Shown one piece after another: positions 1 through 64,000 of a stretch of 64,000 bases of DNA; the first letter of the stretch is position 1, and the number at the start of each line of letters is the position of its first letter. A program made the translations under genes and the position numbers. Where the stretch lies: assembly GCA_027036135.1 (NCBI GenBank), contig JALVSY010000016.1, positions 434,001 to 498,000 of the forward strand, given 5' to 3'. The notes beneath the pieces were generated by a model. It ran no database searches. It saw only the letters and a list, made by a program, of their open reading frames with translations, and had not been told where the DNA came from. This stretch comes from Pyrodictiaceae archaeon. GTDB lineage: Archaea; Thermoproteota; Thermoprotei_A; Sulfolobales; Pyrodictiaceae.

Positions 1-33
1 GCATATCTATTCTATTATCTTAGGTGCCCTTGC

Positions 34-918
34 TTGGCTCGGGCGATTAGTGCGAGGCTCGTATTCCTAGCCGACGAGGCTGCCGGGTACGAGGCACGTG
101 GCTTGCTTGGCCAGCACGGTCTCTCGGTCCTTGTCGAGACGGTTGATGAGGGGGGCCAGGTTCACCGAGTATTGTTTGACACTGGGCAGTACGGGGGAGC
201 AGTTGTTCATAACGCTAGGCTCCTCGGCCTAGACCTCGCTAGCGTAGAGGCTATTGCGCTTAGTCATCACCACTATGACCATACTGGTGGGCTAAAGGAA
301 GTCCTGGAGGCAATAGGTAAGAGCACACCGGTAATCGGGCATGTCGACTTGTTTAAGCCCTCCATATACATAAGGGATAACAACATTAGGCTAGACATAG
401 GCATTCCCTACAACCGTGGCGAGCTCGAGGCCCTCGGAGCCAAGTTCCTGCTGCTCCGCCGCAGCATAGAGGTGGCTCCGGGTATCTATTGGCTTGGCGA
501 GATTCCCCGCGAGTACCCCGAGCTCGCCCCAGGGCTTCCCGGGAACTACACGATAAGTTATGATGGCGAACTAGTGCCTCATACCCTGCGAGATGATACG
601 GGCCTCGCAATCATGGTTGAGGGCTATGGGCTCATAGTTATAGGGGGTTGTAGCCATAGTGGCATAGTAAACATAGCTGCATATGCATCCAGGCTGCTAA
701 ACGAGGCACCCAGGCTAGTTACTGGCGGCTTCCACATGGTATCCATGAACGAGGAGAAGATAAGGGAGGCGGCGAGGGCGCTACGCGAGCTAGGTGTTGA
801 GGAGGTTCATACCGGGCACTGTACCGGGCTAAGAGCAGAGTGCATGTTACGCGAGATGTACCGGGACAAGTTCAACAAGATACATACAGGGTACGTGATA
901 GAGATTAAGGGCGAATAA
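34..918 (+). CDS. MBL-fold metallohydrolase (dihydropterin/RFA-P synthase-like)
   Basis: ORF with HHHYDHTGG metal-binding motif and GGFHM/GHCTG C-terminal motifs; TTG start. Confidence 0.85.
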   Translation: MARAISARLVFLADEAAGYEARGLLGQHGLSVLVETVDEGGQVHRVLFDTGQYGGAVVHNARLLGLDLASVEAIALSHHHYDHTGGLKEVLEAIGKSTPVIGHVDLFKPSIYIRDNNIRLDIGIPYNRGELEALGAKFLLLRRSIEVAPGIYWLGEIPREYPELAPGLPGNYTISYDGELVPHTLRDDTGLAIMVEGYGLIVIGGCSHSGIVNIAAYASRLLNEAPRLVTGGFHMVSMNEEKIREAARALRELGVEEVHTGHCTGLRAECMLREMYRDKFNKIHTGYVIEIKGE

Positions 919-967
919 TGTTCTCGGCTTCTCCGAGGAGGACATGTATTAAGGCTGGGTAGTGATG

Positions 968-1219
968 CTAGCTGGCATGCTCAAGGGTATCGGCTGCTAG
1001 GACGAGGCTATACCAGTCCAGGCATCCCTGATAGCGCAGAGTGTCAGCGGCGTCGCGTAGGAGCTGGGCAGCGTACTCTAGATCGCTCTCGAAACCGCCA
1101 TAGCTCAGTACTTCTTCTAGGACGCGTAGCGCTTCCTCCATCTCTGGCAGTGTTCCACAGCTCTTGGCGACGCTCTGGACTATAGAGTATGCCTCCTCTA
1201 CTTGTCTTCTGTAAACCAT
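968..1219 (-). CDS. hypothetical protein
   Basis: Open frame 83 aa in an otherwise unoccupied interval; no family recognised. Confidence 0.5.
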   Translation of the reverse strand: MVYRRQVEEAYSIVQSVAKSCGTLPEMEEALRVLEEVLSYGGFESDLEYAAQLLRDAADTLRYQGCLDWYSLVLAADTLEHAS

Positions 1220-1243
1220 AGCCTGGGTACCCTGTCTCTTGGG

Positions 1244-1876
1244 CTAGTGTCCTCCTAGGAGTGCTGAGCGGAGCTCCTGGACGAGTATATAGTTTATCGT
1301 GTTCTCGACGTAGTTCTGTATAGGTGTCGGGTCATTGTTCTTTAGTGCCTTTTCGAATATCTTTATTGTTTCCTCTGCCTGGGTTACATTCATCGTCTTG
1401 AGCGTATGAACTACTTGTGCTATAGTGGAGCCTGGGATCTCCTTTGCTGGCTTATTGAGAGCTATCTCTGCGAGTATCCTTGCAGCCTCCTCAGCGTTAC
1501 CAGTGCATTGATAGTACCTCTCCGCAGCGTAGTAGGCCTTCTCTATGCCTAGCACTAGGTTTGCTACATCCCGCCAATACTTCTCGGCTAGCACTGGCAC
1601 AGCATTATTTATCTCGGAGAATGGGTTAGACGAGTTAAGAGCCTTGGTTACTACTGGTCTTGTGGCGTCGCGTAGGAGGCGGAACTCGTCACGAATAGTG
1701 CTATTGTACTCTACTAAGAGGGCTCTTAGCTGCTCCGGGTTCTTGATACATGTAGTTGAGAGGCTCTTTACAACGGGGTGCTGATAAACTATGATAGGCG
1801 TCACGAGAGCGACTCCTATGAGTATGATAGCTAGTGTAGTGGCGTAAAGTGCTCTGCCCAAGCCACCATTCCCCAA
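1244..1876 (-). CDS. hypothetical membrane-anchored protein
   Basis: 210 aa ORF, N-terminal hydrophobic segment (ALYATTLAIILIGVALVTPIIVY). Confidence 0.6.
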   Translation of the reverse strand: MGNGGLGRALYATTLAIILIGVALVTPIIVYQHPVVKSLSTTCIKNPEQLRALLVEYNSTIRDEFRLLRDATRPVVTKALNSSNPFSEINNAVPVLAEKYWRDVANLVLGIEKAYYAAERYYQCTGNAEEAARILAEIALNKPAKEIPGSTIAQVVHTLKTMNVTQAEETIKIFEKALKNNDPTPIQNYVENTINYILVQELRSALLGGH

Positions 1877-1906
1877 GTATATGGTTAAGGACCTTGTCTT
1901 CCAGGG

Positions 1907-3070
1907 CTAAAACGTCTTCCCTTTGCTTAGTCTCCCTCTAGAGGCCTGGCTGTGTAGGCTCCAGACACCGTATTGTGAGATGAGGTAGTTGGCTAGGAAG
2001 CCCACAACTATCCCTGTGAACCCGGCTAGTAGGTAGTTGACCCCTAGCTTTGTGAGCCCAATACCTATTACCAGGTAGCTCGTCATCGAGCCTAGTGCTG
2101 CCCCATGGTACCTAGCCCAGTAGCGAAGCCAGCCCCTTAGGCCCGGCTCTCTCCGCTTTCCCCGAAAGGTCCAGCGGTCGTGGAGAAAGAAGTTCCAAGT
2201 CAAACTAGTCTCGAACGCGGCTGGGAATGCGGCGTAATCTGTTATGCCGAGCACGCCCTTGAGTAGCCAGAGAACAGCTAGGTTCACAATAGTACCTGTA
2301 GCCCCCACGGTGACGAATTTCAAGGCGCGGTACTCGCCTAGCCTCAGAAGATCAAAGACATAGTCAAGCATAGCCCTGGGGCCTAGCTTGCTCTCGCCGC
2401 TATGCCTTTGCTCAAAGACGTAAGGCACCTCGGAGACCCTTGCACCCGGGGCCTTGGCGAGAATCTCTAAGAGAACCTTCCAGCTCCTTCCCTCGAGCCA
2501 TAGCCTCTTAACAAGGCTCCGCCTTACTAGGAAGAAACCACTCATGGGGTCACTTGTCCGCCGGGACTCAGCTAGCAAGACGTAGGCTAGGAGGCTTGCT
2601 ATACGTGAGATGAGCAACCTTATGCGGCTCCACCCTTTAACGCCTCCCCCCCTTGTATATCTCGAGGCAACGACGACGTCGGCCCCGCTCCTCAAAGCCT
2701 CCTCATATAGCCTGGGAACAACCTCGGGCGGATGCTGGAGATCAGCATCCATGATAACGATGAATTCTCCCCGGGCCTCGCGGAGTCCTCTAACAATAGC
2801 AGTGCCTAGTCCTCTCTCGCCTATTCTGCGAATAACACGGATAGGATACCCCTTCCTAGCTAGCTCTTGTGCTACTCTCCAAGTACCGTCGGGGCTATCA
2901 TCGTCAACAACTACTATCTCGTAGCTTATCCCCCTAAGAACCCTCGCTAGCCGATCAATGAGCAACTTTATGTTCTCTGCCTCGTTAAACGTAGGAACAA
3001 CGATGGATAATGTTACCGAGTTGCTCTTGACCTCGGTAGCCTGGCGGCTCCCCTTATCCTCGCTTTTCAT
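1907..3070 (-). CDS. dolichyl-phosphate mannose synthase-like GT2 glycosyltransferase with C-terminal GtrA-like membrane domain
   Basis: SIVVPTFNEAENI, VVDDDSPDGT, DADLQHPPE motifs followed by GtrA-like TM region (FVTVGATGTIVNLAVLWLL). Confidence 0.9.
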   Translation of the reverse strand: MKSEDKGSRQATEVKSNSVTLSIVVPTFNEAENIKLLIDRLARVLRGISYEIVVVDDDSPDGTWRVAQELARKGYPIRVIRRIGERGLGTAIVRGLREARGEFIVIMDADLQHPPEVVPRLYEEALRSGADVVVASRYTRGGGVKGWSRIRLLISRIASLLAYVLLAESRRTSDPMSGFFLVRRSLVKRLWLEGRSWKVLLEILAKAPGARVSEVPYVFEQRHSGESKLGPRAMLDYVFDLLRLGEYRALKFVTVGATGTIVNLAVLWLLKGVLGITDYAAFPAAFETSLTWNFFLHDRWTFRGKRREPGLRGWLRYWARYHGAALGSMTSYLVIGIGLTKLGVNYLLAGFTGIVVGFLANYLISQYGVWSLHSQASRGRLSKGKTF

Positions 3071-3146
3071 TTCATCTGCTCCTCGGCACTACCTCTCGGC
3101 TCCATGCCTGGCATAGAGCAGTGAGTTAGCAAAAAGCCTTACAAGG

Positions 3147-4503
3147 CTAATAGCCTCCTCTCGGCGAAGAATGGATAGCGTGTATAGCTGCAGCACTGAT
3201 AGTGGCGGCAATGAACCCTGCTAGTAACTCGGCTAGAGGACCTAGGCCCAAGAGATAGGTAGGGGCGAAGAGGAGCTGCAAGCCCCACGTAGCAAGGATT
3301 ACCCTTGAGCCGGTGCCTAGTATGCGCAGAGCAAGAGCAGCGCAGCTAAGTTGGCTAGGAGAAACGCTAAGGCAGCACCGTTTAGCCCGAGAGGCCTAGC
3401 TAAGACAATTATCGCGGAGACCAGCACTGCTAGGCGAATGGCTCCTATAACTACTAGTCCTCTTTCATCCCTACGCTTATTAAGAATATTGACAGCAGCC
3501 TGGATAGCGACAAAAGGGACGATACTCAGAGGCATTACTAGGAACGCCGTACCTGCTAGGCCTGCTAGCTCGGGCTTTACCAGCCTAAGGGTAAACCGGG
3601 GAGCCACCACGAAGAACACAACAATAGGTGTTGACAAGCCAAGACCTATGCGTAACTGATCCTCTATCACGGCTTCCTTCCCGCTCTCAACGCTTATGGG
3701 CAAAGCAGCGGTCATTAACGCATTGGGTATCATTGAGAGAGCTAAGACAGCCATTAGGCTTATGTAGAGGGCCCCGGTGTTCACTGGCTTCCCGACTATT
3801 AGCGCGAACAAGTATATGCTAAGGACGCTCATAAGCTGCAACGAGACAGCTTGTGGATAATTAGAAGCAGTTAGGCCAAGTACTCTCTTCACATACCTTA
3901 CCGCCTTTGCAAGAGAGGCCTTCCTTCCCAGCCTAAGTAGCACGGTTGCGGCGAGGGCGAGCAAGACAAGGGGATAAGCAATGTACCCTGCAAGGGCTGC
4001 TGCTAGGCCGTAGCCCAGCACTGCGAGTAGTGTTCCTAGGAAGAGCTTTGTGAGAGAACCAGTGAGCAATGCACGGAAGTACGTGTTGAACTTCTCGAGG
4101 CCCACGAGGCCCTGGATTAGGGCATAGACGACAAGCTGAGAAAGGCCAGGAGAAACGAGAAGAACGAGTACCCCTGGTAGCCGAGCAAGGAGGCAAGCCC
4201 AGTAGCGAGTCCTCCAGCAAGCACGGCTAATCCAAAGCCAGCAATTGCGGCGGCCACGTAGCCGTCTTCTCGGAGTTCTGCTACCTCGCGAATAACTGCT
4301 AGCGGTAGCCCAGCCGATACCAGCGTGGTAGCGAGCATGGCGGCACTTATGATCTCCGATGCCTCGCCCAGGTTACGTAGCCCTATTAGCCGGGGCATAA
4401 TGAGCCAGAAGAGTAGCCCGGTAAGAGATACGCTGAGGTTTCCCAGCACTATCCAGGAGCCACCAACAAACGCCTTTACAGATTCCCTGCTTAACTCGCT
4501 CAC
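3147..4503 (-). pseudogene. polysaccharide flippase (MOP/Wzx-like), broken by two apparent frameshifts
   Basis: N-part 4117-4503 and mid-part 3317-4105 join if frame changes near 4118-4150 (LLAFLS / QLVVYALIQGLVGLEKF); a C-terminal TM-rich frame (LGTGSRVILATWGLQLLFAPTYLLG...) continues to a stop at 3147 after a second shift near 3320. Confidence 0.7.
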
Positions 4504-4647
4504 ATCGAGACACCCGCTGATCAGAGAGCCCTACTGGTCAAGAGCTGTTGGGGCAGCAGGCCACTTGTCTCAGCGACACAGCTTGGTTTGAAGAGAAAGA
4601 ATAGTTTTCTCCCAGCATAGACCCAGAGGCTTGTGGAGCAGTAGTAG

Positions 4648-5778
4648 ATGAACCTAATGGGAGGCACAGTAATTATGCCTAGTCTCCGCTGCACTAAGTG
4701 CGGCCACGAATTCTCCCTGGACGATGCCAGGCTCATAGTGCCTCGTTGTCCTCGCTGCGGTGAAGTACTAGAGATAATCGGTGAGGAGCCTGTTTGGAGG
4801 CCCCGGGGCTCCGGGCTTGCTCGCTACTCCTCCATGCTCGTAATTAAGCCCGTGATGTACCGCGGCGAGGGAGGAACACAGCTCGTAGTTGAGGAGTACC
4901 GGGGTCTACGCCTATGGTTCAAGCTCGAGTACACGAACCCATCTGGTAGCTTCAAGGACCGCGGCTCCGCCCTAGCGCTTTCACACGCATCTATGCTCGG
5001 GGTTAGCTGCGTTGTCGAGGACTCCTCGGGTAATGCAGGACTAGCGGTTGCTAGGACAGCCCGCATCAGCGGAATGGAGGCCCTAATCGTTGTCCCCAGG
5101 GATGCGCCGGAGGGCAAGAAGCGCGCCATAAGGCTCCTCGGCGCAGGGCTCGTGGAGGCCGAGACGCGTGCTGCCGCAGCTTCTCTAGCCTCTAAGCTGG
5201 CTAGGGAGAAGAACTGCTACTATGTATATCACCTGGGCAACCCGTTCTTCATCCAGGGTCTCGAGACAATAGCCTACGAGGTCTATGAGCAGGAAGGTGT
5301 GCCAGACGCTGTTATAGCTCCATTTGGCTCCGGTGGTCTCTTCCTCGGCATAGCCCGGGGCTTTGAGAAGCTAAGAAGCCTGGGACTAGCGAGGAAACAG
5401 CCAGTAATGATAGCTGTCCAGGGCGTTGAGGTCCACCCCTTATATGATGCTGTTCATGGCTCAGTAGTGGCTAGTGGCTCCTCGCAGCTAGCTGACGGGA
5501 TACGTGTCCCCGATCCACCGCTGCTTAGCCAAGGAGCCAGGGTTGTCAAGGAATCTAGGGGCAGAGTAATCCTGGTGAACGATGAGGAGATTACTAGGGC
5601 GCTTCAAGGGCTCGTGGATAGGGGCTTCATAGTGGAGCCTACATCAGCTTCTGCGTTAGCAGCCCTAGACAAGATTATTGATGAGCTAAGAGAGAATGGT
5701 GTCCGCGACGTCTTGTTACCGTTGACTGGTAGCGGTCTCAAGGTTCTCGACGAGCTCGTAAAGCTTCTTGGAGCCTAG
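4648..5778 (+). CDS. thrC: threonine synthase
   Basis: N-terminal zinc ribbon (CTKCGHEF..CPRCGEV), PLP-lysine motif NPSGSFKDRGS. Confidence 0.9.
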   Translation: MNLMGGTVIMPSLRCTKCGHEFSLDDARLIVPRCPRCGEVLEIIGEEPVWRPRGSGLARYSSMLVIKPVMYRGEGGTQLVVEEYRGLRLWFKLEYTNPSGSFKDRGSALALSHASMLGVSCVVEDSSGNAGLAVARTARISGMEALIVVPRDAPEGKKRAIRLLGAGLVEAETRAAAASLASKLAREKNCYYVYHLGNPFFIQGLETIAYEVYEQEGVPDAVIAPFGSGGLFLGIARGFEKLRSLGLARKQPVMIAVQGVEVHPLYDAVHGSVVASGSSQLADGIRVPDPPLLSQGARVVKESRGRVILVNDEEITRALQGLVDRGFIVEPTSASALAALDKIIDELRENGVRDVLLPLTGSGLKVLDELVKLLGA

Positions 5779-7123
5779 CCTCCCTTTCCCAGGCCTCCTC
5801 GACTGCTAGGGGGTCGTAGAGCCAGGCCAGGAACGCTACGCCTATGAGGCCGAGTGCCGCCGAGAGCAAGAACACTATCTCTACCCCGGGTAACCCAGCG
5901 ACTTGCTTGCCGTAGAGATACTTGTAGAGAGGCCCACCTATCAGCGGCCCAGCAACCATCCCAGCATTAAAGAATGCTTGTTGTAGGCCGAACACCCTGC
6001 CACGTAGACGAGCAGGCACTAGCTCAGCTTGAATAGCTCTCAGCAAGGGTATAGAGATATTCATAGCAATGTTGAGCACAGCGGCTATTGCTACGAACTC
6101 CCAGTAGCCCCTAACAAGCCCCATTACTGCTAGGAAGAACCTCGCAACAAGATAGACTAGAACGAGGACCCGCTTACGCGCCACAGCATTAAGCCTATCA
6201 GCTATATGGGCAGCAGGGTATGAGACCACTAAGCCAGCTGTACCAGCAATAAGCATTATGGATGCAACCCTAGTCGGCGTCTTAGCTATGAAGTCCAATA
6301 CGTAGACAAGTACTATGCTCGACATTATGCCCACGGCTATGCCGTTCATCAAGCCATTGATGTAGAAGGCTAAGAGGCCCCGCTTAACCGCCAACGGTAA
6401 CTGGAGCAAGCCTCCATGAAATCTCGTCTTACCGCGATGTTCAGCCTCTCTACTCTCCCCGAGCGTCTCCTTGACGAGGAAGGCTAGGAAGACGCCTGGA
6501 AGAGTCGCAGCAGTTATTATTATGAAGGGCATCCGGAGCACAGCGAGCACGCCTTCACTCGCATAGAGCCTCTTGCTTACCTCGTACGCGGCCCCGCCAA
6601 TCACGGGGCCAACGATGTTACCGACATTGCTAGCTATAACGTATAGGCTTAGGGCCCGTGTCCGGAACTCTGGCCTAACACTCTCAACTATGAGGGTCTC
6701 AGCAACAGGCCATACTAGGGCAGAAGCAACGCCCTGCACGGCTCTGAGAACTATTAGTTGCCAAACACTAGTCGTCAACGCGTAGAGGATGCCGAGTACA
6801 GCGTAGAGAATCATCCCGGAAACAATCATTGCCTTCCGGCCTAGGCGGTCACTAATCCACCCCGAGACGGCTGCTAGAACAGCCCTTGTCCCCATGAAAG
6901 CCGATACAAGGACACCTATCTCCACGGCAGCGCGATAGGCGTGGAGCGAGCCAACATGCTCAGGTAGTTGTCGCAGCACGCCCTTGAGCGCAAGGATGTA
7001 GTAGGGCACGATGAGGTTAGCGGCGCTGAACCCTAACGGTATGAGAAACGATATTATCACTAAGGCCACTAGGTTGACCCTATATATGGTGGCTCCTCGT
7101 AGCCCCTGTCTCGTTCCCGGCAT
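5738..7123 (-). CDS. major facilitator superfamily transporter
   Basis: 12-TM-like ORF with MFS motif GWISDRLGRKAMIVSG; start set at internal ATG (MPGTRQG); overlaps thrC 3' end by 41 bp. Confidence 0.85.
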   Translation of the reverse strand: MPGTRQGLRGATIYRVNLVALVIISFLIPLGFSAANLIVPYYILALKGVLRQLPEHVGSLHAYRAAVEIGVLVSAFMGTRAVLAAVSGWISDRLGRKAMIVSGMILYAVLGILYALTTSVWQLIVLRAVQGVASALVWPVAETLIVESVRPEFRTRALSLYVIASNVGNIVGPVIGGAAYEVSKRLYASEGVLAVLRMPFIIITAATLPGVFLAFLVKETLGESREAEHRGKTRFHGGLLQLPLAVKRGLLAFYINGLMNGIAVGIMSSIVLVYVLDFIAKTPTRVASIMLIAGTAGLVVSYPAAHIADRLNAVARKRVLVLVYLVARFFLAVMGLVRGYWEFVAIAAVLNIAMNISIPLLRAIQAELVPARLRGRVFGLQQAFFNAGMVAGPLIGGPLYKYLYGKQVAGLPGVEIVFLLSAALGLIGVAFLAWLYDPLAVEEAWEREARLQEALRARREP

Positions 7124-7260
7124 AGCCTCGCCTGCCTCTAGTTCGCCAGCCGATGTATCGGCTCTAGATATAAGCTCCTGGTTATTAGGTTTACCCAGAA
7201 AGCAACAACACAACCCATACAAGCCACAGTATTATCTAAAATACCCCGAGGAGTCCTGCC

Positions 7261-7731
7261 ATGAGCCTCCTTAAGCCCCTTAGCCCGGCACGAGTCTTCT
7301 TCGCAAAGCTAGGGAGGGGAGCCAAGCTACCAGACGCTATAACAGAACTAGCGCTCGAAACAAGGTCAGAGTTCTTAATGGTTACGGCTATAGGTGGGTT
7401 CGCGAGAGCAAGACTAGCAGTATACGAGCAGACAACAACTACATACCACTACGTCAATGCAGAGCCTCTAGAGAACCATGTACTAGAGGTAATCACACTA
7501 AATGGTAATATAGTCTGCAAGAACAATGAGTGTAAACCACACCTACACGCAATAGTCGCGAGGAAGCCAGGCGAGCCACTAGCAGGGCACTTAGTAGAGG
7601 CCGAGGTTAATCCATTCCTAGAAGTCTTCTTCATAGACCCAGCGATACCGGGGAATGAGGCAGTAGAGGCACTTAGGCATAGATTCGAGCTAAGAACTAG
7701 TATAAAGCCCCTAGAGACAAGCGTAGAGTAA
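7261..7731 (+). CDS. PPC/DUF296 domain protein
   Basis: VFFAKLGRGAKLPDAITELA...ITLNGNI..KPHLHAIV...GHLVEAEVNPFLEVFF matches PPC (PCC/DUF296) pattern. Confidence 0.8.
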   Translation: MSLLKPLSPARVFFAKLGRGAKLPDAITELALETRSEFLMVTAIGGFARARLAVYEQTTTTYHYVNAEPLENHVLEVITLNGNIVCKNNECKPHLHAIVARKPGEPLAGHLVEAEVNPFLEVFFIDPAIPGNEAVEALRHRFELRTSIKPLETSVE

Positions 7732-7777
7732 AAATATTGAAATAAGGCTAGGCTATGTATTCTTTGTCCTATATGCC

Positions 7778-9232
7778 TTAGCCTTTTGTTACAGCTATTG
7801 GTCTTAGCCTTACTACTATCTTTGCTATGCCCACTTTCTGGGCAACGAACGCCACTCTGTCAACATCCTTGTATGCCTCCGGCATCTCTTCAACAACTGT
7901 TGCTCTATCACTCGCCCTTATCAGTATGCCCTTGGCCTCTAGCTCCCTTACTACTTGTGAGTATGTTTTCGTCCTCTTTGCTGCTGCTCTGCTCATCCAC
8001 CTACCGGCTCCATGCGGTGCAGTGTACCATGCCCTGGCTCCGCTTGGGACGCCTACGAGTATGTAGCTTGCTGTACCCATGCTACCCGGTATTAGGACTG
8101 GTTGGCCTATTGACTGGTAGTCCTTGGGCATCTCTGGGTGCCCTGGCGGGAACGCCCTTGTCGCTCCCTTGCGGTGCACTATTAGCTTCATCCTCTTGCC
8201 GTCAACGTCGTGCTCCTCTATCTTGGCGATGTTGTGGGCAACGTCGTAGACTAGTCTCATGCCTAGCTGGTCTGGGTCGCGGTGGAAGACCTTCTTGAAG
8301 CTCTCCCTTGTCCAGTAGGTTATGAGCTGCCTATTCGTCCAGGCAAAGTTGGCGGCGGCAGCCATTGCTCGTATGTAGTCTTGTGCCTCCCTACTACTAT
8401 AGGGCACGCTTGCGAGTTCTCTGTCTGGAGGCCTTATGCCATACTTCCTCATGGCGCGCTCCATTATCATGAGGTAGTCGCTAGCTACTTGGTGGCCGAG
8501 TCCACGGCTACCAGTATGGATCATTACCGTTACCTGGCCCTCGTGGGTAATGCCCATGGCCTTGGCTATAGCCGGGTCATATATCTTGTCAACAACCTGT
8601 ACCTCGAGGAAGTGGTTACCGCTGCCCAGGGTGCCTAGCTGTGCAGCTCCTCGCTGCTTAGCCCTCCTGCTGACCTTGCTGGCATCTGCTAGCTTCCAGC
8701 TCCCCTTCTCCTCTATGTGCTCTGGGTCCTCTGGCCACGCATAGCCCTTCTCAACGGCCCAGTCAACTCCCTCGTTTAGTACGCGGTCAAGCTCCTGGAT
8801 ACTCACCCTAACCTTGCCGGTGCTGCCGAGCCCGCTTGGCACGTTCCGGAACAACTCGTCTATTAGCTCGCGTAGCTTCGGCTTAACATCCTTTATGTCT
8901 AGATCGGTGCGGATAACCCTGACACCACAGTTAATATCGTAGCCCACGCCGCCAGGGCTAATGACGCCATCCTCGTCTATGCTCATTGCAGCTACTCCGC
9001 CAATAGGGAACCCATAGCCCTGATGCCCGTCGGGCATAACGATGCTATACTTCTGGATACCATGGAGGCAAGCAACATTGGCTGCTTGTACGAGCGTTAG
9101 ATCACCTTTCATCTTCTCGAGGAGGAACTCGTCAGCGAATATTATGGCTGGTACCCTCATACAGCCCTTGGCTCCCTTAGGTATCATCCACTCATAGTCA
9201 CTTATCTTCTCGAGACGAATATTGACTACCAT
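7778..9232 (-). CDS. rtcB: tRNA-splicing/RNA 3'-phosphate ligase RtcB, intein-free
   Basis: MPDGHQGYGFPIGGVAA, GGVGYDINCGVR, LGSGNHFLEVQ, HTGSRGLGHQV motifs. Confidence 0.97.
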   Translation of the reverse strand: MVVNIRLEKISDYEWMIPKGAKGCMRVPAIIFADEFLLEKMKGDLTLVQAANVACLHGIQKYSIVMPDGHQGYGFPIGGVAAMSIDEDGVISPGGVGYDINCGVRVIRTDLDIKDVKPKLRELIDELFRNVPSGLGSTGKVRVSIQELDRVLNEGVDWAVEKGYAWPEDPEHIEEKGSWKLADASKVSRRAKQRGAAQLGTLGSGNHFLEVQVVDKIYDPAIAKAMGITHEGQVTVMIHTGSRGLGHQVASDYLMIMERAMRKYGIRPPDRELASVPYSSREAQDYIRAMAAAANFAWTNRQLITYWTRESFKKVFHRDPDQLGMRLVYDVAHNIAKIEEHDVDGKRMKLIVHRKGATRAFPPGHPEMPKDYQSIGQPVLIPGSMGTASYILVGVPSGARAWYTAPHGAGRWMSRAAAKRTKTYSQVVRELEAKGILIRASDRATVVEEMPEAYKDVDRVAFVAQKVGIAKIVVRLRPIAVTKG

Positions 9233-9320
9233 TTAGCGGTCACCCGCCCCACTTGCTTCTCCGAAAACTTTTCTCCTAAGATATAGGCTACGATGCCCAG
9301 GGCCCGTTATAAGCGTGTGT

Positions 9321-9926
9321 TTAACTCCCCCGCTTCTTGACGACATAGAGCCCGTTATTCGTGGTAAAGGCTCTACCAGCACTATGCATTGCTATCCTCG
9401 CTCTACGTATCTCCCAGCCATAGTGCGTATTGAACAATGACTCATCAACATAGGCAGTAACTACATCAGCTACTACCAGGTAAACATCTTCGGCTAGATC
9501 ATCCAACAACCTGTGTACCTTAGCTTCTACTATCCCTATTGGCCGCGGCCTACTAAGCCTAGGAGCCCCGGTAACCGTGTCCCGGGAGACCTCTGCGCCG
9601 AGGACACTAAGCTTATTCACTCTGCGCCCACTAGTAGTCCCAGCACCATAGATGAAATCAACGTTCTCAACACCCAGGACATTAACCGTGAAGATGCCCG
9701 AGGCCTTGATGAGTTCGGTTGTATAGGCCTCCTTCTCGAGCGCAGCCACGATCCTCGGAGGCTCCTCGCTAAAGGGCATAACCCAGGAAGCAGCCATAAA
9801 GTTCACTCTCCCAGCGTGCTCGGCGAGGACGATGTACACTGGGCGTGGATGGAGAACATAGTACCACTTCTCACCCGTGTCTATGTAGCCGCGAGGCGCC
9901 AAGGCCCTTGCACCCTTCTTAATCAC
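9321..9926 (-). CDS. flavin reductase-like (FMN-binding split-barrel) protein
   Basis: FMAASWVMPFSEEPPRIVAALEKEAYTTELIKASGIFTVNVLG typical of flavin reductase-like domain; GTG start at 9926 chosen over longer ORF. Confidence 0.75.
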   Translation of the reverse strand: MIKKGARALAPRGYIDTGEKWYYVLHPRPVYIVLAEHAGRVNFMAASWVMPFSEEPPRIVAALEKEAYTTELIKASGIFTVNVLGVENVDFIYGAGTTSGRRVNKLSVLGAEVSRDTVTGAPRLSRPRPIGIVEAKVHRLLDDLAEDVYLVVADVVTAYVDESLFNTHYGWEIRRARIAMHSAGRAFTTNNGLYVVKKRGS

Positions 9927-9970
9927 TATTAAGTAGAACCGGTCGCGCCTAAAATAGCGAGGCAGCAGGG

Positions 9971-10246
9971 ATGGGGAGGCGGAGAGGAGCCATACACGAG
10001 GCAGTCGCGGGTTACTTCCACAGAGGAACAAGAGGCTACGTAGTAATAGCCGAGAGGGGAACAACCTCCGGCACTAAGAGGATAAGCTTCAAGGAAATCG
10101 AGAGAGTCGCTGCTGATAGAATAATACTCGTAAACGGGACCGTGATCCCTCTTCACAGAGTACTCTACATAGTTGACGAGAAAGGCAATATTCTCTGGAG
10201 CCGGTATAGCAGAGAGGGACAAGCAAGTGGCGAGGAGAAAGCGTAA
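9971..10246 (+). CDS. UPF0248/DUF504 (MJ1316-type RNA cyclic end recognition domain) protein
   Basis: KRISFKEIERVAADRIILVNGTVIPLHRVLYIVDEKGNILWSR matches the IPLHR...W.R signature. Confidence 0.8.
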   Translation: MGRRRGAIHEAVAGYFHRGTRGYVVIAERGTTSGTKRISFKEIERVAADRIILVNGTVIPLHRVLYIVDEKGNILWSRYSREGQASGEEKA

Positions 10247-10559
10247 AGCTAGGCGGAGAGCAGCGAAGAAGCCCTCTCGGCGAAGAGTAATCATTGAGAA
10301 CCTATACAAGGCGGGCCAGTTCTTCGCAGCAGTATTCATAGTACTCCTAGTAGTAGCAGCGATAGCGCTGGCCAAGGGCGATGAGCGAGACGCTAACCAG
10401 GCAGCCGAGTACGCCTACTACTCCCTGGTCATAAGCGTTGTACTCCTCTTAGCGGCTACAGCTTTAGAGGAGAGAAAGGAGGAGAGCACAGTGGAGGACA
10501 GGGAGGGTAGGAGGAGAACAGTTGCCGAGACACAGAAGACCAGGCAAAGAGAGGCCTAG
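10227..10559 (+). CDS. hypothetical membrane protein
   Basis: Basic N-terminus then two TM segments; GTG start at 10227; overlaps both flanking genes. Confidence 0.6.
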   Translation: MARRKRKARRRAAKKPSRRRVIIENLYKAGQFFAAVFIVLLVVAAIALAKGDERDANQAAEYAYYSLVISVVLLLAATALEERKEESTVEDREGRRRTVAETQKTRQREA

Positions 10560-12126
10560 AAGCGAGCTAGGCCCCGTAGAAGCGCTCCTCGTCGGCCTAG
10601 GTATTGGCGCGGGTTTCTCCGCGATAACGGCCTACCTGGGAGCAATACCTCTACCGGGTAGACCTGTTAGGCAAGAGCCATTTATGCATGTGGAGCCGCT
10701 TCTCCAGGTATTGGTGCTTATTCTCGGGGCCCAGGCCTCAGCCATAGCTATGCGCAGGGTGGGGAAGCTCTTCGGCGCCATAGTCCTCGGCTTATATTCT
10801 CTCGTATTGCTTCACCAGTGGTGGGCTCCTTTTCTCTCATCAATTATCCTCCTCCTCGCCTTCCCGGAGCAATTGCTAGGGCTCGGTGCATCAGCCTCTC
10901 TTCTCTCCGCCGTTCTTCTCGTGCTCAGACCACTTAGCATCGATGCCGCGCTTGCCGGCTCAGCAATAGGCTTTGGAGAAATAATTGCGGGCCTAGTCCT
11001 CGGGGTTGTTTTGGCTGCTCTGGTAGTGCTTGTTCCTCCTCGTAGACAGAGCTTTCCGGGAGGCGAGAAAGCGACTAGGAGCACAATAGGTCTGGGCCTC
11101 CTACTCGTATCGATTGTGTTGGGCTTGTTAGCTATCCTGGTTCCTCACATAAGGTATGGCTTCGATAAAATAATCTCCTATGATACATACTATAACATGA
11201 GGTTCTGTAATTTTTATCGCCAAGGCGAGTACATGAAGGCTTTCTTCTCCTGGCAACGCCCCCTCTACGTATTGGCAGTAACTGTTCCCGCTGCGCTGAC
11301 CGGGTGCAAGCCATGGTTCTTTGATGTACTGGTGCCGCTACTAGGCTTCACGCTCCTAGCAACCATCTCTTGGGTACTCGTCCTCAAGGAAACAGGGTCA
11401 GCGCTCCTGGCCGGGCTAGGCTCCATGCTAGCCCTGGGTTACTGGGCTCCATTCTTCCTCTATGCCGGGCTGCAGACAAACCTTCTTGGGCTCCCTGCTG
11501 CGCTCCTACTAGCCTACTACCTACTGGACCAGCGCAAGAGCCTCTACGTCGCGGCCACCTTGTCGCTATTCCTCGGGCTTTGGCACCCATGGACGCTCGC
11601 CTACTATACTCTCGCCGCAGCGCTAATGATAACTATACAGAGAAGAAACGTGGCCAAGCTAGCCAAGAGAACGGTTTACATCCTCGTCCCTGGTTGGATG
11701 GTCTATAGCGTTGTTGCCCTCATAGCTGGCCGCTCAGGGGTAGTAGGTGTTGCACGTGGAGGTGTCTCGAACTCGATGCCGTTCCTATGGAGCCTTAAGA
11801 TCTATGTATGGGGAGTAATGATGCGTCCTGAAGTAGTCTTGCTAGTGGTGTTGTCGCTAGCATCGCTATACTTGGTAAAGCGCGGCACAAGCCTCCCTAC
11901 ATGGCTCCTCGGCGCCTCCATACTGGGGTTCCTTGGAGCCCTCTTGCCCAACACTAAGCTTCTTGTAAGATTCCTCGTGGATGCACCCCTACCCCTCCTA
12001 TTATCGGTTCTAGGGCTTCGGGGCCGACGAGAGCTACAAGCAGTTGTTATAGCGACAGCTGCTTCAACGCTGATGCTCTTGTACTTTGTTATGAGTATCC
12101 GCCCCGTCATAAAGTTCCTGCATTAG
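10522..12126 (+). CDS. polytopic membrane protein, putative glycosyltransferase-like
   Basis: 534 aa multi-TM ORF next to a PMT-like glycosyltransferase; no diagnostic motif. Confidence 0.6.
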   Translation: MPRHRRPGKERPRSELGPVEALLVGLGIGAGFSAITAYLGAIPLPGRPVRQEPFMHVEPLLQVLVLILGAQASAIAMRRVGKLFGAIVLGLYSLVLLHQWWAPFLSSIILLLAFPEQLLGLGASASLLSAVLLVLRPLSIDAALAGSAIGFGEIIAGLVLGVVLAALVVLVPPRRQSFPGGEKATRSTIGLGLLLVSIVLGLLAILVPHIRYGFDKIISYDTYYNMRFCNFYRQGEYMKAFFSWQRPLYVLAVTVPAALTGCKPWFFDVLVPLLGFTLLATISWVLVLKETGSALLAGLGSMLALGYWAPFFLYAGLQTNLLGLPAALLLAYYLLDQRKSLYVAATLSLFLGLWHPWTLAYYTLAAALMITIQRRNVAKLAKRTVYILVPGWMVYSVVALIAGRSGVVGVARGGVSNSMPFLWSLKIYVWGVMMRPEVVLLVVLSLASLYLVKRGTSLPTWLLGASILGFLGALLPNTKLLVRFLVDAPLPLLLSVLGLRGRRELQAVVIATAASTLMLLYFVMSIRPVIKFLH

Positions 12127-12193
12127 TCTCCCCAGGGGTGAGTGGAAGGCATAATTAGTTGCATCTAGCTAGAGCCTAACGGGTATTAGCTCG

Positions 12194-14470
12194 ATGAGGA
12201 GAGAGCAGAGGCTAGCACTACTAGTACTGGTGCTCGGCGTCTATCTGGTAAGCCTTTATGCCTTATACCAGCTGGGCTTATCAAAGACAATGAGGATAAA
12301 TGACTATATAAGCGATGAGTGCTGGTACATCTCCTCCGGCATAAATGTTGCGAGGAAGGTGCTAGGCCTCAGCATAGTCCCTAGGATTAACTCCTCCTAT
12401 GCAGAGTACACTATTGTCTATAACTCTAGTTGCGGTGTCGATGGTGCCCTCGACGAGGTCATAAGGTACGCTCCCCTGGCGCTCGTGGACAAGGTGGACT
12501 ATGACAAGATAGATGCATTCACCGTGCTGGTTCCATTAAACGAGACAAGGGGGATGAATGAGCTAGTCAAGCTAGCCAGCCAGGGCAACACTAGTTGTGT
12601 CAAGGACGTATTCCCAGGCATTCTCCCCGATGCAGAGGATGTAAACACTTATCTCAATACCGAGCACCCGCCCCTCGTCAAGTATGTCTTAGGTCTCCTT
12701 GCTTGGCACTATGGTTTCCGCTTCAGTGTTTTCCGGGTAGCGAGCTTCGTTATGGGTGCTCTAGCGCTATTATCAATAGCTCTGATAGTTTATCGCTCGT
12801 TGCTTGAGTGGCGTAGAGCAGCAATAGTAGCGATAGCTGTGCCGATACTTCTAGTAATTATGGATAAGTCCATCCAGGCCATGAGTTCGGTGGCCATGCT
12901 AGACATCTACGCTGCGAGCCTAGACGCGTTAGCAGCAGCGCTCATAGCCTATGACCGTGGCCTCTCAGCAGCTATTGCAATAGGGTTAGCGGCGTCAGCG
13001 AAATATACTGGCATATTCCCTCTCCCTGGGCTTCTACTCTATGAGAAGCTGCGAGGAGGCTCAACAAGGAAAATCCTTGCCGAGCTACTAATCCCGGTAG
13101 TGATTGTTTCCATCCTCTGGGTACCTTTCGCGATAAAATATGGCCTGAGCTGGGTAATTGATCAGATAATTGGAGCGATAAGATGGGACACTACTAGCCG
13201 TCCTTTAAATGGCCCGCCTTCAACTAATCCTCTTGGCTTATTGCTTGGCCGGAACGTCTTCATACTATATTATATTGGGAATAAGCCCTTCCTAGAGGCA
13301 GCTGCTCACCCTGCAGTCACGCTCCCAGCCCTAGTGCTCTCGTTGTTCGGGCTCCCCGGGCTACTCATAGCGGCTTGTAGAACGAGGCTCCCAAGATGGG
13401 GCGCGTGGGCAGCTGGCATAGCTACGATGTACTTATCGGCTATAGGCGGTTATGTCGCCGTCTATCTCGCAGGGAACCACACGCTCTACAGCTTCTACGG
13501 CGTACAGCTCTCGGTACTAGCAGGTGCTGTGCTAGCCTCCTACTACGCGTACATGGTTGCAGCCGACGAGTTATCCAAGGAGCCTATAAGAGAGTGCGCC
13601 TGCTCCCAAGCAGCCCAGTCATGGCTCCCCGTGCTATTAGTCACGACGGGTCTTGGCCTCGGGCTATGGCTATACAGGCTATATCCCCTGAGCCCCTTGA
13701 TTCCCGGAATAGAGCCCATAAGCACCTACGTATATAGCACACTAGGTAGCAAGATAGCGAAAATACTAGTAATCGCGGCCACGTGGCTCCTCTACTCCGC
13801 GATAGCCTATAGGATAAAAGGCCCAAGCCCGTGCAGCTGGAGGAAACTAGGAGCGCAAATCGCTACCTGGATACCCGTTGGCATGGCCTCCGTGGCGTCG
13901 CCAGTAGCACTCTTCGCCCCGATAGCCGCGCTGCTAACAATAGTTGAGAAGCCAGGAATAGTAGATGGGGTTGTCTCAGGGCTACTACTACCATTACCCG
14001 GCATAGGACTGGGCGGGAGAAGCAAGGGCTTCATACTAGGCTTCCTAGCAGGCTATGTTGCAGCACTGCTCCTAGTGATAAAGCCAAGCTACATAGAGAA
14101 CAATATAGCCGTAATAGTGGCAGCTGTTGTAGCGGGGCTCCTCATAGCCCTGCTACGAGACACGTACACAAGACTAGGCCTGGTAGCGATACCCTCTCCC
14201 TCTCTGATAGCAGCTATAGCTTCTCTCATAACGGTGTCCGAGAAGGCAAGCCTAGCAATCCTGCCACCACTATTCATTGTCGCTGCGGCAGCATACACTG
14301 GGAACAAGCTACTCGTACTAGCAGCGCCACCCGCGTTCATTGCGCTGTACCACTTGCTTAGAACCAGGCTAGTTACGTCAAAGGAGTCTTCTCCGGGCCT
14401 AGGCAGAGCTATTACCGGGGGAGACGATAACGAGTCCAGTGACGGCGAAAGCAGCGAGGCCCTAGCTTGA
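12194..14470 (+). CDS. PMT/ArnT-like dolichyl-phosphate mannosyltransferase family membrane protein
   Basis: Early acidic loop (DYISDECWYI), NTEHPPLVKYVLGL motif, AMLDIYAASL, AASAKYTGIFPL; multi-TM. Confidence 0.75.
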   Translation: MRREQRLALLVLVLGVYLVSLYALYQLGLSKTMRINDYISDECWYISSGINVARKVLGLSIVPRINSSYAEYTIVYNSSCGVDGALDEVIRYAPLALVDKVDYDKIDAFTVLVPLNETRGMNELVKLASQGNTSCVKDVFPGILPDAEDVNTYLNTEHPPLVKYVLGLLAWHYGFRFSVFRVASFVMGALALLSIALIVYRSLLEWRRAAIVAIAVPILLVIMDKSIQAMSSVAMLDIYAASLDALAAALIAYDRGLSAAIAIGLAASAKYTGIFPLPGLLLYEKLRGGSTRKILAELLIPVVIVSILWVPFAIKYGLSWVIDQIIGAIRWDTTSRPLNGPPSTNPLGLLLGRNVFILYYIGNKPFLEAAAHPAVTLPALVLSLFGLPGLLIAACRTRLPRWGAWAAGIATMYLSAIGGYVAVYLAGNHTLYSFYGVQLSVLAGAVLASYYAYMVAADELSKEPIRECACSQAAQSWLPVLLVTTGLGLGLWLYRLYPLSPLIPGIEPISTYVYSTLGSKIAKILVIAATWLLYSAIAYRIKGPSPCSWRKLGAQIATWIPVGMASVASPVALFAPIAALLTIVEKPGIVDGVVSGLLLPLPGIGLGGRSKGFILGFLAGYVAALLLVIKPSYIENNIAVIVAAVVAGLLIALLRDTYTRLGLVAIPSPSLIAAIASLITVSEKASLAILPPLFIVAAAAYTGNKLLVLAAPPAFIALYHLLRTRLVTSKESSPGLGRAITGGDDNESSDGESSEALA

Positions 14471-15086
14471 CTCAGATGGTTTCTCATCCCCCTCTATCTC
14501 TATAACGTTCCCCATTATCTTGCTACTAGGCACTAATACCTTCTTGTCGCTGTCCATCAAGACAGTGTACATAACACCTATGTCCATCACTTTGCCCTTA
14601 GCCTTGGCCCCGGTACATTAATCAAGTTCCCTATCGTGAACGGTCTCGAGATCGCGATAAAGAGCCCCGCGAGGCATTCCCCGAACCTACTGGGAAGCGA
14701 AGCCAGCGTCCACGCCGAGGAAGCTTCCAAGAGCTATAGCAGCGGTAGTGTTCGCCTTGAACACGGACGCAGACGTTGTTACCAGCACGCCGTAACCTAT
14801 TATCCTCGTTATAGTCCTTATTAGCCTAGAAGGCTGGGGCCAGTAGCTGCAAAGAATGCCTCAGCTGCTTTCCCCAGGTACTCAAAATGACTATGCCTAG
14901 TCCCAGCACAATGCTAGCCTCAACGCATGCCTGGCTTCTTACCAAGAAGTTCTTCTCGGCGCTCGAGACATATGTTAGGAGAAACGAGGCCATAATTGTG
15001 ATCAGTATTGATGTAGCTATGTAGGGAGTGGCACGCTTAACGCCGTGCACACTTTTCTCAGCGCCCTCTATAACCTCGTTTAACAT
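14462..15086 (-). pseudogene. MscS-family mechanosensitive channel, multiply frameshifted
   Basis: Frames recovered in order: MLNEVIEGAEKSVHG...; LIRTITRIIGYGVLVTTSASVFKANTTAAIALGSFLGVDAGFASQ; ECLAGLFIAISRPFTIGNLINVPG; AKGKVMDIGVMYTVLMDSDKKVLVPSSKIMGNVIEIE - these are MscS core motifs spread over several frames. Confidence 0.8.
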
Positions 15087-15270
15087 CTTTTTGTGCCTCT
15101 ATTGCTTGTTTGCTAATTCTCTTTAACCTTCTAATCCGTGAGCTGGGGCTGGTACTTTAGCCTGTCCCTAGGGTTTCAGAGAGATTGAATACCTCTTTGC
15201 CTTGGACCCCTCGGGATGAAAACTGTTATTAACACGTGTTAACGGGAGAGTTATTGACTAGAGGGGGTGC

Positions 15271-16020
15271 ATGGCGGTGAAGAGTATAGCAGAGAAGGCT
15301 AATGGCGAAGAGGTCTACAAGAGGCTCGAGCAGGGCCTCAACCCCGACTGGCGCGAATACGTCGTACTCGTAGCCGATAAGCTCGACGGCGACAAGCATC
15401 CATTCGCGGTCCTAGCAGCCATAATCCTTAGCCAGAACACGAGCGACAAGAACTCAATCAAGGCCTACTACCAGCTCAGGGAAGCAATCGGGGTCTCCCC
15501 AGAAGCTATCCTGGAAGCACCCCTAGACAAACTAGTAGAGGCCATAAGGCCAGCAGGGCTACCTAACCAGAAAGCTAGGAGCCTCAAGGAAGCAGCCAAG
15601 AGGATACTCGAGGCAGGAGGCGAGCACATACTCCTAGAGATGCCCTGGGAGAAGCTAAGAGAATTCCTCCTCACAATACCCGGCGTAGGCGAGAAGACAG
15701 CAGATGTCTTCCTCTCGGTCAAGAGGCGAGCCCCAGTATTCGCAGTCGACACCCATGCTATGAGGATAGCTAAGCGCTGGGGCCTCGTACCACCCAACGC
15801 CGGGTACCGAGAGGTTTCCCGTGCCCTCCTAGAGTTCTTCGGGCCAGAGAAGAGTGAGGAGGCTCATCGCCTCATAATAGCGCTTGGTAGGAGGTATTGT
15901 AGGGCTCGCAACCCCTTGTGCAACGAGTGCCCGCTAAGAGACATATGTCCAAAGATAGGGGTAAAAGAGGCAGAGCGGAAGAGACCAGCTATGCCTCGGC
16001 AGCTCTCCTCACGAGGCTAG
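15271..16020 (+). CDS. nth: endonuclease III (HhH-GPD, FeS cluster)
   Basis: LSQNTSDKN, IPGVGEKTADVFL, DTHAMRIAKRWG, and C-x6-C-x2-C-x5-C FeS motif at C-terminus. Confidence 0.93.
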   Translation: MAVKSIAEKANGEEVYKRLEQGLNPDWREYVVLVADKLDGDKHPFAVLAAIILSQNTSDKNSIKAYYQLREAIGVSPEAILEAPLDKLVEAIRPAGLPNQKARSLKEAAKRILEAGGEHILLEMPWEKLREFLLTIPGVGEKTADVFLSVKRRAPVFAVDTHAMRIAKRWGLVPPNAGYREVSRALLEFFGPEKSEEAHRLIIALGRRYCRARNPLCNECPLRDICPKIGVKEAERKRPAMPRQLSSRG

Positions 16021-17402
16021 CAACGATATAGGCTGTGGTGGAGACCGTTATCGTTATCGTGAAGCTCAGCATGAATACATCGAGGAGAAGCACTGGCGGC
16101 CTTACATGAGCGATGCTGGCCCCTACCCTGGCCACGGCTATCGCGAGAGCAGTCGCTGCACCGGCGAGCGCCGAGGCCCTTGCCGCTACGGGGTCGCGGT
16201 GCCCAAACACGGCTGCAAGCACTGGTACTAGTAGTGCTCCAGCGGTGAGACTCCACCCTGCTTTGAACACTCCCGTTAACGCGGTATAGATTGTCTTAGG
16301 GAGCGAGAGCACGGCTATGGCTGCTAGAGTCGCTGCAACAACTACCCCCGCACTAGCGAGCCGGAGCCTACCTGGGTCACGGCTACCAGCAGCATCGTAG
16401 ACGAGGGCACTAGCCGCGGTAAGTGCTACCGAGTCAGCAGTACTCATTGCCGCAGCTAAGACAGCTGCAGCGAGCACAGCCAGCCCTGGCTCACCAAGCA
16501 GCCTCGCCACTAGCGATGGCAATGCATCTATCGGCTTGCTTGGCGACGCCAATTGGTGCGCGGCTAGCCCTGCTAGGAAAGAACCAAGAGCAACAATAAA
16601 AGCGAAAAGTGTTGCCAGCCCCGTTGCCCTCCTAACAGCCCGTGTATTCGGAACAGTATAGAACCTGTTAAGCAGCTGCGGCAGCCCCCATACAGCGAGG
16701 CTCGTGAGCAACGCTAAGTCGATTATGAGCAGTGGGCTTGGCGGCTTAGCTGTTACAGCGTCTAGGCTAGCTGGCCCAGCCTTGCCCAGTGCTAGGAAGG
16801 CTACCACGCCGACTATGCTAGCCATTATCACTCCCTGGAGTACATCGGTGAGCACTACGCTATACATGCCGTCGAGAGCCACGTAGCCCGCGAGCACAGC
16901 AGCTATGATTGCAGCAGAGACCCCTAGCCCTATGTGCAGGGCGCTACTAAGCACCACTGCTACCCCGCCAGCCACTGTAACGAGGTATAGTAGTAGCCCG
17001 ATAGAGACCGTGATACCTAAGTAGTCTCTGAAGCCCCTTGTCGCCGTGAAGCCTCGCCACGAGCTCTGGTATAGTGAGTGCATCAAGCATCCTGCCCAGC
17101 TTGTTAACCCTCTCGCCAACAACGATGAATGCGAGTAGAGCCCCTATCGCTATGTTCGCTAACGGTATGACCAGGGACAATGGGCCCCAGGCATACGCCC
17201 ACGAGCTACCAACAATCATCACTACGCTAGAGAAATACGTAGCGCCGAAGGTGAATGCGAGCATCCAGTCCCTCATAGACCGGTGGGCTACCAGGAAGCC
17301 CTTGAGCGACGCAGCCTTGTCCTTGACAGCAACGCCTATAGCGAGGCTAGCAGCTAGGTATGCAGCAACCACACTACTAGTATCCAACGGAAGCGGCGGC
17401 AT
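15989..17402 (-). pseudogene. sodium:solute symporter (SSS family), single apparent frameshift
   Basis: N-part 16947-17402 (FLVAHRSMRDWMLAFTFGATYFSSV...LTIPELVARLHG) and C-part (DYLGITVSIGLLLYLVTVAGGVAVV...) join if frame changes around 17022-17055. Confidence 0.75.
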
Positions 17403-17408
17403 AGGGTC

Positions 17409-17495
17409 TCAATCCTCCTCTTCAACTGGTAAGAGGCTGTAAACGAACCCAGCGACAACAAGTAGTAAGCCGAGAACAATCGCAGCGATGACCAT
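17409..17495 (-). CDS. 28-aa single-TM microprotein (MVIAAIVLGLLLVVAGFVYSLLPVEEED)
   Basis: Read directly on the minus strand; Shine-Dalgarno-like GGTGA shortly upstream; 7 bp from paaK stop and 6 bp from SSS start; absent from supplied ORF list because of length. Confidence 0.6.
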   Translation of the reverse strand: MVIAAIVLGLLLVVAGFVYSLLPVEEED

Positions 17496-17502
17496 TCCTT
17501 GC

Positions 17503-18823
17503 TCACCTCCTCTTATCAATAACCCTCTTGGCCTTTCCTCCCTCTCCGCGCGGAAGCTCGCCAGGCTCGACAATAATTACTCGTGGATTCACAATGATTG
17601 ACTCCCTTAGCCTCTCTTGTAGCCTCCTAGCTAGCTCTCTCTTCTCCTCATCGCTTAGCTTCTTAGCAGCCTCTACCACTACGGCGAGCTTGTCCATGGA
17701 GTCCTCTCGCTCAACTATTACCTGGTAATAGGGGGCAGCTAGTGGCTCCGATAACACAATCATCTCTATGGTCTGCGGGAACACGTTAACACCATTAATT
17801 ATCAACATGTCGTCTGCCCTTCCCTTTATCCTGGCAATCCTCTTCATGGTTCTCCCACAGTCACAGCTCCTTGCATCAAGGATGAACGTTAAGTCATTAG
17901 TCCAGTACCTTATCAGCGGCATAGCATCATGGGTTAGTGGCGTGACAACCAGGACACCTTCCTCCTCCGGCTCGAGTGGCTCCCCGGTCTTTGGGATCAA
18001 CTACCTCGACTAAGTAGTGGTCCTCCCATACATGGAGCCCGTCGTGAAAATGGCAGTCAACAGCTGTGCCCGGTCCATAGAGCTCACTCATACCATACAC
18101 ATCATAGCTATCCATGTCCCACAGCCTGTTAATCCTCCTTCTCATCTCCTCGCTCCACATCTCTGCCCCGAAGAACCCGAGCCTAACCCCGGTATCATGG
18201 GCAGGATCAACACCCATCTCCAGCGCGGTCTCCGCAAGCCTTATCGCATAATTAGGCACAGCGGCGAGAGCCGTGGCGCCTAGGTCACGTATCATCTGTA
18301 CATGGCGCCTCGTGTACCCAGGACCAGCAGGCACTATCGTAGCTCCTAGGCGCATTGCTCCATAATGGAATCCTAGGCCACCAGTAAACCAGTGATAATT
18401 GAGTGTAGAGTACAATACATCCCCGCGAGCAAGACCACCAGCGGCGAAGGTGCGGGCCATGAGCTCTGCCCAGTTCTCTAGATCTCTTCTCGTATAGGCA
18501 ACAACAGTGGGTCTACCAGTCGTGCCACTACTCGCATGAACCTCTAGTACCTCGCTAAGTGGGACAGCTAGTAAGCCAAAGGGGTACTCTCTGCGTAGAT
18601 CATCCTTGAAGGTGAAGGGGAGCCTCCTTATATCCTCTAGGCTCTTGATATCCTCGGGGCTTATCCCTGCCTCCTTCATCCTCTTCCTATAGAGCGGCAC
18701 ATACTCGTATGCGCGCTTTACGGTTAGCCTTAGCCTCTCTAGCTGTATCTTCTCTATCTCTTCGCGCGAGGCAGACTCTATACTAGGCTGTAACATGTAG
18801 GGCTTCACAAGCATAATTACCAC
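17503..18823 (-). pseudogene. paaK: phenylacetate-CoA ligase, one apparent +1 frameshift
   Basis: N-part 17927-18823 (SSGTTGRPTVVAYT, GFFGAEMWSEEMR) and C-part 17503-18000 (RIKGRADDMLIINGVNVFP) fuse as YLVEVVDPKTGEPLEPEEEGVLVV if one base of CCCAAAG is skipped. Confidence 0.8.
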
Positions 18824-19179
18824 CTAGAACACGTAGTGCTTATAGAATTGGCGCAGCAAGGACCTTGGCGAGAATATGCTCTACTAGTCTCTTCTCTACA
18901 AAAACACGGTAGATACAGTCCTACATTAGGTATTGATATTGGTGCAAGGGACTCACCCCATTTATCGCCATTGGGGCATCGGAGCCACCTCCCTCACATA
19001 GCGACATAGGGGTATAGAGTATGGGGTGTACTAGTCAAAGGCTGGTCTACATGCTCACCCTAGCCGGGTATTTAAGGCTTACCCAGGTAACCGATACAGA
19101 AACCGTCACGTGTTTTTAGACGCGTGGCACTACTCCTTATCTGGGAATGTGCCCTCCAGCCAAGAGGTAGGGGAGATGC

Positions 19180-19554
19180 TTGGAGCCGAGACTCTATCCC
19201 AACGAGTGCGTAAAGAGGGTAGTAGCGTTCGTGCCTAAGGGGCATCTCCATGCACGCTTCATTATAGAGCTATGTGACCAGACCCTAGTGCTCCACGAAG
19301 CGGCTGTCGCGGGGCTTGTACGAGCATTTGCCTCGGTAGCGCTACACCCAACCAGGGTAGCGGTAGAACTCGTGTCGAAGAGGCTCTCTAAGGACGAGAA
19401 GAAACCAGTGTTTGCTGAGTGGCAGCTAATAGACACGGGGAGAGACGAGGAGGCTGTCCAGGAGGAAGCAGAGAGAATCTGGGCCAACGCCTCTATACCA
19501 GGGTGCTGCACCAAGAACCGAGGCGAGGAGAGACAGTCTGCGACGAGGCCCTAA
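19180..19554 (+). CDS. hypothetical protein
   Basis: 124 aa ORF, TTG start, isolated interval. Confidence 0.55.
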   Translation: MEPRLYPNECVKRVVAFVPKGHLHARFIIELCDQTLVLHEAAVAGLVRAFASVALHPTRVAVELVSKRLSKDEKKPVFAEWQLIDTGRDEEAVQEEAERIWANASIPGCCTKNRGEERQSATRP

Positions 19555-19994
19555 TGTACAGTTTCTTGCTCACTGCATAGCTTTAGCGAGTAGAGCTTCC
19601 TATTACCATGATCCTCGCTAACAACTACCCCTCTTTCCTCGAGTAGATGAAGCTTTTCACGCACTATTCGGCGAGAAGCACTACCCCTCAACTCCCTCAC
19701 GAGCCGAGTTATTTCGCTAATACTCCTAGGCCTGCAATCAGCCAAGACCTCGACAATAGCTCTTGAGATAGGATCGTTCACAAATCGATAAGCTTCAACA
19801 ACGCGCCTAGCAGCCTCCACAGCCCTCATGGCTGGCATAGAGAACGCGATAGCAAGCCTAGAAGCAACCAACGCCTCCTCGCTCATAGAGCCCAGCAACT
19901 CCTCCAGGCGCTCGAGCCTCTGAAGAGTCTCAGCCAATAATTCCTCAAGCCTTCTCAGCCTCTCCTCAATGCTGGACAAGGAGCCAGCCTCCAT
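19551..19994 (-). CDS. coiled-coil plus winged-helix DNA-binding protein
   Basis: N-terminal heptads (RLRRLEELLAETLQRLERLEELL) then SISEITRLVRELRGSASRRIVREKLHLLEERGVVV wHTH. Confidence 0.65.
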   Translation of the reverse strand: MEAGSLSSIEERLRRLEELLAETLQRLERLEELLGSMSEEALVASRLAIAFSMPAMRAVEAARRVVEAYRFVNDPISRAIVEVLADCRPRSISEITRLVRELRGSASRRIVREKLHLLEERGVVVSEDHGNRKLYSLKLCSEQETVH

Positions 19995-20065
19995 GGCTTC
20001 CTCAAAGAAAGTTTATTAATATTAATTAAATAAGTTATGCATAAAATAGATAGGATTATGGGAGC

Positions 20066-20539
20066 TTATTGCTCCTCGCTATCCCCCTTCTTTCCTTCCT
20101 CTTCGCCCTCTATACTTATCTCGTAGCCTTCGCCCTTTTCCTTCTTCTCTAGCCGTACTATCTTCGGCTTACCCTCGGTCTTTGCAATGATTACTGGTGG
20201 AGGGGCTCCGCCAGCTATGGTACCTCCACTTATGGATTTTTGGAGCATCTCTATGAAGCTCGAGACTTTCGGGATGGCCTCTAGCTTTGCCTCGAGGAAC
20301 CTCTGCGTAAGCTCGTAGGCCTTGTCGGGCGGCATACCGCTCTCTACAAGGCTCTTGTACATCTGCGCGATTTCCCTACCGAGTTTCTCTCCATCAAAGC
20401 TCTTGCTCAGTGTATCAAGGAACTCTTTTACCAGGTCCTTTATCTGGTACATGAACTCCGCAACGGTTCCGAGCACTTGTCTCAGCTCCTCAACGTCCTC
20501 TGAGTCCTTGGGCTGCGTGGGCTTCTTTTCCTCGGACAC
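20066..20539 (-). CDS. hypothetical charged protein
   Basis: 157 aa ORF with Glu/Lys-rich tail. Confidence 0.6.
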   Translation of the reverse strand: MSEEKKPTQPKDSEDVEELRQVLGTVAEFMYQIKDLVKEFLDTLSKSFDGEKLGREIAQMYKSLVESGMPPDKAYELTQRFLEAKLEAIPKVSSFIEMLQKSISGGTIAGGAPPPVIIAKTEGKPKIVRLEKKEKGEGYEISIEGEEEGKKGDSEEQ

Positions 20540-20599
20540 GTGGACTTCACCTCTTTCTCGTTCTCCGTCAAGTATCTAGTAGGGCCTTGTTCACCCTAG

Positions 20600-20908
20600 T
20601 CAATTCTCCGTCTTCAGAGTGGCCAGTGAGTGGCCTCTCCGAGCCTCGAGCCCGAGGAGGTTGAGGAGCCCAGGGATTCTCGGGCGCTGCTTCTCCAAGA
20701 AAGCCGAGTAGATCGAGGCCAGGGCTTCGCGGTACTCTCTAGGCATCCCTGTCCGAGCTAGTTGCGAGGAGAATGCTCTTCTCCATCTCCAGTACCTTAA
20801 CCGGAAACGTAGCGCGGTGAGCCGGAGAGAAACGTAGAGCGCTAGGGCTCCGAGGAGTAGCTTGGTTGAGGCCCATAGTATTGCTAGTAGCCTTGTCCTC
20901 CGAGCCAA
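20600..20908 (-). CDS. hypothetical protein with N-terminal TM
   Basis: 102 aa ORF, basic and hydrophobic N-terminus. Confidence 0.45.
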   Translation of the reverse strand: MARRTRLLAILWASTKLLLGALALYVSLRLTALRFRLRYWRWRRAFSSQLARTGMPREYREALASIYSAFLEKQRPRIPGLLNLLGLEARRGHSLATLKTEN

Positions 20909-20965
20909 AGCTATTACTCCGCGTAAACAGTGCTCCTCGGTACTCTATAGTAGTTATTCCTCGTT

Positions 20966-22378
20966 CTACGCTGGGCCCGTTTCTTTATGCTCCTCTATTA
21001 TTGGCCTTGTCCACGAGCCATATAGGAGCCATAGTAGCGCTGCTAGCCCTGTCACGTAGTTACTTATAGCCATGCCGAGCCATAGACCCTTCTCCCCCAT
21101 CCCCATCTTATATGCTAGTAGCCATGATAGGGGTACCCTCATTCCCCAGAGCCTTGTAGCGCCGAGGGCTGATACGAAGAATGTCCTACCACTGCTCCTC
21201 GCAACAGTGTTTGCCAACATGAATAACGTGAAGCCAAGGGTGCTCGGAGCAAATATGTGGAGCATATCAACAGTTATCCTCACAACGTCTGGATCATGGC
21301 TAAATATAGTTGCGAATGGTTTCGCATAGATCATTATTACTATTATGAACTCTGTGACTGCTAGGAGGAGTGTCGTGAGCCCTGTCCAGAGAGCCTTCCT
21401 CGCTCTCTCTATCATTCTTGCTCCAAGTGCCTGTGCTACGACGATGCCTGTTGCTCTCCCGAAGGGCATCGATATTATGCGGTCAAAGCCTATGACCACT
21501 TGGCCTATAGAGTATGCTGCTAGGACATCGGTGCCTAGCCCAGATACTATGCCAGCCATAGTCATGAAGCCAAGGGTTATTGCTAGTCTCTGCCCTATCT
21601 GTGGAAGCGAGACATGCATGGCTAGGCGCACATAGGTTCTCCGGGGCGCCAGGTCCGTTAGGGAGAGCTTCACGCCGTGCCTACCATGGGCAAAGCTGTG
21701 TATTGCATAGCTAGCAGAGAATATCCTAGCGAAGAGCGTTGCTAGTGCTGCCCCGAGTATCCCTAGACGTGGTAGCCCGAGGAGGCCGAATATCAGCACG
21801 GGGTCTAGGACCATGTTTATCAGCGTAGCAGCTATACCTACCTTCATCGGGGTCCTTGTGTCACCTACCGCGCTCATGGTCATTGTGAAGAATAGATATA
21901 TCGCGGCAAACGGTATACCGGTAGCAAGCACTGTTAGATAAATATACGCTAGTGGCCTAACATCGCTGGGCACGTGTATAGCCGATAAATAAGTATTAGC
22001 TGTAGCTATAATGACTAGTGCTCCTGGTATCGTTATGGCGAGCATTAATCCGAGAACAGTGCCCGCAGCCTCTCGCGCCTCCCGGTACCTCGCGGCCCCG
22101 ATGTATTGGCCCACTAGTGCAGAGACGCTGCTAGCGAGCCCAAATGATACACCGAATAATATGTCGGGATAGGGCCAGGACACTATAGGTGCTCCGAGAG
22201 CGGCTTTGCCGAGCCTAGAAAGCCAGAAGGTATCAACTATCTCATAGATAGTATTGATGCCCATGGAGAGCATGAGTGGCGCAGCGAGCCACAATATGAG
22301 CTTGAATATGTTGGGCTCGGTGAGTACCTTCTCGCGTAGACTCTTAATCCTGGCACCCATGTCGCCGCTATGCGACAA
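20966..22378 (-). CDS. MATE family efflux transporter
   Basis: 470 aa 12-TM ORF: LAAPLMLSMGINTIYEIVDTFWLSRLG, VGDTRTPMKVGIAATLINMVLDPVLIFG. Confidence 0.9.
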   Translation of the reverse strand: MSHSGDMGARIKSLREKVLTEPNIFKLILWLAAPLMLSMGINTIYEIVDTFWLSRLGKAALGAPIVSWPYPDILFGVSFGLASSVSALVGQYIGAARYREAREAAGTVLGLMLAITIPGALVIIATANTYLSAIHVPSDVRPLAYIYLTVLATGIPFAAIYLFFTMTMSAVGDTRTPMKVGIAATLINMVLDPVLIFGLLGLPRLGILGAALATLFARIFSASYAIHSFAHGRHGVKLSLTDLAPRRTYVRLAMHVSLPQIGQRLAITLGFMTMAGIVSGLGTDVLAAYSIGQVVIGFDRIISMPFGRATGIVVAQALGARMIERARKALWTGLTTLLLAVTEFIIVIMIYAKPFATIFSHDPDVVRITVDMLHIFAPSTLGFTLFMLANTVARSSGRTFFVSALGATRLWGMRVPLSWLLAYKMGMGEKGLWLGMAISNYVTGLAALLWLLYGSWTRPIIEEHKETGPA

Positions 22379-22620
22379 TTCCCTGCTCCACCACTATCAA
22401 TTATTGCTTCAACGGCTCATCGCCTAGACAGTGCAGGCCTCTACGAGGTGCTGTAGAGGATTTGGTGATGTAAGAAGCCTCCAGTCAGCATAGGGACAGA
22501 CAAGGCCTATATATGCAGAGCCAAGAACAGTACCCAGCGTAGTCCTAGACGCGCAAAATGCGCGGCAAAGACGAGGAGGACTACAAAAAGAGTTGCATTA
22601 TTTACCAGGTAGGGGGGAGG

Positions 22621-25600
22621 CTATATCCTTGGCTCTAGTACTCCCTTCTCTATTAACCGTATCAGTACCCGCCTCGCCTCATCAGCCTCGAGGCCCAGTC
22701 TCTCGGCGACAAGTTGCACTGCTTCACGGAATAGGAGCTCTCCTCTACGCCTCCTCTCCCTCACTATTTCCTGGTAGGCCTTCAGCTCCTCGGCTCCGAG
22801 TACCCTGGCTTCCTCGATCAGCCTCCGCAAAGTCTCTAGGTGGGATCTCATCGCCTTTATCGTTGCGAACACGTCACCCCTCTTCTCGGGCCGTGGCGGC
22901 TCCCGGCCTATCGCGCGCAGGGCCTCCTCGAGCGCGGCTGCCTCAGCCTCGAGGCTAGCTAGTACCCGCTTAGCCTCAGCCTCTGCCTCCCGGAGCACAC
23001 GTTGGCCGCGGTCAAGACTGTCCCGTAGTATTGTGCGAGCGCTCTCCACGAGGCTCCTGGCAGCGCGGACGGCCTCGAGCACATCACTGCTATGCATCCG
23101 TAGCGTCTCCAGCGCCTTGTTCTTCATAGCCTCTGCCTGGCCCAGTGCAGAGTCCAGGTCGCTTAGGGCCTCTCCCAGCATAGCTGCCTGGGCAAGCGCA
23201 GCCTCCTTCGCCTCCTCGTATGCACGGGCAAGTGCCTTGTACCAGCTCCTCGCAGCCACAAGGCTCTCCTCAAGCCCAGCAAGCTCCTCTAGGAGGCGCG
23301 TTACTTGCTCATCTAGTTCTACAAGTGGGCGCCTAGCCTCCTCGAGGCTCCTCCGCAGCGCCTTGACGAGCTCCTCTAGCTCCTCTACGCTTAGCTCCTC
23401 TGCGCCCTTGGCCTCGAAGCCTGGGAGCGCTAGTTTCTCGGGAGGTATCTTGACTCCTAGCTTGCCTAGTTTCTCCGAGAGTTTCTCTGCTAATCTACGC
23501 GTCTCTGCAGTATCCTCGAGTATTCTCCTCACAGACTCCAGTATGGCCTCGAGCCTTGCTAGGAGCTGCTCTATGCGGGGCTCCAGCCTAGGCCCGGTCT
23601 CAGCCAGCTGTACTATTCCCAGTTCTTCCAGCCTCTTGTAGAGAAGGTATAGCTTATAGTTGTAGTGAATCACGGGGCCGAGCCCATTAACATAGAATGG
23701 TGTATAGCGCCCGGGGTCCCGTGGATGCTTCTTCTTGGCCTCGTCCCATATCCTAGCAATGTTCTTCTCTAGCTCCTCCTCGCTGAGGTGCAGCCTCTCT
23801 ATCTCCTCGAAGACGCTTAGCGCGCCCTTGAGTCTCTCAATGACCGGTGTCCTAACCCTAACTCGTTTCCCGAGTAGGGTCTCTAGCTGCGAGCTAAGAG
23901 CCTCTACGAGCTCCCCCGCCCTCCTAGTGGTGTTCTCTATCTCTGCCCGTAGCCTCCTAGCATCCTCGGCTGCTCTAGCCACGTGGGCTGAGAGAACCTC
24001 GTCCCTCACGTAGGTAGCTGTATCGTATACTAGGCGTGCGAGCCGGAGGCTCATTAAGCGGTTCCCAGCCCTCAGCGCCTCCACCGCTGTATCGAGTAGC
24101 GCTCTCATCTTCTTCGTGAACTCCTCTAGGCTACCAGCTCGATAATCCCTAGCCTTAGCCGAGACCACTAGCCCCCATGTAGCCGCTACTGGGTTCTTCT
24201 CTATCTCCTCGATTACCTGTCTGGCCTCCTCTACTAGTCTCCAAGCATCCTCGTCGCTATCCGTCAGCCTTAGCCTCGCTCTCTCTGCGTCAACACGCCT
24301 ACTAGACCCAGAGGCCGTGACCACTAATCCCCTATAGAGGAGGCTCTGGAGAATCATCCGCCGGGTACCAGGGTTACGGGCAGCCATTACTAGGTGGTCC
24401 CATATCTGCGAGGCCTGTACCTCGCGGTTTCTTGCATCGAGTTGCTCTAGTACACGTATGACGGCTTTCTCGAAGGGGCTCAGCACGTCTATGTATACGC
24501 TCCCGTTCCTCTTCTCGAGGAACCCGTTCGCCGCCAAGAGCGTCATGTACCTCTCGAGGGTTGTGTACTCGTTGCGATCAATATCGGGGCTGAGTAGGCC
24601 TCTCCCCTCGCCGCCTTGTCCACGATAGAGGTGGTATCTCATAACGTACTCGTAGGCAGCGTTAAGGGCCTCCTGTACAGTGGCCCTAGTACTCGGGGCT
24701 ACTAGGAAGTAGCGTAGCGCTCCACTAAGCTCAGTGGGGCGCTCAACATCGTAGCCCAGTGCTGGGTCGCGGATGATTATTGGTGTATTGTCCACGCCTT
24801 CCTCGAGGCCCCTTATGAGTCTCTCCTTTATCCTTAGCTCCTCGCCTAGTTCTCTCAAGAGATTAGTTAGGCGTAGCGGGTCTAGGCCAGCTGCCTCGGC
24901 CTCTCCGGGTTCTCTCACTACTCGGTCTATGTTCCTGAGGGCCTCCTCTACTCCTCCATAGGCATCGCTCATTCTTATCCCGAGTGCCTGTAGCCTTACA
25001 CGGGTCATCATGGAGTCTATCGGGGCTCTCACTATTTTTACGAAGAATTTTGCCTCAAGGGCCTCTAGTATCCTCTCAGCCTGCGGCTCAACACCACCGT
25101 GGTAGACTAGGAGTATTGCATGGGGCCTCCAGTTAGTCATGAGGGCTGTTAGTAGCTGGCTCTCAAGCCTCTTAGCCTCAGCGCTCGTTACCTGGCCCGG
25201 TACCGTGTAGAGCATTAGCCTCGCCGTGGCGTCACCGAGGAGCCTAAGAGTTACACGGGCTACTCCATCGCCCTGTACAGCTGGCTCAGCGGCAAGCATG
25301 CCCTCGCTCGCTAGTAGCGCTGCTATGCCTAGGAGGAGGTGCTGCTTACCTGCCTCGGTGTAGACTCTGCGAATAATCCTTAGCCTCTCGACGCGATCAG
25401 CTATGAAGTCCAGGTAGTGTAGCTCAGGGCTCACGTAGAGTACTCGCTGCATCTTGGGAGAGAGGAGTAGTGTGTGCTCGCCGCGCATAGGGAGTAGTTT
25501 CGAGAACAAGCCCTCCCACAGTATACCAGCTAGTCTCTCGGCCTCGGAGCGGCTAAGCTCGATCGGCGCTGCATCCGCTACTAGTAGGACGGCATCCTCC

Positions 25601-27060
25601 TCGCTAGGAGGCGTAGCAACGACTAGGCGGCCAGCAGGGTCGAGGTAGACGAGGCTATCCAGTAGCTTCTCGAGTGGCCTAGCCTCGTCCCTTGGTGCTA
25701 GCTGGGGCATCAGCTTAGCTACCTCTGGCTCTACCCCGCGGAGGAGCTTGAACGCGTCCTCCACAGCTGGTACCAGGACGACGCTGTGGACTAGGCGCTG
25801 GACACCCAGCTCTCTACGAGGCCATGCTTGTTCACCGTACATGTTGAGTTCTCTCACAGCCTCGGCTAGGAGCTCTCTGCGGAGACTAGTAGCCTCTACT
25901 AGCTGTTGCCAAGTAGCAGCGCCCCGCGCCACTAGCTCGTCAAGTACCCTCCTAGCCCGGGACGGGTCTAGGCCAGCGAGCTTAGCCCTAGCCTCCCAGC
26001 CATCGATTAGCCTCGCATAGGCCTCAGAGTTTATCGCGGGTATCTCTGCGCCCCCGACGCTTAGCTTGAGGCTCTCAAGCGCCTCCAACAACTCCTCTGT
26101 ATCAAGTATAGCGACGGCGTCGCCACAGCCTCTCCGGCCACGGCTCCACGATACCAGGTAGCGGAAGGCAGACACTATGGCGCCCATGTTGCCGAGGCTA
26201 CTGGAGACAACCGCGTTGGCCAAGCCGTGGTCAACTAGTAGTGCGTCGAGTCCCTCTCCGAGAGAGTAGCGCGAGAGACTCTCGAGGAACGCGAATGCCT
26301 CTCTACGGCTAAGCGGTTGAACCCATATAGTCCTCACCCGTCTCTTGAGACGAGCGGCTATCGTGGCGAAGTCCCTTAGCCCCATGAGCCTACTATAAGC
26401 GGGTGGAGTAAGGCTAGCAACCACGTGGAACCTACCGCTTAGGCACTTCTCTCCCCTGCACCGAGCAGAGACAAGCTCGATGTCACCGTTGAGGAGCCCC
26501 ACTAGCCCAGCAACGATTACTCCTAGCTCCTCCTCGGAGGCCGAGGCGACTAAGTCCTCAAGCTCGTCTATGAACACTATTACGCCCCTGCCCTTGCCTG
26601 CTAGCTCCTCGAGTACGCGCTCCACGTAGTCACGTAGACTGGGAGCCGCGTCAGGTGGTCCGAAGCGTGCAAGGAGCCCGGCATTCTCGAGCCCAGCTGC
26701 GAGCAGAGCAGCCGCGAGGCGATAGGCTGGATCCTTTTCCGAGCGCTGACGAAGAGCCCCGAGGTGAGCTTGTATAGTAGCTGCCCTTGTCTCGAGTGTT
26801 AGCCAGCCACGTCGCTCAGCCCATGGCTTGACCCGGGCATTATAGATGCTTGTCTTGCCCTCACCCCACTCAGCTACTAGCATTACTAGTACGGGGTCAC
26901 TGCTCTTCTCTAGCTCGTTAAGCGCCTCAGCTACTTGCTGATAGACTCGCTGCCTGCTAGGCAGTGGCGGGATGTACTCGTCTAGCATCCCGGCATCGGT
27001 GCCAGTTAGGCTCGGTAGCCTCCGGGGTACAGCGCCGCACCCGGGACTCCTAGTAGCCAT
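22621..27060 (-). CDS. giant AAA/STAND-like ATPase with internal wHTH-like segments and long C-terminal coiled coil
   Basis: Walker A-like AEWGEGKTS, Walker B GVIVFIDELEDL; long Leu/Glu/Arg heptad region; C-terminal wHTH-like VQLVAERLGLEADEARRVLIRLIEKGVLEPRI. Confidence 0.85.
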   Translation of the reverse strand: MATRSPGCGAVPRRLPSLTGTDAGMLDEYIPPLPSRQRVYQQVAEALNELEKSSDPVLVMLVAEWGEGKTSIYNARVKPWAERRGWLTLETRAATIQAHLGALRQRSEKDPAYRLAAALLAAGLENAGLLARFGPPDAAPSLRDYVERVLEELAGKGRGVIVFIDELEDLVASASEEELGVIVAGLVGLLNGDIELVSARCRGEKCLSGRFHVVASLTPPAYSRLMGLRDFATIAARLKRRVRTIWVQPLSRREAFAFLESLSRYSLGEGLDALLVDHGLANAVVSSSLGNMGAIVSAFRYLVSWSRGRRGCGDAVAILDTEELLEALESLKLSVGGAEIPAINSEAYARLIDGWEARAKLAGLDPSRARRVLDELVARGAATWQQLVEATSLRRELLAEAVRELNMYGEQAWPRRELGVQRLVHSVVLVPAVEDAFKLLRGVEPEVAKLMPQLAPRDEARPLEKLLDSLVYLDPAGRLVVATPPSEEDAVLLVADAAPIELSRSEAERLAGILWEGLFSKLLPMRGEHTLLLSPKMQRVLYVSPELHYLDFIADRVERLRIIRRVYTEAGKQHLLLGIAALLASEGMLAAEPAVQGDGVARVTLRLLGDATARLMLYTVPGQVTSAEAKRLESQLLTALMTNWRPHAILLVYHGGVEPQAERILEALEAKFFVKIVRAPIDSMMTRVRLQALGIRMSDAYGGVEEALRNIDRVVREPGEAEAAGLDPLRLTNLLRELGEELRIKERLIRGLEEGVDNTPIIIRDPALGYDVERPTELSGALRYFLVAPSTRATVQEALNAAYEYVMRYHLYRGQGGEGRGLLSPDIDRNEYTTLERYMTLLAANGFLEKRNGSVYIDVLSPFEKAVIRVLEQLDARNREVQASQIWDHLVMAARNPGTRRMILQSLLYRGLVVTASGSSRRVDAERARLRLTDSDEDAWRLVEEARQVIEEIEKNPVAATWGLVVSAKARDYRAGSLEEFTKKMRALLDTAVEALRAGNRLMSLRLARLVYDTATYVRDEVLSAHVARAAEDARRLRAEIENTTRRAGELVEALSSQLETLLGKRVRVRTPVIERLKGALSVFEEIERLHLSEEELEKNIARIWDEAKKKHPRDPGRYTPFYVNGLGPVIHYNYKLYLLYKRLEELGIVQLAETGPRLEPRIEQLLARLEAILESVRRILEDTAETRRLAEKLSEKLGKLGVKIPPEKLALPGFEAKGAEELSVEELEELVKALRRSLEEARRPLVELDEQVTRLLEELAGLEESLVAARSWYKALARAYEEAKEAALAQAAMLGEALSDLDSALGQAEAMKNKALETLRMHSSDVLEAVRAARSLVESARTILRDSLDRGQRVLREAEAEAKRVLASLEAEAAALEEALRAIGREPPRPEKRGDVFATIKAMRSHLETLRRLIEEARVLGAEELKAYQEIVRERRRRGELLFREAVQLVAERLGLEADEARRVLIRLIEKGVLEPRI

Positions 27061-27246
27061 TAGTCCCCCTAGCTAGAAGAAGAGCGGTAACACACGTACA
27101 ACGACACCCATAAACGAGCAGCGGTAACACCGTATATACACCAGTACTATTCCCTGTCCGGCAAAGCTTCGCCAGAGTCTTACATGATAGGTGCTCGTAT
27201 AGCCTAGAACTAGTTTTTTGAACCAAGAAACACCCACTACGAAACC

Positions 27247-28215
27247 ATGGTGACCCTCTTCTTGCGCAGCAACGGCCCGCTCCTAGTGCTAGCCCTCGGC
27301 GGCAACGCTTTCATGAGAAAGGGCGAGGGGATAGAGAAGCAATGGGACAACGTGCGCACAGCAGCTAAGGCAATAGTAGAGCTTGTTGAGAAAGGGTACC
27401 GCGTGGTAGTAACCCATGGTAATGGGCCGCAGGTAGGTCTCATACTCGAGTGGATTCACAAGGTCTCGCCTCACCTAGCGAGTGCTCTTACAATGGACAT
27501 AGCGGGGGCGATGACGCAGGGATGGCTAGGCTACATGCTCCAACAAGCAATAGGCAACGAGCTAGAGGAGCGAGGCCTATCGAGAAGAGTAGCAACAATA
27601 GTAACACAAGTACTTGTTGATAAGAATGATCCAGCATTCGCTAACCCTACTAAGTATGTGGGCAGCTATTATGACTGCAAAGAGGCAGCGGATATAGCTA
27701 GGAAGACGGGCTGGGTGTTCAAGCCCGACCCCCGGGGCGGTTGTAGGAGAGTAGTACCGAGCCCACGGCCGCTAGAGGTAGTTGAGCTAGACGCTATAAA
27801 GAAGCTAGTAGGAAGCGACTACATAGTGGTAGCGGTTGGTGGTGGAGGAGTACCCGTTGTCAGGGAGAACCATGTGCTCCGAGGAGTAGAAGCGGTAATA
27901 GACAAGGACTTGGCCTCAAGCCTCCTCGCTAGGAGCATAGGAGCAGACATATTCGTCATACTAACCGATGTAGACCACGTTTACATAGATTATGGGAAGC
28001 CGTCCCAAAAGCCGCTAAAACTGCTAACAACTAGTGAGGCGAGGAGACTCCTAGAGGAGGGCCAGTTCCCACCAGGCAGCATGGGGCCAAAGGTACAGGC
28101 AGCAATAGAGTTCGTAGAGGCGCGGGGAGACAACGCCTACGCAGCAATAGGAAGGCTAGAGGAAGCACTAGACGTCGTAGAGGGCAGGAAGGGCACTAAG
28201 ATAATCAAGGGCTAG
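27247..28215 (+). CDS. arcC: carbamate kinase
   Basis: LALGGNAFMRKGEG, VVTHGNGPQVGLIL, DKDLASSLLA, GSMGPKVQAAIEF. Confidence 0.93.
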   Translation: MVTLFLRSNGPLLVLALGGNAFMRKGEGIEKQWDNVRTAAKAIVELVEKGYRVVVTHGNGPQVGLILEWIHKVSPHLASALTMDIAGAMTQGWLGYMLQQAIGNELEERGLSRRVATIVTQVLVDKNDPAFANPTKYVGSYYDCKEAADIARKTGWVFKPDPRGGCRRVVPSPRPLEVVELDAIKKLVGSDYIVVAVGGGGVPVVRENHVLRGVEAVIDKDLASSLLARSIGADIFVILTDVDHVYIDYGKPSQKPLKLLTTSEARRLLEEGQFPPGSMGPKVQAAIEFVEARGDNAYAAIGRLEEALDVVEGRKGTKIIKG

Positions 28216-28236
28216 GGCCGAGATAGGGATAGCTCA

Positions 28237-29085
28237 TCACTCCTCTACTATCTCTCCCGCGAGAAGCTCTACCCCGAGCTTACTAGCCATCTCCTTAGCA
28301 TCCCTCGTAGCCTCTATCGCTAAGAGCATGCGCCTAGTAGCACTCTTGCCCAGTATGCGCTCAGCTACCCTTGTCTTCTCATGGAACCATAGCACGTCAT
28401 CGGGCTCAGCATACGCCTTAACCTCCAACAACCACAACTCATCGTCGTGAACATAGATGTCTATCTCGATTACAGCACCCCTAGCAATATACCTGCCATC
28501 AACATCAACGTACTGTAGCCTCTGCACACTAAGCGGCTTAATACCATGCCTCTCCAGTAAGTCTCGATAAATCTCCCTAATAAGGCCCTCCATCCTCATA
28601 CCCAGCCGGCGACTAAGAGCGCCAACACTCCTCTTGAGACCCTCAACGCTCTTCTCAAGCCTCCTCTGCCCCTCCATAAGCTCGGCAAACCTCTCCTCGA
28701 GTCTTTGTTGGCGCTCTTCTAGTCGTGCAAACCTTTCTTCTAATCGCTGCTGTCTCTCCGCGAGCTTCTTGAACTCCTCCTCTAGTTGCGCGAATCTCTC
28801 CTCTAATTGCGCAAATCGTTCCTCGAGCTTCTGTTGCCGCTCCTCGATCCTAGCGAATCGTTCCTCCAGTTTCCTGAACTCCTCTTCTAGCCTTAGCTGC
28901 CTCTCCTCAATACTTGCGAACCTCTCCTCAAGCCTTTGCTGGCACTCCTCAAGCCTACTAAACCTCTCCAAAAGCTCCCGGAAACCAAGTAGCCCCATAA
29001 CAGCGTAGCGGAACTTACGGTCAGACTCAAGAAGCCTCAATACCCGCTCCTTGAACTCGGCATCAGAGCCACTATTAATGGACAC
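28237..29085 (-). CDS. DUF3782-type coiled-coil protein with C-terminal PD-(D/E)XK nuclease-like domain
   Basis: Tandem LEERFAxLEERQQR heptads followed by VIEIDIYVHDDELWLLEVKAY. Confidence 0.75.
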   Translation of the reverse strand: MSINSGSDAEFKERVLRLLESDRKFRYAVMGLLGFRELLERFSRLEECQQRLEERFASIEERQLRLEEEFRKLEERFARIEERQQKLEERFAQLEERFAQLEEEFKKLAERQQRLEERFARLEERQQRLEERFAELMEGQRRLEKSVEGLKRSVGALSRRLGMRMEGLIREIYRDLLERHGIKPLSVQRLQYVDVDGRYIARGAVIEIDIYVHDDELWLLEVKAYAEPDDVLWFHEKTRVAERILGKSATRRMLLAIEATRDAKEMASKLGVELLAGEIVEE

Positions 29086-29294
29086 AGCTACCTACCCTTC
29101 TCTTCCCCCATAGTGCTAGGAAAGGGATGCGCTCCCTCCTATAAGTATCTAGGAACTTAAAGCGACATAGAATGCTGACCTTGCTCTCTGCGAGAACAAC
29201 GAGAACCAGGTTATCGCTACATGTATACGGGATGGCCAATAAATAAAAGAGAACCTAGTTCATGATGCGTTGTGCCCGGTTGTTATCCGGTACT

Positions 29295-29726
29295 TTATTG
29301 CTTCTTGGCCTCAGCGGCGGGCTTGTATAGTGGGCATAGGCCGCAGAACCATGGAGCCTTCGCGACATTCACTCGGTAGACTTCGCCATCGCTTACAACG
29401 TATTCCTCTCCTAGCTGCTTTGCCGCTTCCTTGCTAAGCCTCCAGAGCTTGCAAACTCCGTTCTCCCTGTAGATACATGTCTGGGACTTCCACGCTCCTA
29501 TCATTGCTGCTATTCTCTGGAAAGCCTCGAGCTTCGAGACCCTTGACTCGTAGAGGCTTAGGGAGGCAGCATAGCCCTCCACGATCTCCTGGAGCGACTT
29601 TACCTCAAAGCCTATTTTCTCTACACGTTCCTCAAGCTCTTCTAGTCTCTCACTCGTCTCGCTTACAACGTCCTTCTCGGGCTCAATTAGCGGGAACACT
29701 CTCTTCTCCTCCAAGCTTATAGACAT
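29295..29726 (-). CDS. hypothetical coiled-coil protein with Cys-containing C-terminus
   Basis: CIYRENGVCKLW...WFCGLCPLY; start at internal ATG (MSISLEEKR). Confidence 0.6.
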   Translation of the reverse strand: MSISLEEKRVFPLIEPEKDVVSETSERLEELEERVEKIGFEVKSLQEIVEGYAASLSLYESRVSKLEAFQRIAAMIGAWKSQTCIYRENGVCKLWRLSKEAAKQLGEEYVVSDGEVYRVNVAKAPWFCGLCPLYKPAAEAKKQ

Positions 29727-29917
29727 CCCACGGCTCACCCCGCACATCCAAGGAGAGGAACGATTTTCCTCGCTCTCCCCGGGGCTGCACCCGTCGTAGA
29801 GTATCGTGAAGAGGAGCAGCGTCAAGCACTAGGCCCCGATAATACCAGGCAACGTGGACAGCGACACCAGAGTAATGAACAACCCCTGCCCAGAGCAACG
29901 CCTCCGGGTACACCGGT

Positions 29918-30343
29918 ATGGGTGTAGAGAAGTGGCTAGCCTACTCCCTAGCCTCGCTAATCCTATGGGGCGCCTGGGGCATACTCGTCAAGTACGTGTC
30001 AGAGACCCTTAATTGGTGACAACTATACTTCTACAGCGGCCTAGCAACAATAACCCTAGTACTCCTCATAGCACTGACCACATCTCACAACGTATTATCG
30101 GTGAGTCCCCGCAACGCGGCGCTAGCAGTACTAGCCGGGGTCTTCGGAGCAACCGGGTACGTAGCAATGATAAAAGCCCTCGAAGCAGGAGGCAAAGCCT
30201 CAATAGTAGTGCCGCTAACATCACTCTACCCAGCAGTAACAGTAATCCTAGCCTGGCTCCTCCTCGGAGAAAGAATAACCCCCAGCAAGGCAACCGGAAT
30301 AATACTAGCACTAATAGCGATATACCTCTTCTCAAGGCCTTAG
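29918..30343 (+). pseudogene. EamA/DMT-type transporter (half-size) with in-frame TGA
   Basis: ATG at 29918; MGVEKWLAYSLASLILWGAWGILVKYVSETLNW-TGA(30017-30019)-QLYFYSGLATITLVLL...TPSKATGIILALIAIYLFSRP; frame otherwise open. Confidence 0.75.
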
Positions 30344-30981
30344 TTCTTCTTCATGAAGGCGTCTAGGCCTAGCTGCCTCGTCCTCTCCTCCGTCTTCCTA
30401 AGCGATTCCAGTTTCTCGAGAATGTGCTTAGGTGGTGCTGGCTTCTCGCCCCTCAGTAGCTTAGCGAAGAACGTGTCCCTCACGGGCTCATAGACTAGTT
30501 TGTAGAAGCGCTGGGGGTCTCGGAGCACCCACTCGGGGAACAACGAGACGTACTCGAGGGCCGCCCTCCAGGCCCTATCCCAGTCCATTAGCTTCGAGAC
30601 CTTGTACCTGACCTCCTTGTCAAAGTCGCGCGGCGTCTGCTCCTGACCTCCTATCATGAACCAGCCGCGCCTACTTACCTGGACGCACTCTCCCAGAACC
30701 TCCACCATGCCCTCCGGGCACTTCTCTCCCGGCCTTCTCTTAGCAGCTTTGCGCAATAACTGCTCAAGGGTAACGTTGTAGCGGGGATACCGGGGCCCAT
30801 AGTGCTTAGCCCACGCGTAGAAAATGGCACGGTTAAGCCCAAAGCTCTTAGCCTTGTCAAGATCCTTCTCCAGTACATAGTACCTTGCCGCCTGGAGCAA
30901 AGCCATTACTTGGAAACGCCCAACACCAGCCAGTTTCAACAAGTCCTCTGGCCGAGGCAAACCCGGCGCCACCTCTCCCAT
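30340..30981 (-). CDS. conserved hypothetical protein
   Basis: 213 aa ORF with good coding character; no family recognised. Confidence 0.65.
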   Translation of the reverse strand: MGEVAPGLPRPEDLLKLAGVGRFQVMALLQAARYYVLEKDLDKAKSFGLNRAIFYAWAKHYGPRYPRYNVTLEQLLRKAAKRRPGEKCPEGMVEVLGECVQVSRRGWFMIGGQEQTPRDFDKEVRYKVSKLMDWDRAWRAALEYVSLFPEWVLRDPQRFYKLVYEPVRDTFFAKLLRGEKPAPPKHILEKLESLRKTEERTRQLGLDAFMKKN

Positions 30982-31111
30982 GGATAAGCATAGCTAGGTG
31001 AGAGGCAATAGCCCCGGAGAAACCATAGTGATGTAACGCCTTTAATACGGGTACAGGCTAGACTAGATACACTTCATGGGGACACGCGGGCCAGGGAAGG
31101 GTTTTCCGGCT

Positions 31112-31199
31112 GCGGGGGTGCCCGAGCCAGGTCGAAGGGGGCGGGCTCAAGACCCGCTGGCGTAGGCCGGCGTGGGTTCAAATCCCACCCCCCGCACCA
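31112..31199 (+). tRNA. tRNA-Leu (anticodon CAA), class II, CCA encoded
   Basis: GCGGGGG/CCCCCGC acceptor, GCGGG-CTCAAGA-CCCGC anticodon arm, long variable arm, GTGGG-TTCAAAT-CCCAC T arm, A-CCA end; no intron. Confidence 0.95.
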
Positions 31200-31449
31200 C
31201 ATTCTCCTCTAATTTAGCTCTCTCGTTGCAAAGTTTCCCTCTGAATAAAATAATGCCTTGGCGTCTTCTTTCAAGTATAGCTTCGCTGATACTAGCATTC
31301 AACGAGTTGGTTTCATGGAGGATTTTAGGCTTAGGACGGGGAGGCTAACACAATTATCGTGGCGAGCTGATGTCATGGGCATCTATGGTGTATAAGTAGT
31401 TACGTTTATCCCTCTCTTTTGCCTTGTTTCCTAGAATGGGGCTGGTGCT

Positions 31450-31758
31450 GTGTCGCTTATTAATCGCCTTCTTGAGGAAATGGATAAGGAGCCCGAAGCC
31501 GCTAAGAAGCTTGCCAAGAGACTAGCAGCTGATATTGCCTCAGAGGGGTCCCTAAGAAGCCTATTATTAGAGGCGCTGCTTAGAGAGGCCGCTACTAAGG
31601 ATGACATAGCGAGACTTGAACAGCGACTTGGAGAGAGAATAGATCGGTTAGAGGAGCGCATGGATAGTCTCATTAAGTGGATTATAGGGCTTCTTGTGAC
31701 TATATGGGGCACAGTAGCCGTGATAGGCTTGGCGGTGCTAAGGGTGCTAGCGCACTAA
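31450..31758 (+). CDS. small coiled-coil protein with C-terminal TM
   Basis: LEQRLGERIDRLEERMDSLIKWIIGLLVTIWGTVAVIGLAVLRVL. Confidence 0.65.
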   Translation: MSLINRLLEEMDKEPEAAKKLAKRLAADIASEGSLRSLLLEALLREAATKDDIARLEQRLGERIDRLEERMDSLIKWIIGLLVTIWGTVAVIGLAVLRVLAH

Positions 31759-32005
31759 GGGTCTTTGTTCTCTATGCTTATGCTCTTACTTTACTATTAT
31801 TGTCTCTTTCTTGGCAAGAGACCTTGTTTTCATAGACAATAGGCCTTATTAGCAGTGGTGGCGGGAATGATAGTAATGATAGTAATAAGGGGGAACGAGA
31901 TGTCGTTCTTCTCCCCTTGTGCTTTTAGGAGATACTAACAAGATAGATAGAGAAATAGAAAAGTGCATAGTAGTAACCATTTAATGCACAATGAATCTCC
32001 TTACG

Positions 32006-33526
32006 CTATGTGCTTGCGGCTATTCGTCTTTTCAGAATTCTCGGTGCCTGCGTTACCATGGTTCTGGTCATTATTTTTAATGCTGTCTTCTTATCACGTA
32101 TATTTATCTCGGAGAAGCTCTTCACTATTCTCGGATCCTCCTTTATCCTCCTTATCCAAGTCCTCATGGCGTCTAGTGCTTCTCCTATTAGGGCATTCAC
32201 TATTTTTCGTATTAGCGGGTTCTTGAGGCCTCTTAGCAGGACAGGGTATATGTACTCGGAGAACCTTATGCTGTGCTCCCAGCCAGCAACAATGGCTTCA
32301 ACAGCTTCCTGCGGTATCTCCTCCCATGTCATGAACTCTGCTCGTTTCTCTATCCTTGTCCCGCCTATTGGTACTAGGAATAAGGGGTATATCCAGCCCC
32401 GGAACCCCTCTTCCACGAGCCTGTCTATGAGCTCTGTTGTCCTGACATAGTCCTCGGGGGTGGCGTCTGGGAAGCCTATTATGTAGGTGAGGCATGGGTA
32501 CATGTAGTTATCGTTGAGGAGCTTACTTCCTTCGACTACTACCCATGGCCAGTCCTCGGGTTTCCAGGGATAAGGCTTGCCTCGGAAGTACTTCGCGACT
32601 ATTCTCGGGCTACCGCTCTCGAGCCCGACCTGCGGGAAGATGGGGCTCTTCTCCGACAAGCCATTTATGTCGCTTATGAATCTTACCGCGTCCTTGAGCA
32701 CCAGCGCGGATGACAAGGTTATGTGCGAGAAGGTTATCTGCTCGACGCCGTAGCTTTTTACAGCCTTATAGGTCTCCGCGAAGAGTTTCTTAACAGCCTC
32801 ACCGTTAAGGTGTAGGCCCTTGGCACCGTAAAGGAGCACGTCTTCCGTTACAAACTCTATTACCTTTGCCCCTGTTCTAGCATTCAGCTCCGCTTCTCTG
32901 AGAACCGTATCGAGGGGTATTGAGCGGAAGAAGAAGGTAGTTGGTTTGCAGAACTGACAGCCTCGTGGACATCCACGTGTTATTTGGACTAGGCCGTTCC
33001 TTGAGGGGGTTATTATGGGTGGTATCTCGTCGGGCGGTACTATTCTCCCCGCAACATATCTTGGAACCTTCTCGCCACCTAGGATCTTCTTGACGAGAAG
33101 CGGGAAGTCTAGCTCAGCCTCTCCATCATAGACAACGTCTATCCCGAATCTGTCCTCACGTCCTCGTAGCTGCCAGACCCCCGGACCGCCAACAACTACT
33201 CGGAAGCCGTAGCGCTTCTTAAGCCGCTTGACCTTCTCCATGAGTTTCTCGAACTCTAGCGCTGTGCAGGTCTTCCCGCCACCAGTCATCACCCTCAATG
33301 TCCAGGATACAGGTGCTAAGCCCTGGGGGTCAACTGTGTGAATACCCAGTATCTCTGTATCCTTATCAACTACTTTCTCAAGCTTCTCGGGGGGAGTAAT
33401 AATTACATCCTCTATCCTAAACCCCGCAGCCACTAATGCCGCCTCAACCTTAGCAAGGCCGTAGGGGGCGTAGAGGGCTCTCCCATTCTCGTCGAGTGTT
33501 CTCGGTGCAAGGATATGATACTCCAC
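32006..33526 (-). CDS. radical SAM protein
   Basis: CPRGCQFC cluster motif, preceding VVGGPGVWQL cobalamin-binding-like domain. Confidence 0.88.
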   Translation of the reverse strand: MEYHILAPRTLDENGRALYAPYGLAKVEAALVAAGFRIEDVIITPPEKLEKVVDKDTEILGIHTVDPQGLAPVSWTLRVMTGGGKTCTALEFEKLMEKVKRLKKRYGFRVVVGGPGVWQLRGREDRFGIDVVYDGEAELDFPLLVKKILGGEKVPRYVAGRIVPPDEIPPIITPSRNGLVQITRGCPRGCQFCKPTTFFFRSIPLDTVLREAELNARTGAKVIEFVTEDVLLYGAKGLHLNGEAVKKLFAETYKAVKSYGVEQITFSHITLSSALVLKDAVRFISDINGLSEKSPIFPQVGLESGSPRIVAKYFRGKPYPWKPEDWPWVVVEGSKLLNDNYMYPCLTYIIGFPDATPEDYVRTTELIDRLVEEGFRGWIYPLFLVPIGGTRIEKRAEFMTWEEIPQEAVEAIVAGWEHSIRFSEYIYPVLLRGLKNPLIRKIVNALIGEALDAMRTWIRRIKEDPRIVKSFSEINIRDKKTALKIMTRTMVTQAPRILKRRIAAST

Positions 33527-33802
33527 GAAGCGCGGTATGAGCCGTGCGGGTAGGCAGAGCCCAAACCCAAGTGCATCTACTCCACCAAAGTCCGTGAAGA
33601 GAGCCCGGTCGGCTGTGAGAACTATCCTAGCCGTCCGGGCACCACCTCAGTTATTTTAACATGTGATAAACCCCCGTATTTAGCTTATCACCGATGATTC
33701 TCAAGACCTAGTTACAGGTTCGCAAAGAGAACCCGGCGAGAAGCAACAATAGCTTAATTATTTCCCCTGGGCCCTCTGGAGAGCAATAAGGGTGTCCAGA
33801 TA

Positions 33803-34213
33803 GTGTCTGGTGTTCTTAGTAGCCTTCTTCTCGGCTATCGGCTTAACTTAGAGAAGGCTGAGGGCTTGGAGGAGAAGGGGCTTCTTGTCCCAGCGGCTTA
33901 TCACCTATATGTTGCTCTCCAGCTTCGTGCATCTGCTCTCCTCTACCTAGTGGATCCCGGTTCTAGCCATAATTGCTCCGTGTCGGTTATCCTCCGCTTG
34001 ATTGAGAAGAGGCTCCGTGAGCGGGGCTTCGCTGGGCTCGCCGAGAGGGTTGGGAAGCTGGTTGAGGAGTATCGTGACGCTATTGTGTGGGCTGAGAAGG
34101 TGCATACACTGGCTATGTATAAGCCCGTGGAGATAGACAGGGATAAGATGAGGAGGGTCAAGGAGCTTATAGAGAGGCTCGATGAGCTGGAGAGGGTATT
34201 GACTAGGCGCTAG
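33803..34213 (+). CDS. HEPN-like domain protein
   Basis: Helical 136 aa ORF with YHLYVALQLRASALLYLV; GTG start; weak family match. Confidence 0.5.
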   Translation: MSGVLSSLLLGYRLNLEKAEGLEEKGLLVPAAYHLYVALQLRASALLYLVDPGSSHNCSVSVILRLIEKRLRERGFAGLAERVGKLVEEYRDAIVWAEKVHTLAMYKPVEIDRDKMRRVKELIERLDELERVLTRR

Positions 34214-34509
34214 TCGCTGCACTCTGCCCCAGTGTCTAGCCCGTCTAGGAGCCCTGCCTCGCGTAGTCTCCTCGTGGCCTCTTGGTATGCCGTGATTATC
34301 TTCTTTGCTTCCTCTGTTAGCTTTGAGCCTCGCTTATCGCTCACTACTAGCCTCTTTCCTAGTAGTTTCTCGGCTTGCTTGATCCTTGTCCATAATCTGC
34401 GATAGTTTATGCCTAGCTTCTCTGCTGCTGAGCGGAGGCTCCCTGCCTCCTCTATGGCTTGGAGCGCTGCTACTAGTCCTCGTCCCCCTATCCGGGTCTC
34501 GTTGCACAC
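34210..34509 (-). CDS. ModE-like winged HTH regulator
   Basis: LVAALQAIEEAGSLRSAAEKLGINYRRLWTRIKQAEKLLGKRLV. Confidence 0.8.
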   Translation of the reverse strand: MCNETRIGGRGLVAALQAIEEAGSLRSAAEKLGINYRRLWTRIKQAEKLLGKRLVVSDKRGSKLTEEAKKIITAYQEATRRLREAGLLDGLDTGAECSD

Positions 34510-34660
34510 TATGTAGAGGATTGGCTCTATTCTTATTCTTCCCGTTATGGGTCACCGTTTAGTAGACTTTGTGTGATATTTTTAGTTGTTTTTTGGCCGT
34601 AAGTGTCCGGGTACGTGTTTTTCTATTGTCTCTTGTTCTTGCTTTAAGCGGTGGCGCCTA

Positions 34661-35626
34661 GTGAAGGCATCACATCTTGCCCTCGCAGTGATCATCGCTG
34701 CCATTATAGTAACAGGCACGGTCATAGCAATCCATAAAGCCGAGCATAACGTCCACCCAGTAGGCATAAGGCTAGGCGTTGAGTTTAACACCCATGCGAC
34801 AGCTGCGTGGATAGCTCTATCAGAGCACCTCTTCTCCCAGCACGGGCTCAGAGTAGAAAAAGTAATCAAGTTCAGGACGGGCCCCGAGCTTGCAGCAGCA
34901 TTTGCCCGCGGAGACATAGATGCTGCTTGGGCATGCCTAGCACCAATAGTAAAAATGATAGACAAAGGAGCCAAGCTCTACATAGTTGAAGCAGCCCATT
35001 ACTATGGATACGGGTGCGTAGGTAGCCCGCACATAAAGAGCATAGAGGATCTCAAGAAGCTTGGCAGGGAGCCAGTCATAGCAATACCTGGGAAAGCTAG
35101 TCAAGTCCACCCGATGCTTCTCCTAGCTGAGGAGAAATACGGGTTCCACGCAAAAATCGTCTACATAAAGCCTCCAGCAATACTCTCTGCTGTCCTAAAA
35201 GGCTCTGTTGACGCAGCATGCATCCCGGAGCCTCTGCTAAGCGTTGCTCTCAACAAGGGACTTCACCTATTGTTCCTTGCCCAGCAAGTGTGGCCGAGCA
35301 TGCCAGGCAGCTACCTGGTAGTATCGCAACGATTCCTCAAAGAGCACCCGGAGGCGGTTTGTAAGCTGGCAGAGGTAAACGAGGAGGCTACAAGCCTCAT
35401 CTACAAGGACCCCGGGAAAGCAGTAGACATTGACGCGAAGATGCTAGGCCTACCAGCCTCGGTTATAAACGAGAGCCTAAAGCACCTCTACTTCACGACA
35501 AGGCTCAACGTGGCAGAGATGCAGAAAATGGTCGATATCATGTACGAGCACGGCCTAATAAGGCACGACATAAACATTTCGAAATACATAGTGAACCTTG
35601 GTAAGCTCTGCGGAAAGCACAGCTGA
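34661..35626 (+). CDS. ABC transporter substrate-binding protein (NMT1/TauA/SsuA-like)
   Basis: N-terminal TM, GIRLGVEFNTHATAAWIALSEHLFSQHGL...FARGDIDAAW; GTG start chosen. Confidence 0.82.
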   Translation: MKASHLALAVIIAAIIVTGTVIAIHKAEHNVHPVGIRLGVEFNTHATAAWIALSEHLFSQHGLRVEKVIKFRTGPELAAAFARGDIDAAWACLAPIVKMIDKGAKLYIVEAAHYYGYGCVGSPHIKSIEDLKKLGREPVIAIPGKASQVHPMLLLAEEKYGFHAKIVYIKPPAILSAVLKGSVDAACIPEPLLSVALNKGLHLLFLAQQVWPSMPGSYLVVSQRFLKEHPEAVCKLAEVNEEATSLIYKDPGKAVDIDAKMLGLPASVINESLKHLYFTTRLNVAEMQKMVDIMYEHGLIRHDINISKYIVNLGKLCGKHS

Positions 35627-35650
35627 GAAACCGAGAGCATTGCGTCAAGG

Positions 35651-36457
35651 GTGCTCGGCGTCTTGAGGAACCGGGTTAACACAGCACTGGCTTACATCGC
35701 GCTAATAGGTATCTGGCAACTCATAGCCAGCGCTGCAAGAACCCCCTGGATAGTAGGGCCAATCGATATTCTCCGCGCCCTCCTCAACGAGGCCTTCTTG
35801 TCTAGGCTTGTAGCCGCATACACCGATACACTAGTCCGGTCCCTTGCGGGGTTTACTGGCGGCCTTGTTCTCGGCGTCTCGCTTGGGGTATTAACGGGTC
35901 TTCTCTCCATGAAGCTGGGCGGTGTATTTGAGAGCTTAGCAGCATTTGCTGCCTCTGTACCAGGTGTAGCTTGGATACCCCTGCTCATAGCGGTTATGGG
36001 GATTAATTCCTTCCTCTTACCCGTAACGGCTAGCATACTTGCCTCGTTCCCGCCGATATTCTACCAAATCTACTCGGCTCTAAGGAGTATTGATCCAAGC
36101 GAGGTAGAGGTAGCCGTAACACTTGGGGCTGATAACCAGTTCCTCTGGAGGACAATAATAATGCCGAAGCTAATGGCTTCTCTCTTCCCGGCGTTAAAGA
36201 TTGAGGCTGTGCTTGCCTGGAAAATAGTATTCGCTGTGGAAATGATAGCGGCGACCAGCGGGCTAGGCTACCTAGCCATGATGTACGCCGACCTACTAGA
36301 TGTACCACACGTCGCAGTACTGGTGATAGTGCTCACGCTGAGCGTGGCCCTAATGGTGAAACTAGTCTCACTCTTAGAGAAACTCGTACTAGGCAAACTA
36401 GGCCTAGGTGTAGAGCAATGGGGCTCCATATACGTATACGCCGGGCAGGGATACTAA
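35651..36457 (+). CDS. ABC transporter permease (TauC/SsuC-like)
   Basis: Permease loop EVEVAVTLGADNQFLWRTIIMPKLMASLFPALK. Confidence 0.88.
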   Translation: MLGVLRNRVNTALAYIALIGIWQLIASAARTPWIVGPIDILRALLNEAFLSRLVAAYTDTLVRSLAGFTGGLVLGVSLGVLTGLLSMKLGGVFESLAAFAASVPGVAWIPLLIAVMGINSFLLPVTASILASFPPIFYQIYSALRSIDPSEVEVAVTLGADNQFLWRTIIMPKLMASLFPALKIEAVLAWKIVFAVEMIAATSGLGYLAMMYADLLDVPHVAVLVIVLTLSVALMVKLVSLLEKLVLGKLGLGVEQWGSIYVYAGQGY

Positions 36458-37086
36458 GAGACATAAGCCTAGACCTTCCCAGTTGCGGGGTCATACTAGT
36501 ACTTGGGCCCAATGGCGCCGGGAAAACAACGCTACTCAAGACAATAGCGGGCGTGGTAAAAGCAGACGCAGAAATAATACTGAATAGTACACCGTTGCAT
36601 AAGCTCCCGCCAAGCAAGAGAATGATAGGCTATGTGCCACAGAACCTGGCACTATTCCGCCACATGAGCGTCTACGACAACATAGCCTACGGGCTAAGAG
36701 CCCGCCGCTTACCCGAGAACCTTGTCGAGGAACGGGTAAGGGAGATCGCGGCCAGGCTAGGCATACAGCACCTCCTAGCAAGAATGCCATGGCAACTAAG
36801 CGGGGGAGAGCAGCAAAGAGTAGCACTCGCAAGAGCCCTAGTACTAGACACAAAGCTCCTCCTACTCGACGAGGCGTTCGACCACATAGATGAGGAGACG
36901 CGAAGCGAGCTAATGAGGCTAGTAAGTAGCGAGGCAGAGCAGAGAAAAATACCAGTGATAATGGTCACGCATCACCCAAGCGAAGCCAGGAAACACATGA
37001 ACGTAAAGGCAATAGTAAAGCTACGGGATGGAAGACTAGTATCCGTGGAGAACCTCGTGGAGGCAGCAGCCCTAGTAAGAGTCTAA
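36418..37086 (+). CDS. ABC transporter ATP-binding protein
   Basis: GPNGAGKTT, LSGGEQQRVALARAL, LLLLDEAFDHID. Confidence 0.93.
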   Translation: MGLHIRIRRAGILRDISLDLPSCGVILVLGPNGAGKTTLLKTIAGVVKADAEIILNSTPLHKLPPSKRMIGYVPQNLALFRHMSVYDNIAYGLRARRLPENLVEERVREIAARLGIQHLLARMPWQLSGGEQQRVALARALVLDTKLLLLDEAFDHIDEETRSELMRLVSSEAEQRKIPVIMVTHHPSEARKHMNVKAIVKLRDGRLVSVENLVEAAALVRV

Positions 37087-37174
37087 GAGTCTAAGCACCT
37101 CTTCTAGGAGCGCATAGGGCTCATAGAAAAATATATGGCGAGGTTATTGTCTAAGGGCTTATCTTTGCTCTTCT

Positions 37175-38233
37175 TTACTCTTGTGTCATATTGACTATTG
37201 CGTGTGGGTTGAATACTCGGAGCGTTATTGTCTCCCATGCTCTGAACTTGTGCCCGGTCTCCTCTAGCCCTATGTAGTCTACCTTGGTGTCGATGCCTAC
37301 TACTATGTCGAGCCCGGTCTTCTCTGCCGAGACCAGTATTGCTTGCTCCTGCGACAAGAACGGCGTCTTTACTACCTTGGCTAGCTTCTCTATCCTGGAT
37401 AACTCCATTACGCCAGTACGCTCGTGTACTGCTAGTAGCTTAGCGTAGCGCTGCGGGGAGACCAGTAGGACATAGGGGCCCCTAAACCCCTCTGCCTCGA
37501 GCCCGGCTACTGCGCGGGCAACATCATCTACCGCCTCTCCCGGCCTCTCCCACGAACCTATACTCGTTCTCAGCGAGTCCTTTGCCTCAAGCAGCCTGGT
37601 TACTAGGAGCTTCTCCTCCTCGGCTACGAAGCGCTTAGCAGCGTACTCCACCAAGGGCTCCAAGGGCTCTCCTAGGCGCTCGTGCCGGTTGAGCAGCCTC
37701 TGGGGCACAACGAGCTCTATTGCTACCTCTCGTAGCGGTATAACGGTCTCGGATTCAACGCCTACACCGGCCTCGCTGAAGGTCACACTAGGCGCGACAA
37801 CGTAGTCTATTCCGGGCCCGAGAACAGTGACAGGGAACACCCTCCTAATACTCCTCGCCGAGTCCGCAACCCCTCTAAAGAGCCTAGAAATCTTCTCCTC
37901 GAATCCCTCCTCGCTGGGAGGATCGGCAGGGTCATCCCCGCCACTCTTCTTCTCTGTTAGCTCTACTACCTCTTCGGCTCCTTTCCGGAGTTCCTCAGCC
38001 TGCTCTGGGTCAAGCCTCTTCAATAGCTCGAGGAACTCGCCGACATGCGTCTTCTCCTCCCGGGCAACATCGGCGAAGACCTTCTTAGCGTCCTCCAAGG
38101 GGGCTCGCTCAGCGACTTGTAGGTAGAAGCTAATAGCATCAAGCTCAGCTATAACAGCTAGGCGCAGGGCATCGATGAGGTCCTTCTCGGAGAGCTTATC
38201 CTTAGAAAGCTCCAAGGGATGGCGAGCAAACAC
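37175..38233 (-). CDS. encapsulin shell protein with N-terminal fused ferritin-like/rubrerythrin-type domain
   Basis: N-terminal AELDAISFYLQVAERAPLEDAKKVFADVAREEKTHVGEFL; C-terminal family 1 encapsulin (linocin M18-like) pattern GPYVLLVSPQRYAKLLAVHERTG...VGIDTKVDYIG...FRAWETITLRVFNPHAIVNM. Confidence 0.85.
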   Translation of the reverse strand: MFARHPLELSKDKLSEKDLIDALRLAVIAELDAISFYLQVAERAPLEDAKKVFADVAREEKTHVGEFLELLKRLDPEQAEELRKGAEEVVELTEKKSGGDDPADPPSEEGFEEKISRLFRGVADSARSIRRVFPVTVLGPGIDYVVAPSVTFSEAGVGVESETVIPLREVAIELVVPQRLLNRHERLGEPLEPLVEYAAKRFVAEEEKLLVTRLLEAKDSLRTSIGSWERPGEAVDDVARAVAGLEAEGFRGPYVLLVSPQRYAKLLAVHERTGVMELSRIEKLAKVVKTPFLSQEQAILVSAEKTGLDIVVGIDTKVDYIGLEETGHKFRAWETITLRVFNPHAIVNMTQE

Positions 38234-38321
38234 TCAGAGAGCACCTCCTCTCTGGTATCTGGGAGAGGTGCCCAGAGGGATAAGACTCCTACCACGAAGA
38301 GAATAGAGACCTCTACGGTAA

Positions 38322-38873
38322 ATGGGAGGCGCTAAACACTTGTCCGCACGTCTACGACGACTAGGAGCTACGAGTACTGCGAAGACCGCTGTGGAGCGGT
38401 GGCTAAGCGAGGCAAACCTGTGGCTCGAGGAGTTCTACGCCGAGCGTACCAAGTCCCCTAGGCAGAGCTTGAACAAGGTGTTTACAGCGTGGAAGGCCCT
38501 AGTAGCGGTACTACCCCAGCTAGCCTCAGAGCTAGACCCCGTGCTCCGGGAAGAGCTTCGCCGAAGAGGCTTCACCGAGGACGGTGCCGTTAAGGTCACT
38601 ACCGCTACTGCGCCTAAGATAAGCCACCTAGTCGCCGAGAAAGCCGAGCAGGAACCGGTGCGCGAGCTAGCCCAGAGCCTCCTCAGCCTCCACAAAGGCG
38701 CCTACATACTGCACACGGCCTTCTACGAGGGCCCAGAGCACGCAGGGTTCACTGGAACCGAGGAGGCCCTCGAAACAGCGATAAGGCTCGCCGAGAAGCT
38801 CCAAGAAGTAGCGGGGCGGCTCCAAGACCTTGTTCGAAACCCTAGACTGAAACGGGACATAACGAACTCCTAG
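38322..38873 (+). CDS. PaREP1/HEPN-like protein
   Basis: Helical ORF with FTAWKALVAVL...LLSLHKGAYILHTAFYEGP pattern like PaREP1 families. Confidence 0.55.
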   Translation: MGGAKHLSARLRRLGATSTAKTAVERWLSEANLWLEEFYAERTKSPRQSLNKVFTAWKALVAVLPQLASELDPVLREELRRRGFTEDGAVKVTTATAPKISHLVAEKAEQEPVRELAQSLLSLHKGAYILHTAFYEGPEHAGFTGTEEALETAIRLAEKLQEVAGRLQDLVRNPRLKRDITNS

Positions 38874-38891
38874 ACTCGTGGGAACCAGCTG

Positions 38892-40295
38892 TTGACTATA
38901 CGCTCAGTAATAGGTGTTCTTGTAGTTGTCCTCCTGCTAGCCATGGCATCCATAGCTTATCTTGCTACCCATCATGCTCCTAGTTCTAGCGCTCCTCATG
39001 CAAGCAGGGCTGTGAGCACTAGTACGTCTAGAGCAATCACTGACACAGCTACGCAGCCAGTGGCCAGTAGGACGACTACGGTTATGCAGGGAGGCCTTGT
39101 TTCGCTTATTTATCGGCGCCTAGGCTACCCCATAATCCACTACTATGTCCCAAAGGAACTAGGACTAGGTAACGAGGAGGTAGCAGCAGTTTACGCAGTC
39201 CACGCCTATGGCTCGGAGGAGCCAATAGGCTACATCAATATAGAGGGGCTCCTAGGCCTGAGACAGGTCCTCCGAAGAGCGCTGAGCGTGCTGGGCAGCA
39301 ACTATAGCCTAGTGAGGGCAGAGTATGTACCTGGCCTCGTAGTCAATGATACTCTCGTTAAGAGGCCTCGCTGGGTCCTCGTGCTCGCAAAGACCTATAA
39401 GGGGTATAGGCTCTGGCCCCGTTGCTGCGGCGATGTAGTGGCTGAGGTAGACGCGCTCAACGGCTCAGTAAAGCTGCTCCAGAGAGGCAACTATATGGAG
39501 CCAAAGAGCTCGGTTCTGCTACCGAGCCAGGATAAGCTAGCCTCCATGAGCCCAGAGCAACTAGTGAGGAGAGCCCTTAGGCAGATACTGAGCCTCTACA
39601 AGGGCTGGGGGAGACAAGTCCTAGAGGACGCACTGGCCAATAGGACGCGCTACGACTATAGTATTGATCTGCGCATAGCCCGGCTAGGCGATGAGAGCAA
39701 CGAACTCCTCTCAGCACAAAGCACGGTAACTAAGGAGTTCCTCGGCCAGCCCCGCCTCTACTGGGTAATAACAATAGAGGCTGACCACGTTATAGCAAGC
39801 GCACTAGTAGATGCGGTAACCGGGCGGCTTGCAAGCTACATCGTGGAGCCCCTATGGCCACGGACACCATGGGCAGAGCTACTAGTAGAGCCAACCTACC
39901 CGGGCAAACCAATCAACGTAACTAGGAGTATCAAGGGCCTCGGAGAAACAACCGTCACATTGGTACACGTGCTCCCCGTGAAGACGGGCGAGAAAGGAAC
40001 CCTAGCCCTAGTAGCCTATTGGAGAACCCATGTCAACCCAGCAGCGATAAAGACAGCGCCAAAGATAATCCTAGAGCCGAAAACCATAGAGACCAAGTGG
40101 ATCAAGCTAATTCCTCTCAACAACACAGTAGTCGTAGAGCCCAGCACCGGGGCAAAGAACCAAATACTCTACAAGTACAGAGTGAGCGCCAGTGCTAGCT
40201 CAGGCATATACGTGGCGGAGATAAAGCTAAGCGAACAAGTAGTAGGCTACCAAAACATCTCGCGTTGCATCCCATTAGTTATTGACATAGGTTAA
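38892..40295 (+). CDS. hypothetical secreted/membrane-anchored protein
   Basis: N-terminal TM/signal IGVLVVVLLLAMASIAYLATHH then Ser/Thr-rich linker. Confidence 0.65.
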   Translation: MTIRSVIGVLVVVLLLAMASIAYLATHHAPSSSAPHASRAVSTSTSRAITDTATQPVASRTTTVMQGGLVSLIYRRLGYPIIHYYVPKELGLGNEEVAAVYAVHAYGSEEPIGYINIEGLLGLRQVLRRALSVLGSNYSLVRAEYVPGLVVNDTLVKRPRWVLVLAKTYKGYRLWPRCCGDVVAEVDALNGSVKLLQRGNYMEPKSSVLLPSQDKLASMSPEQLVRRALRQILSLYKGWGRQVLEDALANRTRYDYSIDLRIARLGDESNELLSAQSTVTKEFLGQPRLYWVITIEADHVIASALVDAVTGRLASYIVEPLWPRTPWAELLVEPTYPGKPINVTRSIKGLGETTVTLVHVLPVKTGEKGTLALVAYWRTHVNPAAIKTAPKIILEPKTIETKWIKLIPLNNTVVVEPSTGAKNQILYKYRVSASASSGIYVAEIKLSEQVVGYQNISRCIPLVIDIG

Positions 40296-40475
40296 TAGCG
40301 ATGCTCCAAGACCCTGTAGAATGATTAATTAAGAACGTCTATAGCATCTTTGATGCGTAAGAATTGGTTCAGAATAATGCAATTAACGGTATGAAAATAA
40401 TTAATATATGTCTCCTTTAGAGCGTATTTATACTTTGCTCTACATGGCATTTTCACTCAATTATATAAGTAGTCG

Positions 40476-42203
40476 TTGGTGCTGCTCTATATGGTCAGTA
40501 ATGTAATCAAGATGAGAGATATGATTAGATTTAAAAAGGCTATACCGCTAGTAATCCTAGCAGTTCTCGCAGCATCCTCTCTTGCACTCTTCGTAGCCAA
40601 GATGGATGGACTTAATGAACGAGTAGTAGCCAGCGAAGCTTTTGCTAATAACCTCAAAGTAATATATATCAATAAATTGTTTGGGTCACAGAGCGCTAAA
40701 ATATCGCTACAGGGAGTACCTAAGGGTTATCATATATGTGTAAGTGCATGGGGCTGGACTCCGGATAGTAGTATAGTGTCTCTCGGGAAAGCATGCTCGG
40801 CTAGCGGTACCATAGCTTTACCAGTCGATTCTATTAAGAGGTACATGAAGGCTTGGAAGAATTACTTGATAAGAAACAAAGATAGCCTTAACGTTGTTGA
40901 ACCAGGCATACTGATTACAGTGACCCTAGTAAAGCCGGGCAAAGCTATCTATGCAGTATTTAAAGCAGTCCCTATAAACGCTAAGTACTTTCTCGAAAAG
41001 AAGGCATCATTAACTATAACTATAGGATCGGATGCAATAAAAGCAGCGCTCAAGAAACCTGTTATGACCTGGAACGAGTGGGAAAAAGCACTAGCTAGGT
41101 CAATGACTGCAAGGAAGCAAGCGCATAGTACTGAATGGCCGCCGAAGCTAGTACCCATAGGTAATGGAATATATTGGACCTACTATAAGACTATAGCTAA
41201 GAATGACGATATGTATATACCATTAGTCATAGTGAGGCTGCATGGCTATTTAAAATATCTGGAAAGAACCCAGCTGCTTCTCCAGGAATTCTTTGCCTCA
41301 TACGATAAAGGCTATGTCGTCTTTACAGCAACGTATCATGTTGATCAAGATAATGCAGGCATAAGCATAGATTATGGAGATATGGGCCCAGTCTTTAGCC
41401 TTAAGGCAAAGACGAAAGCACTTATGCAGTACCTGGATTTTGAAAGCTACTTCGCGTACAGCGATGACGCCAAAACGCTTAGGAGCATTTCTGGCCTCTA
41501 TAATCACCCGCAAGTTGCTGTACTACATGTAAAGGGTAGCGATGCTATCGCAGCTATTGGTTTCAGAGGACAGAGCATTGTTGCAAAGTACTGCTTAGGC
41601 TATGAGTACCCGATAGGAGGAGGCGTTTCTATCGTTACGTGTCCGAAGAGCAATACAGCCTTTGCAACATTTACTATGTTTAGGCCCATAGTTTATAAGA
41701 ACCACCTATACTACTGGGCAGAGGCTGATAGCAACCCTCACGATGGAATCGGTGTCGCCGAGAAGGCCTTCTGGCCGATATACAATACATGGCACTACAC
41801 TGAAAAGGAATTGTATGAAAAGCCGCTTTATGTCAGTTCCTCTAATCTCACAGCAATATCCAATGCCATTCCGCTGCTCGGTGTAGGTGTGCCAGTACTA
41901 CCACTTCTCATAAAGGATCCATCACCACTTCTAGCACCAGTATTCGCAGCCACACTTGGCTACACAAGCAAATCAGTAACCGTCCTTCATCTATCAGCCT
42001 CGCTATACTCCGATAAAGGTACTAATGTGGGCTTTGTAGCCAGGATATTCGAAACACCGATGAAGCTATACTATGATGACAGAGCGTACACTATAAGCTC
42101 GCCAGTACTAGATATAGGCATATACCAAGGCGGCGGTGCGCCACACCCGTGCACGGCGCCTGGTACCTCATGCCCGACAAATAACAAGGGTACAGAAGCC
42201 TAG
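40476..42203 (+). CDS. hypothetical secreted/surface protein
   Basis: 575 aa, N-terminal TM, lower GC than surroundings; no family recognised. Confidence 0.65.
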   Translation: MVLLYMVSNVIKMRDMIRFKKAIPLVILAVLAASSLALFVAKMDGLNERVVASEAFANNLKVIYINKLFGSQSAKISLQGVPKGYHICVSAWGWTPDSSIVSLGKACSASGTIALPVDSIKRYMKAWKNYLIRNKDSLNVVEPGILITVTLVKPGKAIYAVFKAVPINAKYFLEKKASLTITIGSDAIKAALKKPVMTWNEWEKALARSMTARKQAHSTEWPPKLVPIGNGIYWTYYKTIAKNDDMYIPLVIVRLHGYLKYLERTQLLLQEFFASYDKGYVVFTATYHVDQDNAGISIDYGDMGPVFSLKAKTKALMQYLDFESYFAYSDDAKTLRSISGLYNHPQVAVLHVKGSDAIAAIGFRGQSIVAKYCLGYEYPIGGGVSIVTCPKSNTAFATFTMFRPIVYKNHLYYWAEADSNPHDGIGVAEKAFWPIYNTWHYTEKELYEKPLYVSSSNLTAISNAIPLLGVGVPVLPLLIKDPSPLLAPVFAATLGYTSKSVTVLHLSASLYSDKGTNVGFVARIFETPMKLYYDDRAYTISSPVLDIGIYQGGGAPHPCTAPGTSCPTNNKGTEA

Positions 42204-42235
42204 GCCTTACTCTGTACTTTAAACTCCAGTATGTT

Positions 42236-43126
42236 TCATATCTCTATTTCTGCTAGTAGGTCTTCTAGTAGTTCTAGTTCGGGGAATTCGAGTACTCCTA
42301 GTTCCTCGGCGAGTACGTAGGGCTTTATCTTCGCGAGGTCTATGTCTTCTCGGAGTATTGGTGAGAGGTAGGTGTCGGGGCTTAGGCTCACTGTTGTCCC
42401 TGTCTGGTACTGGCCGACAGCAGGTAGTACTATGAGGGTTGCTCCTAGCTTCTCGTAGGGCGCTACTAGGAACGCGGGTAGCTTTGCCACGTAGCCTAGC
42501 TTGTCGCGTAGCCTTAGGCTCGGGTGCTCATGCCCCATTATGACGACGTCCACGCCGCCGGGGTAGTTGCCCTCGGGCTTGCGGTGACCGTGTACCACTA
42601 GTACTCCTTTCTCGTAGTACTCGTTCACAAGCTCTATACCATACTCTCTCGTGACCAGGGGTAAGTAGTTATCATGATTACCCCTAACAATCACCACCTC
42701 GGCGCCGCGTTCCTTGACAAGATAGTCTAGTACCCTGCGGACCTCCTCCCTTTCACTCCTCAGCAACCTAGAGAAACAATGCTTAACATCACCAGCAAGG
42801 ATAACCCTACTAGCCCCGGTCTCATCAAGAGCCCTTCCAAGGACCTCAAGGGTTCTCGCAAGCTGTATCCGTGGCACAAAGAAGCCCTGCTTAGCAGCCT
42901 CCTCCTCAAACCCTAGATGAGTATCAGCAATGATGACCGCGCCGATGCGGCGAACATAGATCGCGGGAATACTATCAACAACCTCTACGCCGGGCACCAG
43001 CTCCAAGGCCCAGATAGCCCTCCCAAGACCCAGTTCTAAGAGTATTACCGAGCCACACCGAGCTAATATATGGTACCAGAGAAGCCTCTTGTAACCTGGC
43101 CCCAGTACCCGCGAAGCCAGAGACAT
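42236..43126 (-). CDS. metallophosphoesterase
   Basis: IIADTHLGFEEEA, LAGDVKH, VRGNHDNY, VHGHRKP, MGHEHPS motifs. Confidence 0.9.
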   Translation of the reverse strand: MSLASRVLGPGYKRLLWYHILARCGSVILLELGLGRAIWALELVPGVEVVDSIPAIYVRRIGAVIIADTHLGFEEEAAKQGFFVPRIQLARTLEVLGRALDETGASRVILAGDVKHCFSRLLRSEREEVRRVLDYLVKERGAEVVIVRGNHDNYLPLVTREYGIELVNEYYEKGVLVVHGHRKPEGNYPGGVDVVIMGHEHPSLRLRDKLGYVAKLPAFLVAPYEKLGATLIVLPAVGQYQTGTTVSLSPDTYLSPILREDIDLAKIKPYVLAEELGVLEFPELELLEDLLAEIEI

Positions 43127-43191
43127 GGGAGATTTAACTTTATCACTGAGGCCCTATGGCAGCTTTGTGTGCGTGGCGGGAGTGCTTCTCT

Positions 43192-43617
43192 ATGAGTGGC
43201 GAGCTAGCTGAAGCGCTTTGGAGACGGGCCACAGTATATCTCCGCGAGGCTAAGCACCTCTACTCGGAGGGCCAATACGATGTTGCGCTAGTTATGGCTG
43301 AGCAGGCAACACAGCTAGGCATAAAGGCGGTCTATGCTAGGCTCCTTGGCGCCGTGCCGCGTGGGCATAGCCTGCGCCGCCTACTAGGCTACCTCGCCTC
43401 GGTGCTGGAGGAAGCTAGTAAGCAGGAGGAGGAGGCGATGCTTCTCCGAGACTTCGTGGCAAGTAACCGTGACTCCCTAGTCCTGCTAGAAGACGCCTAT
43501 ATACAGGGACGCTACGATGTACCCGGTTATACGAGGAGCGAGGCCGAGAAAGGAATTAGCACAGTAACCCAGCTACTCGAGCTACTAGGGAAGCTACTAG
43601 GGATGCGGCATGGTTAA
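43192..43617 (+). CDS. HEPN domain protein (putative toxin of HEPN-MNT pair 1)
   Basis: AKHLYSEGQYDVALVMAEQATQLGIKAVYARLLGAVPRGHSLRRLL; overlaps downstream MNT. Confidence 0.85.
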   Translation: MSGELAEALWRRATVYLREAKHLYSEGQYDVALVMAEQATQLGIKAVYARLLGAVPRGHSLRRLLGYLASVLEEASKQEEEAMLLRDFVASNRDSLVLLEDAYIQGRYDVPGYTRSEAEKGISTVTQLLELLGKLLGMRHG

Positions 43618-43969
43618 CAAAGTAGACGTGCTCATGGCTAAGTGGTTCTACGAGCTACGAGACGGGTGGAGAGAAGCAGCAACCCTTGTAGCAAGGGTGG
43701 CTAAGCGCCTCTACCCAGGAGCAAAGGTATACGTGATAGGCAGCGTAGCCGAGGGCACCTTCACAGCGACAAGCGACCTAGACATACTAGTAGTACTACC
43801 CCGCGACCCAGAGCCCAGCGAGAGGCTCCGGATAAAGACAAGTATCCTCCTACAAGCATTCGACGAGGGACTCCCCTTCCACTACCCAGTAGACCTCCAC
43901 ATAGCAGGGCCAAAGAAACTAACAGAATACAGGAAACACGCCAAGAAAATGATAAACATAGACCCTTAA
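43610..43969 (+). CDS. MNT nucleotidyltransferase (pair 1)
   Basis: VIGSVAEGTFTATSDLDILVV (GSx10DxD). Confidence 0.88.
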   Translation: MVNKVDVLMAKWFYELRDGWREAATLVARVAKRLYPGAKVYVIGSVAEGTFTATSDLDILVVLPRDPEPSERLRIKTSILLQAFDEGLPFHYPVDLHIAGPKKLTEYRKHAKKMINIDP

Positions 43970-44235
43970 TGGAGCATGAATAGGATTGTTAATAACTTAA
44001 TAACCGAGTACCCTTGTGCCCCCGGCTTACTAGTAGCTACTTTGCCCGTGTTCTTTTGCCGAGCTATAAATCCCCCTTGCCACAACTACTTTCTTAGTGA
44101 AGCTTCATTCCACTCATCCTCGTCAATAGTGTTTGCAGTTCAGGATAAGGAGCATGTTTTGCCAATATATAATTAGGCCTATGACTTTCTTTAAGTTTCT
44201 GGAAGCTCCTTAGAGACTAGTGGTGCTAAGAATCT

Positions 44236-44646
44236 ATGAGCCATATAGATGAATATAAGGTTATGATTACTAGGAGTAGATGGTTCCTTGATCTAGCTAG
44301 AGAGGCGTATCGTAGGCAGCAATACGACTTAGCAGTATTTCTCGCCGAGCAAGCAGCACAGTTACGAGTAAAGGCAGCACTCATCCGCCTTGCCGGGCAC
44401 TATCCACGAGTTCATAGTATCCGGTTACTATTAGGAGAGCTAGCGAAGGCAAGCGGTAATGCGGGTAAGAAGATAATAGAGTTCATTAAGAATAATCGTT
44501 CTCTCTTATCAGAGCTAGAGGATGTTTATTTAATAGCAAGGTATGCCCCAAAACAGTACAGCCGCGAGGACGCCGATGACCTCATAACTATAGCAGAGAA
44601 AATCATCAAGCTTGTAGAGGAGACAGAGCGAGGCCAGGAGCATTGA
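44236..44646 (+). CDS. HEPN domain protein (pair 2)
   Basis: AREAYRRQQYDLAVFLAEQAAQLRVKAALIRLAGHYPRVHSIRLLL. Confidence 0.85.
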   Translation: MSHIDEYKVMITRSRWFLDLAREAYRRQQYDLAVFLAEQAAQLRVKAALIRLAGHYPRVHSIRLLLGELAKASGNAGKKIIEFIKNNRSLLSELEDVYLIARYAPKQYSREDADDLITIAEKIIKLVEETERGQEH

Positions 44647-44975
44647 GCCTTGTCGTGGAGAGGGCTAGGATGCTAAGGGAATGGAGGAAATGGGTGCCGA
44701 GGGTAGTGGAGGTTATTAAGCAGCTATACCCTGATGCAGAGATCTACGTCATAGGCAGCGTGGCCGAGGGAACCTATACCGGGGCTAGCGACCTAGACCT
44801 CCTAGTAGTGACGAAGAACCCTCCAAGAACGCCCCGAGAAGAGGCGGAGGCGAAGACAAGGATAGAGGATCTAGCCAGCCTACCCATATACCACCCGCTC
44901 GAGATACACTTCGCGAGCCAAGAGGAGAAACAAAAGTGGCTCAAGTGGTCAAGGAAGACAATAAAACTAGCCTAG
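44643..44975 (+). CDS. MNT nucleotidyltransferase (pair 2)
   Basis: VIGSVAEGTYTGASDLDLLVV. Confidence 0.88.
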   Translation: MSLVVERARMLREWRKWVPRVVEVIKQLYPDAEIYVIGSVAEGTYTGASDLDLLVVTKNPPRTPREEAEAKTRIEDLASLPIYHPLEIHFASQEEKQKWLKWSRKTIKLA

Positions 44976-45030
44976 CCCGCTACGAGGCAGCATCGCTAGT
45001 GATCGCTTCATAATATTTTGGTGATGTTGT

Positions 45031-45126
45031 GGGCCGCGGGGGAACCCGTCCCCCACCAGCAAGGGGCCCTTAGCGGCCCCAAGCCTGTCGGGAACGGTGC
45101 GGGGGCGACAAAGCCACCCGCGGCCC
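45031..45126. ncRNA. candidate GC-rich structured RNA (strand undetermined)
   Basis: 10-bp perfect outer stem GGGCCGCGGG(45031-45040)/CCCGCGGCCC(45117-45126); inner CCCCC/GGGGG and ACC/GGT; apical hairpin GGGGCC-CTTAGC-GGCCCC (45063-45080); GC-rich island in AT-rich intergenic DNA. Confidence 0.5.
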
Positions 45127-45247
45127 CCCGAGTAAGCCCTAGGACATTGTCGCTCAATATAGTCTCTACCTTTCATAATTTTGCGGGAGTCATGTGAAAA
45201 CAATTTGTAATAGTTATTTATTGATTAAATATTAAGAAAATATAACG

Positions 45248-45264
45248 ATATATATATATATATA
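45248..45264. repeat. AT dinucleotide microsatellite
   Basis: Uninterrupted ATATATATATATATATA in the upstream region of the 45319 ORF. Confidence 0.9.
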
Positions 45265-45318
45265 CCTTCAGCATTACTATACTCAATAATAGAAGGGTAT
45301 AAAGAGGTAGATTCAATA

Positions 45319-46089
45319 ATGCTTATAGGCAAGAAAACAATAGCCACAATAGTAATAGTGATGATAGGCATCACGTCACTCATAATACTTCATCCCTGGC
45401 GACACGGGCACAGCTCTAAGCACTATAAGGTCATAGCAATACCTTCTCTAGGAACACCTCAGGAGGCGTTTAGGGAAGGATATGTCTATGGCTACGTAGT
45501 GGGAAAGATTCTATCAATGAAGAATCCTACAGGAGGTCTGCTAAAGATAAAAGTTAAGATAACATATGTAGGGAACGCCTCAGCTCCCGAGGAGCTACTA
45601 GTAAAGCCAGTACTGGATAATGGCCTTGAGGTATCGCTCCCACCAGCTATGGCTAAAGAGATACTCATAAAGTATCAGAACAATGGTAAGGCGCTCCTAG
45701 ACCTATTGTTCCGCGGAGTAATATCCTTCGACCAAGACGTGGGTGGCAGAGTCTGGGTAGAACCATCAAGATTACTTAATGTTGCCTCGGAGAAACCTAT
45801 AATAGTTCATAGAAATAGCTCCGTAGTGGCAACAATACTTGTGAAACCCGCTAATTTATCACTAATAGAGCGCAAAATAGCTTGTAGCCTACTCAATGCA
45901 CGTTTATCAAGAATAGGAATTAGGGGCCCTATATCCATTGATTTCGAATTATTCAATGCAATCACGGGGAAACCTGCTGCGAGGAAGGGTATGAAACTAG
46001 TCTTATTAACATGGCCGATAAGCATTCCAGCAATACAAGTATATTATATAGCATGTATATATAACGAAGTTTATGGGGGTGGGAGGTAA
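45319..46089 (+). CDS. hypothetical membrane-anchored/secreted protein
   Basis: N-terminal TM, 256 aa. Confidence 0.65.
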   Translation: MLIGKKTIATIVIVMIGITSLIILHPWRHGHSSKHYKVIAIPSLGTPQEAFREGYVYGYVVGKILSMKNPTGGLLKIKVKITYVGNASAPEELLVKPVLDNGLEVSLPPAMAKEILIKYQNNGKALLDLLFRGVISFDQDVGGRVWVEPSRLLNVASEKPIIVHRNSSVVATILVKPANLSLIERKIACSLLNARLSRIGIRGPISIDFELFNAITGKPAARKGMKLVLLTWPISIPAIQVYYIACIYNEVYGGGR

Positions 46090-47072
46090 TGAAGACTGGA
46101 AATAAATATCACGCCCTCATTATTCTAATAGCTGTAATAGGATTAATCATGTTTAATACCATCTTCGTTACGATTGCTTATGCTGATAACGATCACTATT
46201 ATATAGGAGGATACTTTGTCCATAACGATGTTATAACCGCTACCAGGGCTATCATGGCTGCAAATATAATTTCTCTAAACCCATCGGATATACCACCTGG
46301 TAATACTTTTCAGATGGTGCTAAGCGTTGCTGGCGGCAATGATGGGGCTCCTAGTGGATGTGTTTACCAAAACTCTATCGAAGTACTCCATAACGGTACA
46401 GTCATTGTTGTGCCGCAAGTATGGAATGGCTCTACGCTACTCTCCTATAGGATAACTAATACTAATGTATCAACTGATGCTATTGCTTGGTATGTAGAGA
46501 TACGGGTTCCGGGTAATGGTATAGCTTCTATGTGGCTCTATACCTATGCTACGTGGATCGAGTATGAGTATAATGCTCCTGAAAAGTGTCATCAGGATTT
46601 CAGCCTTGCGGGAACAAATTGTAGGAACGATAAACTCCTTGTAGGCGTAGAGAAGCATGGTGATTACTATGTTAAGTTCCTGCAGTTCGGTATTGAGGCT
46701 AGTAGTCACGTGGGTAGCAGCAATAATGAGTGGGAGGTGCAGACTTATAGTATAGCCTATTATAGTAGGGGGGAATGGCATTATTTGCCTGCTAAATCAG
46801 TGCTTTCTTCAACATCAGCGATAACTTATACAAAATCCGGAGCCCTTATAATAGTAGGTGGCTTGGACTATAATAGTGTTAATATAGATAGAGCGTTTAC
46901 GTATAACGATGACGTGTTCTGGCACTATACTGGTGATACGTTGCCTTCGAATACGACGCTATGGAGTGGCTCCGGCAGTATGACGCCGTATCCTTATCAG
47001 CAATCATGGGTGTTTAGCCTGCCTCCTAGCCCTCTTGGTACTTTGCAGGAGCAAGGGAATAGAACAAAGTAA
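46089..47072 (+). CDS. hypothetical secreted protein
   Basis: Signal peptide-like N-terminus (HALIILIAVIGLIMFNTIFVTIAYAD), Asn/Tyr-rich extracellular-like body; start overlaps preceding stop. Confidence 0.65.
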   Translation: MKTGNKYHALIILIAVIGLIMFNTIFVTIAYADNDHYYIGGYFVHNDVITATRAIMAANIISLNPSDIPPGNTFQMVLSVAGGNDGAPSGCVYQNSIEVLHNGTVIVVPQVWNGSTLLSYRITNTNVSTDAIAWYVEIRVPGNGIASMWLYTYATWIEYEYNAPEKCHQDFSLAGTNCRNDKLLVGVEKHGDYYVKFLQFGIEASSHVGSSNNEWEVQTYSIAYYSRGEWHYLPAKSVLSSTSAITYTKSGALIIVGGLDYNSVNIDRAFTYNDDVFWHYTGDTLPSNTTLWSGSGSMTPYPYQQSWVFSLPPSPLGTLQEQGNRTK

Positions 47073-47116
47073 GTGCAGAGACCCCAATTTTTATTTTTCT
47101 TGTATTGTTTTCCTTA

Positions 47117-47680
47117 TTAATATTTTAGTAGTTCTTGTAGTGCTTCTTCGTGCTCCTTGCTCCATTGTTTTCGTTGCTCTAGTTCGGGTTTTACGTGGTT
47201 CTTTATTATCTCTATGAGCTTGTCTAGTAGGATTATGATGTCCTTGGCTGCTTCTTCTCGGCTTCTGTACTTGCTTAGCTCCGCATCGGGATCGGGGCCG
47301 TGGTACTGGTAGTCGTGGAGGTCTAGGGCCTTGTCTGTTGCGAAGCTATAGCCCGGTACGTGTTTCTCTATTAGTTGTCCGAGGGCTTTGAGCCTGGTTG
47401 TTGGGATGCGTGTTATTGCTTTCTCCCTTATCCATTTTGTCTCCTTCTCGGGTAGGTTCTTTGTTATCTTGTCTATGTGGAGGGCTAGTATTGCTGCTGT
47501 TAGTGCTCTCCATGCCTGGAATGCCTTACCGGCTGCGTTCCTTGTATAGCCTTGCTCTAGGAATCTTAGGGCGAGGAGGGCCTCTAGCAGTGCTTCTAGT
47601 GCGCGTGCTGAGGCGTAGGCGGCTAGGTCTCTCCTGGGCTTTGGTAGTGGCTTCTCTAGTAGCTCTGGACTAGTAGTCAT
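47117..47680 (-). CDS. PaREP1/HEPN-like protein
   Basis: AAGKAFQAWRALTAAILALH...YSFATDKALDLHDYQYHGPDPDAELSKYRSREEAAKDI. Confidence 0.65.
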   Translation of the reverse strand: MTTSPELLEKPLPKPRRDLAAYASARALEALLEALLALRFLEQGYTRNAAGKAFQAWRALTAAILALHIDKITKNLPEKETKWIREKAITRIPTTRLKALGQLIEKHVPGYSFATDKALDLHDYQYHGPDPDAELSKYRSREEAAKDIIILLDKLIEIIKNHVKPELEQRKQWSKEHEEALQELLKY

Positions 47681-47743
47681 CCCTGTTCCCGCTCTCTTAG
47701 TGCACGGGGTGCCTGGTTATACCCTTGTGCTCTACTCGCCGGG

Positions 47744-48904
47744 TTATTGTATCCTTGCTACGGGTGTTTTGCCGAAGTCTCCTATCTCTATCCATTCGCC
47801 TGGCTCCGCGTCCACGGCTACTATTCTTACTCCTAGTGGTTTCTCTTTGAGGTTGGCGGCAGTGGTTATCTCTGCTAGTATTGCTGCTGTTTTCTCCCTG
47901 GTCCATTGCCTCTTGGGTACTAGTACCATGTCTAGCCCTGCTACGCACGCATAGGTTAGGTGGAGGAGCTTGTAGATGTTTAGCTCGTTGCTCGCTACCC
48001 GCTCTTTCAGCACGTTGTCCTCTGCTACTGGTAGCATTACCTGGTTAAACCCGGTACAGGTGACGTCTAGGCATAGTTCCTCTATTAGCTCCTCTATCTC
48101 CCTAATAGTGGCTGCTACCCCTATCTCTCCTATCCTCTGCCCCGCTACCTGCTCTACTACCCTGGCTACGCTCTGCTCCATCCAGGGCGAGAGCGATAGG
48201 TCTAGGCCCCGGTACTCTAGGCCAAGCTCCTCAGCGATATCCATTAGGTTCTCCTCTAGCTCCACGGCTAGGTCGCTTACATCGTTAAAGCCCTCGTAGA
48301 GGTCTCTGCCCTCTAGCATCCTCGGGTAGAGCAGGGACGCGCTGAGCCCATGGACGGGTCCTAGGCTGGACCCCGCGGGGAAGTAGGGTGACTCGATGAA
48401 GCCGGGCACGGCTATAGCGAAGCGCGCTGCCTTGTCGGGGTGCCTCGCTACCTCGTAGAGTATCTTGGCGGCCTCCTCTATGGGTGCTGGTGTTGCTATG
48501 CTAGCGTAGACCCGGGGACCGAGCCCAAGTACCTCCAGCACCTGCCCGGGCCCAGCATCGACAGCCTCAGCGTGGAAGACGGAGTAGTAGACATCGGTGG
48601 CGAATGCGTCCCTAGCCTCCTTTAGTAGCTCAATGGTCTTGCTGGCTGGTAGGGGTGAGGGGGGAAGAGTTACACGTATACTATCTACGCGTAGCCCCAT
48701 CTTCTCCTCAACCAGCTTCGCGGCCCGCCTAGCCTTCTCGGTTGCACCCTCTATGACGCTGCGAAGAGTATCCCCGTCCCACTCGGGTACAGCTGCATGG
48801 ACAACTATGGCCCTTATCTCTGCCTTCTCTGGCCTCAACGCTGTCCAGGCCTCCGTTACCTTAGGGGCCGTGAACAGAAAATATGCCCCTCCCCCTGCTA
48901 CCAC
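47744..48904 (-). CDS. DUF711/UPF0210 family protein
   Basis: LEYRGLDLSLSPWMEQSVARVVEQVAG...CTGFNQVMLPVAEDNVL...CVAGLDMVLVP. Confidence 0.82.
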   Translation of the reverse strand: MVAGGGAYFLFTAPKVTEAWTALRPEKAEIRAIVVHAAVPEWDGDTLRSVIEGATEKARRAAKLVEEKMGLRVDSIRVTLPPSPLPASKTIELLKEARDAFATDVYYSVFHAEAVDAGPGQVLEVLGLGPRVYASIATPAPIEEAAKILYEVARHPDKAARFAIAVPGFIESPYFPAGSSLGPVHGLSASLLYPRMLEGRDLYEGFNDVSDLAVELEENLMDIAEELGLEYRGLDLSLSPWMEQSVARVVEQVAGQRIGEIGVAATIREIEELIEELCLDVTCTGFNQVMLPVAEDNVLKERVASNELNIYKLLHLTYACVAGLDMVLVPKRQWTREKTAAILAEITTAANLKEKPLGVRIVAVDAEPGEWIEIGDFGKTPVARIQ

Positions 48905-49064
48905 GTGTCGTAATGAAGGATGCTATGTTCTCGCATGGGCGCCGAGAAGAGCTTGCCCTACACTAATATATACTAGAATAAGTATAAATAACTATCCTCT
49001 ATCTAGGTATAGACCAAATACTTATGTACTAGATAATAGTATTGGTAATAAACGGTGAGTAGCT

Positions 49065-49502
49065 GTGGCCGAGAAACCGGTTAACCATGAGAGGCTGCAG
49101 AAGCTACAGGACGAGCTAAGAAGCCTCATAGCCCAGGCCGACCAGCTAAGAGCCCAAATAGACATAGTGAACGCGACGATACAGGACCTAGCAGCGAGCA
49201 TAGAGGTCCTAGACTATATAAAGAAGTATGGCGAGGGCAAGACCGTACTAGTACCGATAGGCGCTGGTAACTTCATACGCGCAAAGATAGAGAAACCAGA
49301 CAAGGTAATCATGGGTGTTGGCGGTAGGCTCAGCGTAGAAGTAGACATCGATGACGCGAGGAAAATGATAGAGGAGAGGATAGGCACACTCGAGAGCCTA
49401 AGACTAGACCTTCTAAGAAAGCTAGAAGAAGTTAATAGGAGAATCAACGAGATACTACCACAGGTAGAGCAACTAGCCCGCGAAGAAGAGAAGAAAGCCT
49501 AA
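49065..49502 (+). CDS. pfdA: prefoldin subunit alpha
   Basis: Coiled coil - [38 protein letters not shown] - coiled coil. Confidence 0.88.
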
Positions 49503-49599
49503 GAGAGCACATCGGCTTCGTAGAGCCTTTTGTAATGCTTTTTCCTCGCCAATTACCAATCCCCCATTTCTGTTTCTACTAAGTCTCTTGTAGAGGGGT

Positions 49600-49923
49600 A
49601 TGGAATTGAACAGCAGCGTGAGCGTTGAGAAGCTAGTCGAGGCTCTTAGGAGCCTTGAGGCCCTGCGAAGAGAAATAGTAGCTATTCGCTCACGGCTAGC
49701 CGAGATACGCGAGGCAAGGAAGATACTTGAGGAGAAGAAACCAGGCACCATTTTTCGGGAAATAGGGGGACTCGTAATCGAGGTAACCCTGGACGATGCG
49801 CTGAGCTATCTAAGGGACGAAGAGGAGCTACTAGAGACGAGACTCGCGAGGCTGGAGGCAGAGGAGAAGAAGCTCCGAGAAGAAATAGCTCGGCTCGAGA
49901 AGGAACTAGGGCTACGAAGATAA
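49600..49923 (+). CDS. prefoldin beta-like subunit
   Basis: ARKILEEKKPGTIFREIGGLVIEVTLDDALSYLRDEEELLETRLARLEAEEKKLREEI. Confidence 0.65.
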   Translation: MELNSSVSVEKLVEALRSLEALRREIVAIRSRLAEIREARKILEEKKPGTIFREIGGLVIEVTLDDALSYLRDEEELLETRLARLEAEEKKLREEIARLEKELGLRR

Positions 49924-49970
49924 GGCCCCCGGGGACTAGGTAATGTAGCAACGAGGAGTAAGTGAAGATT

Positions 49971-50042
49971 CTCCGTGATGTGGAGGGCTGTAGCCGCGTC
50001 ACTGATGGGCCGCTGAGCCCTCTCCCTGGGCGGTGACGTGGC
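49971..50042. other. candidate structured leader/ncRNA upstream of HEPN-MNT pair 3
   Basis: Stem GCCGCGTCAC(49993-50002)/GTGACGTGGC(50033-50042), 10 bp with one G-U; inner GGGC-CGCTGA-GCCC; upstream CTCC/GGAG hairpin. Confidence 0.4.
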
Positions 50043-50101
50043 GAGGGACAACCGAATCTCCGGGTCGTCCAGGGTTCTTGCATATTCCTTGGGGCTCTTG
50101 T

Positions 50102-50115
50102 CCCTAAATTTAGGG
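50102..50115. promoter_or_regulatory. 14-bp perfect palindrome CCCTAAATTTAGGG, probable operator over TATA element
   Basis: Read directly; ends 35 bp before the HEPN GTG start at 50150. Confidence 0.5.
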
Positions 50116-50149
50116 CTCCTTGTACTATGCTTAGTTCTGGGACCTGGTT

Positions 50150-50551
50150 GTGCCTAGGCGTTTCAGCGACTGGCTTCGACAAGCTAGGCGAAACCTCTTG
50201 TCTGCTGAAATTAATGCCCAGCACGGGCTCTACGAGGAAGCTTGTTACGAGTCTTACCAGGCAGCGGAGAAGGCGCTTAAGGCTCTCCTGCAATGGCTTG
50301 GCATAGAGAGGCGTGGCCATAGCCTCGTGTTTCTCATGCGTGAAGCCGAGGCCCGGGGCACCCGGGCTCCGGATAGTGTGAGGCGCTGTCTCTTCGCTCT
50401 CGATAAGCACTATATTCCTTCCCGCTACCCGGACGTGTATGACGAGGGTGCCCCTGCTGATTACTACACGGAGGATGATGCTAGGAGCTGTATTCAGTGT
50501 GCTAGAGAGGTCTTGGAGTGGGTAGAGAAGCTTGTTAAACAATCTATGTAA
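50150..50551 (+). CDS. HEPN domain protein (pair 3)
   Basis: FSDWLRQARRNLLSAEINAQHGLYEEACYESYQAAEKALKALLQWLGIERRGHSLVFL. Confidence 0.92.
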   Translation: MPRRFSDWLRQARRNLLSAEINAQHGLYEEACYESYQAAEKALKALLQWLGIERRGHSLVFLMREAEARGTRAPDSVRRCLFALDKHYIPSRYPDVYDEGAPADYYTEDDARSCIQCAREVLEWVEKLVKQSM

Positions 50552-50909
50552 CAAGTATAAGCGCTATAGGCCCAGACTTGTGGTACTCTTTGGCTCAAGG
50601 GCTCGAGGGGACTGGCTAGAACACAGCGACTACGACGTACTAGTCGTTGCTGATGAGCTACCAAGTGATCCACGCGAGGCCTTCGCAGTCCTCTATGATC
50701 CTAGAGAGCCTCTCGTAATGCCTATCGGTATTAGGAGTGATAGGTTTCTCGAGAGACTCAGCAGAGGGGACACATTTCTCCTAGAGGTAATAGAGGATGG
50801 GAAAATAATTTGTGCAGACAAGGGTTTCCTCGAGAAAGTCATGGAGGTCTACGAGAGGGTTAGGAAGCGTTTCACTCGACGAGGACGTGCATGGATAAGA
50901 CTTGGCTAG
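50532..50909 (+). CDS. MNT nucleotidyltransferase (pair 3)
   Basis: VVLFGSRARGDWLEHSDYDVLVVAD. Confidence 0.92.
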   Translation: MLNNLCNKYKRYRPRLVVLFGSRARGDWLEHSDYDVLVVADELPSDPREAFAVLYDPREPLVMPIGIRSDRFLERLSRGDTFLLEVIEDGKIICADKGFLEKVMEVYERVRKRFTRRGRAWIRLG

Positions 50910-51115
50910 CTTCTCTAGCTGTATATTGTTCGCCTGGTACCTGTTACTTGGTCATGGACTTGGTTACTGATTTCTCGAACATTTGTTCGCATCTTCTTTC
51001 TATTACTTGATGGTTTGTTTGATTAGTTGTTCGTAGTATGTGTGTATTGTTCGTTTTGTATGGTAAGGCTTTTATTTGCCTGTACAGCTCTGCTCCGTGT
51101 CTAGGTGCTGGGGTA

Positions 51116-52342
51116 GTGACTAGTGTATCTAGTGGCGATACTGCGTGGGTGCTGGCCTCAACGGCTCTAGTTATGCTTATGACGCCTGGCCTAGCACTGT
51201 TCTATGGCGGGCTTGTTCGGAGGAAGAATGTTCTCAGCGTTATGATGTACTGTCTCGGGGCCTATGCGGTCGTCTCTCTGGTCTGGGTGTTGCTGGGATT
51301 CTCGCTAGTCTTCGGCAGGGATCTCCACGGCTTCATAGGGAGCCTAGGGTATGCTGGCCTCCGCGGACTAGGCATTGGAACTGTGTGGCATGGGACACGT
51401 ATACCCGCTTTGGCTTTTGTCGGGTTCCAGTCAGTGTTCGCGGCCATAGCCACGGCTATCATAGCCTCCGCTATCGCCGAGAAGGGTAGGGTGGATTCGT
51501 GGCTCCTCTTCTCAGCGCTATGGGTGCTCCTCGTCTACAGTGTCATAGGTCACTGGCTATGGGGTGGTGGCTGGGCCTCTAGGCTCGGAGCAATAGACTT
51601 CGCCGGGGGCATGGTGGTCCACATCGCTAGCGGGTTCTCAGCACTAGCACTAGCTCTCGTCGCTGGTAAAAGGAGGGGCGTGAACAGCGTAGAGCCTGTT
51701 CCCCATAACTTGCCGCTCGTCTTGACGGGTACTGGTCTCCTATGGTTCGGGTGGCTAGGCTTCAACGCTGGCAGCGCCCTGGCGGCGAATGGTTTGGCAG
51801 CTAATGCTCTCCTGGTAACCAATATCGCTGCTAGCGCTGGTGGCCTGGCATGGGCGCTGGCAGCCTGGCTTAACCACGGTAGACCCGGGAGCGTTGCTTT
51901 CGCCAGCGGCGCTGTGGCGGGTCTCGTGGCTATAACGCCTGCGGCTGGCTATGTCGGGCCACTAGCAGCGATGCTTATTGGTGCTGTGGCTGGTATGTGG
52001 AGCTACTACTGGGTCTCCTACAGGATAAGGCACGGCCTAGACGAGGTCCTCGATGCCTGGGCTGTCCATGGCATGTCGGGTGTCTGGGGAAGCATAGCGA
52101 CAGCGATATTCGCTGACCCATCCGTGAACAGCGTCAAAGGCCTAATCTATGGCAACGTTCATCTCTTCCTAGCACAGCTCGCTGCCACAGCGGCTAGCAT
52201 TGCCTGGGCCTTCGCGGCATCGTATGCACTGGCCTGGCTAGTGGCGAAGACGCTGGGATGGAGGATACCAGAGCAAGCAGAGTACATAGGCCTAGACTTA
52301 TCAGAGCTCGGCGAGGAAGCCTACGAGACCCTACCAAGCTGA
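51116..52342 (+). CDS. amt: ammonium transporter
   Basis: SGDTAWVLASTALVMLMTPGLALFYGGLVRRKNVLS, GFNAGSALAANGLAANALLVTNIAA, WAVHGMSGVWGS; GTG start chosen. Confidence 0.95.
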   Translation: MTSVSSGDTAWVLASTALVMLMTPGLALFYGGLVRRKNVLSVMMYCLGAYAVVSLVWVLLGFSLVFGRDLHGFIGSLGYAGLRGLGIGTVWHGTRIPALAFVGFQSVFAAIATAIIASAIAEKGRVDSWLLFSALWVLLVYSVIGHWLWGGGWASRLGAIDFAGGMVVHIASGFSALALALVAGKRRGVNSVEPVPHNLPLVLTGTGLLWFGWLGFNAGSALAANGLAANALLVTNIAASAGGLAWALAAWLNHGRPGSVAFASGAVAGLVAITPAAGYVGPLAAMLIGAVAGMWSYYWVSYRIRHGLDEVLDAWAVHGMSGVWGSIATAIFADPSVNSVKGLIYGNVHLFLAQLAATAASIAWAFAASYALAWLVAKTLGWRIPEQAEYIGLDLSELGEEAYETLPS

Positions 52343-52353
52343 GACGCTGCGGG

Positions 52354-52719
52354 GTGGCCCGGAGAGTGTCTAAGCTAGTTATAGCGTTCATCCGCTCAGA
52401 GAAGCTCGAAGCAGTCAAGAAGGCACTCGAGGCTATAGGCGTGCCGGGTATGACCGTGCTAGAGGTTCATGGCCGTGGCGAGGAGAAAGGCATAGAGCTA
52501 ACCTACCGGGGCAAAAGGATACACATCGACCTTATCCCAAGGATACAGCTAGAAGTCATAGTCGATGACGACTCCTTGGTAGATAGGGTCATCAACGCCA
52601 TCGCTGGGGCAGCTTATACGGGCAACCCTGGTGATGGCAGGATAATAGTGCTGGGTATTGAGAAGAGCTTACGCATCCGCGAGTACGGCGCGAAGCTATC
52701 TGCAGAGAAGCATGCCTAG
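52354..52719 (+). CDS. nitrogen regulatory protein P-II
   Basis: KLVIAFIRSEKLEAVKKALEAIGVPGMTVLEVHGRGEEKGIELTYRG...TGNPGDGRIIVLGIEKSLRIR. Confidence 0.92.
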   Translation: MARRVSKLVIAFIRSEKLEAVKKALEAIGVPGMTVLEVHGRGEEKGIELTYRGKRIHIDLIPRIQLEVIVDDDSLVDRVINAIAGAAYTGNPGDGRIIVLGIEKSLRIREYGAKLSAEKHA

Positions 52720-53250
52720 CTCTACTTTGTTCCCAGGCTGTTGCCCAAGCTTAGCAATAGAGCCTCACAGACAGCTATGAGAGAGCTACTTGCGAGCTGA
52801 TAATTACGTCAGCTCCTAAGATCTGAGCAGTTGCTGATTCCGCTCTAGTGCTCCAGCCTCTATAGGGCCCATAAGCACTTATCGCTCTACTTACCCTTAT
52901 ACTACATAATCGTTGAGCGAGGCCTCGTAGAGCGTATAGCTCATGGCCTTGATAACAGTGCATCACTCGATTATCTCAGTAGCGGGCTTTATGGCAATTA
53001 TTCGTTCCCCGTACCTGCTCAACGACATGGTTCTGTTATGTTTAACTTGCTTTGTCCAAAGCCTAATGCCTACATGTGTACGCGGGACAAGAAAACCCAT
53101 ATACATGCAAGGAGCTTAAAAACGGAATAGGTTGAAAAACGAGTCCTGCACGAAGTCTATTTCTTTGAGGCAAGAATATGGAATATAATTTATACACGCG
53201 TTAAAAATATAAATGATATATTTGTTTAAAGCCCGTTCCGGGAATGAAGT

Positions 53251-54492
53251 ATGGCATCAATGCAAGTATTCCTTCGCGAGTCGCCGATCAAAAAAGAAAT
53301 TCCCTTGTTACTATCAGCTCTTGTAATCCTCGTAATAGCTGGGATAATCGGAATATCGTATTTATCTACTTTAACAATTCATAATCCGATAATAAATAAT
53401 AGTTGGCTAATTAAGCTCTACGGAGCGCATTGGTTCTTCGCAATAATGGGTTTTACTGTTGGGCTAATTTCTTCAGAAATAATGGTGCTCTTGTCGCTTG
53501 AATGGAGCGGTCGTATGGCTTCTCAATACACCATATTGTTGTTCTTAGCATTATTCTGGCCAGCTATGATACTGTATCCACTAGGTTACACTAAATTAGC
53601 GCTTATCCTCTCTGTTATTTACTTACTGTTTCTCTTCATATATGCGTCACGTGTCCTATTAGCTCCCTCCTTGATGGGGTTCAAGCCAACTCACTATAAC
53701 TATTTATTAACAGCGACACCCCTGCTCTTGGCTGCCTTAGTTACTTCATGGCTAGTAGCAAGGGTAGAAGGCAGAACGCTATTTAACTTGGCAATGGCTA
53801 CTACATCATTTCCAGTGCTGACCATAATAGCTATCGAAGGAAGGGATATACCGCTTCTTCTAGGCATAAAACCGACACGTGAATTTGTCCTAAGGAAAAA
53901 GAAAGCATTATCTAGAAGAGCAGTTACAGCATATGTGTTAGCGTTCCTAGGCATATTGATGGCGTCCTTTGAAGATACTTTAGGTCTGCTACTAGGCGGT
54001 ATAACTATTATACTATCAGCATTATTCTCTATATTTAGTACGGGTCTTATGGAGGCATTATCTCCTCAAGGGTTATCAAGTAAAACTAGGCGTGGTCTCT
54101 TCTATACTGTTATCTTAGCACAAATATGGTTAATTATAGCCGGGATATCTCTAATTGTGGCATCACTAACTAATTATCATATGGCTATCGATATGGCTGT
54201 GCACAGCATAACATTGGGCTTTATGTTCAACACTATATTCGGGGTTGACTCGGTCCTGCTTTATGGGCATGCAGGAATACCATTAAGCATGGTTCCGGAA
54301 CCAACATTTATACCAGTAATACTGCTTAATATTGCGCTGGTGCTAAGAGCGTTCTACGACTTGGCAGGAATAGCTCCTCTCCTAGCAATGCTTTCGGGGC
54401 CTCTCGTGGGAATAGCTATTCTATGGTTTTATATAAGAAACTTTACAAAAATAAGAGCAATATTGATTACTATAAAGAAAAATGTAGGATAA
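53251..54492 (+). CDS. NnrS-like polytopic membrane protein
   Basis: KLYGAHWFFAIMGFTVGLISSEI and HSITLGFMFNTIFGVDSVLLYGHA with conserved-looking His residues in TM segments. Confidence 0.5.
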   Translation: MASMQVFLRESPIKKEIPLLLSALVILVIAGIIGISYLSTLTIHNPIINNSWLIKLYGAHWFFAIMGFTVGLISSEIMVLLSLEWSGRMASQYTILLFLALFWPAMILYPLGYTKLALILSVIYLLFLFIYASRVLLAPSLMGFKPTHYNYLLTATPLLLAALVTSWLVARVEGRTLFNLAMATTSFPVLTIIAIEGRDIPLLLGIKPTREFVLRKKKALSRRAVTAYVLAFLGILMASFEDTLGLLLGGITIILSALFSIFSTGLMEALSPQGLSSKTRRGLFYTVILAQIWLIIAGISLIVASLTNYHMAIDMAVHSITLGFMFNTIFGVDSVLLYGHAGIPLSMVPEPTFIPVILLNIALVLRAFYDLAGIAPLLAMLSGPLVGIAILWFYIRNFTKIRAILITIKKNVG

Positions 54493-54576
54493 AATAATAT
54501 CATTCTTATATATAATATTTTTAATATTAAATTATAAAAATTTATAAAATATAATATTATTGAAGAGAAGTTAAGG

Positions 54577-55617
54577 ATGCTTTTGCTCCGGTACTACTAT
54601 TACCTAGTACCTGGTACTCAGCCACACCACCCCTGGGGGAGTAGGCTGGGGCCTCTGCCTCCTGGGCCCCCTGGGGCGCTATTAGCCTTGAGCAGCGACA
54701 TTGTTGTTCTCGACGAATACATGGTGTTTAACGTATTATTGGCTGCCTCGCTCGGCGAGAGCATCGGGATGGCCGCTGTTCTCGGCGTCGACTCTCCGGG
54801 TATTCTTGTCTCCGGGCTCTATGCCTATGGTGCTATAACCGAGGCTATGATGATCCTAGCTGACAACATTGTTGATAATTGTGGGTTTAACCCGGAGGAG
54901 TATGCTGGTTCCTTGGCTGGTCGTGCTAGTCTCGATAACCCGTTGAGGATGTATGATCCGGGAACAGCGGAGGTCTTGCTCAAGGTTAGGAGGGGGGTTC
55001 CGTGGTGGGTTGCTCGGGAGCAGGTAAGTACTCCGAGTTCTAGGCTGGACGCGGCTGCTCGTGGCGTGCCGGTGGTACTGTTCTACTCTAATAGGCGCCT
55101 AGCAGCGACAATGGCTGTTGCCCAGGCCCTGGTCACCCATGTGGATGAGCGAGACCTTGAGGCAGCGAGGCTGTACGCGCTAGCTCTCCACACAATGCTA
55201 TACGCCGGCGTGAAGCCGGACGAGGTACCCCTGCTCCTCATGGACGAGACCGATAACTCGTTGCTAAGAGAGCTCTTGGCTCGAATCCCGGACCTGCTAG
55301 ATGAGCCGGAGCAGCGCGCCGCTAAGCTGCTTCTCCTATCGCCTTGTAAGTCGCCGCACCCTCTCGGAGTCGCCTTGTACACGGCGCTCCGCTACAATCA
55401 GCCAAGCATCGCTGCGCGCCACGCAGCAACCATATGTGGGCAGAGCAATAACGCGGTACCAGCAGCCTCGATGGCGGCAGTGCTAGCACTAGTGCTCAGC
55501 AATGGCGAGCTAGGCGGGGACAGAGTCATAGCCGAGAAGCTTGAGGCGTACGACGACCTACGTAGGAGGGCAGCAGCACTGAGGTGGGCGGCGCTTAAGT
55601 GTAGGAGCCAGTTATGA
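54577..55617 (+). CDS. divergent ADP-ribosylglycohydrolase-like protein
   Basis: SRLDAAARGVPVVLFYSNRRLAATMAVAQALVTHVDERDLEAARLYALALHTML resembles the DraG core; canonical acidic motifs not obvious. Confidence 0.45.
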   Translation: MLLLRYYYYLVPGTQPHHPWGSRLGPLPPGPPGALLALSSDIVVLDEYMVFNVLLAASLGESIGMAAVLGVDSPGILVSGLYAYGAITEAMMILADNIVDNCGFNPEEYAGSLAGRASLDNPLRMYDPGTAEVLLKVRRGVPWWVAREQVSTPSSRLDAAARGVPVVLFYSNRRLAATMAVAQALVTHVDERDLEAARLYALALHTMLYAGVKPDEVPLLLMDETDNSLLRELLARIPDLLDEPEQRAAKLLLLSPCKSPHPLGVALYTALRYNQPSIAARHAATICGQSNNAVPAASMAAVLALVLSNGELGGDRVIAEKLEAYDDLRRRAAALRWAALKCRSQL

Positions 55618-55722
55618 AGGATGCCGGATTAGTCTATTCCTTGTCTTTCTCCAGCACCTAAATTAGGGTAACACCCGGCCTCTTACTCGGTGTAGCCGGG
55701 TAGCAAAGACCTAGTCGAGGCA

Positions 55723-56322
55723 ATGATTAATATGGGGCTTGTCTACGACCTAGTAGTCATCATTGTGTTCGCGCTAGTGGGTGGAGCTATAGGCTACGTA
55801 ACAAACGTCGTGGCTATCGAGATGCTTTTCCGGCCAAAGAAGCCTCGCTGCCTGCTCCCCGGCAAGAAGCTATGCATCCAAGGACTAATACCTGCTCGCA
55901 AAGAGGCTTTGGCAAAAAGGCTGGGAGAAGTGGCTGCCAAGTACGCATACTCTGATACGATAAGAGGACGCTACCAAGAACGCCTAGAAAAAGAGGTAGC
56001 AAGCACCGTTAGGGACGCCATAGTTGAGCGCCTAAGTGGATCAGGTATACGCAGTGCTCTAACCGAGATGCTTCTCCCCGGTATAGCGGAGATGGTAGCC
56101 AAGGCGGCAACTCCCCTAATAATGAGACTAGTGGAGGAGGCATCAAAGAGAATAAACATAGCAGAAATAGTTGAAGAGGAATTCATGAACCTGCCTGTAG
56201 AAGATATAGAGAAAATATTCCGTCAGATAGCTGGCCGCGAGCTGCGCTTCATAGAAATAATGGGCTTCGTACTCGGCGCCATAATAGGCCTAGTAGAGGG
56301 AATCATAGCACTAATAGTCTAG
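55723..56322 (+). CDS. DUF445 family membrane protein
   Basis: GGAIGYVTNVVAIEMLFRPKKP...QGLIPARKEALAKRLGEV. Confidence 0.85.
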   Translation: MINMGLVYDLVVIIVFALVGGAIGYVTNVVAIEMLFRPKKPRCLLPGKKLCIQGLIPARKEALAKRLGEVAAKYAYSDTIRGRYQERLEKEVASTVRDAIVERLSGSGIRSALTEMLLPGIAEMVAKAATPLIMRLVEEASKRINIAEIVEEEFMNLPVEDIEKIFRQIAGRELRFIEIMGFVLGAIIGLVEGIIALIV

Positions 56323-56413
56323 TCCTCTAGTAATGAAGAGCACCATCCCCTTCTTTTGAATCATTACTCTCCCGGGGAACCACGTAGCCTAGCCTATCGC
56401 GTAACCCATTGTG

Positions 56414-57013
56414 CTAAGCCTCTTCTAGCACCTTAACTAGCTCCTCTATGATGCTCCTAACCAGCTTGTAGCGGTAACGAAACGCTTCTGGCGGCATGTT
56501 TGCCTCATAGAAGTTCTCGTGGAGCCTTGAAGCAGTGTCTACAAGTCTATAGAACTTGTCGCGTAGGTTCCCGGGCACATTGTTCTCTATGAACCTGTCT
56601 ATCTTGCCTCGGCTCCAATGTATTACTGGTATGCCCCTTAGAGCTGCATAAAGCTTTACGAGAGCCGTGGTGGCTCCCCAGAGCTTCTCCCCAGCTTGAA
56701 TGTAGTCACCTTTCTGGTAGAGTTCATCGGCTTCTGCAAGATACTTCTCAAGGAGCCTCCGGTATCTCTCAGCACGAGTACGGGGACTCTCGTCCAGGCT
56801 TCTCAGCTCCTCTTCCACGTCCTCCACGCTCCAGCCAGAGGCCCTAGCTACCTCCTGTATCCATTCACGGTCATAGCTAGCTAGGGGCTTACCTAGCAGG
56901 AGCTTCCGATGTATATTGTAGAGCTCGGGCCATTCTCTCCGAACAAGAGCCGCCAAGCTACTATGTGTTTTCGTGGCGCGGAGCTTCCTTGCCGTGTCCA
57001 GTGTTGTTTCCAA
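56414..57013 (-). CDS. PaREP1 family HEPN-like protein
   Basis: YLAEADELYQKGDYIQAGEKLWGATTALVKLYAALRG. Confidence 0.78.
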   Translation of the reverse strand: METTLDTARKLRATKTHSSLAALVRREWPELYNIHRKLLLGKPLASYDREWIQEVARASGWSVEDVEEELRSLDESPRTRAERYRRLLEKYLAEADELYQKGDYIQAGEKLWGATTALVKLYAALRGIPVIHWSRGKIDRFIENNVPGNLRDKFYRLVDTASRLHENFYEANMPPEAFRYRYKLVRSIIEELVKVLEEA

Positions 57014-57125
57014 GACTCTTAGGCCCCCTATAAGGCAGGGGGAAGACCCAATTATAACATTGTTGTATCTAGCGCTCCTAGGCCCGAGGCTGCTCCCGCA
57101 TAGGCCAGCTAATGTTGCTAGCGTT

Positions 57126-57576
57126 CTAGTCCCCTAGGCGGTGAAGAGAGGTGAATCCTCTCAGCTCGTTGCTGATAGGGTCGCGTAGTACCAGCGTTAC
57201 GTCATGCTTCTCAGCCTCGCGGAGCCCGCTAAGCAGGGGATGATGAAAACTAACGACACACGTACCCCCACACGGGCAAGGGCACGAACCATGTCATCAG
57301 AGAGCCTACCAGTCGACACAACAACACCGGGCAATCTGCCAATCTTATCAGCCAGCGCTGACACCATACCAGCAAGCTTGTACGCGGCACTATGCCTACT
57401 AGGATCAGCTACAAAGAACTGAAACGAGAAACCACCATCACTAAGAGAATAGAGCGCGAGACGATGAACAGCCAGAGGGCAGCCACGCTTAGGCAAACAC
57501 GCGACAAAGTCACGATAAATTCCTTCAAGAAAATCTAAGGCCAACACGCAACACTGCGGAATAATAGCTAGATATC
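57126..57576 (-). pseudogene. fdhD: FdhD (formate dehydrogenase accessory) 3' remnant, 5'-truncated and frameshifted
   Basis: DPSRHSAAYKLAGMVSALADKIGRLPGVVVSTGRLSDDMVRALARVGV then, in another frame, VVSFHHPLLSGLREAEKHDVTLVLRDPISNELRGFTSL. Confidence 0.65.
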
Positions 57577-58036
57577 AAGGCTCTTCGTAACTAGCGGCGC
57601 TAGCAGTGGTATAGCAGCAACAATAATAGCAACCAGGATACTAGGCAGCTTCACCCCTGACTATATACTACCAGAGTTCAAGAAGATTAAGGGGAAGTGG
57701 CTAGATATAGCGGGAAGGCTGCACCGCTACGACATACTAGTACTGTGGATGGAAATAGCGATGCTCATAGGCATGCTGATAGAGATATACATCAAGTGCG
57801 GAGCACTCCCAATAAAATGGCTAGTGTCATCAACTAGCGCCGCTATAGCATTCTGGAGCTACCTAATACTTGGCTGGGCAGCACCAATAGCCATGTACTA
57901 CACCATGCCTAAGAAGAACAAGGTCAACATCTACCTAGGAGCAATACTGATAGCAGCCTTCGCACTAGCACTGAGATACGCTATACTACTAGCACCGCAG
58001 CTGGGCTGGAAGAACGCGGGATTCCCATTCCACTAA
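57572..58036 (+). pseudogene. NrfD/PsrC-like membrane subunit, 5'-truncated remnant
   Basis: Open frame from TAG at 57569: ISRLFVTSGASSGIAATIIATRILG...WLDIAGRLHRYDILVLWMEIAMLIGMLIEIYI...; no start upstream. Confidence 0.6.
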
Positions 58037-58056
58037 CGAGGGGAGAAATCGCTCTC

Positions 58057-58617
58057 TTACCCAGAGCTTTTTTCTTCTGCTCCCTTCTGGAGCATTGCAT
58101 AGAGCTCGTAGAGCTTATCTATCCTCTTATTAGTCTCATCTATCCTTTTATTTACTTCTTCTATTTTGGCTAGTAGCGTAGCTTGCACAGAATCTATTCT
58201 CTTATTTGTCTCCTCGATCTTGGCAAGTAACGTCTCTTGTACTCTATCTATTCTCTTGTTCGTCTCGTCTATCTTTGCTAGTAGGGTAGACTGTACAGCA
58301 TTAATCCTCTTATTTGTCTCGTCTATTCTCTTGCTGTTTTCATCTATTTTGGCCAGGAGAGTTTCTTGTACCTTGTCTATTCTCTTATTTGTTTCATCTA
58401 TTCTCCGATTTGTCTTCTCTATCTCTTCTCTGAGCTCTCTTCTAGTCTCCCTTATCTCTTCTTTTAGCTCTCTCTTGGTCTCACGTATCTCCTTATGGGT
58501 TAGGTCTAGGTAGAGGAGCAATATATCCTCTGTACTAAGCTTCTGCTTCTTTTCAAGCTTCTCCAGAATCCTCTTCGAAACCTGGCTAAGCACCGTCGAG
58601 AGCAGTGTTTCCTCCAT
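58057..58617 (-). CDS. repeat-rich coiled-coil protein
   Basis: Tandem 18-aa units TLLAKI(D/E)ETNKRID(R/S)VQ(E/A). Confidence 0.75.
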   Translation of the reverse strand: MEETLLSTVLSQVSKRILEKLEKKQKLSTEDILLLYLDLTHKEIRETKRELKEEIRETRRELREEIEKTNRRIDETNKRIDKVQETLLAKIDENSKRIDETNKRINAVQSTLLAKIDETNKRIDRVQETLLAKIEETNKRIDSVQATLLAKIEEVNKRIDETNKRIDKLYELYAMLQKGAEEKSSG

Positions 58618-58765
58618 TACTGTTGCCCTCTACCGGGCTCTCCCTCTACTTATCCTTGCTAAGTGGCGGAGATTACTATTTATAGTCTTGGCCCCGGGAT
58701 GGTTGTTGTTCTTGTCCTGTTCTGTGCTGCGTTGCTCTTTTTGACCCTGGATTCTTGTTCACGGA

Positions 58766-59995
58766 GTGCTTGGTGGCCCGGTGCTGCTCGCTTGGCAGCT
58801 CGTGGGCTTCCTGCTGGGTTACGCTGTCCTAGTGCTTGTCACTGTTCGTGGACGTAGCGCCTTAGCCGCTATTGGCTCCATGATAGCAGTCTATGCCTCG
58901 CTGGCATTGTTCCTCGCTGGGCTTGGCTCGGTAATTGGTTCTCTCCGGCACGTACTTGTCTGGAGTGATCTACGCGTATTCGTCTACGTGTTCTTTAGCT
59001 TGATGCTTGCTGGGGTTCTTAGGGAGACGGGTTACCTTGACCTAATGGTTCGCGGAGCCTCGGGTATCGGGTGCAGGTTTAGCTATGCCGCGGTACCAGC
59101 CCTGGTTGGCCTCATACCTATGCCTGGTGGCGCCCTGGTCTCGGCTATAGCTATGCGGCGGAAGTACCTCGAAGAGTCAGGGATGAGGCCTGAGTGGGCT
59201 AGTTTCCTCAACTACTGGTTCCGGCACATATGGGTACCATCTTGGCCCATATTCCAGGCAGTGATAATAACCGGTGCTGTCCTCGGCATCGCGCCTGAGG
59301 CGGTTGTCTCGAGGACTTGGCCCGAGACACTGGCAGCGATAGCAGCGGGGCTAGTAGTCGGCTACCCCGCGTTCAGGCGGTACCGATGCACGCGACGGGA
59401 GGGCGATAAGCCAGTATTGCTCCTCGTTGCCGCATGGCCCCTAATGCTACTAGCAATACTCGTCTTCGTTGTCCGCCTAAACCTCCTCGCCTCACTCGTC
59501 GCTACACTAGCAGCAACAGTACTCGTCCTAAGGCCCTCTAGGCAGCAGCTCGCCGGAGCGCTATGGCTAGCTACTAGCCCGAGGGTGCACGCCTTGCTCT
59601 TCGAGGCATTGTTTCTCAAGAACCTATTGCTCGCTACGAAGGCGCCGCCAGTATTCTATAGCGCTGCCGCTGGTCTCGGGCTACCAGCCTGGCTAATAGC
59701 AATAGTAGTGCCCTTTGTGATGGGGCTTGCTGCTGGCGGTGAGAGCTTCTTCGCGGCCACAACTATACCGCTCCTAGCAACCTATATAGCACCGGGAGGA
59801 GCCATAGACAAGACAATGTTGTTACTGGCCTTCACTGGTGGCTCAATGGGTGTGATGAGCTCGCCGGTGCACCTCTGCTTCGCGCTAACAGTTGACTACT
59901 ACCGGGCAAACCCTGCCAAGACGCTCCTCCTCGCGGCGAGCGCGGCTCTGGCAACGATACTTATAGTGGTGCTAGGCATAAGGCCCATATACTAG
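58766..59995 (+). CDS. DUF401 family membrane protein
   Basis: VPALVGLIPMPGGALVSAIAMRRKYLEE and multi-TM architecture. Confidence 0.8.
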   Translation: MLGGPVLLAWQLVGFLLGYAVLVLVTVRGRSALAAIGSMIAVYASLALFLAGLGSVIGSLRHVLVWSDLRVFVYVFFSLMLAGVLRETGYLDLMVRGASGIGCRFSYAAVPALVGLIPMPGGALVSAIAMRRKYLEESGMRPEWASFLNYWFRHIWVPSWPIFQAVIITGAVLGIAPEAVVSRTWPETLAAIAAGLVVGYPAFRRYRCTRREGDKPVLLLVAAWPLMLLAILVFVVRLNLLASLVATLAATVLVLRPSRQQLAGALWLATSPRVHALLFEALFLKNLLLATKAPPVFYSAAAGLGLPAWLIAIVVPFVMGLAAGGESFFAATTIPLLATYIAPGGAIDKTMLLLAFTGGSMGVMSSPVHLCFALTVDYYRANPAKTLLLAASAALATILIVVLGIRPIY

Positions 59996-60006
59996 GTCAA
60001 GAGGGG

Positions 60007-60783
60007 CTACCTAGTTATCCTCGTCATCTCTATGAGTGTCTTCCGGGCCTCGCTGCTAAGCCTAGCCCCGGCCAAAACCTTCCTCGCAAGCCGGGAGGCC
60101 TTCACCAGTATCTCGCGGAGCAGCCCGACCTCGGGGCCCTCGTAGCCAAGCTCCTCTGCTCTACGAAGAAGCTTAACAACGAGCTCGAGCTCGTTAAAGG
60201 CAAGAGAGCGCAGCACCAATAGCTCTTGGCGAGAGAGACGGGGACGCACCGAGAGCTTTTCAAGCCTCTCAAGAATACTATCGGGGTCCAGGCTAGCTAT
60301 TTGGAGGCGCAGGAGCTCAACCTCGGGGTCCCCTACCTCGTCGCCATTGCTCTCCTCGGCGTTGATACCAGCCTCGTACTCCTCAAGCGCAGCCGCTACC
60401 TCCTCGGGGCTACTGATTCTCCACCAGTGCTGATTCCTACTACTATAGCTCGTCTCCACCACGCCGTACTCGCGCTCAAGAACCCTCAGGAGCATAGAAG
60501 GGTTATACTCAAGCCCCCATGCCCGGAGCCGGTTAACAACATCACGGTAACTAAAATCCCCCAAGCGGACCCCGCGAGAACCCCGGCCAGAATAGTAGGT
60601 CTCTAGGATAGCACGTAGAACAGCATACCCCCTCTCCCCGTAACGCGCAAGGAAATCAAGTACACGCTCCCTGACACCGAGCCTAAGCTCACTCATAGTC
60701 CCCGGCACCATTTCTGCTTCATAAACGGGGAGAGGGGGCGTAGCCCCACACATAATAGGTGTGTATTGCTGCTTAGAAACCAA
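60007..60783 (-). CDS. conserved hypothetical, N-terminal wHTH-like
   Basis: VNRLRAWGLEYNPSMLLRVLEREYGVVETSYSSRNQHWWRIS. Confidence 0.6.
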   Translation of the reverse strand: MVSKQQYTPIMCGATPPLPVYEAEMVPGTMSELRLGVRERVLDFLARYGERGYAVLRAILETYYSGRGSRGVRLGDFSYRDVVNRLRAWGLEYNPSMLLRVLEREYGVVETSYSSRNQHWWRISSPEEVAAALEEYEAGINAEESNGDEVGDPEVELLRLQIASLDPDSILERLEKLSVRPRLSRQELLVLRSLAFNELELVVKLLRRAEELGYEGPEVGLLREILVKASRLARKVLAGARLSSEARKTLIEMTRITR

Positions 60784-60887
60784 TAGCTAGATGACAAAAT
60801 GCCTTGTTGAAAACCGAGAGTAATACGAGTGTATGCTTTATGATAGTAGTGTTTGGTTCAAGCCTATTATATCTATGCGGGGCGGGA

Positions 60888-61757
60888 TTAGGATGTGTTT
60901 ATAGAGCGAAGATACTTAGCAATGGACTTTGCCAATTCCTCGTGGTACTTTTCATCACTGATTATTAGCTCCACAAGGCTGCTCACAATTTCTCTTCGTT
61001 CATCGGTGAAGAGCAGCGTTATGAGCGGAAACATTGTCCTCGAGTACCGCTCCTCTCCAGCTACATGTTCAAGTCCTACAAGTTTTTCAAAGTACTCAGC
61101 CACGTGCACAGCACTATCCTTAATCTCGTTGAGCTTCCTCTCGAGTTCCTTGACGAGCTCAGCGTACTCCCTAACATGGACATCACTGCATCGTAAAACC
61201 GCTTCCTCGAACCCTTCTGGAACCTCTAGGCCAAGCTCCCTTGCAAGCATGAGCACGACGCTGGCATGTTGCTCACTCTCCTTACTGATATAGAGCGCTG
61301 TACCCGCTACAAGGGGGTCGTTAACGGCCTTAGCTAGTAGCTCGTAAGCCCTTACAGCAATAATCTCCGCCGCGTACGTGCACGAGAAGATTTCCAAGTA
61401 GTCTTGCGGCCTTATAACAGCCTCCTCCCTGGGCGTAATGCCTAGCAATCTATATAGTTCCTCCCACCTCTCCTCCAGAATAAGCTTGGCTAGCACCCTT
61501 GGCTTTGTCTCTAACCCAAATATCTCTACCAAGGGCCTTGCAACGAAGATACAGATAGCCGCATCGAGGCCAGGGCCCTCGCCGTAGATGCTTTTTAGGA
61601 GAGACAATATAGCTGGTAAGCGCATCTCAGCTAAGAGCTCTACATAAGTCTTATTGCAACATCTTTTCGCAGCTGTGTTTAGAAGCGCTAGAGCTCCAGG
61701 GGCTAGCTTCTTCAGAGCTTTCTCTGCTTTCGCTAGAAGTTCATCCTGCAACGACAT
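60888..61757 (-). CDS. putative ferritin-like helical protein
   Basis: SCTYAAEIIAVRAYELLAKAVNDPLVAGTALYISKESEQHASVVLMLARELG and a second ELIISDEKYHEELAKSI segment. Confidence 0.5.
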   Translation of the reverse strand: MSLQDELLAKAEKALKKLAPGALALLNTAAKRCCNKTYVELLAEMRLPAILSLLKSIYGEGPGLDAAICIFVARPLVEIFGLETKPRVLAKLILEERWEELYRLLGITPREEAVIRPQDYLEIFSCTYAAEIIAVRAYELLAKAVNDPLVAGTALYISKESEQHASVVLMLARELGLEVPEGFEEAVLRCSDVHVREYAELVKELERKLNEIKDSAVHVAEYFEKLVGLEHVAGEERYSRTMFPLITLLFTDERREIVSSLVELIISDEKYHEELAKSIAKYLRSINTS

Positions 61758-62089
61758 TACCTCCCTAGCATTATTTATTCCTGCCCGTATTAGGAAAAGT
61801 CTCTAGTTAGAGAATTAGGTGAAAAGAAGGCCTTAAATAACTATTGATAATCATCCGAAAATTTTCGGCACACCTCTCTTGGGAGAAGTGCTGCCGCCGC
61901 GTCCTATCTTGCACCAATTATGGAGAGGAGTGTATGCCGACCACTCTAGCCCAGGAATAATTACTTCATTTCCATCTCTCTATTAGGTTCATGATTAGAG
62001 GAATTAGTAGGAAAGAGGCGATATTTTGTTCCCCGTCATTGTTGGAGCCTTTTTTACAACAAAATGAATGAGGGAAATGTTTACGTGGT

Positions 62090-63592
62090 TTAGCGCTTAT
62101 TGGTGCTCTTGAGTAAGCGTAGTAGTTCTATTGTTGTTCTTACTCCCCAGCCTGTTGCTCCTCCCGGATAGTAGGGTTTCCATGGGCCCTTCTCCTGGAC
62201 CCATGCTACTCCTGCTATGTCTAGGTGTATCCATGGCTTGTCCTCGACGAATTTCTCTAGGAACTTTGCAGCTGTTATCGCGCCAGCGGGTCTTCCCCCG
62301 ACGTTGTTTGTGTCGGCTACCTTGCTTTCTAGCTGCTTGGCGTAGACGGGCCATAGTGGTAGCCGCCAGACCGGTTCCCCGGCTCGTTTAGCGGCCTCCT
62401 CTACCCGTTTCGCTGCCTCCTCGTTGTTGCTGAACATTGCTGCTGCGTGGTTCCCTAGCGCTACCACGGCTGCGCCGGTCAGTGTCGCGTAGTCCATTAT
62501 GAGTCTTGGGTTGTATTTCTCAGCTGCGTAGGCAAGGGCGTCTGCTAGTATGAGCCTGCCCTCCGCGTCTGTGTTCCCTATCTCGACAGTGGTGCCGTTG
62601 TACATCCGTATCACGTCTAGTGGCTTGTAGCTCCTCCCGCTAGGAAGGTTCTCGACAACTGGTATGAGCGCCACTATCCTCAGCGGTAGCTTTAGCCTAG
62701 CAGCGGCAACTATGGCTCCTATTGCTGTTGCTCCTCCACACTTATCGTACTTCATCTCGAGCATTGACTGCGGCGGCTTGAGGTCGAGGCCGCCAGCATC
62801 AAAGGTCACCGCCTTGCCCACTAGCGCTACTGTCTCGTCGCCGCCGTTGTACTCGAGTATGATTAGCCGCGGCTCCACGTCGCTCCCGCGACCAACGGCC
62901 AGTATACCGCCCATGCCCAGGGTCTCAAGGTCCCCTCTGTGGAGAACCCTTATTCCTAGGCCTAGGCGCTCAGCTAGCTCCCGGGCAAAGTGCTCCAGCC
63001 TCACAGGGTTCATGTCGCTGGGCGGCGCGTTACCAATATCCCTTGCCACGCGTACGCCCTCCGCTATTGCTCTAGCCCTTTCAGCTGCGTCTTCGGTGCC
63101 GGGCACCACGCCTATCTCGGTCAAGACGTGCGGCGGCTCCTCCCTGCCCCGGAGAGAATAGGCATAGTTAGCCATGTCGGCCGCGACCATTAGTTGCTCA
63201 ACAACCCAGTCAGTACCCACTCCGGCCTCGGCTGCTGCGGCCTCAACAAGACCCTCACTAACAATAATCCCCAGCTTCTTGACCTGCTTCCTAGAACGAG
63301 CAAGCTTAATAGCGGAAGCAACACCAACCCTCAGCCTCTCGACAGCGTCTAGCCAGTCGCTACGAGAACCAGCACCGCTCAGGATAATCCGGGGCGGCTT
63401 CTTACCGGGATCATAGACGAGCACGGTCTCCTCGAGACCCGCGCGGAAATCACCCAGCTCCAAAACCTTGGCAGCAACACGGCTAACTCCGCGAATCCTC
63501 TCCAAGCTCTTCTCAATCTCGGCCGAGAACACATAGGCTACAGCATCTACCTCATCGGGCTTAAACCCAGACCTAATACTACCACGCAACAA
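62090..63592 (-). CDS. pepA: leucyl aminopeptidase (M17)
   Basis: VGKAVTFDAGGLDLKPPQSMLEMKYDKCGGA and NTDAEGRLILADAL. Confidence 0.93.
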   Translation of the reverse strand: MLRGSIRSGFKPDEVDAVAYVFSAEIEKSLERIRGVSRVAAKVLELGDFRAGLEETVLVYDPGKKPPRIILSGAGSRSDWLDAVERLRVGVASAIKLARSRKQVKKLGIIVSEGLVEAAAAEAGVGTDWVVEQLMVAADMANYAYSLRGREEPPHVLTEIGVVPGTEDAAERARAIAEGVRVARDIGNAPPSDMNPVRLEHFARELAERLGLGIRVLHRGDLETLGMGGILAVGRGSDVEPRLIILEYNGGDETVALVGKAVTFDAGGLDLKPPQSMLEMKYDKCGGATAIGAIVAAARLKLPLRIVALIPVVENLPSGRSYKPLDVIRMYNGTTVEIGNTDAEGRLILADALAYAAEKYNPRLIMDYATLTGAAVVALGNHAAAMFSNNEEAAKRVEEAAKRAGEPVWRLPLWPVYAKQLESKVADTNNVGGRPAGAITAAKFLEKFVEDKPWIHLDIAGVAWVQEKGPWKPYYPGGATGWGVRTTIELLRLLKSTNKR

Positions 63593-63714
63593 GGCCTAAT
63601 CTCCTCTTCTCTGCCGTGTCTCAGCATAGAGACGATGATATGGGACAAAAATACCCCACTACGAAGGGTAAGGGGCCTTATACCACTCAGCGTATATGCT
63701 ACCAAATAGTTAAC

Positions 63715-64000
63715 ATGGATAATTCGTCTCGGGGGAAGCACGTGCAGAAAGGGAGCGAAAACGATGAAGGAAAGTGCAGCTCTATTACGAGTATCTACTT
63801 GTTGGAGGCCTTGGAGAAACCTGGCTGCCCTATATGCAGGCTTATCGAGGATGCTGAGAGACAAGTGATAAAGAGCATTCTCTATGAGTACGTTAATGAC
63901 CCTGGTGTGCGCGGCGAGATTAGGAGGAGCTGGGGGCTCTGTACTCATCATGCCTGGTTGTTTCTCCGCCTCGCGCTGAGCCCTGAGACCGCGGGAATGC
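63715..64000 (+). CDS. CxxC-containing protein, truncated by window end
   Basis: ATG at 63715; EKPGCPICRLIEDAERQVIKSILYEYVNDPGVRGEIRRSWGLCTHHAWLFLRLALS open to last base. Confidence 0.7.
   Translation, partial: MDNSSRGKHVQKGSENDEGKCSSITSIYLLEALEKPGCPICRLIEDAERQVIKSILYEYVNDPGVRGEIRRSWGLCTHHAWLFLRLALSPETAGM

Follow-up and report, generated by a model that had tools for sequence, protein, structure and literature searches.

The locus examined here raises the question of whether a single gene in a Pyrodictium-like crenarchaeon provides both the shell and the ferritin-like cargo of an iron compartment. The window (i.e., the whole stretch of DNA analyzed) comprises 64,000 nt from a Pyrodictiaceae archaeon (assembly GCA_027036135.1, contig JALVSY010000016.1, positions 434,001–498,000 of the forward strand). 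The gene of interest is an intact ORF in a single frame (Table 1), and it very probably encodes a Flp-fusion family 1 encapsulin that would work as a self-loading ferroxidase/iron compartment, the latter partly by analogy. This family assignment is based on a full-length match to a known particle, the two Pfam domains, the encap_f1 profile, the HK97 fold of the predicted structure, and the conservation of the ferroxidase residues.

Table 1. Features of the encapsulin locus, with positions given in window coordinates and residue numbers referring to the encapsulin protein.
Feature	Position	Strand	Remarks
Flp-fusion family 1 encapsulin gene	37175..38233	-	352 aa; GTG start; stop 37175-37177
EncFtn (encapsulated ferritin-like) domain, residues 1-95	37949..38233	-	Pfam, NCBIfam, PDB 5n5e, model
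Helices of EncFtn domain, residues 16-43, 47-74, 76-97			AlphaFold model
E30, equivalent of Glu32 of R. rubrum EncFtn	38144..38146	-	42/42 in alignment; PMC11202242
Y37, equivalent of Tyr39, beside ferroxidase center	38123..38125	-	41/42 in alignment; PMC11202242
D55-H63 (DVAREEKTH), with E60 and H63 matching ligands Glu62 and His65	38045..38071	-	archaeal-fusion form DxxxEExA(T)H
Linker with DPP motif, residues 96-111	37901..37948	-	low confidence, pLDDT <50 at 94-108
HK97-fold encapsulin shell, residues 112-352	37178..37900	-	Linocin_M18, encap_f1, Foldseek
Shine-Dalgarno GGAGGTG	38242..38248	-	8 nt 5' of start codon
Possible TATA-like CTTAT	38280..38284	-	about 47 nt 5' of start codon; weak candidate
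ABC transporter	34586-37086	+	convergent, downstream of encapsulin gene
Divergent gene, weak PaREP1 match	38322-38873	+	starts 88 nt upstream of encapsulin gene

An earlier note made from the DNA letters had claimed that this ORF joins a ferritin-like N-terminal domain to a family 1 encapsulin shell and that the virus-like particle of Pyrococcus furiosus has the same arrangement. Both claims agree with the database searches. For the shell, Pfam Linocin_M18 matches residues 116–337 (E = 2.2e-28; 99.6 bits against a cut-off of 24.3), and the protein passes the NCBIfam equivalog encap_f1 (108.3 bits against a cut-off of 100). For the N-terminal domain, Pfam Rubrerythrin matches residues 21–94 (7.8e-10) and Pfam EncFtn-like matches residues 15–84 (2.6e-6), while NCBIfam EncB_fam scores 77.5 bits, under its cut-off of 90. 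One ORF encodes the ferritin-like domain followed by the shell, which is the Flp-fusion layout. In a phmmer search against the PDB, one entry matches the whole protein, namely the P. furiosus virus-like particle 2e0z (E = 3.8e-46; residues 4–348 on 4–343), and the isolated P. furiosus ferritin domain 5n5e is matched with E = 3.8e-22.

The AlphaFold2 model, built from 40 homologues, has a mean pLDDT of 87.3, with values below 50 only at residues 1–7 and 94–108 and values of mostly 79–98 in the shell domain. Residues 16–97 are modeled as a helical hairpin plus a third helix, and residues 111–352 as the mixed helices and strands of a shell. The HK97 fold in residues ~110–352, on which the earlier note had staked its reading, is present in this prediction (pLDDT 87). 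All of the Foldseek matches listed from the PDB (best 50) are encapsulins, and among them 2e0z has the top target-normalized TM-score (0.90; rmsd 2.2 Å over 242 columns with 26% identity). Because AlphaFold may have had 2e0z in its training, this fit represents consistency rather than independent proof.

The ferroxidase site offers a further line of evidence. In the EncFtn of R. rubrum, the ferroxidase ligands are Glu32, Glu62, and His65, with Tyr39 nearby, and fusion-type EncFtns have DxxxEE62xA(T)H65 together with Glu68 (PMC11202242). Mutations of the R. rubrum ligands have been reported, and the P. furiosus EncFtn domain is reported to act as a ferroxidase (PMC11202242). The window protein has the matching residues, each numbered two lower (E30, Y37, D55, E59, E60, T62, H63, and E66), including the archaeal-fusion motif with its upstream Glu and Tyr. 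The earlier note had given this upstream pair as ExxxY, which is wrong; the actual motif is E30-x6-Y37 (ELDAISFY). Among the 42 fused sequences aligned, E30, E59, and E66 are invariant, and Y37, D55, E60, and H63 are each found in 41, the exception being L020 from a Sulfolobaceae genome. This fused encapsulin (L020:1459-2493 in G039) no longer has the ferroxidase residues (K replaces E60 and Q replaces H63), and its ferritin domain is no longer detected by Pfam; other Sulfolobaceae copies examined retain the residues. The linker, which has 16 aa in the window protein and is predicted to be disordered there, varies in length among the fused sequences, and its P105 is found in 36 of the 42 sequences. 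A DPP motif (residues 100–110, window ~37904–37936) is kept in most crenarchaeal fused linkers and is absent in P. furiosus.

Most relatives open at the same position with [FLM][SA]KHP or a close variant, and the start codon and Shine-Dalgarno sequence are also kept in a 91%-identical relative (L070). Farther upstream, CTTATC is common to the three same-genus upstream regions and is a weak candidate for a TATA-like element. Comparison with the 91%-identical same-genus copy yields dN of 0.041 and dS of 0.279 (dN/dS ~0.15); purifying selection thus acts on this gene, and it constrains both domains more than it does the linker.

Genes of the shell family have a patchy distribution. They are found in 71 of the 398 genomes of the phylum and in three of the five genomes of the genus, the two without being 86% and 60% complete; within the family, they are missing from four 99%-complete genomes (G005, G007, G011, and G014). 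Where the gene occurs, the fused layout is the standard crenarchaeal form and is not rare. Excluding the window's own locus, 41 of the 48 Thermoproteota loci have a single-frame fusion, and the other seven consist of one with an in-frame TAG (L022), three that are short or cut, and three that lack the ferritin domain. The TAG (L022/L053 in G015, a Pyrodictiaceae MAG) is located in the ferritin domain of an otherwise intact gene and may be a sequencing error or a real lesion. Copies in Thermococcales and Archaeoglobales are also fused, whereas the best euryarchaeal shell matches are unfused proteins of mostly 266–273 aa. The shell tree places the window gene together with the Pyrodictiaceae copies (five rows, 100%), nested within a larger group of crenarchaeal fused shells (97%), and the crenarchaeal origin proposed earlier stands. 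The AU test does not reject a topology in which all fused shells form one clade (p-AU 0.571); the tree contains no bacterial shells, and the free quick tree needed two changes. L191 looks like an exception, but it is a fused gene with a broken reading frame, and an EncFtn ORF lies immediately upstream of it. These two results make one origin of the fusion compatible with the data, for a tree without bacterial shells.

By analogy with relatives, the shell domains would assemble into an icosahedral HK97-type capsid, probably with T=3 as in P. furiosus, and the EncFtn domain would end up inside the particle because it is fused to the shell N-terminus. Two EncFtn chains would pair across a two-fold interface, where E30, E60, and H63 would build a di-iron ferroxidase center, and such pairs would build decameric rings. 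The center would oxidize Fe(II), and the ferric product would be held in the lumen. One monocistronic gene may in this way let the cell both store iron and protect itself from Fenton chemistry, with a targeting peptide being unneeded. We infer the assembly, T number, ring formation, ferroxidase activity, iron storage, and physiological role from relatives, and homology likewise points to a role in iron oxidation, storage, and stress. A total of 180 fused EncFtn domains would give 18 decamers, which is at odds with T=3 symmetry, as is also so for P. furiosus (PMC11202242).

The genomic context is that of a lone gene. The encapsulin gene stands alone on its strand with no cargo gene alongside, and the genome has one encapsulin and one EncFtn domain, with no second copy of either found. 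A Pfam scan of the neighboring ORFs found no iron gene adjoining it. A classical ferritin of 167 aa is encoded on another contig of this genome (L164), so the encapsulin is not the sole iron store. Ferritin and encapsulin are not mentioned in a paper on iron reduction in Pyrodictium delaneyi (PMC8105010).

This separate ferritin is one reason to consider that the particle may serve chiefly for peroxide/oxygen detoxification in a rubrerythrin-like manner, or to store a different metal, and would then hold little iron. The match of the N-terminal domain to Pfam Rubrerythrin is consistent with such a role, as is the frequent location of fused genes elsewhere beside rubrerythrins (PMC8346489). However, the conserved residues, among them the fusion-type E66, match those of EncFtn ferroxidases, the protein has no rubredoxin domain, and no rubrerythrin gene lies beside the window copy. 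A function mainly in detoxification or other-metal storage is unlikely, albeit the best of the alternatives, and an iron compartment is the preferred reading. Elsewhere in the window, a 289-aa protein (60888–61757, minus strand) has a rubrerythrin-like match in residues 193–278 and is not a standard rubrerythrin.

Much less probable is that the adjacent ABC transporter feeds the compartment and works together with the encapsulin as one unit. The two lie close together in each of the three same-genus genomes with an encapsulin gene, but the transporter block is not beside it in G013, which belongs to another genus of the same family, and its orientation is convergent in the window and in L054 and tandem in G004. 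Moreover, its solute-binding protein and permease resemble aliphatic-sulfonate/NMT1 types rather than iron types. The PaREP1-like neighbor reported in the earlier note does have a match to that family, but its score of 21.8 bits is below the Pfam cut-off of 24.4. An 84%-identical copy of this gene is found beside the same-genus encapsulin L054 and was not seen in G004. Since synteny is limited to the genus and orientation is not kept, a functional link to either neighbor was rejected and none is claimed, in line with the earlier note, which regarded both as having no established link to the compartment.

It is highly improbable that the gene is a captured provirus capsid gene rather than part of a cellular compartment: the shell shares the HK97 fold with tailed-virus capsids, and reference 36 of PMC8346489 indicates by its title that the Sulfolobus solfataricus relative was originally presented as a fossil provirus, but the protein has no match in phage records, plasmid records, or PHROGs, viral-contig matches cover the ferritin domain only and lack the shell, no viral families were recognized among the neighboring ORFs scanned, terminase, portal, and protease genes were not seen beside the gene and its close relatives, and the gene is retained with its ferroxidase domain under purifying selection. 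A viral or mobile-element origin was rejected, as the phage, plasmid, PHROG, and viral-contig searches gave no fused or shell relative. Among the viral contigs, L151:3849-6635 is an ORF of 929 aa in which residues 379–461 are EncFtn-like, and others (L150 and L152–L162) encode EncFtn-like proteins of ~100–190 aa.

EncFtn-like proteins also occur on their own. The genome scan found 34 short ones (94–179 aa) with no shell in their loci, including L113:1843-2196, L115, L117, L124, L126, and others up to L149, with proteins of ~100 aa. Identity between archaeal standalone proteins and the EncFtn domain of the window protein reaches 61%. Among 16 genomes searched, a Linocin_M18 match is absent in all 13 that carry a standalone form, most of these being incomplete MAGs; in Nitrospirota, where standalone EncFtn also occurs, shell genes were found in 0 of 148 genomes. 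In a tree of 95 columns, the standalone proteins interleave with the fused N-terminal domains, with at least seven changes forced by starred branches, and the two forms are separated in none of 200 bootstrap trees. Furthermore, L113 terminates in GDPPRQNSDAE, which resembles a fused linker, and no shell follows it. The interleaving, the 13 carriers with no shell gene, and this linker remnant together suggest repeated shell loss as the simplest reading, although 95 columns are few. That archaeal fused encapsulins repeatedly lost the shell and left free EncFtn rings acting outside any compartment is a tentative proposal, with somewhat less than an even chance of being right. Alternatively, standalone forms may have come first and then been fused or exchanged several times. 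If shells were indeed repeatedly lost, this would imply that a ferroxidase ring can benefit a cell even when no compartment surrounds it.

The architecture of the window gene has been described as a 'Flp-fusion' family 1 encapsulin found 'mostly in the phylum Crenarchaeota' (PMC8346489), and a 2024 review lists fusion-FLPs as one of four classes (PMC11202242). The gene therefore adds one more example and no new kind, and knowledge of encapsulins is unchanged by it. Its value lies in being a clean single-gene example, from a hyperthermophile, of what is probably a self-loading iron compartment, with a well-sampled alignment of fused forms, and it may be useful for working out how a T=3 shell could accommodate 180 fused EncFtn domains.

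Among known systems, short standalone EncFtn-like proteins (s-FLP, e.g., NE0167 of Nitrosomonas europaea, 3k6c) share the EncFtn domain with the window protein but have no shell domain, and a search of 13 genomes carrying standalone forms found no shell gene. Classical family 1 encapsulins whose Flp cargo is a separate protein, such as those of Thermotoga maritima and Myxococcus xanthus, share the HK97 shell and the EncFtn-type ferroxidase. Crenarchaeal Flp-fusion family 1 encapsulins, including that of Sulfolobus solfataricus (PMC8346489), share both architecture and phylum, and the window gene is placed among them in the shell tree, whereas Sulfolobaceae shells form a separate long branch. 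The P. furiosus particle (PF1192, PFC_05175; 2e0z, 5n5e), which like that of S. solfataricus is reported to be T=3 (PMC8346489), differs in its 26% shell identity, in lacking the DPP linker of the window protein, and in its host, which is not crenarchaeal; nevertheless, it resembles the window protein in domain order, full-length match, ferroxidase motif, and shell fold (TM-score 0.90).
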